Shown: piece after piece, positions 1 to 54,155 of the stretch
Numbering within the stretch: the stretch's first letter is position 1
Layout: the number at the start of each line of letters is the position of its first letter
Source of the DNA: Flavobacteriia bacterium
GTDB taxonomy: Bacteria; Bacteroidota; Bacteroidia; Flavobacteriales; Schleiferiaceae
NCBI GenBank assembly: GCA_013373425.1
Contig: JABXHW010000044.1
Coordinates: 1 to 54,155, forward strand
Direction of reading: 5' to 3'
Length of the DNA: 54,155 bases
Translations under genes and position numbers: made by a program
Notes under the pieces: model-generated
The model's database searches: none
What the model saw: the letters and a program-made list of their open reading frames with translations, nothing else
Told to the model about the DNA's origin: nothing

Positions 1-714
1 GGTCCGAATGACAAAGGACGCATGGAGAGCTTCCAAGTGAAGGAAGTGTCGGAAGACATGTCTTTCCTCGAGATGATGGACGTGCTCAATGAGCAAATCA
101 TCAACGAAGGAGGTGATCCAATCGCATTTGATCACGACTGTAGAGAAGGTATCTGCGGTATGTGCTCTATGTACATCAATGGCGAAGCTCACGGCCCTGG
201 TCGCGGTGTGACGACCTGCCAGTTGCACATGCGCGAATTCAAAGACGGCGACACAATCTTTATCGAGCCTTGGAGAGCAAAAGCTTTCCCTGTAATCAAG
301 GACTTGATGGTGGATCGTTCATCATTCGACCGTGTGATTCAAGCAGGTGGTTACGTATCTGTGAACACATCGGGTAACACACAAGATGCCAATGCAATTC
401 CTATCGAGAAGGAGAATGCAGATGCTGCTTTTGATGCCGCGACATGTATCGGATGTGGAGCATGTGTAGCGACATGTAAGAACTCCTCAGCCATGCTCTT
501 CGTATCGGCAAAAGTTTCTCAGTTCTCACTCCTTCCACAAGGTGAGCCAGAAGCTGCAGATCGTGTACTTAAGATGGTTAACCAAATGGACCTCGAAGGA
601 TTTGGCAACTGTACGAACACAGGCGCATGTGAAGTTGAATGTCCTAAGGGGATTTCTCTAGAGAACATTGCGCGCATGAATCGCGAATACTTGAAAGCGA
701 GCTTGACAAAGTAA
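1..714 (+). CDS. sdhB: Succinate dehydrogenase/fumarate reductase iron-sulfur subunit (5' partial)
   Basis: This subunit passes electrons from the flavoprotein to the quinone-reducing membrane anchor of complex II. The frame is open to the first base of the window, so the N-terminus is cut off; an internal Met lies at 22. Numbering from that Met, the [2Fe-2S] ligands are Cys40, Cys45, Cys48 and Cys66 (motif CREGICGMC). The ferredoxin-like half has CIGCGAC (142-148), Cys152, Cys197, Cys203 and Cys207, which supply the [4Fe-4S] and [3Fe-4S] clusters. All expected cluster ligands are present. The gene ends an operon: a strong terminator hairpin follows within 25 bp of the stop. The sdhC and sdhA genes would be expected upstream, outside the window. 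Confidence 0.96.
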
Positions 715-736
715 GCCGCTTTTTCAATCTATACTA

Positions 737-769
737 AAGCCGTTCCAAGTTTTTGGAGCGGCTTTTTTT
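737..769 (+). terminator. Rho-independent terminator of the sdh operon
   Basis: A stem of AAGCCGTTCC paired with GGAGCGGCTT (one G-T pair) has an 8-nt loop and is followed by seven T residues. It lies 22 bp after the sdhB stop. Confidence 0.9.
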
Positions 770-1009
770 ATTTGCATAAGTCCTAAATGAGTTAAATCTT
801 AAGTATTTAATCGATCTAACTAAGTTTGATTTCAAATCACCACTCTTATCAAGCTGTTGATTGCTAACGCTTTATATTCAATTCTGCAATAAGTAGGTCG
901 ATGTGAGATGAGATAACACTCGATTTTCAATAATTTAATCGAGTTAGTTTCCTGCGAGATGTTGCATGTAACTAACTTGAATTTATATTTGCCGGCCATT
1001 TTTTGAGAT
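770..1009. other. AT-rich intergenic region upstream of the polyamine operon
   Basis: About 240 bp of AT-rich sequence carries no convincing coding frame. It holds the promoter at 962-991. A 62-codon frame on the minus strand has no recognisable protein features and was not called. Confidence 0.5.
962..991 (+). promoter_or_regulatory. Bacteroidota-type promoter of the arginine decarboxylase gene
   Basis: A TTG (-33) at 962-964 is separated by 19 nt from an exact TAnnTTTG -7 box (TATATTTG, 984-991). Transcription would begin near 997, giving a leader of only about 12 nt before the ATG at 1010. Confidence 0.75.
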
Positions 1010-2401
1010 ATGAAAAACAAGTATAGCGACCTAATCGAGCAGACCTTCTACTGGCCACAAGAGGAATTCTATGTGGAAGAAGACCAGCTGTTCTGGCATG
1101 AAATCAATTTGATGGATGTGATCAAGCAATACGGCACACCATTGAAGATTACTTATTTGCCAAAGATTTCGGAAAACATCCAGAGAGCAAAGCGCATGTT
1201 TAATGTGGCTATGGCCAAGGTGGATTACAAAGCCGATTACAATTATTGCTATTGTACGAAGAGCTCTCACTTCAGCTTCATTTTAGATGAGGCATTGAAG
1301 AATGATATCCATATTGAAACATCAAGTGCCTTCGATATCAATATCATTGAAGAGCTCGCTGATCAAGGTAAGTTGACCAAGAAGAATTATGTGGTTTGCA
1401 ACGGCTACAAACGCGGTCAGTATTTGGATAACATTGCTCGCTTGATTAACAACGGCTGGACGAACGTGATTCCTGTTATGGATAACAAGCAGGAAGTATC
1501 AGACTTGTCGAGCCGACTCAAGGAGAAGACCAGCATTGGTGTGCGCATTGCATCGGAAGAGGAGCCGAAGTTTGAGTTTTACACTTCTCGACTCGGAATA
1601 GGGTATAAGGACATTGTTCCTTTTTACGAGAACCACATTGCGAATAATGATAAGGTAGAGTTGAAGATGCTTCACTTCTTCATCAATACCGGAATTAACG
1701 ACACCGCATATTACTGGAACGAACTCCTCAAATGTGTGAACGTCTACATCGCTTTGAAGAAGATTTGTCCGACACTTGATTCGTTGAACATCGGAGGTGG
1801 TTTCCCAATTAAGAATAATCTCAATTTTGATTACGACTATGCCTACATGGCAGAGGAAATCATTGCCCAAGTTAAGCGCACATGCGAGCAAGCGGGAATT
1901 AAGGAGCCACATATTTTCACTGAGTTTGGTTCATACACCGTGGGCGAAAGTGGCGCTGCACTCTATAGCGTACTTGGTTCGAAGCAGCAAAATGATAGAG
2001 AGAAGTGGTACATGATCGATTCGTCTTTCATGACTACCCTTCCAGACTCTTGGTCGATTAATAAGAAGTTCGTGATGCTATCCATCAACAAATGGAGTGA
2101 GCCTTACGAGCGAGTTTTGCTAGGAGGTCTTACTTGCGATAGCGACGACTATTACAACAGCGAGCAACACAGCAACGCCATCTTCCTTCCTAAACACACC
2201 AAAGAAGAGCCATCGTATATCGGTTTCTTCAACACTGGTGCGTATCAGGAATCGGTTGGTGGGTTTGGCGGAATTCAGCACTGCTTGTTACCTGCACCTA
2301 AGCACGTGGTTATTGATCGCGACGAAGAAGGAGAGGTGCGAACCAAACTCTTCGCAAAAGAACAGAGCTATAAATCCATGATGAAAATCTTGGGCTACTG
2401 A
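1010..2401 (+). CDS. speA: Biosynthetic arginine decarboxylase, Bacteroidota alanine-racemase-fold type
   Basis: This is predicted to decarboxylate arginine to agmatine with PLP, the first step of polyamine synthesis. The 463-aa protein belongs to the fold III (Orn/DAP/Arg) decarboxylases. The PLP lysine is Lys84 in YCTKSSH. The phosphate-binding glycine loop is GGGFP (262-266), and the substrate-side loop CDSDD lies at 376-380. Glu305 in TEFG is the expected pyridine-nitrogen contact. The ATG at 1010 sits just behind a strong promoter. A deoxyhypusine-synthase-like gene follows after 39 bp, so the two are probably co-transcribed for polyamine synthesis. Substrate choice between arginine and a related amino acid rests on family resemblance; no agmatinase gene is visible next to it. 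Confidence 0.85.
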   Translation: MKNKYSDLIEQTFYWPQEEFYVEEDQLFWHEINLMDVIKQYGTPLKITYLPKISENIQRAKRMFNVAMAKVDYKADYNYCYCTKSSHFSFILDEALKNDIHIETSSAFDINIIEELADQGKLTKKNYVVCNGYKRGQYLDNIARLINNGWTNVIPVMDNKQEVSDLSSRLKEKTSIGVRIASEEEPKFEFYTSRLGIGYKDIVPFYENHIANNDKVELKMLHFFINTGINDTAYYWNELLKCVNVYIALKKICPTLDSLNIGGGFPIKNNLNFDYDYAYMAEEIIAQVKRTCEQAGIKEPHIFTEFGSYTVGESGAALYSVLGSKQQNDREKWYMIDSSFMTTLPDSWSINKKFVMLSINKWSEPYERVLLGGLTCDSDDYYNSEQHSNAIFLPKHTKEEPSYIGFFNTGAYQESVGGFGGIQHCLLPAPKHVVIDRDEEGEVRTKLFAKEQSYKSMMKILGY

Positions 2402-2440
2402 TTTATTATCTACTTTGAAACAACCTTACACACTATAGAT

Positions 2441-3418
2441 ATGGCTAATCGCGGACCTATTTCTCAGTTCATCGACCATCATTACAAGCACTTCAATGCT
2501 GCAGCATTGATGGATGCCGCCAAGGGCTATGAAAAGCATTTGGAAGAAGGTGGGAAAATGATGGTAACCCTTGCAGGGGCTATGAGTACCGCTGAACTAG
2601 GGCGTTCACTTGCTGAGATGATTCGTCAGGATAAAATTGCGATTATCTCTTGTACAGGCGCCAACTTGGAAGAGGATCTGATGAACCTAGTTGCTCATAC
2701 CCATTACGAGCGTGTTCCTAACTACCGCGACTTGACACCGGAGCAAGAGCGCGATTTACTCGATAGAGGTTTGAATCGTGTGACCGACACTTGTATTCCT
2801 GAAGAAGAGGCTTTCCGTCGTCTTCAGCAGCACATCGAAAAGCGTTGGAAAGATGCAGAAGCTGCAGGTGAGCGATACTTCCCGCATGAATACATGTACC
2901 AAATGTTGTTGGGAGGAGACCTTGAGCAGTACTACGAAATCGATCCAAAGAACTCTTGGATGTTGGCAGCAGCGGAGAAGAATCTTCCGATTGTTGTTCC
3001 GGGCTGGGAAGATTCTACCATGGGTAACATTTTCGCAAGCTACTGCATGAAGAAGGAGCTTCAACCTTCCACAGTGAAAAGCGGAATTGAGTACATGACC
3101 TATCTAGCCGATTGGTATGTGAAAAACTCAGATGGAAAAGGAGTGGGCTTCTTTCAAATTGGTGGAGGTATCGCTGGCGACTTCCCGATCTGCGTGGTTC
3201 CTATGCTATATCAAGATCTTGAAATGGAAGACATTCCATTCTGGAGTTACTTCTGCCAAATCAGTGATTCTACGACTAGCTATGGCTCTTATTCCGGAGC
3301 TGTACCAAACGAGAAAATTACGTGGGGAAAACTGGATATCGACACCCCTAAATTCATCGTTGAATCGGATGCTACCATCGTAGCTCCGTTGATTTTTGCT
3401 TGGTTATTAGAGTGGTAA
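2441..3418 (+). CDS. Deoxyhypusine-synthase-like protein (probable polyamine-modifying enzyme)
   Basis: This 325-aa protein belongs to the deoxyhypusine synthase family, which transfers a 4-aminobutyl group from spermidine by an NAD-dependent route through an enzyme-lysine imine. The active-site lysine is retained as Lys297 in TWGK. NAD-binding glycine motifs (SCTGAN near 70-75, IGGGIAGD near 240-247) are also visible. Bacteria lack eIF5A, so the protein is not expected to make deoxyhypusine. Known bacterial homologues act as homospermidine synthases or on related amines. Its position 39 bp after arginine decarboxylase supports a role with agmatine, putrescine or spermidine. The exact reaction cannot be read from sequence. 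Confidence 0.82.
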   Translation: MANRGPISQFIDHHYKHFNAAALMDAAKGYEKHLEEGGKMMVTLAGAMSTAELGRSLAEMIRQDKIAIISCTGANLEEDLMNLVAHTHYERVPNYRDLTPEQERDLLDRGLNRVTDTCIPEEEAFRRLQQHIEKRWKDAEAAGERYFPHEYMYQMLLGGDLEQYYEIDPKNSWMLAAAEKNLPIVVPGWEDSTMGNIFASYCMKKELQPSTVKSGIEYMTYLADWYVKNSDGKGVGFFQIGGGIAGDFPICVVPMLYQDLEMEDIPFWSYFCQISDSTTSYGSYSGAVPNEKITWGKLDIDTPKFIVESDATIVAPLIFAWLLEW

Positions 3419-3435
3419 ACCTGTCTTTATTAAAA

Positions 3436-3732
3436 ATGGACAAGAAGAGAATTATTGTTGACTACAAGAACATCAACCCAATGTTGATGGAAGTTCTGAC
3501 GGATGTTTATCCAAACGGATATGAGGATTACGAGGATGATATCATCACCTACCAGAACGCCAAAGGAGAAACGGTAAAGGCCATTCCTTTAGAGACGGAG
3601 GATACAAAGTACCTCTTTAAGATTTCAAGTGAACTTAAAATGAAAGTGGAGGCTTTTATCGACGACAATGATGAAGAAGAATCATCATCTGGCGATGAAA
3701 CAGAGGTTCCAGAAAGCACCGAAGATGATTAA
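3436..3732 (+). CDS. Small acidic conserved protein of the polyamine operon
   Basis: I do not recognise a characterised family. The 98-aa product begins at ATG 3436 (MDKKRII), 17 bp after the previous stop; an upstream in-frame start at 3400 would run inside that gene. Residues 1-75 look like a compact domain with a PLETEDTKYLF motif. The last 20 or so residues are a strongly acidic, serine-rich tail (DDNDEEESSS). There is no signal peptide or membrane segment, so it should be cytosolic. It overlaps the next gene by 8 bp, which suggests translational coupling. Confidence 0.7.
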   Translation: MDKKRIIVDYKNINPMLMEVLTDVYPNGYEDYEDDIITYQNAKGETVKAIPLETEDTKYLFKISSELKMKVEAFIDDNDEEESSSGDETEVPESTEDD

Positions 3733-4399
3733 AACAAAACTCATTGCCTTAACCGCATTCATGAGCTGCAGTGCTCTGCTAGTGGCTCAGTCTGAAGAAA
3801 CCGAAGGAGCTGACTTTATTTACGACGCTTCTTTTTCCTACCTGCTCGGAGATGTGCCAACCTTGGAGAACAAATGGTACAGCAACGGACATGCTTTTTC
3901 ATTCATGGGAGAAGCCAGAATGGGCAGTCATGCGGCATTTGGGTATGGATTGGGCTTGAGCGTTTATGTTCTTCACAACAACTTGAATTACACTAAGCCA
4001 GAAAGAGATGGGACCCCAGGCTTCAGCACATTTACCATTTCACCAGATAGCGCGGTGAATGTGAATGAGCAGATGCTAAATTACATTGATGTGCCGCTGG
4101 AATTTAGATTTCGGACTCGTCCAAATGAAAGAGGTAACGACTTCAATGTAACGATTGGTGCTCGAATCGGTTATCGCTACATGGGGAATGCATATCACCG
4201 TTCGGGCGATTATGCCATTCGTCAGTACCGTATTCTTGGAGAAAGCCGTTGGAGGCTCCAACCTTATGCAAGAATTGGCTGGGGTGAGTTTGCCTTGTTC
4301 GCGGGCCTTGATCTTCTATATAATCTGGAGCAATGGACGAGTACAGCGGGGGTCGGTAATTATAATATGGTGTCTGCTGGCCTTTCCATTCAACTTTAG
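3725..4399 (+). CDS. Outer-membrane beta-barrel protein of unknown function
   Basis: The 224-aa product starts at ATG 3725 with a signal peptide (IKTKLIALTAFMSCSALLVAQ region). The rest alternates short aromatic-rich beta strands and ends IQL, as in small PorT/OMP_b-brl type barrels. The start overlaps the stop of the preceding small gene. An earlier in-frame ATG at 3668 would place a charged 19-residue extension in front of the signal peptide and was not chosen. The gene converges on dprA and the two coding regions overlap by 4 bp. No substrate is apparent. Confidence 0.75.
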   Translation: MIKTKLIALTAFMSCSALLVAQSEETEGADFIYDASFSYLLGDVPTLENKWYSNGHAFSFMGEARMGSHAAFGYGLGLSVYVLHNNLNYTKPERDGTPGFSTFTISPDSAVNVNEQMLNYIDVPLEFRFRTRPNERGNDFNVTIGARIGYRYMGNAYHRSGDYAIRQYRILGESRWRLQPYARIGWGEFALFAGLDLLYNLEQWTSTAGVGNYNMVSAGLSIQL

Positions 4400-5493
4400 G
4401 ATAGTTCGTATTTCTTTCCTGGCCGGCTTCTAATTATTCCTCTCAGCTCTAGTCCAGTGAGGAGGACAAATAATTGTGAAATTGGGAATCCAGTCTTGGC
4501 GCTTAGAACGTCCACAGGTAGCCCGCCTTCCGACAGTTGGGTTATTATCTGTGCCTCTTCAGTTGAGAGGTCGATTGGAATCTCAATTTGTCGATTCACT
4601 TCTTCACCAGAGCTCGTCCAACCTAGTAAATCTGGGACGTCTTGAGGCTGTGTGAGTACATGCGCTTCATTATTCTTGATGAGAGCCAAACAGCCCGCGC
4701 TCTTTGCATCGCTTATTCGTCCCGGCAGGGCAAATACGTCTCTTTGGTAACTCGCTGCAATCTGACCTGTAATCAAGGCTCCTCCTTTAGCAGCAGCTTC
4801 AATGACCACGGTGGCGTCCGACATACCAGCCACGATTCTGTTTCTCCTTGGGAAATTGACCGCATCAGGATTGGTTCCTGACGGAAACTCGGTGATTAAG
4901 ATTCCTGCTTCTGAAATCGATTTAGCCAAGCTCGCATTCTTTCGCGGGTAGATTCGGTCCAAGCCGTGTCCCAATACTGCAGCAGTAGGAAGGTTATTTT
5001 CAAGAGCTTGTTGATGCGCAGTTGTATCTACACCCAAAGCCAAACCCGAGATGATTAGTGGCTGAAATAGCGCCCAGTCTTTAATGAGTTTTTGAGTGGC
5101 TGAACGTCCATAAGAGGTTTCCGATCGAGTGCCGACAACAGCCACAGTATAGGGCGGATTCAAATCACAAAGTCCTTTGCAATAGAGGAGTGTGGGAGAA
5201 TCCGGACATCTTCTCAGTCTTCTAGGAAACCCTTCTTGATTGAAGAATAGAATTTCGATGTTGTTCTCCAGGCAGTAGCGAAGCTCCTTTTCGGCGCGAT
5301 GCCAAACCTGGCTTGATCGGAGTGCATTAACACGTTCGCGACCCATGCCTGGCACTTTGGCGATAAGGTGAGACTTTTCCTTGAAAACTGCACGCGCTGA
5401 ACCGCAGTATTCCACAAGAGCCCGACCTATTACCGGCCCAATGAGGTCAACAAACGACAGGGCAATTTGAAATTGCTTTTCGTCTTCATCCAT
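4396..5493 (-). CDS. dprA: DNA-processing protein DprA
   Basis: DprA binds incoming single-stranded DNA during natural transformation and loads RecA. The 365-aa protein has the full layout: an N-terminal helix-hairpin-helix region (about 10-65), the Rossmann-like DprA/Smf domain (about 90-290), and a C-terminal winged helix (about 310-365). Diagnostic motifs are GTRSETSYG (121-129), ISGLALGVD (148-156) and FPRRNRIVAG (214-223). It lies 69 bp downstream of the SDR gene on the same strand and may be read from that promoter. No other competence genes are in view. Confidence 0.95.
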   Translation of the reverse strand: MDEDEKQFQIALSFVDLIGPVIGRALVEYCGSARAVFKEKSHLIAKVPGMGRERVNALRSSQVWHRAEKELRYCLENNIEILFFNQEGFPRRLRRCPDSPTLLYCKGLCDLNPPYTVAVVGTRSETSYGRSATQKLIKDWALFQPLIISGLALGVDTTAHQQALENNLPTAAVLGHGLDRIYPRKNASLAKSISEAGILITEFPSGTNPDAVNFPRRNRIVAGMSDATVVIEAAAKGGALITGQIAASYQRDVFALPGRISDAKSAGCLALIKNNEAHVLTQPQDVPDLLGWTSSGEEVNRQIEIPIDLSTEEAQIITQLSEGGLPVDVLSAKTGFPISQLFVLLTGLELRGIIRSRPGKKYELS

Positions 5494-5562
5494 GATTTTC
5501 GGTTTGGTGGAATGAAGTTACGAGAGCACTTTCAGAAGTGGCCGAATCTCAGAGAGTCAATT

Positions 5563-6318
5563 TTATTTTTTAGAAACAACAGTGGCTGAAGCCTGCGCCG
5601 TTGGGAGGATTAATATGTCTGCGATATTCACATGTGGGGGACGAGTAACCTGATAGGCGACAGCGTCCGCAATGTCTTCTGCCAATAGAGGTTCAAATCC
5701 TTGATACACCTCGTCGGCTTTGGCTTGATCACCATCAAAGCGAACAACAGAGAATTCAGTTTCAACCATCCCAGGAGCGATTTGAGATACTCGGATGTTG
5801 TGTTCAATCAAATCGATTCTCATACCACGCGTGAGCGCATCTACTCCGTGCTTAGAGGCGTTGTAGACATTGCCGCCTGGATAAACTTCTTTTCCAGCAA
5901 TAGATCCAATGTTGATGATATGGCCACTTTTTCTCGCTATCATTCCAGGAATCACGGCCTTTGAAACATAGAGCAGCCCTTTCAAATTGGTGTCTATCAT
6001 GCGTTCCCAATGATCGAGGCTTCCCTCTTGAACGGGACCTTTACCAGCTGCGAGGCCAGCGTTATTGACCAATACGTCGATGGCGCTCCACTCTGAAGGC
6101 AATTCTTCCACAAAAGCTTGAACGTCTTTTTGAACGCGAACATCGAGTGATTTGAAGTAGCACTTGGCCCCTGTCTTTTCAATTTCGGAAGCTACATCTC
6201 GGAGCCGCTCTTCCCGACGTCCATTGATGATGAGGTCGTACCCTTCATTTGCCAATCGAATTGCTGATGCCCTGCCTATGCCGGAAGTGGCTCCGGTTAC
6301 CATCGCGATGCGTGCCAT
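5563..6318 (-). CDS. Short-chain dehydrogenase/reductase, YdfG-like
   Basis: A 251-aa classical SDR. The cofactor motif is TGATSGIG (8-15), followed by an Arg pair (Arg34-Arg35) that favours NADP. NNAG (85-88) and the catalytic Ser139, Tyr152 and Lys156 are all present. Family members such as YdfG reduce 3-hydroxy acids, serine or malonic semialdehyde, but the substrate here is not deducible. The start is 32 bp from the divergent TonB-receptor start, and a -7 box for this gene overlaps that receptor's ATG. Confidence 0.88.
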   Translation of the reverse strand: MARIAMVTGATSGIGRASAIRLANEGYDLIINGRREERLRDVASEIEKTGAKCYFKSLDVRVQKDVQAFVEELPSEWSAIDVLVNNAGLAAGKGPVQEGSLDHWERMIDTNLKGLLYVSKAVIPGMIARKSGHIINIGSIAGKEVYPGGNVYNASKHGVDALTRGMRIDLIEHNIRVSQIAPGMVETEFSVVRFDGDQAKADEVYQGFEPLLAEDIADAVAYQVTRPPHVNIADILILPTAQASATVVSKK

Positions 6319-6343
6319 GTTTCTTCGTACTTTAGAGTGAATT

Positions 6344-6351
6344 CAAAGCTA
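6344..6351 (-). promoter_or_regulatory. -7 box for the SDR gene
   Basis: On the minus strand this reads TAGCTTTG, an exact TAnnTTTG match, 25 nt before the ATG. No clear -33 TTG is present. It overlaps the first base of the divergent TonB-receptor gene. Confidence 0.5.
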
Positions 6352-8708
6352 TGAGAAAACTACTAGTTCTGCTTCTATTCTTATCGATGAATGCCTTTGC
6401 TCAAATTGAACAGTGGACCATTCAACTGATTGATGACAGCACCGAGGAAGAGATTCCCATGGCTGAAGTTCATATCAATGATCAGTTAGACTATCTCTCT
6501 AATTTGGATGGAAGTGTTGTTGTAGACAACATTCCTGTGGAGAATGTGCAGCACATCCGAATAGAGGCTTTCGGATACGAAGTTATGGATGTACAGGAAC
6601 TTCCCAAGGTGAGAGATTGGAGAGGTAACGGAAGGATGATATATGTTTTCAGATTGGTTACCCATTCTTATCCTGAGCCACAACCCGTTGTGATTGATCT
6701 AGTGGATATCAGTGTATTGCGTTCCCGTGGTAGACCGGAAGAATCTTCCGTTAGCTTGGATGTTCTTCAACCTTACCTAATCACGGAACGGGCGCAATCA
6801 GAAATCTCCAAAACCTTCCAACAAGCCCCAGGGGTTCATGTGGCCGATGGCTCCGTGAATATCAGAAGTGGAAGTGGATGGAGCTACGGCGCCGGGTCTC
6901 GCGTATTGGTGATGCTGGATGGTATGCCACTCATAAGTCCAGATGCGGGCCAAGCTCAATGGAACCTAATTCCGATTGAAGCCGTTGCGAGTATTGAAGT
7001 GCTCAAGGGAGCAGGATCTGCGCTATATGGAACGAGCGCTATGAATGGTATCGTGAATGTGAACACTCTTGAGCCTACTGTCATACCACATACGGATGTG
7101 AGGATGTATCAAGGGATCTATGATGCGCCCGCTCGCGAGGAATTGAAATGGTGGGATGGCGTTCGCGGATGGACAGGCGTGCAATTTAATCACACTCAGT
7201 ATTCGGGAAGTCGCAATCAATTGGGCTGGGTTCTGGCAGGTCAAGCTGAATACGATGCGGGCTATCAGTACGATGTCCCCGATCACCGAGGTAGACTCTT
7301 TGGCAAGCTGACCTATCAAACACCATCTCGAGATTGGAAATACGAAGTGGGCATGAGCGGACTTTGGTCGCAAAACGGGGACGCACTCCTCTGGAATGGA
7401 ATCGATGAAGCTTACGTCCCACTGGATAGTCAAGCTACCCAGACCACGGGGTTTGATTTCATCCTAGACCCAAAAGTGCGATACACTGGCGGCATGGGAG
7501 TGCATACGCTTAAAGGCCGAATGATGGTCATTAACAACAACGCAAAGTCTGAGTCTACCGACTATTATAACGCGAGTCAGCTGGGCTTCCTGGAGTACAA
7601 CTGGCAAGAGTATTTTGGAAATTTCATCGTTGTTGCCGGACTGAGTGGACAAGTGGGAGTGAGCAATTCTGAAGTGTTTGAAGGACGTCACGACATCAAC
7701 AGTCAGGCTGCATTTGTGCAAACTGAATATCGATTACCGCTGATCAAGTTTTTAGCGGGTATTCGGTATGAATCGCTTCAAATGGACAATACACGATGGA
7801 GCCGACCCGTACTGAGATTTGGAGTAAATGGGGGCACAGAATCCACTAAGTTCAGATTAAATTACGGAGAGGGGTTTCGATTCCCAACTATGGCCGAATC
7901 GTTCACGCGAACGAATGTCGGAGCTCTTCAAGTGTATCCGAATCAAGACTTACGTCCAGAGAGCGGATGGAGTTCTGAAATTGGTGTGAGACAGCTTTTC
8001 AGAATGGGAAGCGTAAAGGGATACTTGGATCTGGCTGGCTTCTGGATGCACTACGACAATATGATGGAATTCTCATTTGGACAGTGGGGTACATCGGGAA
8101 CCGGCCTGGAGAATTTCGGATTCAGGAGCATTAACATCGGTAGTACAGAGATTCCTGGAATTGAGAGTTCGCTTGCACTGGATATTCAACTCACTCCAAA
8201 GGCAAGCATTAAATGGATGGGCGGCGTGACCTGGATGCAACCCAGACCGGTGGATTCGAATTATGTGTACGCCACTTATCCGGGAGTATTCCCATGGAGC
8301 CCAGATGAGGAACTCAGCTATTCATCTACTTCGTCGAATCCAGAGTCGGGCATATTGAAGTACCGTTACCAGTGGTTATTCAAGTCGGATATTCAATTTG
8401 ATTACGGTCAATTCTCTGTGGGAACGAGCTTACGATACAACGACTTTATGCAGAATGTGGATGGGATATTCCTCGATCCATTGTTTAGTCAGTTTATTCC
8501 AGGAGTCGTTGAATCACGTGAGCGAAATACAGGGGGCGACTTCCTAGTAGATGTGCGTCTTAAGTACAGCGTGAATGAAGCGGTAAGCGTTTCCTTCATC
8601 GTCAATAACCTCACGAACTTGGAGTACTACGTGCGTCCAGCGCTTGCAGGACAGATGCGTTCATTCGTTCTTCAATTGAGGTATTCCATTCAGCCGACTG
8701 AGAATTAA
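6351..8708 (+). CDS. TonB-dependent outer-membrane receptor
   Basis: A 785-aa TonB-dependent receptor. It has a signal peptide (1-17), a short carboxypeptidase-regulatory-like beta domain (about 20-110) typical of Bacteroidota receptors, a plug domain (about 125-235, with GVHV, IRSGSG, LDGMPL and a segment ending GSALYGTSAMNGIVNV), and a C-terminal barrel. The barrel ends in the usual aromatic-rich final strand (FVLQLRYSI). It imports a ligand across the outer membrane using TonB energy. No SusD partner or transporter lies beside it, so it resembles the siderophore/cobalamin/metal type more than SusC. The ligand is unknown. Confidence 0.92.
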   Translation: MRKLLVLLLFLSMNAFAQIEQWTIQLIDDSTEEEIPMAEVHINDQLDYLSNLDGSVVVDNIPVENVQHIRIEAFGYEVMDVQELPKVRDWRGNGRMIYVFRLVTHSYPEPQPVVIDLVDISVLRSRGRPEESSVSLDVLQPYLITERAQSEISKTFQQAPGVHVADGSVNIRSGSGWSYGAGSRVLVMLDGMPLISPDAGQAQWNLIPIEAVASIEVLKGAGSALYGTSAMNGIVNVNTLEPTVIPHTDVRMYQGIYDAPAREELKWWDGVRGWTGVQFNHTQYSGSRNQLGWVLAGQAEYDAGYQYDVPDHRGRLFGKLTYQTPSRDWKYEVGMSGLWSQNGDALLWNGIDEAYVPLDSQATQTTGFDFILDPKVRYTGGMGVHTLKGRMMVINNNAKSESTDYYNASQLGFLEYNWQEYFGNFIVVAGLSGQVGVSNSEVFEGRHDINSQAAFVQTEYRLPLIKFLAGIRYESLQMDNTRWSRPVLRFGVNGGTESTKFRLNYGEGFRFPTMAESFTRTNVGALQVYPNQDLRPESGWSSEIGVRQLFRMGSVKGYLDLAGFWMHYDNMMEFSFGQWGTSGTGLENFGFRSINIGSTEIPGIESSLALDIQLTPKASIKWMGGVTWMQPRPVDSNYVYATYPGVFPWSPDEELSYSSTSSNPESGILKYRYQWLFKSDIQFDYGQFSVGTSLRYNDFMQNVDGIFLDPLFSQFIPGVVESRERNTGGDFLVDVRLKYSVNEAVSVSFIVNNLTNLEYYVRPALAGQMRSFVLQLRYSIQPTEN

Positions 8709-8812
8709 CAGAGACTCAAAGGTTTCTAAACGCCTAGCATAGAAAGGCGCCTGTAATTTGTAAGCGTATTCTGATTCAGCGGAATAGGTTTGCAGGAATT
8801 GTTCTACAAATT

Positions 8813-8844
8813 GTGTTTTTTTCAACAGTTTTTGTTGAAAACAC
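8813..8844. repeat. AT-rich inverted repeat
   Basis: The left arm (8813-8827) and right arm TGTTGAAAACAC (8833-8844) pair around a 5-nt spacer, with a three-T bulge on the left. It lies about 100 bp after the TonB receptor and 100 bp before the HAD gene. It could be a weak terminator or an operator; neither is certain. Confidence 0.4.
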
Positions 8845-8942
8845 TTGCATAGGACAAGGCCGTTTGCTTAACTTGTTGACGCAGAATGAGATTCACATTT
8901 TGCGAGAGAGACCTACTTACTACGAATTACTGAACATCCACT

Positions 8943-9668
8943 ATGAACCTAATACTGTTCGACGTATCGGGGACGCTCGTGCATTCGACGGACTTTGAGC
9001 ACAAAGTACTGTTGCGCACGGTTGGCAAAGTGCTCGATGTGCCTGTTGATAAGCTTCGTGAGTTTCGGAAAGCGGAGACGGAAACAGCGTTCGTAGAGAA
9101 AGTGTGGAAGCTCGTTCGCAATGATGCAATTACCTCTGAGGATTGGGCAGAGATTTACAGCATCTACCACAAAACCTTACTAGAAGAGTACATTGCCTCC
9201 AAGAGCAGATTCACTTCTTTGGAAGGGGCTCCAGAGTTGTTGAGTAACCTTCAAGATTCAAAATCATGGGCCTTTGCTATCGCTACAACGGCCTGGCATG
9301 ACATGGCGCATTTGAGTTTGCGATCCGCAGGTTTTTACACGCGTCGATTCCATGTGGTTACTGGAGAAGGCGTCACTAAGAAGTCGCAGCTCCTAGAAAA
9401 GGCCATTCAATCATCCAAGCGCTGGTACGGTGTGAACGAATTCAGCAAAATCACCTACGTGGGTGATGAGGCTTTGGACAATGCGGTTTGTCGAGAAATG
9501 AAGATTCCATTTATTGAAGTTTCAGAGCTTCAAGAAGGAGAGGAATCTCAAAAGCGTAAGGTGCGATACCCAGAGAAAGGACAATTCATTCGTCTGGCTA
9601 GAAGAGCCGCCGTTCCAACCCGATTGCGATCACAAGGATTGGTAAGTTTAATCGGTATCCGCGGCTAG
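8943..9668 (+). CDS. HAD-superfamily hydrolase with atypical motif I
   Basis: A 241-aa haloacid-dehalogenase-fold protein. Motif I is FDVSGTL, with the nucleophile at Asp7. Motif II is the Thr in IATTAW (about residue 116), motif III the Lys in GVTKKS, and motif IV is GDEALDN. The usual second Asp of DxDGT is Ser9. Phosphatases need that Asp as general acid, while haloacid dehalogenases have another residue there. The reaction is therefore uncertain. The C-terminal 50 residues are basic. The FRG gene starts 30 bp downstream, so the two may share a transcript. Confidence 0.8.
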   Translation: MNLILFDVSGTLVHSTDFEHKVLLRTVGKVLDVPVDKLREFRKAETETAFVEKVWKLVRNDAITSEDWAEIYSIYHKTLLEEYIASKSRFTSLEGAPELLSNLQDSKSWAFAIATTAWHDMAHLSLRSAGFYTRRFHVVTGEGVTKKSQLLEKAIQSSKRWYGVNEFSKITYVGDEALDNAVCREMKIPFIEVSELQEGEESQKRKVRYPEKGQFIRLARRAAVPTRLRSQGLVSLIGIRG

Positions 9669-9698
9669 AAACTTCAATCTTTCATACCTTCCCCGCAC

Positions 9699-10526
9699 AT
9701 GAAAACAATGGTTGCGAATAGCTGGAAGGAGCTCCAAGAGTTACTGTTTCAAGATACATTTGACCCTCGCATTGGTCGATATAGATCTCCCTATATCTAC
9801 CGGGGAATGAATGATTCTGCACATACGCTCAAAACTTCCTTAGCTCGTTTAGGTGGACCATATGATAGGCTGGAACGCCATCTACTTCGCAATTTTAAGA
9901 AGTATGCACTTCCGGGTGCTTTGAACGAGTCATCCATCTGGAATATGCTCGCCATTGCTCAGCATCATGGATTGCCGACGCGCTTGTTGGACTGGACGTA
10001 TTCTCCTTTTGTGGCATTGCATTTTGCTACAAATGACATACAGAAATACGATAGAGATGGAATCATTTGGGCTACGAATTATGTGGCACTGAATCAACAT
10101 CTACCCAATCGATTAAAGGAGGTAATTAACCGAGAACAATCGAATACGTTTACGGCTGAAATGCTCGACTCGGTGTGTAATGATCTCGACGGGCTCAAGC
10201 GCTTGGAGGAAGAAGAGTTTCTTCTCTTTTTGGAGCCGCCTTCGTTGGACGAACGCATCGTGAACCAGTTCGCCCTCTTCTCATTATTGAGCTCGAATAC
10301 CGCCTCGATGGACGAGTGGTTGGAAGATCACGATTCATCGGTGTTCAGAATAGTTATTCCGAAAGAGCTCAAATGGGAACTTCGCGACAAACTGGACCAG
10401 GCCAATATCACGGAACGTGTATTATTCCCCGGACTCGACGGCTTATCTATGTGGCTCAAGAGACATTACAGTTCTAAAAATCCCGATCCCGATGACGACG
10501 AGATGGCGCATCACGATATACGGTAA
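9699..10526 (+). CDS. FRG-domain protein
   Basis: A 275-aa protein with a clear FRG domain, named for a Phe/Tyr-Arg-Gly motif. YRGMNDS lies at 34-40, and the second signature AQHHGLPTRLLDW at 87-99 is followed by SPFVALHFAT. A third conserved block, DERIVNQFALFS, lies near 185-196. There is no signal peptide. FRG domains occur in proteins of unknown activity, some of them encoded near toxins, defence loci or mobile elements. Here the neighbours are housekeeping-like. The last 35 bp overlap the acylphosphatase start, so translation is probably coupled. Confidence 0.88.
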   Translation: MKTMVANSWKELQELLFQDTFDPRIGRYRSPYIYRGMNDSAHTLKTSLARLGGPYDRLERHLLRNFKKYALPGALNESSIWNMLAIAQHHGLPTRLLDWTYSPFVALHFATNDIQKYDRDGIIWATNYVALNQHLPNRLKEVINREQSNTFTAEMLDSVCNDLDGLKRLEEEEFLLFLEPPSLDERIVNQFALFSLLSSNTASMDEWLEDHDSSVFRIVIPKELKWELRDKLDQANITERVLFPGLDGLSMWLKRHYSSKNPDPDDDEMAHHDIR

Positions 10527-10764
10527 GGTACAAGGTGTTTATTATCGCAAAAGCACTCGGGAAAAAGCGCTAGAACTTGGTGTCGATGGATGGGTTCGCA
10601 ATCTCGATAACGGATGTGTGGAAGCTGAAGTCCAAGGTGATTCGGAGATGTTGAATACCTTGTTCGATTGGTGCAAAATTGGTCCTCAAGCCGCAGAAGT
10701 CTCTCACTTGGAAAAGGAAGAAATATCGGTAATTGAAGAGTCGGGCTTTTACATCCGATACTGA
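10492..10764 (+). CDS. acyP: Acylphosphatase
   Basis: A 90-aa enzyme that hydrolyses carboxyl-phosphate anhydrides such as acetyl or carbamoyl phosphate. The signature GKVQGVYYRKS (11-21) contains catalytic Arg19, and GWVRN supplies catalytic Asn37. The start is ATG 10492 inside the FRG gene (35-bp overlap). The longer upstream frame to 10417 adds residues absent from the family. The stop codon directly abuts the last codon of the converging antiporter gene. Confidence 0.92.
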   Translation: MTTRWRITIYGKVQGVYYRKSTREKALELGVDGWVRNLDNGCVEAEVQGDSEMLNTLFDWCKIGPQAAEVSHLEKEEISVIEESGFYIRY

Positions 10765-12003
10765 CTATTCCGTTGTTGCAGAAGTGCTCTTTTTCTCCTT
10801 CTTGGATTCCCCTTTCGGTTCATAAGCAATCAACGACCAAGTCATCACAATACTGGTCGCAATGATGATGTAAAGCAAAATTCCGTTTTCAAAATTCGAA
10901 ATGGCATGACTCTCTGGTATGTTGAAGAACAAGAGAATGGTAATTAATCCTCTCGGTGCGATGTACAACTCTGGCTTGTTGTCTCTACCGACGAATACAT
11001 TCATCCACAAATCTCTCAAAACATACATTCCCAGTAATGCCACTGTGGAGAAGATGAACACGAAAGGTGACATCAATGAAGGCAGGTGGATAGTGATGCC
11101 GAAGACCACAAAGAAAAAGGTTCGTATCACGAAAGACGATTCTAGAGTAATCAATCTAAAATCTTTCAAAAGTGTTTTCATGATTGAGAACTTCAACCAC
11201 TTGGCCAGTCTACCTTGGAAGAAAAGTTTTGAGTTGTTCAGAATCAATCCGAAAATCAGGATGATGAGAAGTGGTGATAAATGAAGACGCTTACCAACGG
11301 CGTAGAGCAGGATGAGCACCGCAATCAACAAGAAGAGCTTTACTTGCGACTTGATATTTTGAAGGATGAAGACGAGAAGGTAGCTAAGGATTACCGAAAT
11401 CACCATAGAGAAAAGGAAGCTCCATGAGAAGGTCTTTGCAACATCCCAAGCCGTTTCAGCTTCCACCGCTTCAATGGTGAAGTAGAAGATCATAATGCCG
11501 AGGATGTCGGAGAAGGTAGACTGATAAATCATGAACTCCTTCTTGTGGTGACCCAATCCGCCTACACTCGGAATTACAATCGCAGAACTCAGGATGGATA
11601 GGGGAATCGCATAAATCAGCGAAGACGACCATGGAGCGTCCATGCTGTAGTGAATCAATGCGGATATGAGTGCGGTGACAGTGACGAGCTCTGCTACGGA
11701 CAGTGCCAAACTCGACCAGATCAAATGCCGTTTATCACGGGTTAACTCCAGATCCAATGCGGCTTCAAGCACAATCATAATGATACCAACGGTACCGAGG
11801 ATTTCAAGAATGGGTCGCAGACTAGCTTCTTCTACAGCGGGACCACCAAATGACTTCAGAGCGTAAGTGATACCAACGCCAGTGGAGATGAGCATCAATA
11901 CTGATGGAATTCTCGTCAACTTCGACAAAATGTTGAAGAAGTAGGAGACAATAACAATCAGAGCGAGTGCAATCAGGTAGTCTTGGGGTCCGTGAAAATC
12001 CAT
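10765..12003 (-). CDS. Cation:proton antiporter (CPA family)
   Basis: A 412-aa integral membrane protein with about 11-13 hydrophobic segments and no soluble regulatory domain. It is of the Na+/H+ exchanger type and would exchange Na+ or K+ for protons across the inner membrane. The N-terminal half has the expected charged segment EAALDLELTRD, and later helices carry acidic residues (YFTIEAVE). The C-terminus is a short Lys/Ser-rich cytoplasmic tail. It is transcribed alone and converges on the acylphosphatase gene. Ion specificity is not deducible. Confidence 0.85.
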   Translation of the reverse strand: MDFHGPQDYLIALALIVIVSYFFNILSKLTRIPSVLMLISTGVGITYALKSFGGPAVEEASLRPILEILGTVGIIMIVLEAALDLELTRDKRHLIWSSLALSVAELVTVTALISALIHYSMDAPWSSSLIYAIPLSILSSAIVIPSVGGLGHHKKEFMIYQSTFSDILGIMIFYFTIEAVEAETAWDVAKTFSWSFLFSMVISVILSYLLVFILQNIKSQVKLFLLIAVLILLYAVGKRLHLSPLLIILIFGLILNNSKLFFQGRLAKWLKFSIMKTLLKDFRLITLESSFVIRTFFFVVFGITIHLPSLMSPFVFIFSTVALLGMYVLRDLWMNVFVGRDNKPELYIAPRGLITILLFFNIPESHAISNFENGILLYIIIATSIVMTWSLIAYEPKGESKKEKKSTSATTE

Positions 12004-12148
12004 TACGGGAAAATAGGAAGAAATGCGGGAACGACGGAACTTAATTCTGCAATACAGTTGGAGTGATTGTAGATTGAATCAACCTTCAAAAACTCGCCAA
12101 TCAAAGTTGTAACATTGATGATAATTATTTGTCTAACTTGCCAAGGTT

Positions 12149-13036
12149 ATGATGAATCGGCGGAACTTTACTAAAATTGCTGGAATAGGCGCACTAGGTA
12201 TGGGCATTTCTACACTATTGGAATTAGAGAATTTAGCGGGAGTACTTCAGAACTCTGAGCGTATGCCTGCTATGTTTGTTGGACATGGTAGTCCGATGAA
12301 CGCGATTGAGCAGAACGAGTTCACACGTGGATTCCGCGCAGTAGCAAATGCTCTTCCACAACAGCCCCAGGCTATTCTATGTGTTTCGGCGCATTGGTTT
12401 ACCGAGGGAACCAAGGTGCTTACCGTTGCGCAGCCCGAAACTATCCACGATTTTGGAGGATTTCCAAGAGCACTGTACGATGTGGAATACCCCGCACCTG
12501 GCCACCCCGAATTGGCTCGAGAAACCATTTCGCTATTAGGCGATGTTGCCCAACCGGATAGTGAGTGGGGACTCGATCATGGCACTTGGTCGGTGATTAA
12601 GCACATGTACCCCAACGCCAATGTGCCGGTTTATCAGTTGAGTATTGACTACACCAAAGACGCAGCGTATCACTTCGAGTTGGCTGGCCGACTAAAGAAG
12701 TTGAGAGAAAAAGGAGTGCTCATCGTTGGAAGTGGAAATATCGTTCACAATTTGCGTGAAATCGATTGGAGCCAAGGGACTATCCGCGAGAACGGATACG
12801 ATTGGGCCATGGAAACACGTAGCGCTATCAATAATCTCCTTCTCGAAGGAAATTACCAACCTCTCCTTGATTATAGAAATCAGGGTGCGGCATGGAGAAA
12901 CTCTATACCCACCCCAGATCATTTCCTCCCGCTCATCTACACGCTTGGCGTAAAGGCATCTTCGGAAGACGTCGAGCTTTTCAACGATAAGGTACTGATG
13001 GGGAGTATTTCGATGACGTCGGTGATAACGAGGTAG
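12149..13036 (+). CDS. DODA-type extradiol dioxygenase (YgiD-like) with twin-arginine N-terminus
   Basis: A 295-aa member of the LigB/DODA family, which opens catechol rings at the 4,5 position or acts on related substrates. Candidate metal ligands are His46 (GHGSPMNA), His82 (SAHWF), His144 (LDHGTW) and His200. The DFGGFP motif (101-106) is typical of YgiD. The first 30 residues include NRRNFTK (3-9) and a Gly/Ala-rich hydrophobic run, which resembles a Tat signal; E. coli YgiD starts near the GHGSP motif without such an extension. An ATG one codon later (12152) is equally possible. Substrate unknown. Confidence 0.85.
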   Translation: MMNRRNFTKIAGIGALGMGISTLLELENLAGVLQNSERMPAMFVGHGSPMNAIEQNEFTRGFRAVANALPQQPQAILCVSAHWFTEGTKVLTVAQPETIHDFGGFPRALYDVEYPAPGHPELARETISLLGDVAQPDSEWGLDHGTWSVIKHMYPNANVPVYQLSIDYTKDAAYHFELAGRLKKLREKGVLIVGSGNIVHNLREIDWSQGTIRENGYDWAMETRSAINNLLLEGNYQPLLDYRNQGAAWRNSIPTPDHFLPLIYTLGVKASSEDVELFNDKVLMGSISMTSVITR

Positions 13037-13108
13037 GACGTAGGGACGTGGCGACGTGCAGTCGTGCGGACGCGCGGACGTGGGTGTGTGTTTGTGCAAC
13101 TTTGCTTG
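13037..13108. repeat. Degenerate G-rich GGACGTGG-type tract
   Basis: Immediately after the dioxygenase stop lies a run of imperfect units resembling GGACGTGG, GGACGCG and GACGTGC. Similar tracts occur at 29699-29775 and, in related form, at 34765-34970. It is non-coding and of unknown function. Confidence 0.55.
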
Positions 13109-13147
13109 AACCTACCCTGAGCCCTTTAAATCCCTAAACCCCTTAAA
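13109..13147 (-). repeat. Short dispersed repeat, copy A
   Basis: Read on the minus strand, this segment contains AAGGGG, AGGG and then TTTAAAGGGCTCAGG. The same order and spacing occurs on the plus strand at 53929-53957, with about four differences in about 30 bp. Each copy lies just outside a terminator (typA here, sucB there). Confidence 0.6.
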
Positions 13148-13180
13148 AAAACAAGCCGCCCCAATTGCTCGGAGCGGCTT
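13145..13180 (-). terminator. Rho-independent terminator of typA
   Basis: On the minus strand, AAGCCGCTCC pairs with GGGGCGGCTT (one mismatch) and is followed by a T run (A run at 13145-13151 on the plus strand). It is 24 bp from the typA stop. Confidence 0.85.
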
Positions 13181-13204
13181 CTGCATTCAATATTGCAAGA
13201 CGAT

Positions 13205-14995
13205 TTACGCGCGCTTGCGATCGCTTTCTTTCAAAAGAATCTTTCTCAAGCGAATGTTGTTTGGAGTTACCTCTACATATTCATCGCCTTGGATGTATTC
13301 TAGAGCCTCTTCCAAGCTGAACTTAATCGCCGGAGCAATTCTCATTTTATCATCAGCGCCTGCTGAACGGATGTTCGTGAGATGCTTTGTCTTTGTAATG
13401 TTTACTACCATATCACCGGCGCGACTGTTCTCGCCCACAACCTGACCTTCGTAAATCTCTACACCTGGATCGATGAAGAACTTACCGCGATCTTGTAGAC
13501 GGTTGATAGAGTAAGGAATCGCAGTTCCTTTGTCCATGCTGATCAATGAACCATTCTGGCGACCAGGAATCTCACCTTTGTAAGGTTGGAACTCGATGAA
13601 TCTATGGTTCATAATCGCCTCACCAGCGGTTGCAGTAAGGAGTGCATTTCTCAACCCAATCAAACCTCTTGATGGAATGTTGAAGGTAACCACCATACGG
13701 TCGCCTTTTGGCTCCATATTGAGCATCTCGCCTTTGCGGAGAGTTACCATTTCAACGGCTGTACCCGACTTATCTTCTGGAAGGTCAACAACCAATTCTT
13801 CTACAGGCTCACACTTCACACCGTCGATTTCCTTCAAGATAACTTGAGGCTGACCGATTTGAAGTTCGTAGCCTTCACGACGCATGGTTTCGATAAGAAC
13901 AGAGAGGTGAAGTACACCACGTCCGAACACACGGAATGCATCTGCTTTCTCGGTAGACTCAACCTTGAGTGCGAGGTTCTTTTCCATCTCCTTCTCCAAG
14001 CGCTCGATAAGGTGGCGAGAAGTCACAAACTTCCCTTCTTTACCGAAGAACGGTGAATCGTTGATGGTAAAGAGCATACTCATAGTAGGCTCGTCGATGC
14101 GAATAGTTGGAAGCGCCTCTGGGTTCTCGAAATCGGCGATAGTGTCACCAATTTCAAATCCTTCAACGCCTGTAACTGCACAGATATCTCCAGCGTTCAC
14201 TTCTGACACCTTGGCCTTGCCCATTCCGTCGAAGATGAAGAGCTCTTTAATCTTCGATTTCACTTGTGTGCCATCGCGCTTGATGAGCATCACTTGCATG
14301 CCTTCGAAAAGCTTTCCACGCTTCAAGCGACCAATCGCGATACGACCTGTGTATTTGCTATAGTCGAGGGAAGTAATCAAAAGCTGAGGAGTTCCCTCTT
14401 CAATTTTTGGTGAAGGAACGTGCTCAAGAACCATATCGAGCAACGGCGCTATGTTCTCAGTTTGCTTGTTCCAATCGTCGCTCATCCAATTGTGTTTCGC
14501 AGAACCGTACACCGTTGGGAAGTCGAGCTGCTCCTCTGTTGCATCGAGGTTAAACATCAAGTCGAATACCGCTTCGTGAGCCGCTTCAGGATCACAGTTT
14601 GGTTTATCCACTTTGTTTACAACTACAATAGGCTTGAGGCCTAGTTCGATTGCCTTACCCAATACGAAACGGGTTTGTGGCATCGGACCTTCAAATGCGT
14701 CCACCAAGAGGAGAACGCCATCCGCCATATTCAATACTCGCTCTACCTCACCACCAAAGTCGGCGTGGCCTGGAGTATCGATAATGTTGATTTTAGTGTC
14801 TTTGTAAGTAACCGACACGTTCTTGGAAAGGATGGTAATCCCACGCTCACGCTCGAGATCGTTGTTGTCCAAGATGAGTTCTCCAGTCTGCTGATTCTCA
14901 CGGAAGAGCTCGCAGAAGTGAAGGATTTTGTCTACCAAGGTGGTCTTACCGTGGTCGACGTGTGCGATAATCGCAATGTTCTTGATATTCGTCAT
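13205..14995 (-). CDS. typA: Translational GTPase TypA/BipA
   Basis: A ribosome-binding GTPase of the EF-G/LepA group, involved in ribosome assembly and stress adaptation. The 596-aa protein from ATG 14995 has all G motifs: AHVDHGKTT (11-19), [13 protein letters not shown] and NKVD. EF-Tu domain 2, EF-G-like domain V and the TypA-specific C-terminal domain follow. An upstream in-frame ATG at 15016 adds seven residues, but a -7 box at 15014-15021 puts the transcription start after that codon, so 14995 is preferred. It is transcribed alone with its own terminator. Confidence 0.95.
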
Positions 14996-15013
14996 GCCGA
15001 TGTATTGAGCCGG

Positions 15014-15021
15014 CAAAAGTA
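15014..15021 (-). promoter_or_regulatory. -7 box for typA
   Basis: The minus strand reads TACTTTTG, an exact TAnnTTTG match. The predicted leader is about 12 nt to the ATG at 14995. The box overlaps the alternative upstream ATG, which argues against that start. Confidence 0.55.
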
Positions 15022-15160
15022 GTGGTTCTCAACGAGGTAGAACTATGTGAGGTATTAAATTTTGTCGAGGTGTTAATCGCTGATTTTCAATAGGAAGAGA
15101 AAGTCGTTATTATCAAGGGTTGCAGCCCAGCTTTTTGTTTCAAGTTGAGAAGTGATCGCA

Positions 15161-15193
15161 TAAAAAAAGCCGCCCCGATTTCTCGAGGCGGCT
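15161..15193 (-). terminator. Rho-independent terminator of the T9SS cargo gene at 15216-16163
   Basis: AGCCGCC pairs with GGCGGCT, extended by CGA/TCG around a small loop. A run of seven A on the plus strand (15162-15168) gives the T tract. It lies 23 bp after the stop. Confidence 0.85.
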
Positions 15194-15215
15194 CTATATC
15201 TAAAGTCTGTAAGTC

Positions 15216-16163
15216 TTAGTGACGAACTACGAACTTACCGTTCAAAGTTTGAGCACCGCTTTGCACAGAGTAGAAGTAAGTACCTGCGCTGAGGTCGCTC
15301 ACGTTCAATTCTACAAACTGGCTACCTGCAGACTGAGCTTCGTTCATGCTCTTAACCATACGACCTTGAATGTCCATTACATTGATAGTTACATCAGCGT
15401 TGTCGTTCAAGAGGTAAGTCAAGTTAACGATGTCGTTAGCTGGGTTAGGGAAAGCACGTACAGTTGAAGCGTTCAAAAGACCGTTCTCTTCGATGCTTAC
15501 GTTGTCGTCAACGCGAGCAAGGATGTAGAACTGTACATCAAGACCCCATCCGTTTGGATCTGCCATAGCTACCCATGAACCGTCAGACCACTTCTCGAAT
15601 GCAGTGTTACCACCACAGTTGTCAACCGTGTGAACAATACCCACAGTGTCACCACCATTGTCTACTTCAACAGACAACATAACTGGACCGTTGATGTAAG
15701 CTGGAGTGCTGAAGCTGAACTCAGTGAACTGAAGAGTAGTGTCGATGTTAGCGATAGAAACTGGGTCAGATGTTGCCATAGCTGCACCAATAGTTCCTGC
15801 TGCTGTATCTACTGGGTAGATGTAAGCAACGAAGCTTCCGTTAGAAACGGCTTCCTTAGCTCCGAAAAGAACCAACATGTCAGTTACGTTGTAAGCCTGA
15901 GCTGGGAAGATGAGTGTGCCTTTCTCGAGGTCACCGTAAGCGTTAGTACCTGCTACGTAACCACCACCTTGTGAACCAGTCAATGCTAGACCAGGTTGTG
16001 CACAAATTACAGTAGGTGCGAGTGTGTCGATTGCGGCCTCAGCTTGTGCAGAAGGCATTGCGATAGAAGCGTTCTCGAATGTGCGAACAGTAGTAGTCTG
16101 ACGCTGAGCGAAAACAGAACCTGCAACCAACATAGCAGCTGCGAAAGTGTAGATTTTCTTCAT
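15216..16163 (-). CDS. Secreted protein with T9SS type A sorting domain
   Basis: A 315-aa exported protein. It has a signal peptide (residues 1-19, ending SVFAQ) and a central beta-rich domain (about 50-220) of unknown function, in which three Cys (Cys54 and a later pair) could form disulfides. The C-terminal sorting domain (about 235-315) has FPNPANDIVNL, MDIQGRMV and the final KFVVRH. That domain directs passage through the type IX secretion system and attachment or release at the cell surface. The central domain was not matched to a named family. The gene has its own terminator and follows polA on the same strand after 73 bp. Confidence 0.88.
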   Translation of the reverse strand: MKKIYTFAAAMLVAGSVFAQRQTTTVRTFENASIAMPSAQAEAAIDTLAPTVICAQPGLALTGSQGGGYVAGTNAYGDLEKGTLIFPAQAYNVTDMLVLFGAKEAVSNGSFVAYIYPVDTAAGTIGAAMATSDPVSIANIDTTLQFTEFSFSTPAYINGPVMLSVEVDNGGDTVGIVHTVDNCGGNTAFEKWSDGSWVAMADPNGWGLDVQFYILARVDDNVSIEENGLLNASTVRAFPNPANDIVNLTYLLNDNADVTINVMDIQGRMVKSMNEAQSAGSQFVELNVSDLSAGTYFYSVQSGAQTLNGKFVVRH

Positions 16164-16236
16164 TTCAAGTGTTTTTTAATAATCTGCCCGAAGATACAAA
16201 ACTTGTGATACCGTGGTTGTAAGTGATTACTGAACG

Positions 16237-19035
16237 TCAATGTGCTTCCAACCAATCTTCTCCGGTTCCTGTTTCAACAATAAGAGGCACGTCTAGTTCA
16301 ACAGCGGACTGCATTTCTTCAACTACAAGCTTCTCTAACCTCTCAAGTTCATCTCTCCTCGCGTCAAACACGAGTTCATCATGCACCTGCAAGAGCATTT
16401 TGCTTTTCAGCCCTTCCTCAATCATTCTGTGATGAATCTTAATCATGGCCAACTTGATTACATCGGCCGCTGAACCTTGAATTGGGGCGTTTACCGCATT
16501 CCGCTCGGCATGTCCGCGTACAACCGCATTTCTGGAGTTGATGTCCTTTAAATATCTGCGTCGACCGAGCATGGTCTCTACAAATCCTTGGTTTTTCGCA
16601 AGCTCCACCTGATTGTCGATGTAATCACGAATTCCAGGATATGTGCGGAAATATGCGTCAATCACTTCTTTAGCTTCTGTTCTGCTCAGGTTGGTCTGTT
16701 GACTTAAACCGAAAGCTGAGACGCCGTAAATGATACCGAAGTTTACAGTCTTGGCATGGCTTCGTTGCTCTCTTGTCACTTCATCCAAAGCAACATCAAA
16801 CACTTTTGCCGCCGTTGCCGCGTGAATATCTTCTCCTTTTTGAAAAGCCGAAATCATGGATTCGTCATTGCTCAATGCAGCAATAATCCGAAGTTCAATC
16901 TGACTGTAATCCGCAGCTAGGAGGATGTGGTCAGAATCTCTGGGAATAAACATTCCTCTCACCTTTCGACCGCGCTCTGTGCGAATCGGAATATTTTGAA
17001 GATTCGGATTGGTACTACTCAATCGGCCTGTGGCCGCTACAGTTTGATTAAACGTGGTGTGAATTCTCCCTGTCTTTTTACTCACCAATGCGGGCAAGGC
17101 ATCCACATAGGTGCTCTTCAATTTACCCACTTGTCGCCAATCTAAAATCTTCTGAACGATAGGGTGCTTGTCGACCAAGCCTGCAAGAATATCTTCTGAA
17201 GTAGAGTATTGTCCGCTCTTCGTCTTCTTAGGTTTCTCCATCAGCTCCATCTTGCCGAATAGAATCTCTCCAAGCTGACGTGGAGATCCAATATTGAATG
17301 GCTCTCCGGCTTCTTCAATGATGGACTTCTCAAGCTCCTCGAGTTCTTTTTCCAACTCTTTGCTGTATGAATTCAGCGCATCGACATCGATGTTGATTCC
17401 TTCGTATTCCATTGCGGCCAACACAGGCACTAACGGAGTCTCAACTTCTGAGAATATCTTTTGAACCCCACCTTGGTCGAGGCCCGGCTTGAATTTATTG
17501 TAGAGCTGGAAAGTGATATCCGCATCTTCTCCGGCATATTCCACCACTTTATCTACTTCAACGTCCCGCATACTGCCTTGCGACTTACCCTTCTTACCAA
17601 TTAGAGCTTCAATGGAAACAGGACGGTAGCTCAAGTAGGTTTCAGCGAGGAGGTCCATATTGTGACGCATATCTGGTTGAAGCAGGTAGTGCGCCAACAT
17701 GGTGTCGAATATTTGTCCTTTGATTTGAACGCCGTAGTTCTGCAAAACGGTCATGTCGTACTTCAAGTTCTGACCAATCTTTTCAACTTCGACATTATCA
17801 AAGAAGGGCTTGAATTGATCGACACGTTTCTGTGCTTCTTCGCGGTTTTCAGAAACGGGTACATAGTATGCCTTCCCAGAATCATAGCTAAATGCAATAC
17901 CCACTAGCTCTGCCTCGAGTGCATTCAGAGAGGTGGTCTCAGTATCAAAACAAACGGCCTTCTGCTTGTTGAGTTTGTCCACTAATAGCTGAATGCCCAT
18001 ATCATCATCTACCTTTTGATAGTGATGCTCTGTGTTTTCGATGGTCTTGATTCCGGTGTCTTCAGCACTCGATTCATCATCAGCACCTCCACCGAAGAGG
18101 TCCATTTGATCCCCAGTTTGCTTCACCACCTGAGCGCCAGAATTCTTTTGAATTTCAACATCGAGTACTCGTTTGGCCAAGGTTCGGAACTCGAGTTCTT
18201 CGAAGACGTCTTTGAGCTTGTCTTCGTCGATTGGATCGCGCTTTACATCGGTCTCGCTCAATTTAATTGGAGCGTCGATAAAAATGGTGGCGAGCTTTTT
18301 ACTCAAGACTCCCAATTCGGCGTTATCGCGAATTTTCTCACCGAGCTTACCCTTGATTTCATCGGCATGCTCAAGTGTGCCTTCTAGAGAACCATATTGC
18401 TTGATGAGCTTCACGGCAGTCTTTTCGCCAACACCTGGAAGTCCGGGAATGTTATCTGCTGAATCCCCCATCATACCGAGAATGTCAATCACTTGATCCA
18501 CATTTTCGATATCCCATTTCTCACAAATCTCCTTCGGCCCCATGATCTCTACTTGGCCTCCGCCACGAGGTGGTTTGTACATATAGATATGATCACTAAC
18601 GAGCTGTCCAAAGTCTTTATCGGGAGTCATCATATAGGTGGTAAACCCTTCTTTCTCCGCTTGTTTAGCTAAAGTTCCAATGACGTCATCTGCTTCGTAG
18701 CCTTCTACACCCACATACGGGATTTGAAGCGCGTCGAGTATCTTGTGGATGTAGGGAACAGCAATCTTGATGGCCTCAGGTGTTTCATCGCGATTGGCCT
18801 TGTACTCTTCGTACATCTCATGGCGAATGGTGGGCCCCTTAATATCGAACACCACGGCTATATCCGATGGGTTCTCTTTCTTTAAAACATCTAGAAGGGT
18901 AGTTGTGAAACCATAAATCGCTGAAGTGTCCATCCCCTTACTCGTTACCCTCGGGTTTCGTGCAAAGGCAAAATACGACCTGAAGATGAGGGCGTAGGCA
19001 TCAACTAAAAACAGCTTTTTATCGTTCTCGCTCAT
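16237..19035 (-). CDS. polA: DNA polymerase I
   Basis: A 932-aa, full-length family A polymerase for Okazaki-fragment processing and excision repair. The 5'-3' exonuclease domain (about 1-300) has TPDKDFGQL and the GEKTA helix-hairpin-helix. The 3'-5' proofreading domain (about 335-515) keeps FDTETT, NLKYD and YAGEDAD, so proofreading is probably active. The polymerase domain (about 535-932) has motif A ADYSQIELR, motif B KTVNFGIIYG and motif C VHDELVFD. There is no sign of disruption. It reads away from the divergent mannosyltransferase gene. Confidence 0.97.
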   Translation of the reverse strand: MSENDKKLFLVDAYALIFRSYFAFARNPRVTSKGMDTSAIYGFTTTLLDVLKKENPSDIAVVFDIKGPTIRHEMYEEYKANRDETPEAIKIAVPYIHKILDALQIPYVGVEGYEADDVIGTLAKQAEKEGFTTYMMTPDKDFGQLVSDHIYMYKPPRGGGQVEIMGPKEICEKWDIENVDQVIDILGMMGDSADNIPGLPGVGEKTAVKLIKQYGSLEGTLEHADEIKGKLGEKIRDNAELGVLSKKLATIFIDAPIKLSETDVKRDPIDEDKLKDVFEELEFRTLAKRVLDVEIQKNSGAQVVKQTGDQMDLFGGGADDESSAEDTGIKTIENTEHHYQKVDDDMGIQLLVDKLNKQKAVCFDTETTSLNALEAELVGIAFSYDSGKAYYVPVSENREEAQKRVDQFKPFFDNVEVEKIGQNLKYDMTVLQNYGVQIKGQIFDTMLAHYLLQPDMRHNMDLLAETYLSYRPVSIEALIGKKGKSQGSMRDVEVDKVVEYAGEDADITFQLYNKFKPGLDQGGVQKIFSEVETPLVPVLAAMEYEGINIDVDALNSYSKELEKELEELEKSIIEEAGEPFNIGSPRQLGEILFGKMELMEKPKKTKSGQYSTSEDILAGLVDKHPIVQKILDWRQVGKLKSTYVDALPALVSKKTGRIHTTFNQTVAATGRLSSTNPNLQNIPIRTERGRKVRGMFIPRDSDHILLAADYSQIELRIIAALSNDESMISAFQKGEDIHAATAAKVFDVALDEVTREQRSHAKTVNFGIIYGVSAFGLSQQTNLSRTEAKEVIDAYFRTYPGIRDYIDNQVELAKNQGFVETMLGRRRYLKDINSRNAVVRGHAERNAVNAPIQGSAADVIKLAMIKIHHRMIEEGLKSKMLLQVHDELVFDARRDELERLEKLVVEEMQSAVELDVPLIVETGTGEDWLEAH

Positions 19036-19096
19036 GATTTTTCACTTTGTGGGCAAGATACCAAAAAGCCTAGGCAAGCCTTCACATTAGTTTAGC

Positions 19097-19126
19097 TTTG
19101 TAGGTGCTGTCGAAATGCTATTTTTG
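19097..19126 (+). promoter_or_regulatory. Promoter of the polyprenol-phosphate mannosyltransferase gene
   Basis: A TTTG -33 element (19097-19100) lies 18 nt before an exact -7 box, TATTTTTG (19119-19126). The predicted leader is about 20 nt to the GTG at 19152. Confidence 0.75.
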
Positions 19127-19151
19127 TCGCTTATCCATAAAAAACGAGTAG

Positions 19152-19877
19152 GTGTCTGACTCTCTAGTAATTATACCCACGTACAACGAGCGCGAGAATA
19201 TCGAGAGTATCATCCGTGCCGTTATGCGTCAGCCGTATGGGTTTGAAATCCTCATCGTTGACGATGCTTCTCCAGATGGTACAGGGGATATAGTTCGTTC
19301 CTTACAAGAAGAGTTCGAAGGCCGTGTTCACTTAGAAGTTCGTTCGGGCAAACAAGGTCTAGGTACAGCATACATCTACGGTTTCCGCTGGGCATTGAAG
19401 CGCGATTACGAATTCATCTTTGAGATGGATGCCGATTTCTCACACAATCCAGACGACCTTATTCGACTGAAAGAAGCCTGTGATTTGGGAGCCGATTTGT
19501 CGATTGGTTCTCGTTACGTGAGAGGAGTGAACGTTGTAAACTGGCCGATGAGTCGAGTTCTGCTATCGTTCTTTGCGTCTAAGTATGTTCGCTTTGTTAC
19601 GGGTATTCACGTGCATGATACCACTGCAGGATTTAAATGCTACAGACGTCGAGTGCTAGAGAAAATCAATCTCAACCAAATCCGATTCGTCGGTTACGCA
19701 TTCCAGATTGAAATGAAATTCAAAGCCTGGAAGCACGGTTTCAAGATTAGCGAAGTTCCCGTGATTTTCACGGACCGTACCGCTGGTCAATCTAAAATGA
19801 CCCGTGGAATCGTGAAAGAAGCAGTTTTTGGCGTAATTCGTCTCAAGTTGGACAGCATCTTCGGACGAGATTACTAG
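19152..19877 (+). CDS. Polyprenol-phosphate mannosyltransferase-type glycosyltransferase (GT2)
   Basis: A 241-aa family 2 glycosyltransferase like dolichol-phosphate mannose synthase, which moves a hexose from a nucleotide sugar to polyprenyl phosphate at the inner membrane. Visible motifs are PTYNERENI (9-17), VDDASPDGT (36-44), the metal-binding DAD in EMDADFSHNP (about 96-105) and GSRYVRG. It lacks the C-terminal membrane domain of longer homologues. The start is GTG: no in-frame ATG lies between the promoter and the conserved PTYNE motif. Donor sugar is inferred from the family only. Confidence 0.88.
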   Translation: MSDSLVIIPTYNERENIESIIRAVMRQPYGFEILIVDDASPDGTGDIVRSLQEEFEGRVHLEVRSGKQGLGTAYIYGFRWALKRDYEFIFEMDADFSHNPDDLIRLKEACDLGADLSIGSRYVRGVNVVNWPMSRVLLSFFASKYVRFVTGIHVHDTTAGFKCYRRRVLEKINLNQIRFVGYAFQIEMKFKAWKHGFKISEVPVIFTDRTAGQSKMTRGIVKEAVFGVIRLKLDSIFGRDY

Positions 19878-19930
19878 AGAATTCGAAGCTTTTTCGGAAA
19901 TTTGCGCACCCCCTATAAATGGACCTTGCA

Positions 19931-21277
19931 ATGAGCCGAAGTACCCTTATCAAGAACGCCAAGATTGTCAATGAAGGCGAAGTAAGAGAAGGTGATGTAT
20001 TGATTGAGAGCGGAAGAATCGCGCATGTCGACCGCCATATTTCCCCGAAGAATGGAGATGTAAGAATCATCGATGCCCACGGAATGTACCTCATTCCTGG
20101 ATTGATCGATGACCAGGTTCACTTCAGAGAGCCTGGCCTCACACACAAGGCAGAGATTCAGACTGAAACACGTGCTGCAGTGGCTGGAGGTATCACATCA
20201 TATATTGAGCAACCCAACACAGTTCCTCAAGCAACGACTGTTGCGCTAGTCGAGAAGAAGTACGACAGAGCGGCTCAGGTTTCATTGGCCAATTACGGTT
20301 TCAATATCGGCGCAACGAACAACAACGTTGAAGACCTACTTCGAGTGGATAAAACTCGAATTCCAGGGGTAAAAATCTTTATGGGTTCTAGCACCGGCAA
20401 TATGTTGGTGGACGATTTGAAAGCTTTGGAGAGAATCTTCTCTGAGGTTGATAATCAACTCATCACCCATTGTGAGGATGAAGAGACGATTCGAAAGAAT
20501 CTTGCAAAATATAAGGAGGAGTACGGTGATGATATTCCAATGAAGTATCACCCAATCATCCGAAGCGCTGAAGCTTGTCATTTGAGCAGTTCTACTGCCG
20601 TGGAATTGGCGAAGAAACACAACTCGCGACTTCACGTTTACCACATTTCTACTGGGATTGAAACTGAATTATTTGACAATTCGGTACCATTAGCGGAGAA
20701 GCGAATCACATCTGAAGCTTGTATCCACCACCTTTGGTTCAACGATTCTCAATACGATGAGAAAGGTTCATTGATCAAATGGAACCCAGCAGTGAAAACA
20801 GAAGCCGATCGACTCAAGATTTGGGAAGCGCTTCTCAATGATAAAATCGACGTAATTGCAACTGATCACGCTCCTCACACACGTGAAGAGAAGAACAATC
20901 CATATACCTCAGCTCCGAGTGGAGGTCCATTGGTTCAACATGCATTGGTGGCTTTGATGGAGTTCGTTAACGACGGAACGATGACCATCGAAAAGATGGT
21001 AGAGAAAGCGTGTCACAACCCTGCTATCCTGTTCAAGATTAAAGAGAGAGGTTATATCCGAGAAGGATATCATGCCGATTTAGTCTTGGTAGATCCTGCA
21101 CGTCCATGGACAGTAACCGATGAGAATGTTCTTTCGAAGTGTGGCTGGTCACCTTTTGAAGGCACCACGTTCAAAGCGCGCGTATCCCATACTTTTGTGA
21201 ACGGTCACCTCGTTTACAGAAACGGACAGATTGATGACTCCGTGATGGGCGAACGCCTTACTTATGATCGCGATTAA
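19931..21277 (+). CDS. pyrC: Dihydroorotase (flavobacterial type)
   Basis: This enzyme cyclises carbamoyl-aspartate to dihydroorotate in pyrimidine synthesis. The 448-aa amidohydrolase keeps the VHFREPG motif, GVKIFMG with the probable carbamylated Lys, THCED, VYHIST and the catalytic Asp in ATDHAPH. The first residue of the usual metal-binding HxH is Gln (DDQVHF), so the metal site differs from the textbook form. I recall this as a shared flavobacterial trait. ATG 19931 (MSRSTLIKN) fits family N-termini; ATG 19919 would add four residues. The next gene starts on the last base of its stop codon. Confidence 0.9.
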   Translation: MSRSTLIKNAKIVNEGEVREGDVLIESGRIAHVDRHISPKNGDVRIIDAHGMYLIPGLIDDQVHFREPGLTHKAEIQTETRAAVAGGITSYIEQPNTVPQATTVALVEKKYDRAAQVSLANYGFNIGATNNNVEDLLRVDKTRIPGVKIFMGSSTGNMLVDDLKALERIFSEVDNQLITHCEDEETIRKNLAKYKEEYGDDIPMKYHPIIRSAEACHLSSSTAVELAKKHNSRLHVYHISTGIETELFDNSVPLAEKRITSEACIHHLWFNDSQYDEKGSLIKWNPAVKTEADRLKIWEALLNDKIDVIATDHAPHTREEKNNPYTSAPSGGPLVQHALVALMEFVNDGTMTIEKMVEKACHNPAILFKIKERGYIREGYHADLVLVDPARPWTVTDENVLSKCGWSPFEGTTFKARVSHTFVNGHLVYRNGQIDDSVMGERLTYDRD

Positions 21278-21714
21278 TGATTAAAATGCTCGGTAAATAC
21301 ACTTTTGTACTTCTTGGTCTCGCTTGGATCCTTACATCCTGTGAGCCAGTAGAAGGACAAAGAGTGAAACCGGCGCCTGAAGATCTCATTCCACAAGAAA
21401 CCATGACTCAGATGCTTATTGATATGCATCTGATTGAAGGTGCTCGGTCGGGTACGCGCGTGCTCGGTGATAGCGCTTCAGTGGATGCGTATTACGACGG
21501 ACTTTGGAGGAAGTACGACGTTACCCAAGAGCAATACGATAGCAGTTTCCGTTATTACACGCAACATCCTGTTGAAATGATGGAGATGTACGACATCGTT
21601 ATCGATAGCCTACGTCTCAGAGAAATAAAAATCACGGAGCAGGCACGCAACTTCCGATCGACCAGGAATGTCAATCGAGAAGAGGAAGAGACTTCTCAAG
21701 AAGAAGTGGAGTAA
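21277..21714 (+). CDS. DUF4296 lipoprotein
   Basis: A 145-aa probable lipoprotein. The signal sequence ends in a lipobox (LTSC, Cys22), and the mature part fits DUF4296: EDLIPQETM, a LIDMHLIEGA helix, YY..HPVEMMEMYDIVIDSL. Function is unknown. The ATG overlaps the dihydroorotase stop in the form TAATG, so the two are translationally coupled. A second ATG at 21286 is possible. It converges on tyrS with a 2-bp gap. The C-terminal 20 residues are Glu-rich. Confidence 0.85.
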   Translation: MIKMLGKYTFVLLGLAWILTSCEPVEGQRVKPAPEDLIPQETMTQMLIDMHLIEGARSGTRVLGDSASVDAYYDGLWRKYDVTQEQYDSSFRYYTQHPVEMMEMYDIVIDSLRLREIKITEQARNFRSTRNVNREEEETSQEEVE

Positions 21715-21716
21715 AT

Positions 21717-22997
21717 CTACTCGGCAATAACGAGGAAGTAGTTCTTCTTGCCTCGCTGAACCAAAATGTACTTATCGTTTAAAAGGTCGCTAGCAGTGAT
21801 TTCACGCTCTACGTTGACCTTCGTTTTATTGATAGCAATACCGTTACTCTGGGTCAATTTGCGCGCTTCCCCTTTAGAGGATTGAATAGATGTCGTTACT
21901 GCCAAGAAATCGACGATTCCAATTCCAGCTTCAATCTCGCTCTTCGAGACAGTGAATTGCGGGACTCCGTCTAGAACAGAAAGAAGAAGCTTACTGTCGA
22001 GCGTTCTCAACTCTTCTTCAGGTGCTTTTCCAAACAGAATCTCACTTGCGCGAATTGCGTTTTCCAATTCCGACTTGCTGTGAACGCGCTCTGTGATTTC
22101 TTCTGCGAGTGCGCGTTGAAGAATTCGCATGTGTGGCGCTTTAGCATGTTCAGCTTCTAGGGCTTCAATCTCTTCTCGACCTTTCACACTAAAGATTCGA
22201 ATGTAATTGCTCACATCTTCATCAGCCGCATTGAACCAGAATTGGTAGAACTGGTAAGGAGAAGTCTTCTCAGGATCGAGCCACACGTTCCCACTTTCAG
22301 ATTTGCCAAACTTGGTGCCATCCGCTTTTTTGATGAGCGGGGTGGTAAGTGCAAAAGCCTCACCGCCTCCCATTCGGCGAATAAGCTCGGTTCCAGTGGT
22401 GATGTTCCCCCATTGATCCGATCCACCCATCTGCAGCTTGAGTCCTTCATTCTTCCAAAGGTGGAAAAAGTCGTATCCCTGAATGAGCTGATAGCTGAAT
22501 TCGGTGAATGAAATACCTGTATCCATTCTCGATTTCACGCTGTCTTTCGCCAACATGTAGTTCACGGTAATGTGTTTACCTACATCGCGAATGAAATCGA
22601 GAAAGTTCCAATCTTTAAACCAGTCGTAGTTATTGACCATCACAGCTGGGTTCTCCGATTTGTCGAAATCGAGGAATTTCTCGAGTTGCTTTTTCTGCGA
22701 CTCCAAGTTGTGCTGGAGCTGGTCGCGATCGAGTAGATTTCGCTCGTCCGACTTGAAGCTCGGATCGCCCACAAGGCCAGTTGCACCACCGATGAGTGCT
22801 ACAGGTTGATGTCCGCATCGCTGGAAGTGGGTGAGTGTCATCACTTGAACTAGGTTGCCCACGCCTAACGAATCGGCAGTTGGATCGAAGCCAATATACC
22901 CACGAACCATTTCAGAATTGAGCAATTCTTCCGTTCCTGGCATTACGTCGTGAAGCATTCTTCTCCAGCGTAATTCTTCGATGAAATTCTTTGGCAT
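21717..22997 (-). CDS. tyrS: Tyrosyl-tRNA synthetase with altered HIGH motif
   Basis: A 426-aa class I aminoacyl-tRNA synthetase that charges tRNA-Tyr. It keeps GFDPTADS (36-43), the tyrosine-binding region ([19 protein letters not shown]), the KMSKS-equivalent KFGKS and a C-terminal S4-like RNA-binding domain. The HIGH motif, however, reads GVGN (45-48): the first His is Gly45. The usual GDPSGKS reads GDPSFKS, with Phe81. The frame is intact and otherwise typical of Bacteroidota TyrRS. The His-to-Gly change needs two base substitutions, so a single sequencing error does not explain it. Confidence 0.93.
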
Positions 22998-23024
22998 GAC
23001 TGTGACTTCGAGTTACTAGTGGCG

Positions 23025-23032
23025 CAAAAATA
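23025..23032 (-). promoter_or_regulatory. -7 box for tyrS
   Basis: The minus strand reads TATTTTTG, an exact TAnnTTTG match, predicting a leader of about 20 nt. No clear -33 TTG is seen. Confidence 0.5.
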
Positions 23033-23107
23033 ATGTACTTCGTGGAGAACGGAGGAAGGAAATTCAGAATAGGTAAAATTGCCTTCTACATTGCTTACTT
23101 TCGCTTT

Positions 23108-24121
23108 ATGATTCTCGTAACAGGAGGCACTGGATTGGTAGGTTCGCATTTGTTGCGTCGCTTGGTTGAGCGTGGGGAGCAAGTCCGTGCTACCTATCGA
23201 TCTGAAAGCTCCAAGAAGAACACGTTGAAGGTCTTCGGCTACGTCCATGACGAGCCAGAAGATTGGATGAACCGAATTGAGTGGGTTCAGACCGATCTAT
23301 TTGACACCGTTGATCTCGACGAGGTCATGGATGGCGTAAAGGTTGTTTTCCACTGTGCAGCCGTAGTCAGTTTTCAGCCATCGGACAAAGATTTGATGCT
23401 TCAGGGAAATCCAAAGATGACTCGCTTGCTAGTGAACGCGGCAATTGCTGCCGGTGTGAAGGACTTCATACACGTGAGTTCAGTAGCTGCAATCGGTCGA
23501 GCCAAAGAAGGCGAACTTACCAATGAAAATACAGAGTGGAAGGATTCACCCTTGATTTCGGTTTATTCAAAAAGCAAGTTTGCCGCCGAAACTGAGGTGT
23601 GGCGAGGAGCTGAAGAAGGATTAAATGTTGGGTTCGTAAACCCTTCTATCATTCTCGGACCAGGGAATTGGGATAGCGGATCGAGTAAACTGTTCCACAC
23701 ATTCTACAAAGGATTCCGTTTTTACACGGCTGGTAGAACGGGCTTTGTGGATGTTGAAGATGTTGTAGAATCGATGCTTCGTGTGTGGGAACGCAAGGCC
23801 TTCTCCAAGCGATTTATCCTCTCGTCTGAGAATATCAAATACAAACAGCTCTTCGATTGGATTACTGAGGCATATGGAACAAAAGCTCCGGATATTTTAC
23901 CTCCTCGTTGGGTGATGGAAGTACTTTGGAGGGTGGAATGGCTTAGATCGAAATTGACAGGCTCTGCACCGTTAGTGACCAAGGAGACTGCACGGACAGC
24001 TCGGAGTGAAACTCGATTTGACAACTCCCGAGCAAAGGACGAGTTAGGAATGGAGTTCATGCCGGTCAAGGAATCGGTTCAAAAGAACTGCAAGCTTTAT
24101 CTCCGCGATTTAGAAGGGTAG
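23108..24121 (+). CDS. NAD-dependent epimerase/dehydratase family protein (extended SDR)
   Basis: A 337-aa extended short-chain dehydrogenase. The N-terminal nucleotide-binding motif is VTGGTGLVGSH (residues 4-14). HVSSVAAIG and YSKSKFAAE supply the catalytic Ser, Tyr and Lys. It resembles dihydroflavonol-4-reductase-like or 3-beta-HSD-like proteins; the substrate cannot be deduced. The start is ATG 23108, where homology to the fold begins; a longer frame to 23033 adds unrelated residues. It is divergent from tyrS and ends before a bidirectional terminator. Confidence 0.87.
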   Translation: MILVTGGTGLVGSHLLRRLVERGEQVRATYRSESSKKNTLKVFGYVHDEPEDWMNRIEWVQTDLFDTVDLDEVMDGVKVVFHCAAVVSFQPSDKDLMLQGNPKMTRLLVNAAIAAGVKDFIHVSSVAAIGRAKEGELTNENTEWKDSPLISVYSKSKFAAETEVWRGAEEGLNVGFVNPSIILGPGNWDSGSSKLFHTFYKGFRFYTAGRTGFVDVEDVVESMLRVWERKAFSKRFILSSENIKYKQLFDWITEAYGTKAPDILPPRWVMEVLWRVEWLRSKLTGSAPLVTKETARTARSETRFDNSRAKDELGMEFMPVKESVQKNCKLYLRDLEG

Positions 24122-24134
24122 AATTATCAGCATA

Positions 24135-24170
24135 AAAAAGCTCCCAAGACATTTGCCTCGGGAGCTTTTT
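24135..24170. terminator. Bidirectional terminator
   Basis: AAAAAGCTCCC (24135-24145) pairs perfectly with GGGAGCTTTTT (24160-24170). It lies between the converging epimerase and PPC-like genes and has T tracts in both directions. Confidence 0.92.
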
Positions 24171-24187
24171 ATAGAGTGTAATCCAGA

Positions 24188-24883
24188 TTATTCTGGAACG
24201 ATGATTTCGAGATCATAAGCGCCTACTTCCTCAATATCGAGAGTAGTACAGTGGATAGTCCACTCACCTGATTCTGGGCTAAGACCAGTCAACATTGAAA
24301 TGCTGATGTCACCATCATAATCGTCATTTCTGAAAGTTTCACCACTTGGAGAAACTACTACCAAGAATCCATCGAATCCGTAAGACTTCATACGAACTGA
24401 GAATGGAGATCCTGCCTCGATAGTTCTTTTGTAAGTATCAACATACTCTCCTTTTGGAAGTTGCTCATCGCGAGGAACTAGACGTCCTTCAATTCTTTCT
24501 ACAGACACTTCTTGATCCATATCGATAGAAAGCGTGTATGCTCCTTCCGATTCAGCGTCGTATGAAGAGGCCCAGATAATGTAGGTGCCTTCTTCTTCAG
24601 CAAGGAATTCGATATAGCTATCAGAACCCTCCCAGTCGTCATTGTATTCTTCAGTACCGTAAGGAGTTTTGATGATGAGGTAGGTGTCGATTTCGTCAGA
24701 TGAGAGAGTTACTTTCATCATACGCGCTCCGTCGAGCTCTACAGTGTGGACGTCGTAATATTCTTGTCCTTCTCGGCTAAGATCTCCGGCTGAAAGTGTG
24801 CCTTCGATTTCTTCGGTTTGTGCTGTGAGTAACGCCGGTGCTGTAGCCAAAACAGCGCTTGCTAGCAGGTGTGAAAACTTCAT
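24188..24883 (-). CDS. Secreted protein with two PPC-like beta domains
   Basis: A 231-aa exported protein with a signal peptide (about 1-21, ending LLTAQ). The mature part is an internal duplication of about 100 residues. Each half begins IEG-L, has an aromatic/acidic mid-section, a PxGxxxxNDD motif (PYGTEEYNDDW and PSGETFRNDDY), then a GxYxLxI ending (GAYTLSI, GAYDLEI). This is the pattern of bacterial pre-peptidase C-terminal (PPC) domains, usually found as accessory domains on secreted proteases. Here they stand alone. Strongly acidic. Function unknown. Confidence 0.75.
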   Translation of the reverse strand: MKFSHLLASAVLATAPALLTAQTEEIEGTLSAGDLSREGQEYYDVHTVELDGARMMKVTLSSDEIDTYLIIKTPYGTEEYNDDWEGSDSYIEFLAEEEGTYIIWASSYDAESEGAYTLSIDMDQEVSVERIEGRLVPRDEQLPKGEYVDTYKRTIEAGSPFSVRMKSYGFDGFLVVVSPSGETFRNDDYDGDISISMLTGLSPESGEWTIHCTTLDIEEVGAYDLEIIVPE

Positions 24884-24943
24884 ACTTGAGTAATTTAGGG
24901 TTAGACGAATCTGAGTTTTACAAGAGCTATGCCAAAATAGGCA

Positions 24944-25696
24944 TTAAAGGGGAAGGTATTCATAAACGATGTCTGAAATCGTCTCCCTATTTCTATTGTT
25001 AGCCTGACCTAGCCACGTGTAGTGTCGTCCTCGTTCTTCGTAATATTCTCTTTCCATGTTGGAGCTGATTCGCTCCGTTGTAGTTACCACACATTGGATA
25101 TTGGTGCCTCGCATAATGACCAATACGCGGAATGGGAATTCATTGTATTCTGAATTTTCCTCATCGGTATTTCGAAGCACCCAAACATTCATTCCATTCG
25201 AGAGCTCTTCCTTAAACCCGAGCTCTTTCAACTTCGACTGCAAGTCGCGTCCATTCACTCTTCGAGTTCCGTTAAATGCACTTTGTAAGGCATCTTCAGC
25301 TCTCGTTCCGGTGTAGGTATCAAACTTTGAAACAAAACCTTTTACAATACCTGTGCGGTAATCAGACATTCTGAAACCTTCGTGCTGGAAGATTTCTTCT
25401 ACTTGAATGGTTGCTTTGACTTCGCCGATTGGATTGCCATCATAATCGAAGATTTGAGCACCTTCACTAAGCGTGCTATCGGCATTCAAATCATCTTCAT
25501 CAAAGATGATTCTCTTGGACACAGAATACCAAAGTGGATTCTCTACTTCGCTGAATAATGATGCGCTGTCGCTAAAGGCGATGAGTGTATTGCCATCTAC
25601 GGCATCAACGAGTTCGCCTCCCACTTTCATGATTTGTGCTGAAAGCGAGCCCGAGAGAATGAGTCCTAGAATTGGAAGGAGTAATTTTCCTTTCAT
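24944..25696 (-). CDS. Secreted protein of unknown function
   Basis: A 250-aa product with a signal peptide (MKGKLLLPILGLILSGSLSAQ region). I do not recognise the mature domain. It has a beta-rich N-terminal part and, from about 125, a mixed region with GTRRVNGRDL and an RVLVIMRGTNIQCVVTTTE segment. There is no sorting domain, lipobox or obvious barrel, so a periplasmic location is likely. It is transcribed toward the PPC-like gene, 60 bp away, and may share its transcript. Confidence 0.65.
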   Translation of the reverse strand: MKGKLLLPILGLILSGSLSAQIMKVGGELVDAVDGNTLIAFSDSASLFSEVENPLWYSVSKRIIFDEDDLNADSTLSEGAQIFDYDGNPIGEVKATIQVEEIFQHEGFRMSDYRTGIVKGFVSKFDTYTGTRAEDALQSAFNGTRRVNGRDLQSKLKELGFKEELSNGMNVWVLRNTDEENSEYNEFPFRVLVIMRGTNIQCVVTTTERISSNMEREYYEERGRHYTWLGQANNRNRETISDIVYEYLPL

Positions 25697-25734
25697 GTAC
25701 AGTAGGTGATTTGTATGAAGGTATTCAATTCGGC

Positions 25735-26721
25735 TTAAACCACCATGAGGTTGCAGCCGCGTATATCACTGTTGTCGAAACGGCCTAGTACTTCAAATGT
25801 TGTTTCAGAATGAAGTCGACCTAAATCTTGAGTAGCGAGAAAGGCACAAGAATCCACATTCGCCAAGTCGATGATATTAATCCCACCCGTTTTGCCCAAA
25901 CGCACCGTTGACAGCGGGTCTGCCGGGTCTCGAAGACTCACTCTCATCCAAGATGGAGAAGTGTAAATACCTCCACCTTTGCTATAGGCCTGGCTCATCA
26001 ATTCTGTCATCCCGTATTCGCTGTGAATTCCCGGCAAGTGAAACGAGGTAGTTAAGACTTCATGGAGCTCGGCGCGAATCATTTCTTTGCGACGACCTTT
26101 CATCCCACCTGTTTCCATCATGATGACATTCGGTCCTAAAGCCTGGGAATGCGATTCGGCCAAATCAAGAAGCGCAAAGCTGACTCCAAGAATGACCGTG
26201 GGAAGGTCTGCTGTCTTTTGAACTTGATCCATCAGCGCGTTCATATTATCCAAATAAAAACCGCTCGACCCCACCTTCGATTGCTCAATGAACTGAGCGG
26301 CCATGTCGATAAGCGAAGAACCTTTTCGTTCTAGATAGGATGGGAGTAAACAAAGCCATTGATAGTTGTCTGGAGACCCATAGCTCTCCTTGAACGCCTC
26401 GGTGAAAACTCGTTCATACCACGATTTGTGCGCTACGAAATGCTTGCTTGTGTTGGACCCCGTTGTTCCACTGCTCGTGTAAACTACTTCAGCTTCGAAG
26501 TTACCAGTCTTCACCTCGTGGTTCTTAAACGCTTCAATAGGGAGATGTGGAATGTCTGTCCAATGTTGAATCTCGGCCGGATTAATTTTCAATCCTTCCA
26601 CAAAACGTCGATACGGCTCGCAATGGACAACTTGATACCGAAATAGCTCAAGCGCCACCTCATTGAACTGACCTTTTGACCTTTCGAAAAGCGTATCTTT
26701 GAATGTAGTGTAATAAATCAC
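25735..26721 (-). CDS. LuxE-like acyl-protein synthetase / acyl transferase
   Basis: A 328-aa protein of the LuxE/acyl-CoA-ligase-like adenylating group. It has the ATP-binding YTSSGTTGSN motif (81-90), a METGGMKGRRKE stretch and GIHSEYGMTELMSQAY, as in ANL enzymes. LuxE activates fatty acids as acyl-AMP and transfers the acyl group to a Cys. No luxC, luxD or luciferase genes are present, so bioluminescence is not implied; Bacteroidota often carry such proteins alone. The start codon is GTG. It is transcribed divergently from the next lipoprotein gene. Substrate unknown. Confidence 0.78.
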   Translation of the reverse strand: MIYYTTFKDTLFERSKGQFNEVALELFRYQVVHCEPYRRFVEGLKINPAEIQHWTDIPHLPIEAFKNHEVKTGNFEAEVVYTSSGTTGSNTSKHFVAHKSWYERVFTEAFKESYGSPDNYQWLCLLPSYLERKGSSLIDMAAQFIEQSKVGSSGFYLDNMNALMDQVQKTADLPTVILGVSFALLDLAESHSQALGPNVIMMETGGMKGRRKEMIRAELHEVLTTSFHLPGIHSEYGMTELMSQAYSKGGGIYTSPSWMRVSLRDPADPLSTVRLGKTGGINIIDLANVDSCAFLATQDLGRLHSETTFEVLGRFDNSDIRGCNLMVV

Positions 26722-26747
26722 AAACGATTAGGTGCACTTTGGCGTTA

Positions 26748-27230
26748 ATGACACAGATGAGAGCAAAGATAATTGGAATATGTGCCATCCTTCTAGGATT
26801 GACCTTCACTTCCTGTGAAAGGGGTTCGAATTTCCCAGATAAACCCTTTTTGGAGTATCGATCATACCGATTGGTCGACGCGAACGTGGACGATTCATTG
26901 CCCATCCAACACGCTGTGGTTACTCTATACTTTACGGATGGAGATGGTGATATCGGATTAGATCCTAATTCACAACAGTTCAACTTTTTCGCACAAGTTT
27001 TTGAGAAGGCAGACACGGGAGGGTATGTCTATGCCTACGACTGGCCTGGGAGGCTCACTGATTTAAGTGATCCTGGTCAACAGAATAAAGCACTTGAAGG
27101 CCTCATCTACTATAAGGTGGGAGTGTCGGAGGTTGTCGGAGATTCCACTTATTTCGAATTCGAACTGGTGGATGATGCAGGCAATAGTTCAGGAATAATA
27201 GATAGCGAAGTCATTTACCTCGACTTCTAG
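26748..27230 (+). CDS. Putative lipoprotein of unknown function
   Basis: A 160-aa product with an N-terminal signal ending in a lipobox (LTFTSC). The mature region includes VTLYFTDGDGDIGLD, an acidic repeat that could bind Ca2+, and beta strands ending EVIYLDF. I do not match it to a characterised family. The first ATG is 26748; ATG 26757 gives a more typical short n-region. The gene ends before a bidirectional terminator. Confidence 0.7.
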   Translation: MTQMRAKIIGICAILLGLTFTSCERGSNFPDKPFLEYRSYRLVDANVDDSLPIQHAVVTLYFTDGDGDIGLDPNSQQFNFFAQVFEKADTGGYVYAYDWPGRLTDLSDPGQQNKALEGLIYYKVGVSEVVGDSTYFEFELVDDAGNSSGIIDSEVIYLDF

Positions 27231-27235
27231 AAATA

Positions 27236-27270
27236 GAAAAGCCGCCTCATTCTTTGGGGCGGCTTTTTTT
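27236..27270. terminator. Bidirectional terminator between the lipoprotein gene and hppD
   Basis: AAAAGCCGCC (27237-27246) pairs with GGCGGCTTTT (27258-27267), with T runs on both sides. It serves the converging genes and resembles the sdh and typA terminators. Confidence 0.9.
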
Positions 27271-27285
27271 ATCTGTGAACTTGGA

Positions 27286-28425
27286 TTAGAGTGTGCCTCT
27301 GTTTCCTTGTTCTCTTTCAATAGCTTCAAACAAAGCCTTGAAGTTTCCTTTACCGAAGCTCTGAGCTCCTTTTCTCTGGATGATTTCGAAGAACAATGTT
27401 GGACGGTCAGCTACCGGCTTTGTGAAAAGCTGCAATAGATAGCCTTCATCGTCGCGGTCTACCAAGATGCCGTGCTCACGGAGAACGGCAACATCTTCAT
27501 CGATATCGCCTACGCGCTCGAGCAAATCATCGTAATAGCTATCAGGAACATAGAGGAATTCTACACCTCTATCCTTCATTGCTGAAACCGTTTCAACGAT
27601 ATTATCTGTAGCTACTGCGATGTGCTGAACACCGGCTCCATTGTAGAAGTCGATGTACTCCTCAATTTGAGATTTCTTCTTGCCTTCGGCAGGTTCGTTG
27701 ATTGGGAACTTGATACGTCCGTTTCCGTTGGTCATTACCTTCGACATCAAAGCCGTGTACTCTGTTGAGATGTCTTTATCATCGAAAGAAATCAACTGAG
27801 CAAACCCCATCACTTTCGCGTAGAATTCAACCCACTTATTCATTTCGCCCCAACCTACATTACCCACCATGTGGTCGATATACTTCAAGCCAACCTCTGA
27901 TGGCTGGTAGTGAGAGTCCCATTCTTTGTAGCCTGGGAGGAACGGTCCGTCGTATTCAGAACGATCTACAAAAACGTGAACAGTTTCACCGTAGGTTTTG
28001 ATGCCCGAGAGTGTCACCTTTCCATTTTCATCTTCACGTACATATGGTTCGAAGGCTACTTCAGCACCACGCTCTGTGGTTGTTTCGAAGCTTTTCACAG
28101 CATCGTCAACCCAAAGAGCAACATTTTTCACGCCGTCGCCATGTTGGTTTACGTGTTCGTTGATTTCGCCACCTGCCCCGAGCGGAGTGGTGAGAACCAA
28201 GCGAATTTTACCTTGTTGGAGCACATAGCTCACACGATCTTTTACTCCAGTTTCGAGTCCAGCGTACGCAACACCTTGGAATCCGAATGCGGTTTTATAG
28301 AAATGGGCCGCCTGCTTGGCGTTTCCCACGAAGAGTTCTACGTGGTCCGTTCCGTTAATCGGAAGGAAGTCTTCTGCTTCTGGAAATACTTTTTCCAATT
28401 TCAAGCTAGTTGTATCCGTAGCCAT
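27286..28425 (-). CDS. hppD: 4-hydroxyphenylpyruvate dioxygenase
   Basis: This enzyme converts 4-hydroxyphenylpyruvate to homogentisate in tyrosine breakdown. The 379-aa protein has two vicinal-oxygen-chelate halves. The Fe(II) ligands are His185 (YIDHMVGN), His268 (VQHIAVAT) and Glu347 (FFEIIQR). The family's C-terminal GKGNFKALFEAIE helix is present. It lies 55 bp downstream of hmgA, whose enzyme uses its product, and may also have its own promoter at 28459-28466. Confidence 0.96.
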   Translation of the reverse strand: MATDTTSLKLEKVFPEAEDFLPINGTDHVELFVGNAKQAAHFYKTAFGFQGVAYAGLETGVKDRVSYVLQQGKIRLVLTTPLGAGGEINEHVNQHGDGVKNVALWVDDAVKSFETTTERGAEVAFEPYVREDENGKVTLSGIKTYGETVHVFVDRSEYDGPFLPGYKEWDSHYQPSEVGLKYIDHMVGNVGWGEMNKWVEFYAKVMGFAQLISFDDKDISTEYTALMSKVMTNGNGRIKFPINEPAEGKKKSQIEEYIDFYNGAGVQHIAVATDNIVETVSAMKDRGVEFLYVPDSYYDDLLERVGDIDEDVAVLREHGILVDRDDEGYLLQLFTKPVADRPTLFFEIIQRKGAQSFGKGNFKALFEAIEREQGNRGTL

Positions 28426-28458
28426 AATCTCTTTTTTTGAGCCTTAATTCAATTCTTG

Positions 28459-28466
28459 CAAAGGTA
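28459..28466 (-). promoter_or_regulatory. -7 box for hppD
   Basis: The minus strand reads TACCTTTG, an exact TAnnTTTG match in the short gap between hmgA and hppD. It suggests hppD can be expressed apart from hmgA. Confidence 0.45.
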
Positions 28467-28480
28467 TGAAGTACAGATGG

Positions 28481-29635
28481 CTATTCCATCCAAGACTTCC
28501 AATAGTCGTTATCACCGAGGTCAAGTGCCTCCTGTGTTAAACGAAGCGGCTTGAAAGTGTCGATCATAACAGCGAGTTCACCCGTCTCTTTCTGACCAAT
28601 ACTTCTCTCGTAAGCCCCAGGATGTGGTCCATGAGGTATTCCTGCAGGGTGAAGGGAGATATATCCTTTCTCTACGTGGTTTCTAGACATGAAGTCGCCG
28701 TCTACATAATACAGCACTTCATCGCTATCGATATTGCTGTGGTTGTACGGAGCTGGAATCGCCTGTGGATGGTAATCGTACAAGCGCGGTGCGAATGTGC
28801 AGATAACAAAATTCCATCCTTCAAATGTTTGGTGTACTGGTGGCGGTTGGTGAACTCGACCGGTAATAGGTTCGAAGTCGAGTGCTGAGAAAATGTACGG
28901 GAAGTTGTATCCGTCCCATCCTACTACATCGAATGGATGAGATCCGTACACTACTTGATGCATGGTATTTTCCTTGCGGATATACATCGTAAATTCTCCA
29001 ATCTCATCGTGCGTTTCTAGCTCATCCGGTAAGCGGAAGTCACGCTCACAGAAAGGACTGTGCTCGAGGAGCTGTCCGAAGTTATTTCTATATCGCTTTG
29101 GAGTGACGATGGGAGAGAAGCTCTCGGTAATTAGTAGTCGGTTGTCCTCTGTCTCAAATTCAATTTGATAAATCATTCCTCGAGGAACCACGATGTAATC
29201 TGCATAGCCAAACTCAAGATTGCCGAGCATGGTTCTGATCTTGCCTTTTCCTTTGTGAACGAAAATCACTTCATCCGCATCGGCGTTTTTGTAGAAGTAA
29301 TCACCTGTTCCTTTTCTCGGCGCAGCGAGCGTAATGTTCAAATCGTTATTGAACAATACCACTTTTCTACTCTCAAGGTAATCGTCTGCCGGCGGAACAT
29401 CCCAGCCTTTCAACATTCGAGAAGTGATGTTCTTGTCCACGGCAGCCTTTGGAGAAACGTCTTTCGACTCGCCGATTTGGGCGATCATCGTTGGGCGGTG
29501 AACGTGGTAAAGAAGGGAGGACACTCCGCTAAAGCCTTCTGTCCCGAACAGTTGTTCGTAGTAGAGACCTCCATCCGGCTTTTCGAAGACCGTATGGCGC
29601 TTATGTGGAATCTTGCCTAATTTATGGTAAAGCAT
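28481..29635 (-). CDS. hmgA: Homogentisate 1,2-dioxygenase
   Basis: Opens homogentisate to maleylacetoacetate. The 384-aa protein is a cupin-fold Fe(II) dioxygenase of the shorter bacterial type. The expected iron ligands are His299 (PYNHSN), Glu306 (SDEVLYY) and His335 (IPHGPHPG). With hppD it forms a two-gene tyrosine-degradation unit; fumarylacetoacetase and isomerase genes are not in the window. A -7 box lies 23-30 nt before the ATG. The region beyond holds a G-rich tract and a 187-bp repeat element. Confidence 0.95.
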   Translation of the reverse strand: MLYHKLGKIPHKRHTVFEKPDGGLYYEQLFGTEGFSGVSSLLYHVHRPTMIAQIGESKDVSPKAAVDKNITSRMLKGWDVPPADDYLESRKVVLFNNDLNITLAAPRKGTGDYFYKNADADEVIFVHKGKGKIRTMLGNLEFGYADYIVVPRGMIYQIEFETEDNRLLITESFSPIVTPKRYRNNFGQLLEHSPFCERDFRLPDELETHDEIGEFTMYIRKENTMHQVVYGSHPFDVVGWDGYNFPYIFSALDFEPITGRVHQPPPVHQTFEGWNFVICTFAPRLYDYHPQAIPAPYNHSNIDSDEVLYYVDGDFMSRNHVEKGYISLHPAGIPHGPHPGAYERSIGQKETGELAVMIDTFKPLRLTQEALDLGDNDYWKSWME

Positions 29636-29657
29636 AGAGTTTGTTTTTCTTGAGCCA

Positions 29658-29665
29658 CAAAGTTA
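29658..29665 (-). promoter_or_regulatory. -7 box for hmgA-hppD
   Basis: The minus strand reads TAACTTTG, an exact TAnnTTTG match, predicting a leader of about 17 nt. No TTG is found at the -33 position. Confidence 0.55.
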
Positions 29666-29698
29666 GACAATTGAAAATGTGGATATATGATGAATGTC

Positions 29699-29775
29699 AT
29701 GGTTGTGAAGTGGGGACGTGGGGATGTGTGGACGGTTGGACGTGGATGCAGACGGACTAGGGCACGTGAGTTTGT
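29699..29775. repeat. Degenerate G-rich GGACGTGG-type tract beside the 187-bp element
   Basis: Imperfect units of GGGGACGTGGGG, TGTGGACGG and TTGGACGTGG run for about 75 bp between the hmgA promoter and the 187-bp element. It matches the style of the tract at 13037-13108. A 73-codon frame crossing it has no protein-like features. Confidence 0.55.
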
Positions 29776-29785
29776 GGATTCGACT

Positions 29786-29972
29786 GCCCGGGGCCAGCTC
29801 CCGCTGCCCCAGTTTCAAGATACGCACTATATCGCGTCTAGTCGTAGAGTAAACGTTTACTTACGCGTCAAGAAAAAGAAATGTGTGATTCACGCAGTTG
29901 CCATCTGAGATTTAGATTTTTGGATTAAGATTGCCGAACTTAATCTCGGGGCAGCGGGAGCTGGCCCCGGGC
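29786..29972. repeat. 187-bp inverted-repeat-bounded element, copy 1
   Basis: The element is bounded by a perfect 25-bp GC-rich inverted repeat (29786-29810 and 29948-29972; starts GCCCGGGGCCAGC, ends GCTGGCCCCGGGC). Inside are a 14-bp perfect palindrome AGTAAACGTTTACT, a hairpin TGTGTGATTCACGCA, and GATTAAG/CTTAATC flanking TTGCCGAA. A second copy of the same length lies at 35024-35210. By hand count the two are about 73% identical without gaps, with the right half much better conserved. No transposase or plausible protein is inside. It could be a non-autonomous mobile element, a REP-like repeat or a structured RNA. Confidence 0.85.
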
Positions 29973-30062
29973 ATTATCTCCGACTCCATCATCTCCCTTT
30001 GTTACCACAATGGTTGGCTTCATGGCTCTTTCAATCACTTGTGATTGACCTATAAAGGTCCA
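29973..30062. other. Intergenic spacer after repeat copy 1
   Basis: About 90 bp between the element and the terminator of the next gene. I see no coding frame or regulatory motif in it. Confidence 0.4.
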
Positions 30063-30096
30063 TAAAAAGAAAAGACCCCCACATTGTGGAGGTCTT
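30063..30096 (-). terminator. Terminator of the T9SS cargo gene at 30116-31795
   Basis: AAGACCCCCAC (30072-30082) pairs with GTGGAGGTCTT (30086-30096), with one mismatch, across a 3-nt loop. An A-rich run on the left gives the T tract for the minus strand. Confidence 0.85.
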
Positions 30097-30115
30097 ATCA
30101 GCAGGCGCGGATGCT

Positions 30116-31795
30116 TTACGGCTGTTTAATCCACTTCGTGGCAAACAATGCATCCGTTGTGCGCAAAATGTAGACACCAGGTGCGAGTGCCGTAGTGCGT
30201 ATTTGTGTTTTAGTTGATGCGCCAATGCGGCCTGTTAGTAATGCTCGACCGTTGATGTCGAGTATTTCAAAGTCAAATGAATCACCATGCGGATTCTCTA
30301 CATAGAGGTGCTCATCATCTTGACCAACGATGAGATCTAGTAAAGGGATTTCTACTTCTTCAACTCCAATGGTTTGATGAACAATCTGCAATTGGTCGAT
30401 TTCGGCACCAATGCTGTCGATGATGTTCATGAAGTTGGATGTATCTACCGTGCCCCATAGAGTGGCATATGCAAAAGTGATTTTCTCATTTGGGTCCCAA
30501 GTGAATGGTCCAGCCGAGCCAATCACGCGCTTGTCGTACGATTCGGCAGGCGACTCAAAGAAGTTGATATCTGCATTTGGAACTGCAGCCACCAATGGAT
30601 CGGGAGCGTAGGAATTGCCCGGGAAGATGAAGCTGGAAATGCCTGTAGCCACTGAAGGATTATGGCCATCACCGTTGTTCAAGCTGTTGAAGCCAGATGG
30701 ATTTTCAACCTTAATGAATGAGCCGTCTACCCATCTTCCCAGCATGTACATTCTGTAATGCGCATCCATCTGAGGTATGCGGTTGTGACCCACAAAAGTG
30801 TTGTTGTATCCCATGGAGGTTTGAAGGGTCGTAGGCTCTTCAATTCCGGCACTCGGATTTTCACTAATACAGTTGCCCTGGGCGTCAACAACACCATCAA
30901 CACATCCGTCCCAGTTATTATCTACGCCATCACCTACATCTGCGATTGGACCTTCAAGAATGGTCACTGCGCCCCAAGGTGATTTAGTGGGATAGGCAGG
31001 TCCTCCAGCATAAAGCGGGCTGTAAGGGTATGCGTAAACGGAGTGACGTTGGGCGTCGGTTCCGATGTTGTTTGCAAAGGCATCGCCTACATCCAAATCG
31101 GAGAACACACTTACCCAAGCCTCTTCATACGAGTTGGAAGAGGTATTCCACATTTCGTATTCGGTGAAAACTGCACGTTGCTCAACGCCCGTACCTTCTA
31201 CCATATAGTACCATGCGATTCCTTCCATCTGGAACGCCCAGTATTGATAAAATCCACGGTCGTTCCAATCATTGAATATGGCAATCGTGCTGATGTCGCC
31301 TTTAATTACCGGATAGTCTCCCATTGCTGGATCATAGCTGCCATCATTATCGACGTCAACATAAGGAGCTAATGATTGACGTTCTCCAAATTGGCTTCGG
31401 CCTTGTGTTGGCCAAGATTGAATAGGCTCGGGAATCGTGGTATAGAGTCCGTTTTTCAGACTGTCGACCATCCCTTTTGTGACCGTCCAAGTGCGATCCC
31501 AATGTTGAGTTGCTGATGGGTCTGTGGAGATCGGACCTGGATAAAAGTCGATTCTGGAGGCGCGGTATTCTTGAGCAGAAAGGTGGGCTATGGTGTCTGA
31601 ACCGTAGCTCGTTCCACTCATCCAAATGGTTTGTCTATAGGCGAATAAATTTCCATCGCCTTTGAGCTGATTCAGGTTCCCATCAGCCTGTACTTGATAC
31701 TTTGTTCTTTGAAAATGGACGGAATCGCCATTAGGATCAACCTGTGCAAGGCTAATCATGGGGACCATCCAAGCGAGGATAGCGAGTTTCTTCAT
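30116..31795 (-). CDS. T9SS cargo protein with Cys-bearing Asp/Asn-rich calcium-type motifs (paralog 1)
   Basis: A 559-aa exported protein with a signal peptide (1-17) and a C-terminal type A sorting domain (about 480-559; FEILDINGRALL, GVYILRT, KWIKQP). Two short Asp/Asn-rich loops look like Ca2+-binding motifs: DVDNDGSYDP (147-156) and DGVDNNWDGC (289-298), the latter paired with Cys309. Conserved blocks shared with its neighbour include FYPGPISTDP, GRSQFGE, GDYPVIKGDISTIA and NPSGF-NGDGH. It is about the same length as the gene at 31928-33604, and the two are tandem paralogs. Probably surface-exposed; function unknown. Confidence 0.85.
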   Translation of the reverse strand: MKKLAILAWMVPMISLAQVDPNGDSVHFQRTKYQVQADGNLNQLKGDGNLFAYRQTIWMSGTSYGSDTIAHLSAQEYRASRIDFYPGPISTDPSATQHWDRTWTVTKGMVDSLKNGLYTTIPEPIQSWPTQGRSQFGERQSLAPYVDVDNDGSYDPAMGDYPVIKGDISTIAIFNDWNDRGFYQYWAFQMEGIAWYYMVEGTGVEQRAVFTEYEMWNTSSNSYEEAWVSVFSDLDVGDAFANNIGTDAQRHSVYAYPYSPLYAGGPAYPTKSPWGAVTILEGPIADVGDGVDNNWDGCVDGVVDAQGNCISENPSAGIEEPTTLQTSMGYNNTFVGHNRIPQMDAHYRMYMLGRWVDGSFIKVENPSGFNSLNNGDGHNPSVATGISSFIFPGNSYAPDPLVAAVPNADINFFESPAESYDKRVIGSAGPFTWDPNEKITFAYATLWGTVDTSNFMNIIDSIGAEIDQLQIVHQTIGVEEVEIPLLDLIVGQDDEHLYVENPHGDSFDFEILDINGRALLTGRIGASTKTQIRTTALAPGVYILRTTDALFATKWIKQP

Positions 31796-31927
31796 TGTGT
31801 TAGTTCGTGTTGGCGTCGGCCAAGTAGCTACAATGAATACGGGCTAATGCCACACAAGGGTTGGTTCAAGTTAACAAATTGTATAGAATGAATTTGATTT
31901 TCTATACAGATAATTAGCTTTTCGATT

Positions 31928-33604
31928 CTAGAAGCGTACCCACTTGCGCACCCAATCACCAGAAATATCTTGAAGGATGTAGACTCCAGTTGGAAGATGA
32001 GTTACATCATAAGTCTTCTCTCCATTTCCAGCGACTGAGATTTGTCCCAACTCTCTTCCTGACAAATCCTTCAAGTAAAGTGTCGTAGGGGAGGACATAT
32101 CGTTGTGGATATGAAGCTGATTTTCGCTTTGCCCCAACCTAATTCGAAGTTTAGGTTGATTGATTTCTGTGCTTGAAAGGGATCCAGACGTTACAATGCC
32201 ACGAATTCCATCAATGTGAGCGTTAATGCTATCGAGAATGTTTCCATGAAACTGATGATCGATTCTGCCCGCGTATGTTGCTGAGATAAATGAAATCGCT
32301 TCGCCGTCTTCCCAAGTGAAAGGACCCATGCTGATGAATCCTTTGACGTCTTCTAATCCCCCGGGAGATTGAAACCAGTTGGTTGGGGATTGAGGCTCTA
32401 GGTGGCTTACAGGAGAAACGGTGTTTCCCGGATATATAAAGTTTGAAATGGGTCCAGATCCTCCAGGAACATGACCATCACCGTTAGCTGGATTTAAGAA
32501 TCCGCTCGGGTTTTCAATAATGATTGGAGTCCCATCCATAAATCGACCGGTGAGATAGTAATACACTTCTAAATCTGTTTGAGGAACTCCCGAAATTGGG
32601 CTGAATGAATTTATATAAGACATGGTGGAAGACAAGGCGATTCGTTCACGGATGTTATTTGTTGAGTCTTCCTGAATACATATGCCATTCGAATCGAGAA
32701 CGCCATCAATGCACCCGTCCCAATCATTGTCCAAGCCATCAAAGTAGTCGGCTTCAGGGCCTTGAATTAAAACTGTTCCAGAATACGGAGTCTTTGGGTA
32801 GAGTCCATTCTGAGTGCTGTCTACCGGGTAAGCATCATATGCGAAAAGAGCCTGTCTTCCAACATCGGTCATGATGAGGTCATTTGGAGACCAGCCACAA
32901 TCCATATCTGCAAAGTTGGATAGGTAAGTATCTGAATAATCTTGCCCCGACCTATTAAACAGAACGACCTCTTTGAAAAGTGTATTCTTCAAGTTCGAGG
33001 TTGGATTGAAAGCAAAGAACATGGCATAGCCTTCAATGTGCATTCTTCGACCTGAGGTGTCGATTGACCCAGCTGTGCTGTCGTTAAAAAGGGCGATGGT
33101 TGAGATGTCTCCTTTTATCAAAGGATAGTCTCCTCCCATTGGATCATAATATCCGTTGTTATTCGCATCCACAAAAGGGGCAAGGTTATAGGATTCGCCG
33201 AATTGCGAACGCCCGTGAGCGGGCCATGAACGAATTTCAATTGGAGGTATGAAGTAATATCCCTGAAGGAAACTGTCGACCATGGTTTTTCTTACCGTCC
33301 AAGTTCTAGCATAGAACGAAGTAGAGTTTGGATCTGACGAAATGGGACCAGGAAAAAAGTTCTCTCTGAAGCTGTACATCTGTCCAGAAATCCTCAATTC
33401 TCCAGTAGAGGCAAACCCGCCGACTAGGCTAGTTTCAGTGTAAGTGTAAATCGTGTCATTGATGCTAACAAAGTCATTCCTGCCTGTGGGCTTGACTGTA
33501 TAGCTGAGTTCACCTATGCGAATGGTATCGCCTGGAAATTGGAACTGAGCTTGACTAGAGTAAAATGCACAAAGCAGTGCAAAGAGTGCGAACGTCCGTA
33601 GCAT
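31928..33604 (-). CDS. T9SS cargo protein with Cys-bearing Asp/Asn-rich calcium-type motifs (paralog 2)
   Basis: A 558-aa tandem paralog of the preceding gene, with a signal peptide (1-19) and a C-terminal sorting domain (LYLKDLSGRELG, GVYILQD, final KWVRF). It shares FFPGPISSDP, GRSQFGES, GDYPLIKGDIST, NPSGFLNP and NGDGH. The acidic loop DGLDNDWDGC sits at exactly the same residues (289-298), again followed by Cys309. The N-terminal 80 residues differ more. The 132-bp gap between the two genes has no clear terminator. No catalytic motif was recognised. Confidence 0.85.
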   Translation of the reverse strand: MLRTFALFALLCAFYSSQAQFQFPGDTIRIGELSYTVKPTGRNDFVSINDTIYTYTETSLVGGFASTGELRISGQMYSFRENFFPGPISSDPNSTSFYARTWTVRKTMVDSFLQGYYFIPPIEIRSWPAHGRSQFGESYNLAPFVDANNNGYYDPMGGDYPLIKGDISTIALFNDSTAGSIDTSGRRMHIEGYAMFFAFNPTSNLKNTLFKEVVLFNRSGQDYSDTYLSNFADMDCGWSPNDLIMTDVGRQALFAYDAYPVDSTQNGLYPKTPYSGTVLIQGPEADYFDGLDNDWDGCIDGVLDSNGICIQEDSTNNIRERIALSSTMSYINSFSPISGVPQTDLEVYYYLTGRFMDGTPIIIENPSGFLNPANGDGHVPGGSGPISNFIYPGNTVSPVSHLEPQSPTNWFQSPGGLEDVKGFISMGPFTWEDGEAISFISATYAGRIDHQFHGNILDSINAHIDGIRGIVTSGSLSSTEINQPKLRIRLGQSENQLHIHNDMSSPTTLYLKDLSGRELGQISVAGNGEKTYDVTHLPTGVYILQDISGDWVRKWVRF

Positions 33605-33662
33605 AAGAGAGAGATTAGAGTGTTACATCTAAGTAACGAAAATCTCCCGTGCTGAGGTTGGG

Positions 33663-34697
33663 CTATGCCTTGTTGAACCGTTTAGTTCGGCCCTCAGCGG
33701 CCCACTGCTTTCGAATTTCCTCTTGATCTTCTTCAGGTAAATGGATGATTTCCTGACATTCATCTGAACATGTGCCCTCGTACTTTTCAGCACATTCGTC
33801 ACACTGAATAAGTAGCAAGTTACACGCAACATTCGCACAGTTCGTATGCGTGTCGCACGGTTTGCCACATTGGTGACATCTAGAAATCACATCTTCAGAA
33901 ATGTGTTCACCAAGTCGATCGTCGAATACAAAGTTCTTCCCTTTGAACTTGTTGGGTAGTTCTTCCTCCTTAATCTGACGGGCATAGTCTATGATTCCGC
34001 CGTGAAGTTGGTTGACGTTTTCGAAGCCGTGGTGTTTCAGATAAGCACTGGTTTTCTCACAGCGAATTCCACCTGTACAATAAAGAAGAATAGGCTTGTC
34101 TTTTTGGTCTTTGAGCTTGTCGAGCACCTCTGGTAGCTCTTCACGGAAGGTTTCCGCATCAGGAAGAACTGCGCCATCAAAGTGACCAATTTCGCTCTCG
34201 TAGTGATTTCGCATATCCACCACGATTGCATCACCGGCCTCCATGAGTTCATTCCACTCCTTCGCAGTGAGATGTCGGCCTACGTTTGTAACGTCATATT
34301 CGGTATCTGGAAGTCCGTCCGCTACAATTTGCTTTCGAACTTTCACCATCAGTTTTAAGAACGACTTGCCATCGTCCTCTACTGCGATCTTAAAAGGAAC
34401 ATCTTTGAACTCTTCGAAGGCGTATAGCTCCTTTACGAACTGATCCCAATTGTGCTCTGGAACATTCATTTGAGCATTAATTCCTTCGCGTGCGATGTAG
34501 ATTCGACCCAAGCAATTTAAGTCGTCCCACATGGCATAAAGTCGGTCGCGCATCCCTTCAACATCTTCAATAATCACATATCGGTAGAAGGAAACAGTGC
34601 GACGTGTAAAGTCTTCAGCATCAAGACGCTGTTGAAGCTCTTCTCTGCTGTAGCGATTGTACAAGAAACGTTTTTTCTTCTTTGGTGATTCTTCCAT
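33663..34697 (-). CDS. trhO: tRNA uridine-5-oxyacetic-acid pathway hydroxylase TrhO (rhodanese family)
   Basis: TrhO (YceA) makes 5-hydroxyuridine at the tRNA wobble position using O2. The 344-aa protein has the N-terminal ferredoxin-like domain, the rhodanese domain with the Cys-containing loop [10 protein letters not shown] (Cys207 and Cys213), and a C-terminal Cys-rich region of CxxC-type pairs ([21 protein letters not shown]) likely to bind zinc. The start is ATG 34697: a -7 box at 34719-34726 places the RNA start after the alternative TTG at 34721. Confidence 0.9.
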
Positions 34698-34718
34698 GAC
34701 CGTCTCAATTTGAGAGTG

Positions 34719-34726
34719 CAAAGGTA
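34719..34726 (-). promoter_or_regulatory. -7 box for trhO
   Basis: The minus strand reads TACCTTTG, an exact match, predicting a leader of about 15 nt to ATG 34697. It overlaps the alternative TTG start. Confidence 0.55.
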
Positions 34727-35023
34727 CTGCTATTCTTTAGGAAAACACTGATGAAAGTCATGTGAGGAAGGTGGACTAGTGGAGAACTGGATGGCTGGAC
34801 AACTGGACAACTGGACAACTGGATGCCTGGAATGCTGGAGGACTAGATAACTGGAGGATTGGAGTGTTGGGCAGAGAGCGGATGGAGGGCTGGGTTGCTA
34901 GAGTACAAGACGAATAAACAGATGTAAAGACAATACGGAGGGAGGGTGGAGGTTACATAGGGAAGTAGACGATCTACCTACGTGTTCACCTGCTCACGTG
35001 CAAGCTTGCCCATGTGAATGCTT
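34727..35023. repeat. Low-complexity G-rich tandem tract with CTGGACAA repeats
   Basis: Between trhO and the second 187-bp element lies about 200 bp of degenerate TGGA-rich units. At 34795-34818 the unit CTGGACAA is repeated three times exactly, followed by CTGGATGC. The tract then fades through GGAGG-rich sequence to about 34960. It is unlikely to be coding. Confidence 0.7.
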
Positions 35024-35210
35024 GCCCGGGGCGCGTACCCGCGACCCCGCTATCAAGTTATTAAGAGAGATTCCAGTAGCCGGAGGATAAACGTTTACTT
35101 TCGGCTTCAAATAAATTTTTGCGTGATTCACGCAATTGCCTGATGAGATTCGGACTTTCGGAATTAGAATGCCGAACTTAATCTCGGGGCAGCGGGAGCT
35201 GGCCCCGGGC
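35024..35210. repeat. 187-bp inverted-repeat-bounded element, copy 2
   Basis: It has the same length and orientation as copy 1. The right 25-bp arm (35186-35210) is identical to copy 1. The left arm (35024-35048) has six changes that leave about 19 of 25 positions complementary. Internal features are the TAAACGTTTA palindrome, now enclosed by AGCCG/CGGCT, a perfect TGCGTGATTCACGCA hairpin, and TGCCGAACTTAATCTC before the right arm. Both copies are followed by ATTA. Located between the divergent trhO and threonine dehydrogenase genes. Confidence 0.85.
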
Positions 35211-35342
35211 ATTACGCACCCCAGGTCCATGCCCCCACGAACCAACACTTGCACGCTCGAACCAACGTTCCTGCGCATGCTCGACTGCACGCCTTCACTT
35301 ACAGACTACCTCAAGCCCACACCCCCTTCCGCCCTTCCCTCG
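35211..35342. other. Intergenic spacer before the threonine dehydrogenase promoter
   Basis: About 130 bp of C-rich sequence between repeat copy 2 and the promoter. Short frames here have no protein-like features. Confidence 0.4.
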
Positions 35343-35372
35343 TTGCAACATCACTCAAGTTGAATATCTTTG
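35343..35372 (+). promoter_or_regulatory. Promoter of the threonine dehydrogenase gene
   Basis: A TTG -33 (35343-35345), a 19-nt spacer and an exact -7 box TATCTTTG (35365-35372). It predicts a start near 35379 and a leader of about 15 nt. Confidence 0.78.
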
Positions 35373-35393
35373 CCGCGCTTAACCCACGCAACT

Positions 35394-36347
35394 ATGAAGG
35401 ATGTAATTCTTGTACTTGGAGCTTCTGGCCAAATTGGGACAGAACTCGTGTTGAATCTTCGTCAGACTTACGGTGATTCCAATGTGATTGCTTCAGACAT
35501 TAAAGATGCACATCCCGATGTGATGGCTTCGGGTCCGTTTGAGTCCATCAATGTGATGGACGGTAACCGAATTGCCGAAGTAGTAGATAAGTACAAGGTC
35601 ACTCAGGTATATCACTTGGTGGCTATGTTGTCTGCAACAGCTGAGCGAATGCCTGAGAAGGGTTGGGCACTTAACATGGAAAGCCTTTTCCATGTCCTCA
35701 ACTTGGCTAAAGACGGCAAAATTCAGAAGGTGTACTGGCCAAGTTCAATTGCGTGCTTCGGACCAAACACCCCTAAACAGAATACTCCACAACACACGAT
35801 TATGGAGCCTTCTACGGTGTATGGAATTTCGAAGCAAGCCGGAGAGCAATGGTGCAATTACTACCATCACAAGTATGGTGTTGATGTTCGCTCCATCCGC
35901 TACCCTGGAATTATTTCATGGAAGAGCGAACCCGGTGGAGGAACAACAGATTATGCAGTGGAGATTTACTACGAAGCCTTGAGAAAAGGTGAGTATACCA
36001 GCTTCCTCGATAAAGGGACAATGCTTCCTATGATGTACATGCCTGACGCGATTCGGGCGACTATCGGCCTTATGGATGCAGAAGCGGAGAAAGTGAAGGT
36101 TCGGACGAGCTACAATTTGGCAGGAATCTCATTTGCCCCAGAGCATGTAGCTGAGTCTATCCAGAAGTTCATCCCAGATTTTAAATTGGATTTTGAGCCC
36201 GATTTCCGTCAGCAAATTGCCAACTCTTGGCCACAAATCATCGACGATACTGCTGCACGCACAGATTGGGGATGGGCACATGAATACGACCTCGATAAAA
36301 TGACCGAGGACATGCTGAAAAATCTGAAAGTAAAGTTGGGGCTATAA
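35394..36347 (+). CDS. tdh: L-threonine 3-dehydrogenase, SDR/epimerase type
   Basis: A 317-aa extended SDR most like the flavobacterial NAD-dependent L-threonine 3-dehydrogenases, which oxidise threonine to 2-amino-3-ketobutyrate. Motifs are LGASGQIG (8-15), SSIACFG, and YGISKQAGE with the catalytic Tyr and Lys. YPGIISWKSEPGGGTTDYAVE and FAPEHVAE are blocks I associate with this subgroup rather than with sugar epimerases. The start is ATG 35394, behind the promoter; an earlier ATG at 35370 falls inside the -7 box. No 2-amino-3-ketobutyrate ligase gene is adjacent. Confidence 0.85.
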   Translation: MKDVILVLGASGQIGTELVLNLRQTYGDSNVIASDIKDAHPDVMASGPFESINVMDGNRIAEVVDKYKVTQVYHLVAMLSATAERMPEKGWALNMESLFHVLNLAKDGKIQKVYWPSSIACFGPNTPKQNTPQHTIMEPSTVYGISKQAGEQWCNYYHHKYGVDVRSIRYPGIISWKSEPGGGTTDYAVEIYYEALRKGEYTSFLDKGTMLPMMYMPDAIRATIGLMDAEAEKVKVRTSYNLAGISFAPEHVAESIQKFIPDFKLDFEPDFRQQIANSWPQIIDDTAARTDWGWAHEYDLDKMTEDMLKNLKVKLGL

Positions 36348-36348
36348 T

Positions 36349-36837
36349 CTAGCGCTCAATTACAGCTTCTACTTGCGCATTGATTTGCTGACCGCCGAAG
36401 TTGATGCTTTGATTCGATCTCAAAATCATCCGCGTATCCGTCCAACCAAGAATGCCATATCGCGTGGTTTCCCCTTGCTCGGTCACAATGATGGAATCGC
36501 GTCCTTTAAGAACCCAAGTGCCTTGACCTGATTGAGAGTATGGGATTTCGAAATCCTGACCTGCACTAACTTCAACGGTTGCTGAAGCATTGTAATCTAC
36601 CTCCTGTGGTTCAAGGGTGAAGTCGAAGTATGAGCCCGGATCAATCGTTGCACCTGTGGTGACGAAAGGAACAGTTTGACCGAACACGGAAATGGTCCCA
36701 GAAGCGTCAATGTCGGTCAGGTTCCAACGACCTGACATTTGTTCTTCATTCGTTGGTTCGTCTTCTTCCCTAGAACACGATGCCAAAATGGCCACTGAGA
36801 GAAGGGCTGCACTGATCTGGATAAAGCGACGCGTCAT
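36349..36837 (-). CDS. Lipocalin-like lipoprotein
   Basis: A 162-aa lipoprotein with a lipobox (ILASC, Cys21) and an acidic stretch after the Cys. The mature domain starts SGRWNLTDI and continues as beta strands (GTWVLKGRDSIIV, TRMILRSNQ), as in small lipocalin-like proteins of Bacteroidota. The ligand is unknown. Its stop is 1 bp from the converging threonine dehydrogenase stop. It has its own -7 box, 17-24 nt upstream. Confidence 0.72.
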   Translation of the reverse strand: MTRRFIQISAALLSVAILASCSREEDEPTNEEQMSGRWNLTDIDASGTISVFGQTVPFVTTGATIDPGSYFDFTLEPQEVDYNASATVEVSAGQDFEIPYSQSGQGTWVLKGRDSIIVTEQGETTRYGILGWTDTRMILRSNQSINFGGQQINAQVEAVIER

Positions 36838-36853
36838 AGCTCAAAGGTTTTCT

Positions 36854-36861
36854 CAAAGGTA
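36854..36861 (-). promoter_or_regulatory. -7 box for the lipocalin-like gene
   Basis: The minus strand reads TACCTTTG, an exact TAnnTTTG match, with a predicted leader of about 10 nt. The box lies between the lipoprotein and metallophosphoesterase genes. Confidence 0.45.
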
Positions 36862-36867
36862 ACTGTT

Positions 36868-38130
36868 TCAGGTATTTGATTTACGTCTCAACTCAAAGAC
36901 CGTAATCTCAGGCCAAATGCCTACTCTTCCTGGGAAAGCTAGGTAACCAAACCCTCGATTCACGTAGAGGAATCGGTCGTTCTCTTGGTACAGGCCAGCC
37001 CATTTCGGATAACGGAGTCTAATCGGACTAAATTTTATCACCCCAGGGATTTCGATACCGAATTGCATACCGTGTGTATGTCCAGATAGAGTGAGATGAA
37101 CCTTCTTTGGGTGTACCTTCACCTTCTTGTCGAAGTGAGTTGGATCGTGACTCATCAATATCTTGAAATCATCTTCATCCACATCTTTGATAGCATCTTC
37201 AAGCTTACCTTCCGTATGAAAACCTTCACCCCAGTTCTCTACGCCCATCAAGGTAATATGCTGTCCGTCTTTTTCAAGTCTAACAGCCTCATTCCGCAAG
37301 TTGCGATAGCCCATTTCATCTTCTTGGATTCGCACTAGTTTCTCTACATCCGCCTGAGCGAGTCGTTCGTTTTCATCTTCGTCCTCCGACCAAGTTCTGT
37401 ACGTCGCATAGTCATGATTGCCCAAGACACAATATTGTCCATAAGGCGCTTTGATCGAGCCAAAAAGGTCTTTCCAATCGTGAATCTCCTTGGATTCAAT
37501 ATTTACCATGTCCCCCGTGAAGAGAAAGAGGTCGGTTTCCTGTGCCTTGATGAGGTCGACACCGTACTTTATCTTCTCGTAATTGTCGAAAGACCCACAA
37601 TGGATGTCACTCACTTGGGTAATGGTGAATCCGTCGAAAGCTTCTGGTAAATCGTCAAACTCAATGGTCTTTTTTATGACCCTAAAATTGTACTTCCCCT
37701 TCCAAATTCCATGTACGACTCCCACCATTGGTATAGCGGCAAGTCCGATGGCGATATTGTGAATGAATCGTCTTCTCCCAGGTAAGATGGGTTCGCCAAG
37801 TGCGCGTCTCTCAGGCGCAGTTTTATAGCGGAGTAAGGCCACGATTCCACGCCAAATATCCTCACCAATAAGAAAAGCCAGGACGATGAACTTCGGAACA
37901 TACCATATCATCAAGATGGTCACGAAGCCATTCACCACCTTTCGAGGTTGATTGGCGCGATCAAATTGAGTTAGGGTGTAAATCATATAGATATACCCCG
38001 AGATGCTGATCGCCCAATACAGGATTCGGATCCAGCGATTGCTGAACACCTTCTTGAAGCTCTGATACGCATAGAGGTCCATCCCGAATAGGACGAGTAA
38101 GGTGATGGTAAAGACTAAATAGGGACCCAT
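36868..38130 (-). CDS. Membrane-anchored metallophosphoesterase
   Basis: A 420-aa calcineurin-like phosphoesterase. The N-terminal 150 residues hold three or four membrane segments. The catalytic domain follows: SDIHCG (174-179), TGDMVN (205-210), GNHDY (237-241) and SGHTHGMQFG near 350. These supply the two-metal site. This is the YkuE/YaeI-like arrangement, some members of which act on lipid precursors at the membrane. The substrate is not deducible. It is divergent from the histidine kinase gene. Confidence 0.87.
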   Translation of the reverse strand: MGPYLVFTITLLVLFGMDLYAYQSFKKVFSNRWIRILYWAISISGYIYMIYTLTQFDRANQPRKVVNGFVTILMIWYVPKFIVLAFLIGEDIWRGIVALLRYKTAPERRALGEPILPGRRRFIHNIAIGLAAIPMVGVVHGIWKGKYNFRVIKKTIEFDDLPEAFDGFTITQVSDIHCGSFDNYEKIKYGVDLIKAQETDLFLFTGDMVNIESKEIHDWKDLFGSIKAPYGQYCVLGNHDYATYRTWSEDEDENERLAQADVEKLVRIQEDEMGYRNLRNEAVRLEKDGQHITLMGVENWGEGFHTEGKLEDAIKDVDEDDFKILMSHDPTHFDKKVKVHPKKVHLTLSGHTHGMQFGIEIPGVIKFSPIRLRYPKWAGLYQENDRFLYVNRGFGYLAFPGRVGIWPEITVFELRRKSNT

Positions 38131-38229
38131 TGGTTGTGATTTGCGATAGATGAACGCGAAGTTAGCGCAATTGTTTCCGCTTGCCGCCGTTGCTAAGCTG
38201 AACTCAATATTATCACGTACTTTTCGGAC

Positions 38230-39387
38230 ATGAGTAAAGTGGATTTTTACCGGAACAAGAACACCTGGAAGCTCGTCCTCTTTGTGTTTGCACTTCTAAT
38301 CGGTGCCGGTACACTTTGGTACACAGAGTCTTTTCTTCAAGAACTTCGTGAAGAAGAGGAAGACTCGGTTGAAATATGGGCTCAAGCGTTTCGACTCATC
38401 GCGGCGGATGCTGCTACGGGCGACTTGAGTTTGTACGCAAAGATCCTCGAAGGGAATAATACCATCCCGATTATCATCACTGATGGCGACGGCAATGTAA
38501 TCACCTATAATAACCTCGATTCAGCGAAAGCCCTTCGTCCGGGTTATGTGAAGTCGTTGATTCCGAGAATGGCAGAGGAAAACGAACCCATTGTCATAGA
38601 GTTCGGATCCGGACAAAAGAATATCGCTTACTATCAAGAATCCATTTTGCTTACCCAATTGAGAATCTATCCGTGGGTGCTACTCGGTGTAATCGGACTA
38701 TTTGTTGGCATCGCATATCTAGCATTTAGTTCGGCAAGAAGAACGGAGCAAGAGCGCGTTTGGAGTGGAATGGCAAAAGAAACTGCCCATCAAATCGGAA
38801 CTCCATTGAGTTCGATGTTGGGATGGATAGAATTACTTCGCGCGCAAGGTGCAGATGAAACAGCCTTGACAGAAATGGGGAAGGATGTCAACCGACTCGA
38901 GACAATCACAGCGCGCTTCTCTAAAATTGGATCTATCCCAGAATTGAAGAATGAAGACATTAGCGATGTACTCACTGAATCGACAGATTATCTGAGAGCG
39001 CGAACAAGTAATAAAATTGATATCGACCTTCAGATTCCGGAGGACGAGTTCATCGTTCCTATCAATCGCCAATTGTTTAGTTGGGTGATTGAAAACCTAA
39101 TAAGAAACGCTATTGACGCGATTGATGGTCAGGGTTCAATCAAGCTAGAATTAACAGAAGCGGGCAAGTATGTCAGAATCGATGTAACCGATACCGGTAA
39201 AGGACTTACTCGAAATCAATATAGAGCCATTTTCCGTCCGGGCTACACCACGAAACAGCGTGGATGGGGACTCGGACTCAGTCTTGCGCGTCGCATAGTA
39301 GAGGACTATCACAGTGGTAGGATTTATGTGGTTCGATCGGAGCTCGGACAAGGAACTACCTTTAGAATTCTGATTCCAACGGTGTAG
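38230..39387 (+). CDS. Sensor histidine kinase
   Basis: A 385-aa inner-membrane kinase with transmembrane helices at about 13-32 and 147-167 and a periplasmic sensor region of about 115 residues. The phosphoacceptor is His187 in ETAHQIGTPLS, a HisKA variant. The ATPase domain has NLIRNAIDAI, DTGKGL and GWGLGLSLARRIVEDY. No response regulator is adjacent, so the partner is encoded elsewhere. The stop is 2 bp before the hemW ATG, so it leads a four-gene operon. Confidence 0.92.
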   Translation: MSKVDFYRNKNTWKLVLFVFALLIGAGTLWYTESFLQELREEEEDSVEIWAQAFRLIAADAATGDLSLYAKILEGNNTIPIIITDGDGNVITYNNLDSAKALRPGYVKSLIPRMAEENEPIVIEFGSGQKNIAYYQESILLTQLRIYPWVLLGVIGLFVGIAYLAFSSARRTEQERVWSGMAKETAHQIGTPLSSMLGWIELLRAQGADETALTEMGKDVNRLETITARFSKIGSIPELKNEDISDVLTESTDYLRARTSNKIDIDLQIPEDEFIVPINRQLFSWVIENLIRNAIDAIDGQGSIKLELTEAGKYVRIDVTDTGKGLTRNQYRAIFRPGYTTKQRGWGLGLSLARRIVEDYHSGRIYVVRSELGQGTTFRILIPTV

Positions 39388-39389
39388 AC

Positions 39390-40514
39390 ATGAGTGGCAT
39401 TTACCTTCACATTCCCTTTTGTCGGAGAGCATGTCACTATTGCGATTTCCACTTTTCAACTTCGTTCAAAACCTATGATGGTGTTGTAGAATCCATCCTG
39501 AAGGAGCTCGAGCATTGGTCGGCCGCATGGCATGCGCCTATTCAAACCATCTACTTCGGTGGAGGCACGCCGAGTACTTTGACGAAAGAAGATCTAGGCA
39601 AGATTCTGTCGGTGATACGTGAGAAATTCGAGGTAGAGCCCGCGGCTGAAATAACCCTAGAAGCAAATCCAGAAGATATCCATCCAAGTCTGCTTCAGGC
39701 CTGGAAAGAGTTGGGGGTGAATCGACTCAGTATGGGGGTTCAATCCTTCTTCGAAGACGAGTTGCTTTGGATGAATCGGAATCATTCTGCTGAGAAATCG
39801 AAAACTTCGGTGAAGCAGGCACAAGATGCCGGATTTGAGAATATCACTATTGATTTGATGTACGGTCTGCCTGTCTCAAGCTCAACAAGGTGGCAAGAGA
39901 ATGTGGAATCGGCCATAGCGCTGAACGTCCCTCATTTGTCGGCTTACGCCCTGACTGTAGAGGAGCGCACAGCCCTTTATCATCAAATTAAAAAGGGTGA
40001 GTTGAGAGAACCGAGCGAAGAGGAGGCCCATGATCAATTCATCTTCCTTCGCCGTGCTCTGCTAAATGCGGGATTTGAACATTATGAAATCTCTAACTTC
40101 GCTAAGCCCGGCTGGCGCAGTGTGCACAATGGCAACTATTGGAACGGGGTACCTTACTTGGGTATTGGTCCTGGAGCGCATGGCTACGACGGGGATGTGA
40201 GAAGGATGAACATTGCCAACAACGCACAATATGTGAACTTGATAAAGCGGGAAGAATCTTGGTTCGAAACAGAGCTGCTTTCAGTTCAAGATCGCTTTAA
40301 CGAATTGACCATGACACACCTTCGAAAAGCAGAAGGAATCTCTTTGGAAGAAGTTCAGGTCCGATTTGGTGACGACTATAAAAAGCACTTGATGGAGTCA
40401 GCTCAATCTGCAATTGACAAGGGCTGGTTAGAGTGGAAGGGAGATCGACTAACGCTCACAGAAGACGGAATTTTCTTCGCAGACGGAATCACAGTTGACC
40501 TGATGGAGGCATGA
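39390..40514 (+). CDS. hemW: Radical SAM heme chaperone HemW
   Basis: A 374-aa radical SAM protein. The cluster motif is CRRACHYC (Cys11, Cys15, Cys18), preceded by YLHIPF, the HemW form rather than the HemN form. GGGTPS (SAM-binding) and GPGAHGY follow. HemW binds heme and helps insert it into respiratory enzymes; it is often mislabelled coproporphyrinogen dehydrogenase. Second in a tight operon; the next ATG overlaps its stop by 4 bp (ATGA). Confidence 0.93.
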   Translation: MSGIYLHIPFCRRACHYCDFHFSTSFKTYDGVVESILKELEHWSAAWHAPIQTIYFGGGTPSTLTKEDLGKILSVIREKFEVEPAAEITLEANPEDIHPSLLQAWKELGVNRLSMGVQSFFEDELLWMNRNHSAEKSKTSVKQAQDAGFENITIDLMYGLPVSSSTRWQENVESAIALNVPHLSAYALTVEERTALYHQIKKGELREPSEEEAHDQFIFLRRALLNAGFEHYEISNFAKPGWRSVHNGNYWNGVPYLGIGPGAHGYDGDVRRMNIANNAQYVNLIKREESWFETELLSVQDRFNELTMTHLRKAEGISLEEVQVRFGDDYKKHLMESAQSAIDKGWLEWKGDRLTLTEDGIFFADGITVDLMEA

Positions 40515-41317
40515 AAAAACTAACTTGGATACTATTAACGCTAACAGCTTGTAATCAGGCGGTAGACACAAAAGACGAAATGCAATTCGAATTCACTAGA
40601 AACGGAAATACATATACAGCAGCGTTTGACAATTTTCACGACTTAAGCATTCCTATTGATACCAACGGTCCTTTGGCTTGGTACCTTGATCAACCCGAAA
40701 TTGAAGCGGTTCGAGATGAGAACTGGGTAGGGGTTGTGGCTGAAGGTGGTTCTGTGAATTTTCGAAATATTCACTTCAATCCCCACGGACACGGAACGCA
40801 TACGGAAGGGCCAGGTCACGTAGAACCCACAGTGCACTCTATTGATAGAGCCGTAAAGAGCTACCATGCATTCGCAACTGTGATTACAGTTCAGCCAGAA
40901 GTCCTAGAGAATGGCGATCAGGTTATAACTTGGGATATGCTCAAAGCGGTGGTTGAATCCCACAAACCAGAAGCGGTTATTATTCGATCCAGCGATGAAG
41001 ATCGCAGACACAAGAATTGGTCGAATACAAATCCTACGTATCTTCAAGCCGCTGCTGCTAAAGAACTGGCGAATCACAATGTCCTTCACATATTGATTGA
41101 CCTTCCTTCGGTGGATCGTGAACAAGATGAAGGTAGACTCGAAGCGCATAAAGCGTTTTGGAATATCCCTGCGGATATTCGAATGGAAGCAACAATTACA
41201 GAGCTCATTCATGTACCTTCAGAAGTGAAAGACGGATTGTACTTATTGAATTTGCAAATCGGGCCGTTCGTTAATGACGCAGCTCCAAGCCGGCCTATTA
41301 TTTTCCCAATTGAATGA
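40511..41317 (+). CDS. Cyclase-family (kynurenine formamidase-like) lipoprotein
   Basis: A 268-aa protein of the metal-dependent cyclase/arylformamidase family. The metal motif is HGHGTHTEGPGH, with Glu where many relatives have Asp. The N-terminus (LLTLTACNQ) is a lipoprotein signal, so it should be membrane-attached outside the cytoplasm, unlike cytosolic kynurenine formamidases. It overlaps hemW and the next gene by 4 bp each, indicating coupled translation. The reaction is unknown. Confidence 0.82.
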   Translation: MKKLTWILLTLTACNQAVDTKDEMQFEFTRNGNTYTAAFDNFHDLSIPIDTNGPLAWYLDQPEIEAVRDENWVGVVAEGGSVNFRNIHFNPHGHGTHTEGPGHVEPTVHSIDRAVKSYHAFATVITVQPEVLENGDQVITWDMLKAVVESHKPEAVIIRSSDEDRRHKNWSNTNPTYLQAAAAKELANHNVLHILIDLPSVDREQDEGRLEAHKAFWNIPADIRMEATITELIHVPSEVKDGLYLLNLQIGPFVNDAAPSRPIIFPIE

Positions 41318-43860
41318 AAAACCTATCCAAACTAGCCCTCCTCACAACGCTACTTATTGGTTCATTTCAGATGGCTGCCCAATCCATCACAGGCTCGGTA
41401 ATCGATGCCGAAACAGGTGATGCCATTCCCTACGCTGGGATTGTCATTAACGATGAACATAGAGGGGCAACTGCAGATAGCGAGGGCCTGTTTAGGATTG
41501 AGAATGCCGAGAATATCCGTTACTTCCGAGTGAGGGGTTTTGGGTATGAAAGCAAAAGATTCACTTACGACGGTCAGTCTACTGAGCTAGAATTCCAGCT
41601 TGAACCGGCCAAGAATAACATCGAAGAAGTTGAGGTTTTCGCTGGAGAAAACCCACTTCACCGCATCATTCGGAATGTGATTGCCAACCGCGATAATAAT
41701 CGTCCCGAAGGCCTTCGAGCATTCAGCTATGAAACGTATTCAAAGTTTGTCATTACAATGGTGGCTGATTCGTTGGGTCCGGATTTCGACACCATTTATG
41801 CACCTCTTGATACCGCCAATCCGGATCTAGGAGTGAATAAAGACAGCATCATTGAAATTGATTCATCCACATATTGGAATCGAATCATGATGGAAACGCA
41901 GCATTTCTTCTTGATGGAATCAGTGACGGAGCGCAAATACCGCAATCCTCGCGATCACGAAGAAGTATTGGCTACTCGGATTTCAGGTCTGCAAACACCA
42001 TTGTTTGTATTGCTCTCCAATGAGATGCAGTCCTTTAGTTTCTACGACAATTACATAGAGATCATGGGGTCGCCACGCGTGAATCCTGTAGCTCCCGGGG
42101 CGATTGGTCGGTATATTTATATCCCCTTGGATACCATTGTCGATGGCACGGATTCCGTCTTTGTCATTCAATATTTCCCAAAGCCCAACTCCCAATTTCA
42201 AGGAATGGACGGGGAGTTATACATCACAACGGATGGCTGGGCGGTGAAGCGCGTAATCGCACGGCCGACAAATCAAGATGTTCTCGGTGTACGCTTAGAT
42301 GAGAATGATGTTCTAGGTGTTGAAATCCAACAGTTCTATGAGAAGATATCAGACCATTGGTTTCCTGTTGAACTAACCATGGATTTCAAGAGATTCTCAA
42401 CGAATGAGTTTGGCGTTTCCATGGTGAGTGTTCAATCAGGACCAGGAACGGAAGTCGTGGGATTGGGTCGAACGAACTTGAGAAACATCCAGATAAATCC
42501 ACCCATTGAACGGACAGAAGTTCCGAGGATAGCGGTGAACATTAATCCAATGGCCCATGAGCGCTCGGAAGAGTATTGGGATCGATATCGAACAGATACA
42601 CTTACTGCTAAGGATCGAAGAACTTATCAGCAACTCGATTCGATTGGTGAGATGTTGGATATCGACCGTCGATTAACTGCTTTGTTGGCATTGCAGACTG
42701 GAAAATTGCGCTTCGGATATGTCGATTACAACATAGATGAAATTCTTAGATACAACGTCTACGAAGGACTGAGGTTAGGGTTTGGAGCACAGTCGAGTCC
42801 GAAACTCTCTCCTTACTTCTCAGTGGGAGGTAAAGTGGCATATGGCTTCGGAGATAAAGTCTGGAAGTATGGCTATTTCGGAGAAATTTATCTCAACAAG
42901 ATAACCGAGACCACTCTCTTTGGAGGCTACGAATTTGACATTTATGAAACGGGAGGAACGAGGTATGAGCTCGAACGAAGAACTATCTTCTCTTCTCAAG
43001 ATTACCGTGCTCTACTCGTGCCTACCTTCGACGAAGTTAGCGATGCCTATGCCGGGATCAGTCATAGGATTTGGCCAAACTTGAGGGCGAGATTAAGCGT
43101 TCATCGTCAGAATCGTTACACCGCGGCCGACTATGCCTATCGCTACACCACCAACGAAGAGGATATTCTATTGAACGGGTTCAACGTTGGTATTGCCCGA
43201 TTGGAATTGGAGTATGCGCCAAACGACCGTTACATGTCGGGGCAGTTTGGTCTGAGAGCATTGGAAACCACATATCCGAGATTTAGAGCCAGCTATGAGG
43301 AAAGCGTGGATGGAATGTTCGAACGAAACTTCCCTTACCGCAAGTTCAACGCAATGGCTCAGCATCAGATTCGCAGGGTGTATACAGGTTCTACCACCTT
43401 CAGCTTGTATGGTTCATACATCGATGGGAATGTTCCTTATTCCATGTTGACAGGTCCATTTGCCAATAGTTCCGGGAATCTCGACAATTACAGTTTCTCT
43501 GGGTCAATTGCTAGCTTGATGGCATTCGAAACCATGCCGTATAATCGATATGCGGCGAATCAGTTTGTGGCTTGGGATATCCGCCACAGTTTCGAAGACC
43601 GCCTGCTGCCGCTTGGCGACTGGTCACCGAACATAGTAATACTTTATCGTGGAGCTTGGGGCCAGTTGGATAATCCCGAGTCGCATTTTGGATTTAATCT
43701 CGAAGGATTTGAAGCAGTTTATCACGAAGCCGGTTTGGAAATCAATTCAATCTTCTCTGGATTGGGTATTGGGTTCTATCAGCGTTTCGGGGCGTATTAC
43801 ACGGGAGAGTACAAGGAGAATGCTGCAATCAAACTGACCTTTCGAACAAACCTATTCTAA
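41314..43860 (+). CDS. DUF5686 / carboxypeptidase-regulatory-like outer-membrane protein
   Basis: An 848-aa envelope protein with a signal peptide (about 1-23), an N-terminal carboxypeptidase-regulatory-like domain (about 24-95; GSVIDAETGDAIPYAGIVI), then the DUF5686 region and a C-terminal beta-barrel ending TFRTNLF. This architecture is common in Bacteroidota and of unknown function, although it resembles TonB-receptor accessory proteins. It starts inside the last 4 bp of the cyclase gene and ends the operon. Confidence 0.85.
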   Translation: MKNLSKLALLTTLLIGSFQMAAQSITGSVIDAETGDAIPYAGIVINDEHRGATADSEGLFRIENAENIRYFRVRGFGYESKRFTYDGQSTELEFQLEPAKNNIEEVEVFAGENPLHRIIRNVIANRDNNRPEGLRAFSYETYSKFVITMVADSLGPDFDTIYAPLDTANPDLGVNKDSIIEIDSSTYWNRIMMETQHFFLMESVTERKYRNPRDHEEVLATRISGLQTPLFVLLSNEMQSFSFYDNYIEIMGSPRVNPVAPGAIGRYIYIPLDTIVDGTDSVFVIQYFPKPNSQFQGMDGELYITTDGWAVKRVIARPTNQDVLGVRLDENDVLGVEIQQFYEKISDHWFPVELTMDFKRFSTNEFGVSMVSVQSGPGTEVVGLGRTNLRNIQINPPIERTEVPRIAVNINPMAHERSEEYWDRYRTDTLTAKDRRTYQQLDSIGEMLDIDRRLTALLALQTGKLRFGYVDYNIDEILRYNVYEGLRLGFGAQSSPKLSPYFSVGGKVAYGFGDKVWKYGYFGEIYLNKITETTLFGGYEFDIYETGGTRYELERRTIFSSQDYRALLVPTFDEVSDAYAGISHRIWPNLRARLSVHRQNRYTAADYAYRYTTNEEDILLNGFNVGIARLELEYAPNDRYMSGQFGLRALETTYPRFRASYEESVDGMFERNFPYRKFNAMAQHQIRRVYTGSTTFSLYGSYIDGNVPYSMLTGPFANSSGNLDNYSFSGSIASLMAFETMPYNRYAANQFVAWDIRHSFEDRLLPLGDWSPNIVILYRGAWGQLDNPESHFGFNLEGFEAVYHEAGLEINSIFSGLGIGFYQRFGAYYTGEYKENAAIKLTFRTNLF

Positions 43861-43888
43861 GCTGCAGCACCCTTCAACCCGAATTGCC

Positions 43889-43896
43889 TACATTTG
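43889..43896 (+). promoter_or_regulatory. -7 box for the RND/MMPL transporter operon
   Basis: TACATTTG is an exact TAnnTTTG match in the 57-bp gap before the transporter. Its TTG could be misread as a start codon; the predicted leader runs to ATG 43918. Confidence 0.55.
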
Positions 43897-43917
43897 CCTC
43901 TAGATTTCCGGGCAGCA

Positions 43918-46293
43918 ATGTGGACATTCATAGCAAGGGTCATTTTACGTCAAAAAATCGCACTGCTAAGCGTGGTATTCCTTGCCACCGCTGTCATGGG
44001 ATATCTGGCTACAGATGTCAAAATCTCCTATAAATTTTCTCGAATTCTTCCGGTAACCGATACGATAAGTATTGATTACGATGTATTCAAAAATGAGTTC
44101 GGCGAGACGGGGAATGCCGTAGTTCTCGGTGTTCAATCTGACGATTTTTGGACCCCCGATGGGTTACGCGATTGGAAGCACTTAGCAGATTCGCTTAACA
44201 CAATTCAAGGAGTGGAGAACGTGCTGTGCATTTCCACGGCTTATAATCTTCAGGTGAATGAGGCTAAGGGAGAGTTTGAAACGAACAACTTCTTTACGGA
44301 TTCACCTTCAACTCAAGAGGAAGTGGATGCCATTCGCGAGGAATACAGAGGCTTGCCATTCTACCGAGGACTCTTGTATAATGAAGCTGAAAACACCGAA
44401 TTGATGGTAGCTCGCATTCGCGAGGATCAGTTGTACAACGCTAATATCATTCGGATTGTAAGCGATATCAAGGAGGTGCAGGAAGCCTACGAGTTGAGCA
44501 CGGGCAACGAGGTTTATGTATCTGGACTTCCATACATCCGCATGGCCAATACGAAGAAAGTAGAGCGCGAAGTATGGCTCTTCATCTTCCTTACGATTGG
44601 CGTAACGACTATCATTTTGTTCTTCTTCTTGAAGAGCTTTAGAGCGACTATGATTTCCTTGATCGTGGTGGTCATGGGCGTAATCTGGTCGATTGGTTTG
44701 ATATCGGCATTCGGTTTTGAAATTTCTTTGCTCAGCTCTCTGATACCACCATTGGTCATTGTAATCGGCGTACCTAATGCCATATTCCTAATCAACAAGT
44801 ATCACGCGGAGTATCGCCTTCACAAGAATAAAATACTCGCACTTCAGCGAGTGATTCGAAAGATTGGAAACGTCACTTTATTGACGAATACCACCACTGC
44901 ACTTGGTTTCGCAGCCTTTATTCTAACGGATAGTGTCACACTTGTACAGTTTGGTGTGGTTGCATCGATTAATATTCTAGTTGTATTCTTCCTCAGTCTC
45001 ATCATCATTCCTATCGTTTACACCTTCTTGGAGCCGCCAAAAGAAAGGCACTACAAGCACCTTGATCAACGATGGGTAGTAGGTATGGTGAAGTTTCTGC
45101 AGAAATCGGTTACACATTATCGTTGGGCCATTTACGCCCTAACCATTGTGATTGTAGCGTCCGGTATTTATGGAATCACCAAGATTCACACTACAGGCAG
45201 CCTTACTGAAGATTTTGGCGAAGAAGATCCTCTCTTTTTAGATTTGAAGTTCTTAGAAGGCGAATTCCACGGCGTGGTTCCGATGGAGGTGGTAATCGAT
45301 ACGCGGGAAGATAATGGAGTTGAGAGCAGCTCATTCTTGCGCGATTTGAACGACCTACAACTGTCATTGGATAGCCTACCACAAACGTCCCGCTCCCTGA
45401 GTTTAGTAGACTTTACCAAGTTTAGTCGACAAGCCTTTATGGGAGGCATGGAGTCGATGTACGACTTGCCCACCAGCCAGGAACGCAACTGGATTCTACA
45501 ATATCTACCGGATGACGAAGGTGATAATGAGCTTTTGAATAGTCTTGTGGATAGTACTCGCTCCAAGGCGAGAATCACTTTGCAAGTACCGGATTTGCCT
45601 ACGCCGGAGATGGAATTACTTTACAATGAAGTGAAGAGTCGTGTGGAGTGGTATTTCCCAACGGAGTATTACGACACGACCGTTACTGGGGCGAGTGTTG
45701 TCTTCTTGAAAGGAACCGAGTATCTCATTCACAACTTGATTTTATCACTGATTTTGGCCATCGCGGTGATTTCTGTGATTATGGCCATTCTGTTCGGGTC
45801 TGCCAGAATGGTGATTATTTCCATTGTTCCGAATCTCATCCCATTAGTTATGACGGCAGCACTGATGGGCTTTTTGAATATTCCTCTCAAGCCAAGCACC
45901 ATTTTGGTGTTCAGTATTGCCTTTGGTATTTCCGTCGATGATACCCTGCACTTTTTAGCAAAGTATAGACAAGAGCTCAAAACCAATGGCTGGAAGATTG
46001 GTGAAGCTGTGATGTCGGCCATTCATGAAACGGGGATTAGCATGTTCTACACCTCTATGGTGTTGTTCTTCGGATTCTCAATGTTTATCGCTTCAGATTT
46101 CGGTGGTACCGTTTCACTCGGTATCTTGGTATCGCTCACCTTATTTTTTGCAATGTTCGCCAACCTTCTGATCCTTCCGGCGTTCTTATTGAGTGTCGAA
46201 AAATGGGTAAGCGCAAGGTCGTTTAATGAGAACATCATTGAAGTTTACGAAGGCTTCGACGAAGAGAATGAAGAAAGCAAAGAAGAGAAGTAA
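43918..46293 (+). CDS. RND-superfamily (MMPL-type) transporter
   Basis: A 791-aa inner-membrane protein with about 12 transmembrane helices in two repeats of 1+5, each with a large periplasmic loop, and no outer-membrane partner gene. This is the pattern of MMPL/HpnN-type lipid or hydrophobe exporters of the RND superfamily. Family residues are visible: [17 protein letters not shown] (TM4 region) and [11 protein letters not shown] in the second repeat. The C-terminal 25 residues are acidic. The start is ATG 43918. Its stop shares a base with the rmlA ATG. The substrate is unknown. Confidence 0.85.
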
Positions 46294-47153
46294 TGAAAGG
46301 AATCATCTTGGCCGGGGGATCTGGAACTCGACTCCACCCGCTCACCTTAGCTGTGAGTAAGCAGCTTATGCCCGTTTACGATAAGCCTATGATTTACTAT
46401 CCGCTCAGCACATTAATGCAAGCGGGTATTAAAGATATTCTCATCATTACTACTCCACATGATGCCCCACTATTCCAAAAATTGTTGGGCGACGGAAGTA
46501 GAATTGGGTGCAATTTCCAGTACACCATTCAAGAAGAGCCGAACGGATTGGCGCAGGCGTTTGTCCTAGGTGAAGAATTCATAGGTGACGATGACGTGGC
46601 GCTCATCTTGGGCGACAATATTTTCTACGGAACTCAGATGGGAAGCCTGCTTCAGAGCAGTGCAAATCCAGATGGCGGAGTTGTTTTTGCCTATCGAGTG
46701 AGCGATCCAGAGCGTTATGGTGTAGTGGAGTTTGATGATGACTTCAATGCGCTTTCCATCGAGGAGAAACCGACGAATCCAAAGTCTGATTTTGCTGTTC
46801 CCGGTCTTTACTTTTACAATAGAGATGTAGTCGATATAGCTAAGAATTTGAAGCCTTCAGCACGTGGAGAATACGAAATCACAGATGTGAACAAGGAGTA
46901 TCTAAAGCGAGGCAATCTGAAAGTCGGCATCTTGGATAGAGGAACGGCATGGCTCGACACGGGTACTTTCCATTCTCTAAATCAAGCCGCTCAATTCGTA
47001 CAAGTTATCGAACATCGACAAGGGCTCAAGATTGGATGCATCGAAGAAGTTGCACACCGAATGGGCTTTATCGACGATCAACAACTAGAAAAAATTGCTC
47101 AGCCGCTGCTTAAAAGCGGATATGGCGAGTACCTACTAAAACTTCTCCGATAG
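46293..47153 (+). CDS. rmlA: Glucose-1-phosphate thymidylyltransferase
   Basis: Makes dTDP-glucose, the first step toward dTDP-rhamnose and related sugars for surface polysaccharide. The 286-aa protein has [11 protein letters not shown] (8-18), [13 protein letters not shown] and [17 protein letters not shown] near 225 is also typical of RmlA. The ATG overlaps the transporter stop (TAATG) and the prenyl synthase ATG follows its stop directly. No rmlB, C or D genes are beside it, so the rest of the pathway is elsewhere. Confidence 0.95.
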
Positions 47154-48125
47154 ATGCGAAATCTACAGGAACTTCAAGCACTGTTCATCGGTGAATTGGA
47201 GAAACGTAACTTCGGTGAGAACCCTAAGAACCTCTACGAGCCCTTCCATTACATTCTCGCCTTAGGCGGAAAACGGCTGCGTCCTGTACTGACCCTATTG
47301 TCGTGTGAGGCATTTGGGAAGCCTGCTGAACAGGCGATGGAAGCGGCGCTCGGAATTGAATTGCTTCACAACTTTTCGCTCATTCACGATGACATCATGG
47401 ATGAGGCCCCGTTGCGCAGAGGAAAGGAAACGGTCCATCAAAAATGGAATCTCAGCATTGGTATTCTCTCAGGAGATGCTATGGTGGTTGAAGCATTTAG
47501 ACAAATCTCTAAAGTGGATGACTCCATTCTTAGAGAGGTGAACGAAGTATTTGCGAAAGCGGCCACCGAGATCTGTGAAGGCCAACAATGGGATATGGAC
47601 TTTGAATCGAGAGACGATGTAACCGAAGAGGAATACATCAAGATGATTCAATTTAAGACCTCTGTATTACTTGGAGCCGCGCTCCAGATTGGTGCCCGAA
47701 TTGGAGGTGCAGATGATGTGGGTGCAGCTCAGGCGTATAACTTCGGACTCAATCTCGGAACGGCTTTCCAGATAAAAGATGATATTCTAGATGCATTTGG
47801 TGATCCTGAGAAATTCGGGAAACAAGTAGGTGGAGATATCTTGTCGAATAAGAAGACAATCTTATTGCTTCACGCCTTGAATTCATCAGATGATTCGACA
47901 CAATCAGAATTAGAGAATTGGCTCAAGACCACAGATCAACCCGAAGCTAAAGTTGAGGCCGTGAAGGCCATTTTCGAGCGCTCGGGAACGGTTCGATATG
48001 CGGAGCAGCGCATGGAAGCCTACTACAGAATGGCTTTGAATAATCTCGATGAATGTGAAGTGCATGGCGCTGACGTTTCGGTTCTTCGGAGCTTCGCCGA
48101 CTATCTCTACCACCGCGATCATTAA
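47154..48125 (+). CDS. Polyprenyl (farnesyl/geranylgeranyl-type) diphosphate synthase
   Basis: Adds isopentenyl units to allylic diphosphates. The 323-aa protein has GGKRLRP (38-44), the first Asp-rich motif DDIMD (79-83) followed by LRRGKETVH, and the second DDILD (about 208-212). The residue five before the first motif is Phe74, which in this family favours short or medium products. There is no two-residue insertion in the first motif, unlike IspA. Product length is therefore probably C15-C20, but this needs assay. It directly abuts rmlA. Confidence 0.9.
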   Translation: MRNLQELQALFIGELEKRNFGENPKNLYEPFHYILALGGKRLRPVLTLLSCEAFGKPAEQAMEAALGIELLHNFSLIHDDIMDEAPLRRGKETVHQKWNLSIGILSGDAMVVEAFRQISKVDDSILREVNEVFAKAATEICEGQQWDMDFESRDDVTEEEYIKMIQFKTSVLLGAALQIGARIGGADDVGAAQAYNFGLNLGTAFQIKDDILDAFGDPEKFGKQVGGDILSNKKTILLLHALNSSDDSTQSELENWLKTTDQPEAKVEAVKAIFERSGTVRYAEQRMEAYYRMALNNLDECEVHGADVSVLRSFADYLYHRDH

Positions 48126-48171
48126 TCGCCCTTTCAGTGTAAATGCTATCTTGTAAGAGGAATTGTTTTCC

Positions 48172-48783
48172 ATGAGAAGAATTGTACTCATACTACTTTG
48201 CATTTGCTCGTCGATTGGAGTTTTTGCCCAATCTCAAGATTCTATTTCAGTCCCCGAGAAGGGCTGGGTTACCTTGAGAATTCATCCTGCTCGATTCCTT
48301 TACGGACTGAATGGAGGGATTGATTTTAGAGTAGGTCGGAACACGATTATTGGAGGAACATACCAGAATCACAACCGCGATTTTATCACCCCTATTCGGA
48401 CCTTAGAACTCGACCTTCGTGAAGCGGATGGACACTTTGCCGAAGTGCACATGTACTTCGAAACCAACAATGTTGTTTTTCATGGCCCTCGTCTTGGCGC
48501 GAAGCTAATTTCCTTTCCACGAAGCACCTATGGAGATGCAGACGATGTAGAAGGAGTCTATGAGCTGGCCCGCGATCAGCAGAATTTGTACGCCACTTAT
48601 TCGCTAGGGTACCGCCGAGTAGATCGAGGTTTTTTTGTTTCGGCAAATGTCACGGCAGGCTTCGTTTGGTTCCAGGCAAAAGACTTTTATCAGTTGGGCG
48701 GGTCCGATAATATTGAAGTGGTTTCTGCGAATCAAGTGTATCCACACGTTCTACTTGAGCTCGGTGTGGGATGGACGATATGA
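48172..48783 (+). CDS. Exported beta-rich (probable outer-membrane) protein
   Basis: A 203-aa product with a signal peptide (RRIVLILLCICSSIGVFAQ) and alternating beta strands that end GVGWTI, as in small outer-membrane barrels. No family is recognised. ATG 48172 is preferred to an in-frame TTG at 48163. It follows the prenyl synthase by 46 bp and overlaps the next ATG in the form ATGA. Confidence 0.7.
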   Translation: MRRIVLILLCICSSIGVFAQSQDSISVPEKGWVTLRIHPARFLYGLNGGIDFRVGRNTIIGGTYQNHNRDFITPIRTLELDLREADGHFAEVHMYFETNNVVFHGPRLGAKLISFPRSTYGDADDVEGVYELARDQQNLYATYSLGYRRVDRGFFVSANVTAGFVWFQAKDFYQLGGSDNIEVVSANQVYPHVLLELGVGWTI

Positions 48784-49130
48784 AATCATTGGCCAAATCC
48801 GATAGAGAGCTCCTTTTCGCTAGGATGAATGCCTACCGATTGTGGTTATTGCAGATGGAGAAGGATCTTCATTTTGAATTCAATCAACCCGCTTCAGGAG
48901 TGATACCGTGGCTGGAGATCATTCAACAATTAGCGCATCGTCTTATTGAGCTTGATGAGGAGGGTCGTCTTTCAGAAACGCTGTATCAAGTGGATGTACA
49001 TGAAGGCCAGCTCAGATCAGAAATGAACTCGGGGAATTGGAATTCATGGACGGACTTACTCGCTCACAAAGTGGCAGAACGAGAAGCTGTAAAGGTCATT
49101 TTCAGACTGCAGTATGCAGGTGAATGGTGA
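48780..49130 (+). CDS. Small helical protein of unknown function
   Basis: A 116-aa mostly helical, soluble protein with no signal peptide. I recognise no family. Helices include LLFARMNAYRLWLLQMEKDL and ILAHKV-like amphipathic segments near the C-terminus. ATG 48780 overlaps the previous stop by 4 bp; ATG 48771 is an alternative three codons earlier. Its stop abuts the converging barrel gene. Confidence 0.6.
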   Translation: MKSLAKSDRELLFARMNAYRLWLLQMEKDLHFEFNQPASGVIPWLEIIQQLAHRLIELDEEGRLSETLYQVDVHEGQLRSEMNSGNWNSWTDLLAHKVAEREAVKVIFRLQYAGEW

Positions 49131-49781
49131 TTAGAAGAAGAAACTTGCTCGGAGTGTCCATGGCGAACGACGATTGAAGCTCACATCTTGGTCCCAAAGA
49201 AAGTCGTACAGAGCCACGAAGTAAACTCCTCCTCCTCGATTGTTTATAGGTTGGAAGTAGCCTCCTCCAAAGCGCAATGCTGGAACCCATTGGCGCTCCT
49301 CTTCAAAAGTTGTGGGGTTGAAGACCTCAAAATTCAGCAATTCATATTCGCCCTGAACAGCAAGCGGAAGGCCGAATGGTAAGCTGTATGATGCGAAGGT
49401 GTTTCCACCCCAAATGGTGTAATCGAGTGAAGGAGATCCGTTGTAGAAAAAGTTCTCACCATAGCGGATGTACATGAAGTTCGCACCCAAACCTCCAATC
49501 AAATCTTCCGTAATTCTGTAACCCACTCTAGGTGAAACTTCAATCACGGTAAATGAGCCGAAACTCAATTGTAGGTTGCCTCCGTATACGAGACGTTGGG
49601 CAAATGATCGGTCTTCAAATGACGCTGGAGCTGAACTTGTGCGAGTAGAATTGGTTGTGGTAGAAGACGAATCTACACGGCCTGAGCTAGGTCGACTCAT
49701 CGGTTCATAAACATCGGGCAATTGAGCCCATGTAAACGCCGATAGAGAAGTCAAAATCAGAATGGAAACAATCTTCTTCAT
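49131..49781 (-). CDS. Outer-membrane beta-barrel protein
   Basis: A 216-aa product with a signal peptide (about 1-19, ending FTWAQ), a Ser/Thr-rich linker (about 30-52) and a barrel domain. FAQRLVYGGNLQLSFG, RVGYRI, YGENFFY and a final strand ending RASFFF are typical of small Bacteroidota outer-membrane barrels. Function is unknown. It reads away from sucA and converges on the small helical-protein gene. Confidence 0.75.
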   Translation of the reverse strand: MKKIVSILILTSLSAFTWAQLPDVYEPMSRPSSGRVDSSSTTTNSTRTSSAPASFEDRSFAQRLVYGGNLQLSFGSFTVIEVSPRVGYRITEDLIGGLGANFMYIRYGENFFYNGSPSLDYTIWGGNTFASYSLPFGLPLAVQGEYELLNFEVFNPTTFEEERQWVPALRFGGGYFQPINNRGGGVYFVALYDFLWDQDVSFNRRSPWTLRASFFF

Positions 49782-49852
49782 ACTCAGTGAATATCAACGA
49801 AATTAAGCCTTTAAATATGGAAACGTGGAACTGTCGTGCAAATTATTTGTTG

Positions 49853-49860
49853 TAATTTTG
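49853..49860 (+). promoter_or_regulatory. -7 box for sucAB
   Basis: TAATTTTG is an exact TAnnTTTG match, predicting a leader of about 20 nt to the sucA ATG at 49886. A TTG is absent at the -33 position. Confidence 0.55.
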
Positions 49861-49885
49861 GCGGAAATTTTTTGCAAAGAAACCC

Positions 49886-52615
49886 ATGGACAGATTCTCC
49901 TTCTTAGGTAGTGCACACATTGGATTTATCGATGAGTTGTACGATAAGTACCTGAAGGATCCGGATTCGGTTGAACCGAGTTGGCGTGCCTTTTTTCAAG
50001 GCTACGACTTTTCAAAAGAGATGTATGGCGACAATCCTGTTGGCACTGTTGATCAACAAGCTCTTGAGGATGTTCGTCGCGAGTTTCTAGTGCTGGATCT
50101 AATCAACGGTTACCGAACCAGAGGTCACCTCTTCACCGAAACCAACCCAGTACGCACTCGAAGAAAATATTCACCAACCCTCGATATCGAGAACTTCGGC
50201 TTGTCGAAAGACGATCTCGATAAAGAGTTCATGGCTGGAACGGAAGTCGGACTCGACGGTCCAGCCACATTGAAGACCATCGTCGAACACCTTCAGAACA
50301 TGTACTGTCGCTCTATCGGAGTGGAGTTCATGTACATCCGTAATCCAGAAGTTACGGACTGGGTGAAGAAGTGGCTTCATCAAAATGAAAATTCAACGAA
50401 CTTCTCGAAAAAAGAGAAGCTCCGTATCCTTCACCGCTTGAATGAAGCTGTTTCATTCGAGTCGTTTCTAAACACCAAATTCGTCGGACAAAAGCGCTTC
50501 TCCATCGAAGGTGCCGAATCACTTATTCCAGCTTTGGACTTTGCGGTTGAGTACGCAATGAACGAAGGTGTAGAAGAATTCGTGATGGGTATGGCTCACC
50601 GCGGACGACTTAACGTCCTCTCCAACATCTTTGGAAAGCCGAGAAAAGAAATTTTCTCCGAGTTCGAAGGAAAGGCATTCGTGGATGATGAGTTTGATGG
50701 CGACGTGAAATATCACCTCGGATATTCCACTGAAGCGAACGTCGACGGCAAGAAGGTGAAGTTGAACCTTTCGCCTAACCCGTCTCACCTCGAAGCGGTA
50801 GACCCAGTGGTTGAAGGTATTGCTCGCGCTAAGATCAATAATGATTACGACGGCGACCGCTCGAAGGTTATGCCGATTTTAATCCACGGTGATGCGGCTG
50901 TTGCTGCTCAAGGCGTGGTATATGAAGTGCTCCAGATGGAATCGCTCAACGGCTACGGCACGGGGGGTACACTTCACATTGTCATTAACAACCAAGTAGG
51001 CTTTACTACGAACTATCTCGATGCGAGAAGTAGTACCTACTGTACGGATATCGCCAAAGTTATTCTTGCTCCAGTTCTACACGTGAACGGAGATGATCCC
51101 GAAGCTTTGGTTCACGCGATTCGCTTCGCAACGGCATATCGCCAGAAGTTCAACAAGGATGTTTTCATCGATCTTCTATGTTACCGTAAGTACGGACACA
51201 ATGAAGGTGATGAGCCGAGATTTACCCAGCCTTTGTTGTACAAAGAGATTGCGAAACACCCGAACCCTCGTCAGATTTACAGCGAAAAACTCGAGAAGTC
51301 GAACGACCTTGAGCAAAGTGAACTAGAGGCGATGGAAAAGGAATTCCGCGCGATGTTGGAAGAGGACTTTGATGAGTCGAAGAAAATTGAGCGCAACTAC
51401 ATCACTCCTTTCATGGAAGATGAGTGGAAGGAATTCCGTCAATCAACGCCAGCTGATTTCGATCTTTCTCCAGAAACTGGGATGAAGGTTAATGAGCTTA
51501 AAACGATTGCGGAAACCATCACGACGCTTCCGGAAGACCTCAAGTTCATCAATAAGATTAAGCGACTCTTCAAGGATCGCAATGCCCAAGTTTTTGATCG
51601 CAATGCACTCGATTGGGGCATGGGTGAACTGATGGCATATGGTAGCTTGATTCTTGAAGGCTACAATGTTCGAATCTCCGGTGAGGATGTGGAACGTGGT
51701 ACGTTCTCTCACCGTCACGCCATTGTGAAGGTGGAGGATAGCGAACAGGAAGTTTGCCGATTGAATGAAATCCCAGGGCGTGAAGGTCGCTTTGCGATTT
51801 ATAATTCACTCCTTTCAGAATACGGTGTGCTTGGTTTCGATTATGGCTATGCCATGGCGTCTCCGAAAACACTCACCATCTGGGAAGCTCAGTTTGGTGA
51901 CTTTGCCAACGGAGCGCAGATTATTATCGACCAGTTTATTTCTGCTGCGGAAGATAAGTGGAAAGTTCAGAATGGTTTGGTGATGCTCTTGCCACACGGC
52001 TATGAAGGTCAGGGTGCAGAACACTCCAGCGCTCGCCTCGAACGCTTCCTTCAGCTTTGTGCGCAGTACAACATGCAGGTAGTGAACGTCACTACTCCTG
52101 CGAACTTCTTCCATGTTCTTCGTCGTCAGATGCACCGTCCGTTCCGCAAGCCATTGGTTGTGATGAGTCCGAAGAGTCTTCTTCGTCATCCAAAGGTGGT
52201 TTCGTCGCTCCAGGATTTTGAATCTGGTCGCTTCAATGAGGTGATTGTTGATGCCAAGACTGAGGATAAGAAAGTGGAGAAGATTGTGTTCTGTTCAGGT
52301 AAGCTGTATTACGACTTGCTGAGCGAGCGCGAAGATCGAAACGACAATACCACTGCCTTGGTTCGCCTCGAGCAGCTATACCCTCTACCGCAAAAGCAAA
52401 TCGATGAAGTGCTAGGTAGATTTACGAATGCCAAGAAGAAAATCTGGGCGCAAGAAGAACCGGCAAATATGGGGGCATGGACCTTCATTCTTTGGAAGTT
52501 CCCAGAGCGTTTGGAGCTAATCTCACCTGCAGCGAGTGCTTCGCCTGCGGCTGGTTCTAGCAAGACGGCTTTGGCACGACACAGAGAAATTGTAGAATCC
52601 GTTTTCAACGCATAA
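49886..52615 (+). CDS. sucA: 2-oxoglutarate dehydrogenase E1 component
   Basis: The thiamine-diphosphate subunit that decarboxylates 2-oxoglutarate. The 909-aa protein is full length, with the short N-terminal E2-binding segment (FLGSAHIGFIDELYDKYL), MAHRGRLNVL, HGDAAVAAQGVV, NNQVGFTTN and HNEGDEPRFTQP in the TPP-binding half. The C-terminal pyrimidine-binding half has SEYGVLGFDYGYA and LLPHGYEGQGAEHSSARLER. All expected cofactor regions look intact. sucB follows after 21 bp; E3 is not in the window. Confidence 0.97.
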   Translation: MDRFSFLGSAHIGFIDELYDKYLKDPDSVEPSWRAFFQGYDFSKEMYGDNPVGTVDQQALEDVRREFLVLDLINGYRTRGHLFTETNPVRTRRKYSPTLDIENFGLSKDDLDKEFMAGTEVGLDGPATLKTIVEHLQNMYCRSIGVEFMYIRNPEVTDWVKKWLHQNENSTNFSKKEKLRILHRLNEAVSFESFLNTKFVGQKRFSIEGAESLIPALDFAVEYAMNEGVEEFVMGMAHRGRLNVLSNIFGKPRKEIFSEFEGKAFVDDEFDGDVKYHLGYSTEANVDGKKVKLNLSPNPSHLEAVDPVVEGIARAKINNDYDGDRSKVMPILIHGDAAVAAQGVVYEVLQMESLNGYGTGGTLHIVINNQVGFTTNYLDARSSTYCTDIAKVILAPVLHVNGDDPEALVHAIRFATAYRQKFNKDVFIDLLCYRKYGHNEGDEPRFTQPLLYKEIAKHPNPRQIYSEKLEKSNDLEQSELEAMEKEFRAMLEEDFDESKKIERNYITPFMEDEWKEFRQSTPADFDLSPETGMKVNELKTIAETITTLPEDLKFINKIKRLFKDRNAQVFDRNALDWGMGELMAYGSLILEGYNVRISGEDVERGTFSHRHAIVKVEDSEQEVCRLNEIPGREGRFAIYNSLLSEYGVLGFDYGYAMASPKTLTIWEAQFGDFANGAQIIIDQFISAAEDKWKVQNGLVMLLPHGYEGQGAEHSSARLERFLQLCAQYNMQVVNVTTPANFFHVLRRQMHRPFRKPLVVMSPKSLLRHPKVVSSLQDFESGRFNEVIVDAKTEDKKVEKIVFCSGKLYYDLLSEREDRNDNTTALVRLEQLYPLPQKQIDEVLGRFTNAKKKIWAQEEPANMGAWTFILWKFPERLELISPAASASPAAGSSKTALARHREIVESVFNA

Positions 52616-52636
52616 TAGACGAAAAGTCAAGAAAAG

Positions 52637-53860
52637 ATGATCGTAGAACTAAAAGTTCCATCTCCAGGAGAATCGATTACAGAAGTTGAGATTGCACAGT
52701 GGCTTGTAAGCTCTGGCGACTACGTGGAGAAAGACCAAGAAATTGCCGAAATCGACTCCGATAAGGCGACACTCGCACTTCCATCTGAAGAGAGTGGAAC
52801 CATTGAGATTTTGGTTGAAGACGGAGAAGTCGTTCAAGTAGGACAGGTAATCGCTAAAATCGATACCGATGCCAAGGCTCCAGAAGGAGGCGCTTCAAAG
52901 AAAGAAGAAAAGAAGGAAGAAAAGAAAGAGTCTGCTCCAGATCCAGGCCCAGTTTCATCTTCCGACGATTCTAACAAAACGTATGCTACAGGCACTCCAT
53001 CGCCAGCGGCTAAGAAGATCCTCGACGAAAAGGGAATCGACGCTAGTCAAGTGAAGGGTACCGGAAAAGACGGACGCATCACCAAGGAAGACGCAGTGAA
53101 GGCTGAAGTTTCTATGGGTAGCCCAGGAAACGGTAACCGTGGCTCTGAGCGTAAGCGCATGAGTGCACTTCGTCGCAAACTCGCACAGCGTCTCGTAAGC
53201 GTGAAGAACGAAACGGCCATGTTGACCACCTTCAATGAAGTGGACATGAAGCCAATCTTCGATCTTCGCAACGAGTACAAAGAGGCATTTAAAGAGAAGT
53301 ACGGTGTAGGTCTTGGATTCATGAGCTTCTTTACACTTGCAGTTGTAAAGGCACTTCAAGAGTTCCCGCAAGTGAATAGCATGATTGACGGTGACGAGCT
53401 AGTTACTTTCGATTACCAAGATATTTCTATCGCTGTTTCAGGTCCTAGAGGTTTGATGGTTCCAGTCATTCGCAATGCGGAGAACTTGAGCTTTGCAGGA
53501 GTAGAGAAAGAAGTGAAGCGTTTGGCTATTCGCGTTCGCGATGGTGAAATCACAGTCGACGAAATGACAGGTGGAACATTCACGATCACAAACGGTGGTG
53601 TATTCGGCTCTATGCTTTCAACTCCTATCATCAACCCACCACAAAGCGCGATTTTGGGAATGCACAATATCGTTGAGCGTCCTGTGGCTATCGATGGCAA
53701 GGTTGAGATTCGTCCAATCATGTACGTGGCGTTGAGCTACGATCACCGCGTAATCGATGGACGCGAATCTGTTGGTACATTGGTGAAAATCAAGGAAGCC
53801 CTTGAGAACCCAGTTGAAATCTTGATGGATGGCAACCCGAAGAAAGCTCTCGGATTGTAA
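52637..53860 (+). CDS. sucB: 2-oxoglutarate dehydrogenase E2 (dihydrolipoyl succinyltransferase)
   Basis: Transfers succinyl from the lipoyl arm to CoA. The 407-aa protein has one lipoyl domain (1-78) with lipoyl-lysine Lys43 in DSDKATL, a Lys/Glu-rich linker, a peripheral subunit-binding domain (about 115-152; [24 protein letters not shown]) and the catalytic domain (about 175-407). The catalytic His is in [10 protein letters not shown]. Operon partner of sucA. Confidence 0.97.
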
Positions 53861-53886
53861 GACAGACATCAACTAGATATTAGGAG

Positions 53887-53916
53887 CCCCCTTCGAGAAA
53901 TCGGAGGGGGTTTTTT
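53887..53916 (+). terminator. Rho-independent terminator of sucAB
   Basis: CCCCCTTCGA pairs with TCGGAGGGGG around a GAAA loop (one wobble), followed by TTTTTT. It starts 26 bp after the sucB stop. Confidence 0.92.
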
Positions 53917-53928
53917 ACGTGGGTGGGT

Positions 53929-53992
53929 AAGGGGCTCAGGGTTTTAAAGGGCTCAGGAAGAAGGTGCTAAGGTTTAAAAGGGGCTCAGGTTG
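53929..53992 (+). repeat. Short dispersed repeat, copy B, with GGGCTCAGG reiterations
   Basis: Contains AAGGGGCTCAGGG, TTTTAAAGGGCTCAGG and AAAAGGGGCTCAGG in succession. The first 30 bp match the minus strand of 13109-13147. Non-coding. Confidence 0.65.
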
Positions 53993-54057
53993 GGGAGGAA
54001 CGCAGGAGTGCAGGAACTCAGGAGCGCACGTGAGCAGGGATGCACGCCGAGTCAGTA

Positions 54058-54155
54058 TTGAGTATCCAGTATCCAGTATTTCTCGACCTAGATCACCCCA
54101 AAAAAATCAACTTACCCCTACAAGTGATATTTTCGTACCCAGTACCCAGTACCCA
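54058..54155. repeat. Seven-base tandem repeats at the window end
   Basis: AGTATCC is repeated twice at 54061-54074, and GTACCCA three times at 54135-54155, running off the end of the window. The two units differ by one base, suggesting a common origin. No gene is present from the sucB terminator to the end. Confidence 0.7.

Follow-up and report, generated by a model that had tools for sequence, protein, structure and literature searches.

A MITE-like repeat family that may carry a promoter of DNA-uptake and recombination genes in a genus of Schleiferiaceae

Introduction

The systems closest in kind to the repeat family described here are the Correia elements of Neisseria and the pneumococcal BOX repeats. 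Correia elements (CREE) are scattered through the genomes of Neisseria, a naturally transformable genus, and generate a TA target duplication, while BOX repeats contain a variable number of middle modules. SPRITE is a further small interspersed repeat of Streptococcus pneumoniae. Neither CREE nor BOX is known to carry a competence operator. In other phyla, competence regulons (ComK, ComX, CRP-S) include ssb, radC, comM and comEA-like genes. For the DNA-uptake genes of Bacteroidota, the portions of the literature covered by our search give no operator or regulator. CREE, also called NEMIS, are described as short repeats whose inverted ends flank a conserved core, and a promoter can form from them at one end or at both (PMC2649163). 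S. pneumoniae, a competent species, is described as having small interspersed repeats such as BOX and RUP (PMC3049150).

Here we analyse a 54,155-nucleotide stretch of a Schleiferiaceae genome (the window; contig JABXHW010000044.1), in which a first-pass annotation, made from the sequence alone, had pointed out a pair of 187-bp elements.

Results

The two elements lie on the plus strand at 29786–29972 (copy 1) and 35024–35210 (copy 2). As had been noted, they have the same length and orientation and align without gaps, and the earlier hand count of about 136 matches proved exact (136 of 187 positions identical). The outer 25-bp arms of copy 1 are perfectly complementary (25/25), again as described, and those of copy 2 pair at 19 of 25 positions; ATTA follows both copies, as reported. 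The view that neither copy holds a believable protein also stands: the mismatches are distributed among all three codon positions (15, 16 and 20) and reading continues without a stop for at most 40 and 62 codons, so that there is no protein signal.

With copy 1 as query, the source genome (3.09 Mb) yields 44 matching pieces. A covariance model finds 24 full-length copies at E below 1e-20, of which 22 places had gone into building the model, and 14 weaker or partial ones. The resemblance of the window pair is therefore not due to chance. Diverged copies occur in two further species of the genus (genomes G001 and G002), and none was found in 37 genomes of other genera. The interior blocks recur in the same order in the three species, and copy length ranges from 177 to 191, a slight variation that stems mostly from one subfamily with a shorter interior. 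These copies bear out the element family proposed in the first-pass annotation, which had named a lack of further copies, or random lengths and boundaries, as arguments against it; the fixed layout holds, whereas the fixed length has to be relaxed to this range. Short, non-coding and dispersed in many copies, the repeats have the general features of a MITE. Our locus set has 93 rows, among them the gene site of radC (L099) and one site that appears on both strands (L093). According to a simple caller, 82 of the 93 rows lie outside open reading frames of at least 90 codons and 11 do not. Of the 23 places retrieved, the alignment omits L023 (right half unalignable) as well as L026 and L027 (no more than a single motif), and two duplicate L084 rows were removed before counting. 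The locus table contains no row for L011, L087 and L089 of the source genome, L185, L186, L188 and L197–L200 of G001, or L212 and L232 of G002.

The boundary by a 25-bp inverted repeat is true of copy 1 and does not extend to the family. Only 6 of 22 copies have arms that pair at 20 or more positions out of 25; all 22, by contrast, have a predicted local hairpin at each end. In the window, these hairpins occupy 29786–29810 (minus strand) and 29948–29972 (plus strand) in copy 1, and 35024–35048 (minus) and 35186–35210 (plus) in copy 2. The left hairpin of copy 1 reads outward GGGGCAGC-GGGA-GCTGGCCCC, followed by GGGC, and that of copy 2 is of the GGGGTCGCGGGTACGCGCCCC type. REP-like hairpin ends are thus supported as a family trait, in line with the REP-like family suggested at first pass, and they form from different sequences: 77 of 86 left ends are distinct, 73 of the 86 fold more than one standard deviation better than shuffled sequence, and the stems differ within one genome. 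The flanks running outward from both ends are rich in C and poor in G over some 200 nt (C exceeds G in 19 of 21 left and 20 of 21 right flanks). No target-site duplication was found among 21 copies, the mean repeat being 0.71 compared with 0.88 for shuffled flanks; L013, where the contig stops at the element, was omitted from both tests.

The best-conserved interior block reads as an inverted promoter, GTAAACGTTTA-N5-CGACT-N17/18-TAACTTGA, facing out through the left hairpin. This feature was lacking from the first-pass interpretation. On the minus strand of copy 1, the operator GTAAACGTTTA-CTCTA-CGACT (29840–29860, no mismatches) is followed after 17 nt by the -7-like box TATCTTGA (29815–29822). 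On the same strand in copy 2, GTAAACGTTTA-TCCTC-CGGCT (35078–35098, one mismatch) is followed at the same distance by TAACTTGA (35053–35060). A matrix built from 12 gene promoters and 4 ssb promoters scores the two copies at 26.1 and 24.2, with the next-best place on either strand of the window at −0.6; the operator part of these scores is partly circular, the gene promoters having been found with element-derived patterns. Since the operator pattern was taken from the elements, the gene identities and the -7 spacing form the independent part of the evidence. In 70 of 93 rows, GGGG lies at a distance of exactly 11 nt from the -7-type core. In copy 1, the left hairpin is the predicted 5′ end of a leftward transcript, and the predicted promoter faces an HgmA-like gene (28481–29635, minus strand) that starts about 150 bp from the element. 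That of copy 2 faces a UPF0176/rhodanese gene (33663–34721, minus strand) starting about 300 bp away.

The right half carries further blocks, all on the plus strand. A palindrome, TGTGTGATTCACGCA in copy 1 (29882–29896) and TGCGTGATTCACGCA in copy 2 (35120–35134), is absent by eye from the G001 and G002 copies inspected. It is followed by a conserved block, TGAGATTT (29906–29913) or TGAGATTC (35144–35151), and by the right inner block GAACTTAA (29936–29943 and 35174–35181), in which the left -7-like box is mirrored. The box may be kept as part of the element ends.

A pattern derived from the elements was scanned over one genome per species for 84,980 species, the source genome possibly excluded. 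Four stretches matched, all four adjoining ssb in one orientation; the predicted promoter stands before ssb in four other named genomes. Within the genus, 14 sites outside the elements match with at most one mismatch, and 12 of these sit 23–47 nt upstream of a gene start. The genes behind them are comM, a ComEA-like HHH gene, radC and a two-gene HHH-like operon, each in two species, and recJ, yraN, a DUF2851 gene and a gene for a 23S_rRNA_IVP-type protein, once each; two of these, recJ and radC, belong to DNA-repair families. The reversed pattern has no match in three genomes of the genus. Nine of the 12 aligned gene promoters show CGACT-N18-YA, and the elements share the operator and -7-type box of this class at fixed spacing, with 17 rather than 18 nt in 11 of 22 source-genome copies. 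The presence of the same promoter before comM, the ComEA-like HHH gene, radC, recJ, yraN and ssb suggests that the repeat carries the promoter of a DNA-uptake and recombination regulon. In G002, 35 of 42 pattern sites are in elements, against 7 at genes.

Matrix scoring places no site directed at dprA or comEC. The short ssb genes score low (−8.1 in G001, −4.6 in G002), no better than a position some 930 nt away from the long ssb gene of G001 (−4.3). A wider distribution of the motif was considered and rejected, both for the family (2 matches in 57 genomes of other genera, against 7 in the control) and for the phylum, where 13 of 395 genomes besides the source have one match each, no more than the reversed control, G001 and G002 not being among those listed. 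Viral contigs gave no pattern match.

Copies group by genome, with 12 label changes compared with 33.5 after shuffling (minimum 27 in 200 shuffles), and the nearest neighbour lies within the same genome for 76 of 86 copies. This clustering argues that copies have spread within lineages, which fits the non-autonomous mobile element proposed at first pass. A few flanking-gene pairs are common to different species, which could mean inheritance. Among seven locus pairs with common flanking genes, only L028–L202 is top-ranked for similarity in the other genome, and by eye, element and genes differ in relative orientation in at least three pairs (L028–L202, window copy 2–L189 and L093–L187). There is no overall orientation bias towards the next gene (46 of 81, compared with 42 of 81 after flipping), nor a general one in tandem regions (with versus against: 12/4 in the source genome, 1/3 in G001, 9/11 in G002).

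Y1 transposase genes, with REP-like arrays, are present in the genus: one above the family cut-off in the source genome and three in G002, whereas G001 has elements and only a weak, partial match. The source-genome protein reaches neither NCBIfam cut-off, scoring 52 bits where IS200 requires 55 and 32.3 where REP-Tyr requires 80, and a degenerate operator-like site (matrix score −3.1) lies upstream of its gene. The first-pass suggestion of a REP-associated transposase (RAYT) with matching ends is not supported, as the palindromes around the Y1 genes, including this sole above-cut-off gene of the source genome, differ by eye from the element ends. A genome-wide search covering Y1 transposases and tyrosine recombinases found no transposase with matching ends. 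Nor did the partial or short matches L191, L233, L095, L087, L093 and L234, inspected by eye as candidate autonomous parents, hold a transposase gene between two ends. An integron or recombinase site was likewise rejected: one motif contig has an integrase, and by eye the genes next to it suggest a chromosomal xerD. The structured RNA raised at first pass is weakly supported and was set aside as the main reading. The window has no Rfam match, RNAalifold recovers terminal pairs only, nearly all invariant, with a covariation term of +0.16, and compensatory changes in the named internal helices are few.

Discussion

The family, its layout, the common promoter with its gene set and the clustering by genome are apparent at the level of sequence. 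We favour, with moderate confidence, the reading that a MITE-like repeat family carries a complete promoter of the genus's DNA-uptake and recombination regulon and has spread within each species. From right to left, an element comprises the right hairpin, a GAACTTGA box, the TGAGATTC block and the minus-strand operator GTAAACGTTTA-N5-CGACT. After a spacer of 17 or 18 nt comes TAACTTGA, a -7-type box of the Bacteroidetes kind, and after 3 nt more the GGGG...CCCC hairpin, with which the transcript would begin. Once bound to the operator, the regulator of this gene set, most probably an activator of competence, would start transcription outward through the left end into adjoining DNA. As copies spread in each species, they would provide extra regulator sites and regulated transcription starts beside many genes. 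Promoter activity, induction with competence rather than DNA damage, mobility and the moving enzyme are what we infer.

The same mobile promoter could instead belong to a DNA-damage (SOS-like) regulon with a diverged operator, which we regard as rather unlikely. Its basis is that SOS control of ssb and radC has been reported for some Bacteroidetes, so that DNA damage, and not competence, may be what the regulon responds to, and that diverged SOS motifs exist within the phylum (PMC8565304); recJ, like radC, is a repair gene. By eye, however, the operator resembles neither of the two main Bacteroidetes SOS motifs described there, CTAA-N5-TTAG and GGA-N5-TCC (PMC8565304), although a diverged motif could still fit. 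Moreover, comM and the ComEA-like HHH protein, found in two species each, point to DNA uptake, and yifB and an HHH protein, a candidate counterpart, are reported to affect transformation in Riemerella. An improbable view of the elements is that of two inverted REP hairpins of the BIME type, moved by a RAYT or an IS200-like single-strand transposase, with the interior as passive cargo. The inverse orientation of the hairpin ends, the Y1 genes and the operator-like site upstream of one of them would suit it, but the Y1-gene palindromes, the low scores of the source-genome protein and the merely weak, partial Y1 match in G001, which has elements, would not, and the ordered interior blocks in three species imply that the interior is not passive.

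Three further readings appear weaker. That they mainly titrate the DNA-uptake regulator and set its threshold, the transcript being irrelevant, is quite improbable: the excess of element over gene sites in G002 and the lack of orientation bias agree with such a reservoir, whereas it needs no conservation of the -7-type box, the spacing or the start-site hairpin, part of which the element ends might account for. It is very unlikely that the copies are short regulatory RNA genes of the same regulon, with a 5′ hairpin and a C-rich, G-poor tail ended by Rho. The flank composition and the hairpin at the predicted 5′ end match this description, but the tail sequence would differ at every copy, helix covariation is weak and Rfam finds nothing in the window. 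We give the least credence to old, immobile promoter elements inherited in place; several loci do have flanking genes common to species, yet the copies group by genome, only one of seven flank-sharing pairs is top-ranked for similarity, and at least three such pairs differ, by eye, in how the element faces its genes.

Returning to the mobile uptake promoter, a doubtful extension would be that the repeat took over the host's natural-transformation promoter, thereby timing its own transcription to the entry of single-stranded DNA, and perhaps also its movement by a single-strand transposase, with spread rewiring genes into the competence programme. For the DNA-uptake genes of one genus, and for the ssb of other lineages, the sequences offer a concrete candidate operator and promoter, and the candidate operator makes the regulator findable by pull-down. 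A repeat family that has brought the same promoter to dozens of sites would be a direct route for regulon rewiring.

Like REPINs and BIMEs, the element is an inverted pair of short palindromes around a short segment. In contrast to them, it lacks, by eye, a RAYT bearing matching palindromes, its stems vary within a genome, and it has a long conserved interior with a predicted promoter. The gene content is similar to that of the ComK, ComX and CRP-S regulons (ssb, radC, comM and comEA-like genes), whereas the operator GTAAACGTTTA-N5-CGACT is not known to match any of their consensus sites. BOX and RUP, as small interspersed repeats of the competent S. pneumoniae (PMC3049150), provide one parallel. 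CREE/NEMIS, as described, provide another, being short repeats with inverted ends and a promoter-forming core (PMC2649163). The genus element differs from CREE in having a local hairpin at each end instead of a strict terminal repeat, and a predicted promoter that is common to DNA-uptake genes.

The element family and its range

The two copies of the element in the window (copy 1, 29786-29972; copy 2, 35024-35210) are 187 bases each and, aligned gap-free, share 136 of 187 positions, in agreement with the equal length and the hand count of the first-pass annotation. The ATTA that it placed after both does directly follow each of them. Its view that neither copy holds a believable protein is borne out by differences that fall at all three codon positions (15, 16 and 20); stop-free runs reach at most 40 and 62 codons, and there is no coding signal. 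The proposed boundary of 25-bp inverted outer arms is perfect in copy 1 (25/25) but reaches only 19/25 in copy 2, and as a family rule it fails, with at least 20 of 25 arm positions complementary in just six of 22 aligned copies.

Further copies, anticipated in the same annotation, were found by searching copy 1 against its own genome (3.09 Mb, 76 contigs), which gave 44 matching pieces. Twenty-three places were fetched with their flanks, and 20 of these were aligned with both window copies. The covariance model built from these 22 copies matches 24 full-length places in the genome at E <1e-20, 22 of them by construction as the model's own input, and 14 weaker or partial ones (each place counted once; five gene-promoter sites excluded). 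In a model search of 40 relatives, matches occur in the own genome and in two further species of its genus, G001 and G002; none was obtained in 22 genomes of other genera of the family or in 15 genomes taken from the order's other families. Judged by sequence, the copies form one family, and they are mostly intergenic, 82 of 93 sites lying outside open reading frames of at least 90 codons.

An inverted promoter and predicted hairpin ends

The copies share an internal layout. The most conserved internal block is TAGYCGnAnnnTAAACGTTTACTTACG. A conserved block on the left, ATCAAGTTAC, gives the -7-type box, GTAACTTGAT, when read on the opposite strand. The promoter formed by the operator and this box is inverted within the elements, and a spacer of 17 or 18 nt separates CGACT from the box that follows it; one spacer base is missing in 11 of the 22 aligned copies. 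The promoter of copy 1 faces the gene at 28481-29635 and that of copy 2 the gene at 33663-34721, both on the minus strand.

Both ends of all 22 copies are predicted to fold into a local hairpin (GGGG-stem-loop-CCCC). The 86 left ends from the three genomes comprise 77 distinct sequences, and 73 of the 86 fold more than 1 SD better than shuffled letters. Seventy of 93 rows have exactly 11 nt between the -7-type core and the hairpin GGGG, so that a transcript of the element would start with the left hairpin. We infer that the element promoter works. The right half has the layout TGAGATTC-N22-GAACTTGA-N3-GGGG, with a TGNGTGAWTCACNCA-like palindrome in most own-genome copies, and may be a second promoter.

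Gene promoters with the same site

In the own genome, the non-element sites precede the genes for comM/yifB, a ComEA-like HHH protein and a DUF2851 protein, and an operon of two genes; the site of this operon departs from an earlier pattern at three positions. The second protein of this operon seems, by eye, to contain an HHH-like segment; Pfam returned nothing for it. With the refined pattern GTAAACGTTTA-N5-CGACT (at most one mismatch), the three genomes of the genus give 25, 8 and 42 sites and the reversed control none; the other 57 family genomes give two matches in total versus seven in the reversed control. We took as element sites those overlapped by model matches, minus comM, HHH, DUF2851 and radC, where the model match is weak or partial only. 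This leaves 14 non-element sites. For 12 of them a gene begins 23-47 nt downstream: in the own genome comM, HHH, DUF2851 and radC; in G001 the HHH-like operon; and in G002 yraN, comM, the HHH-like operon, a 23S_rRNA_IVP four-helix protein, HHH, radC and recJ. For the remaining two (fetched loci L182 and L183) there is no nearby gene start, and both seem to fall within coding sequence. The site is present in two species each for comM, HHH and radC. CGACT-N18-YA occurs in 9 of 12 aligned gene promoters, a set that includes the own-genome HHH-like operon and excludes the own-genome radC, which reads CGACT-N18-CACCTTTG. The box after the spacer corresponds to the -7 box of Bacteroidetes promoters, TAnnTTTG.

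A scan for exact matches to AGYCGNANNNTAAACGTTTACTTACG covered 84,980 species, one genome each, a set possibly without the own genome. The pattern occurs in four stretches, from a Saprospiraceae MAG, two Niabella species and a contig labelled Verrucomicrobia, and in no viral contig. All four lie immediately upstream of ssb in identical orientation, with an SSB domain found, and three of the four promoters have CACCTTTG or CATCTTTG at the -7 place. Both Niabella records have an interrupted ssb reading frame (L122:5358-5701, L124:1657-1930), perhaps through sequencing errors.

A matrix made from the 12 gene and four ssb promoters scores the window copies at 26.1 and 24.2, whereas the runner-up on either strand of the 54 kb scores -0.6; the operator part of these scores is partly circular, since the gene promoters were found with element-derived patterns. 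In each of the three species, the highest-scoring site at the short ssb is found just upstream of that gene, with 11.9, -8.1 and -4.6. Neither of the two low scores exceeds the -4.3 of a position some 930 nt away from the long ssb of G001, so these sites are supported by position more than by score.

Probable spread and the flanks of the elements

The elements cluster by genome: their tree requires 12 genome-label changes, against a mean of 33.5 and a minimum of 27 in 200 shuffles, and 76 of 86 have their nearest neighbour in the same genome. Some loci share flanking genes across species on one or both sides. Of seven such pairs tested, L028-L202 alone rank first for similarity, and by eye, three or more pairs have the element turned relative to the genes. 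These patterns fit spread within lineages with favoured intervals, and we infer that the element moves. No target duplication was found at the copies, nor, in genome-wide searches covering Y1 transposases and tyrosine recombinases, a transposase with matching ends, which the first-pass annotation had envisaged. The own genome's one Y1 transposase gene over the cut-off (L100:1190-1480) is preceded by palindromes, GCATCGGGTGGKAACCCGATG, unlike the element ends, and by a degenerate copy of the element promoter or operator-like site. Three G002 loci (L115, L117, L119) each hold a Y1 transposase gene in its own palindrome array, and by eye the palindrome differs from array to array; these are RAYT/REP-like systems, separate families within one genome.

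Elements show no general bias towards the next gene (46 of 81 sites co-directional versus 42 of 81 if flipped). Read outward, the flanking strand is rich in C and poor in G for about 200 nt either side (C>G left in 19/21 copies, right in 20/21), which is Rho-site-like. Among long gaps, 10 of the 26 that contain an element and none of the 5 that lack one show this flank symmetry by a cruder midpoint measure; the control is small. A degenerate 8-bp minisatellite, TGGACAAC-like, neighbours copy 2 at 34780-34864, and by eye other copies too are bordered by similar micro-repeats, each specific to its locus. Adjacent window genes of 559 and 558 aa (30116-33604) both match one G001 protein at 39-42% identity; they look like paralogues and have no Pfam family.

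Competence or DNA damage

The sequences themselves show the promoter shared by elements and genes, together with its gene set; the signal that switches this regulon is a proposal. Since comM and the ComEA-like HHH protein carry the site, DNA uptake is indicated, and we rate competence as slightly better than an even prospect. No site points at dprA or comEC in the matrix scan; the element near G001 dprA scores -2.3 and points away, and window dprA (4396-5493; DprA and winged-helix domains) is without the operator. A two-protein operon at L082:4316-6932 carries the promoter in each of the three species, with three mismatches in the own-genome site, and is divergent from a long gene that reads, by eye, like a LytS-type sensor kinase; its second protein has no Pfam family. 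These are candidate DNA-uptake genes and a candidate regulator.

The regulon could instead answer DNA damage, as an SOS-like response. We keep this rival because ssb and radC are reported as SOS-regulated in some Bacteroidetes species and diverged SOS motifs are described in the phylum, although the two main Bacteroidetes SOS motifs are unlike the element operator (PMC8565304). Of 19 papers containing TAAACGTTTA, none deals with this subject, to judge from titles and the opening lines of abstracts. The competence reading has a parallel in Riemerella anatipestifer, where a transposon in yifB or in an HHH protein is reported to have lowered or abolished transformation (PMC8459023); these proteins are of the same kinds as two of the site-bearing genes here, the HHH protein being a possible orthologue.
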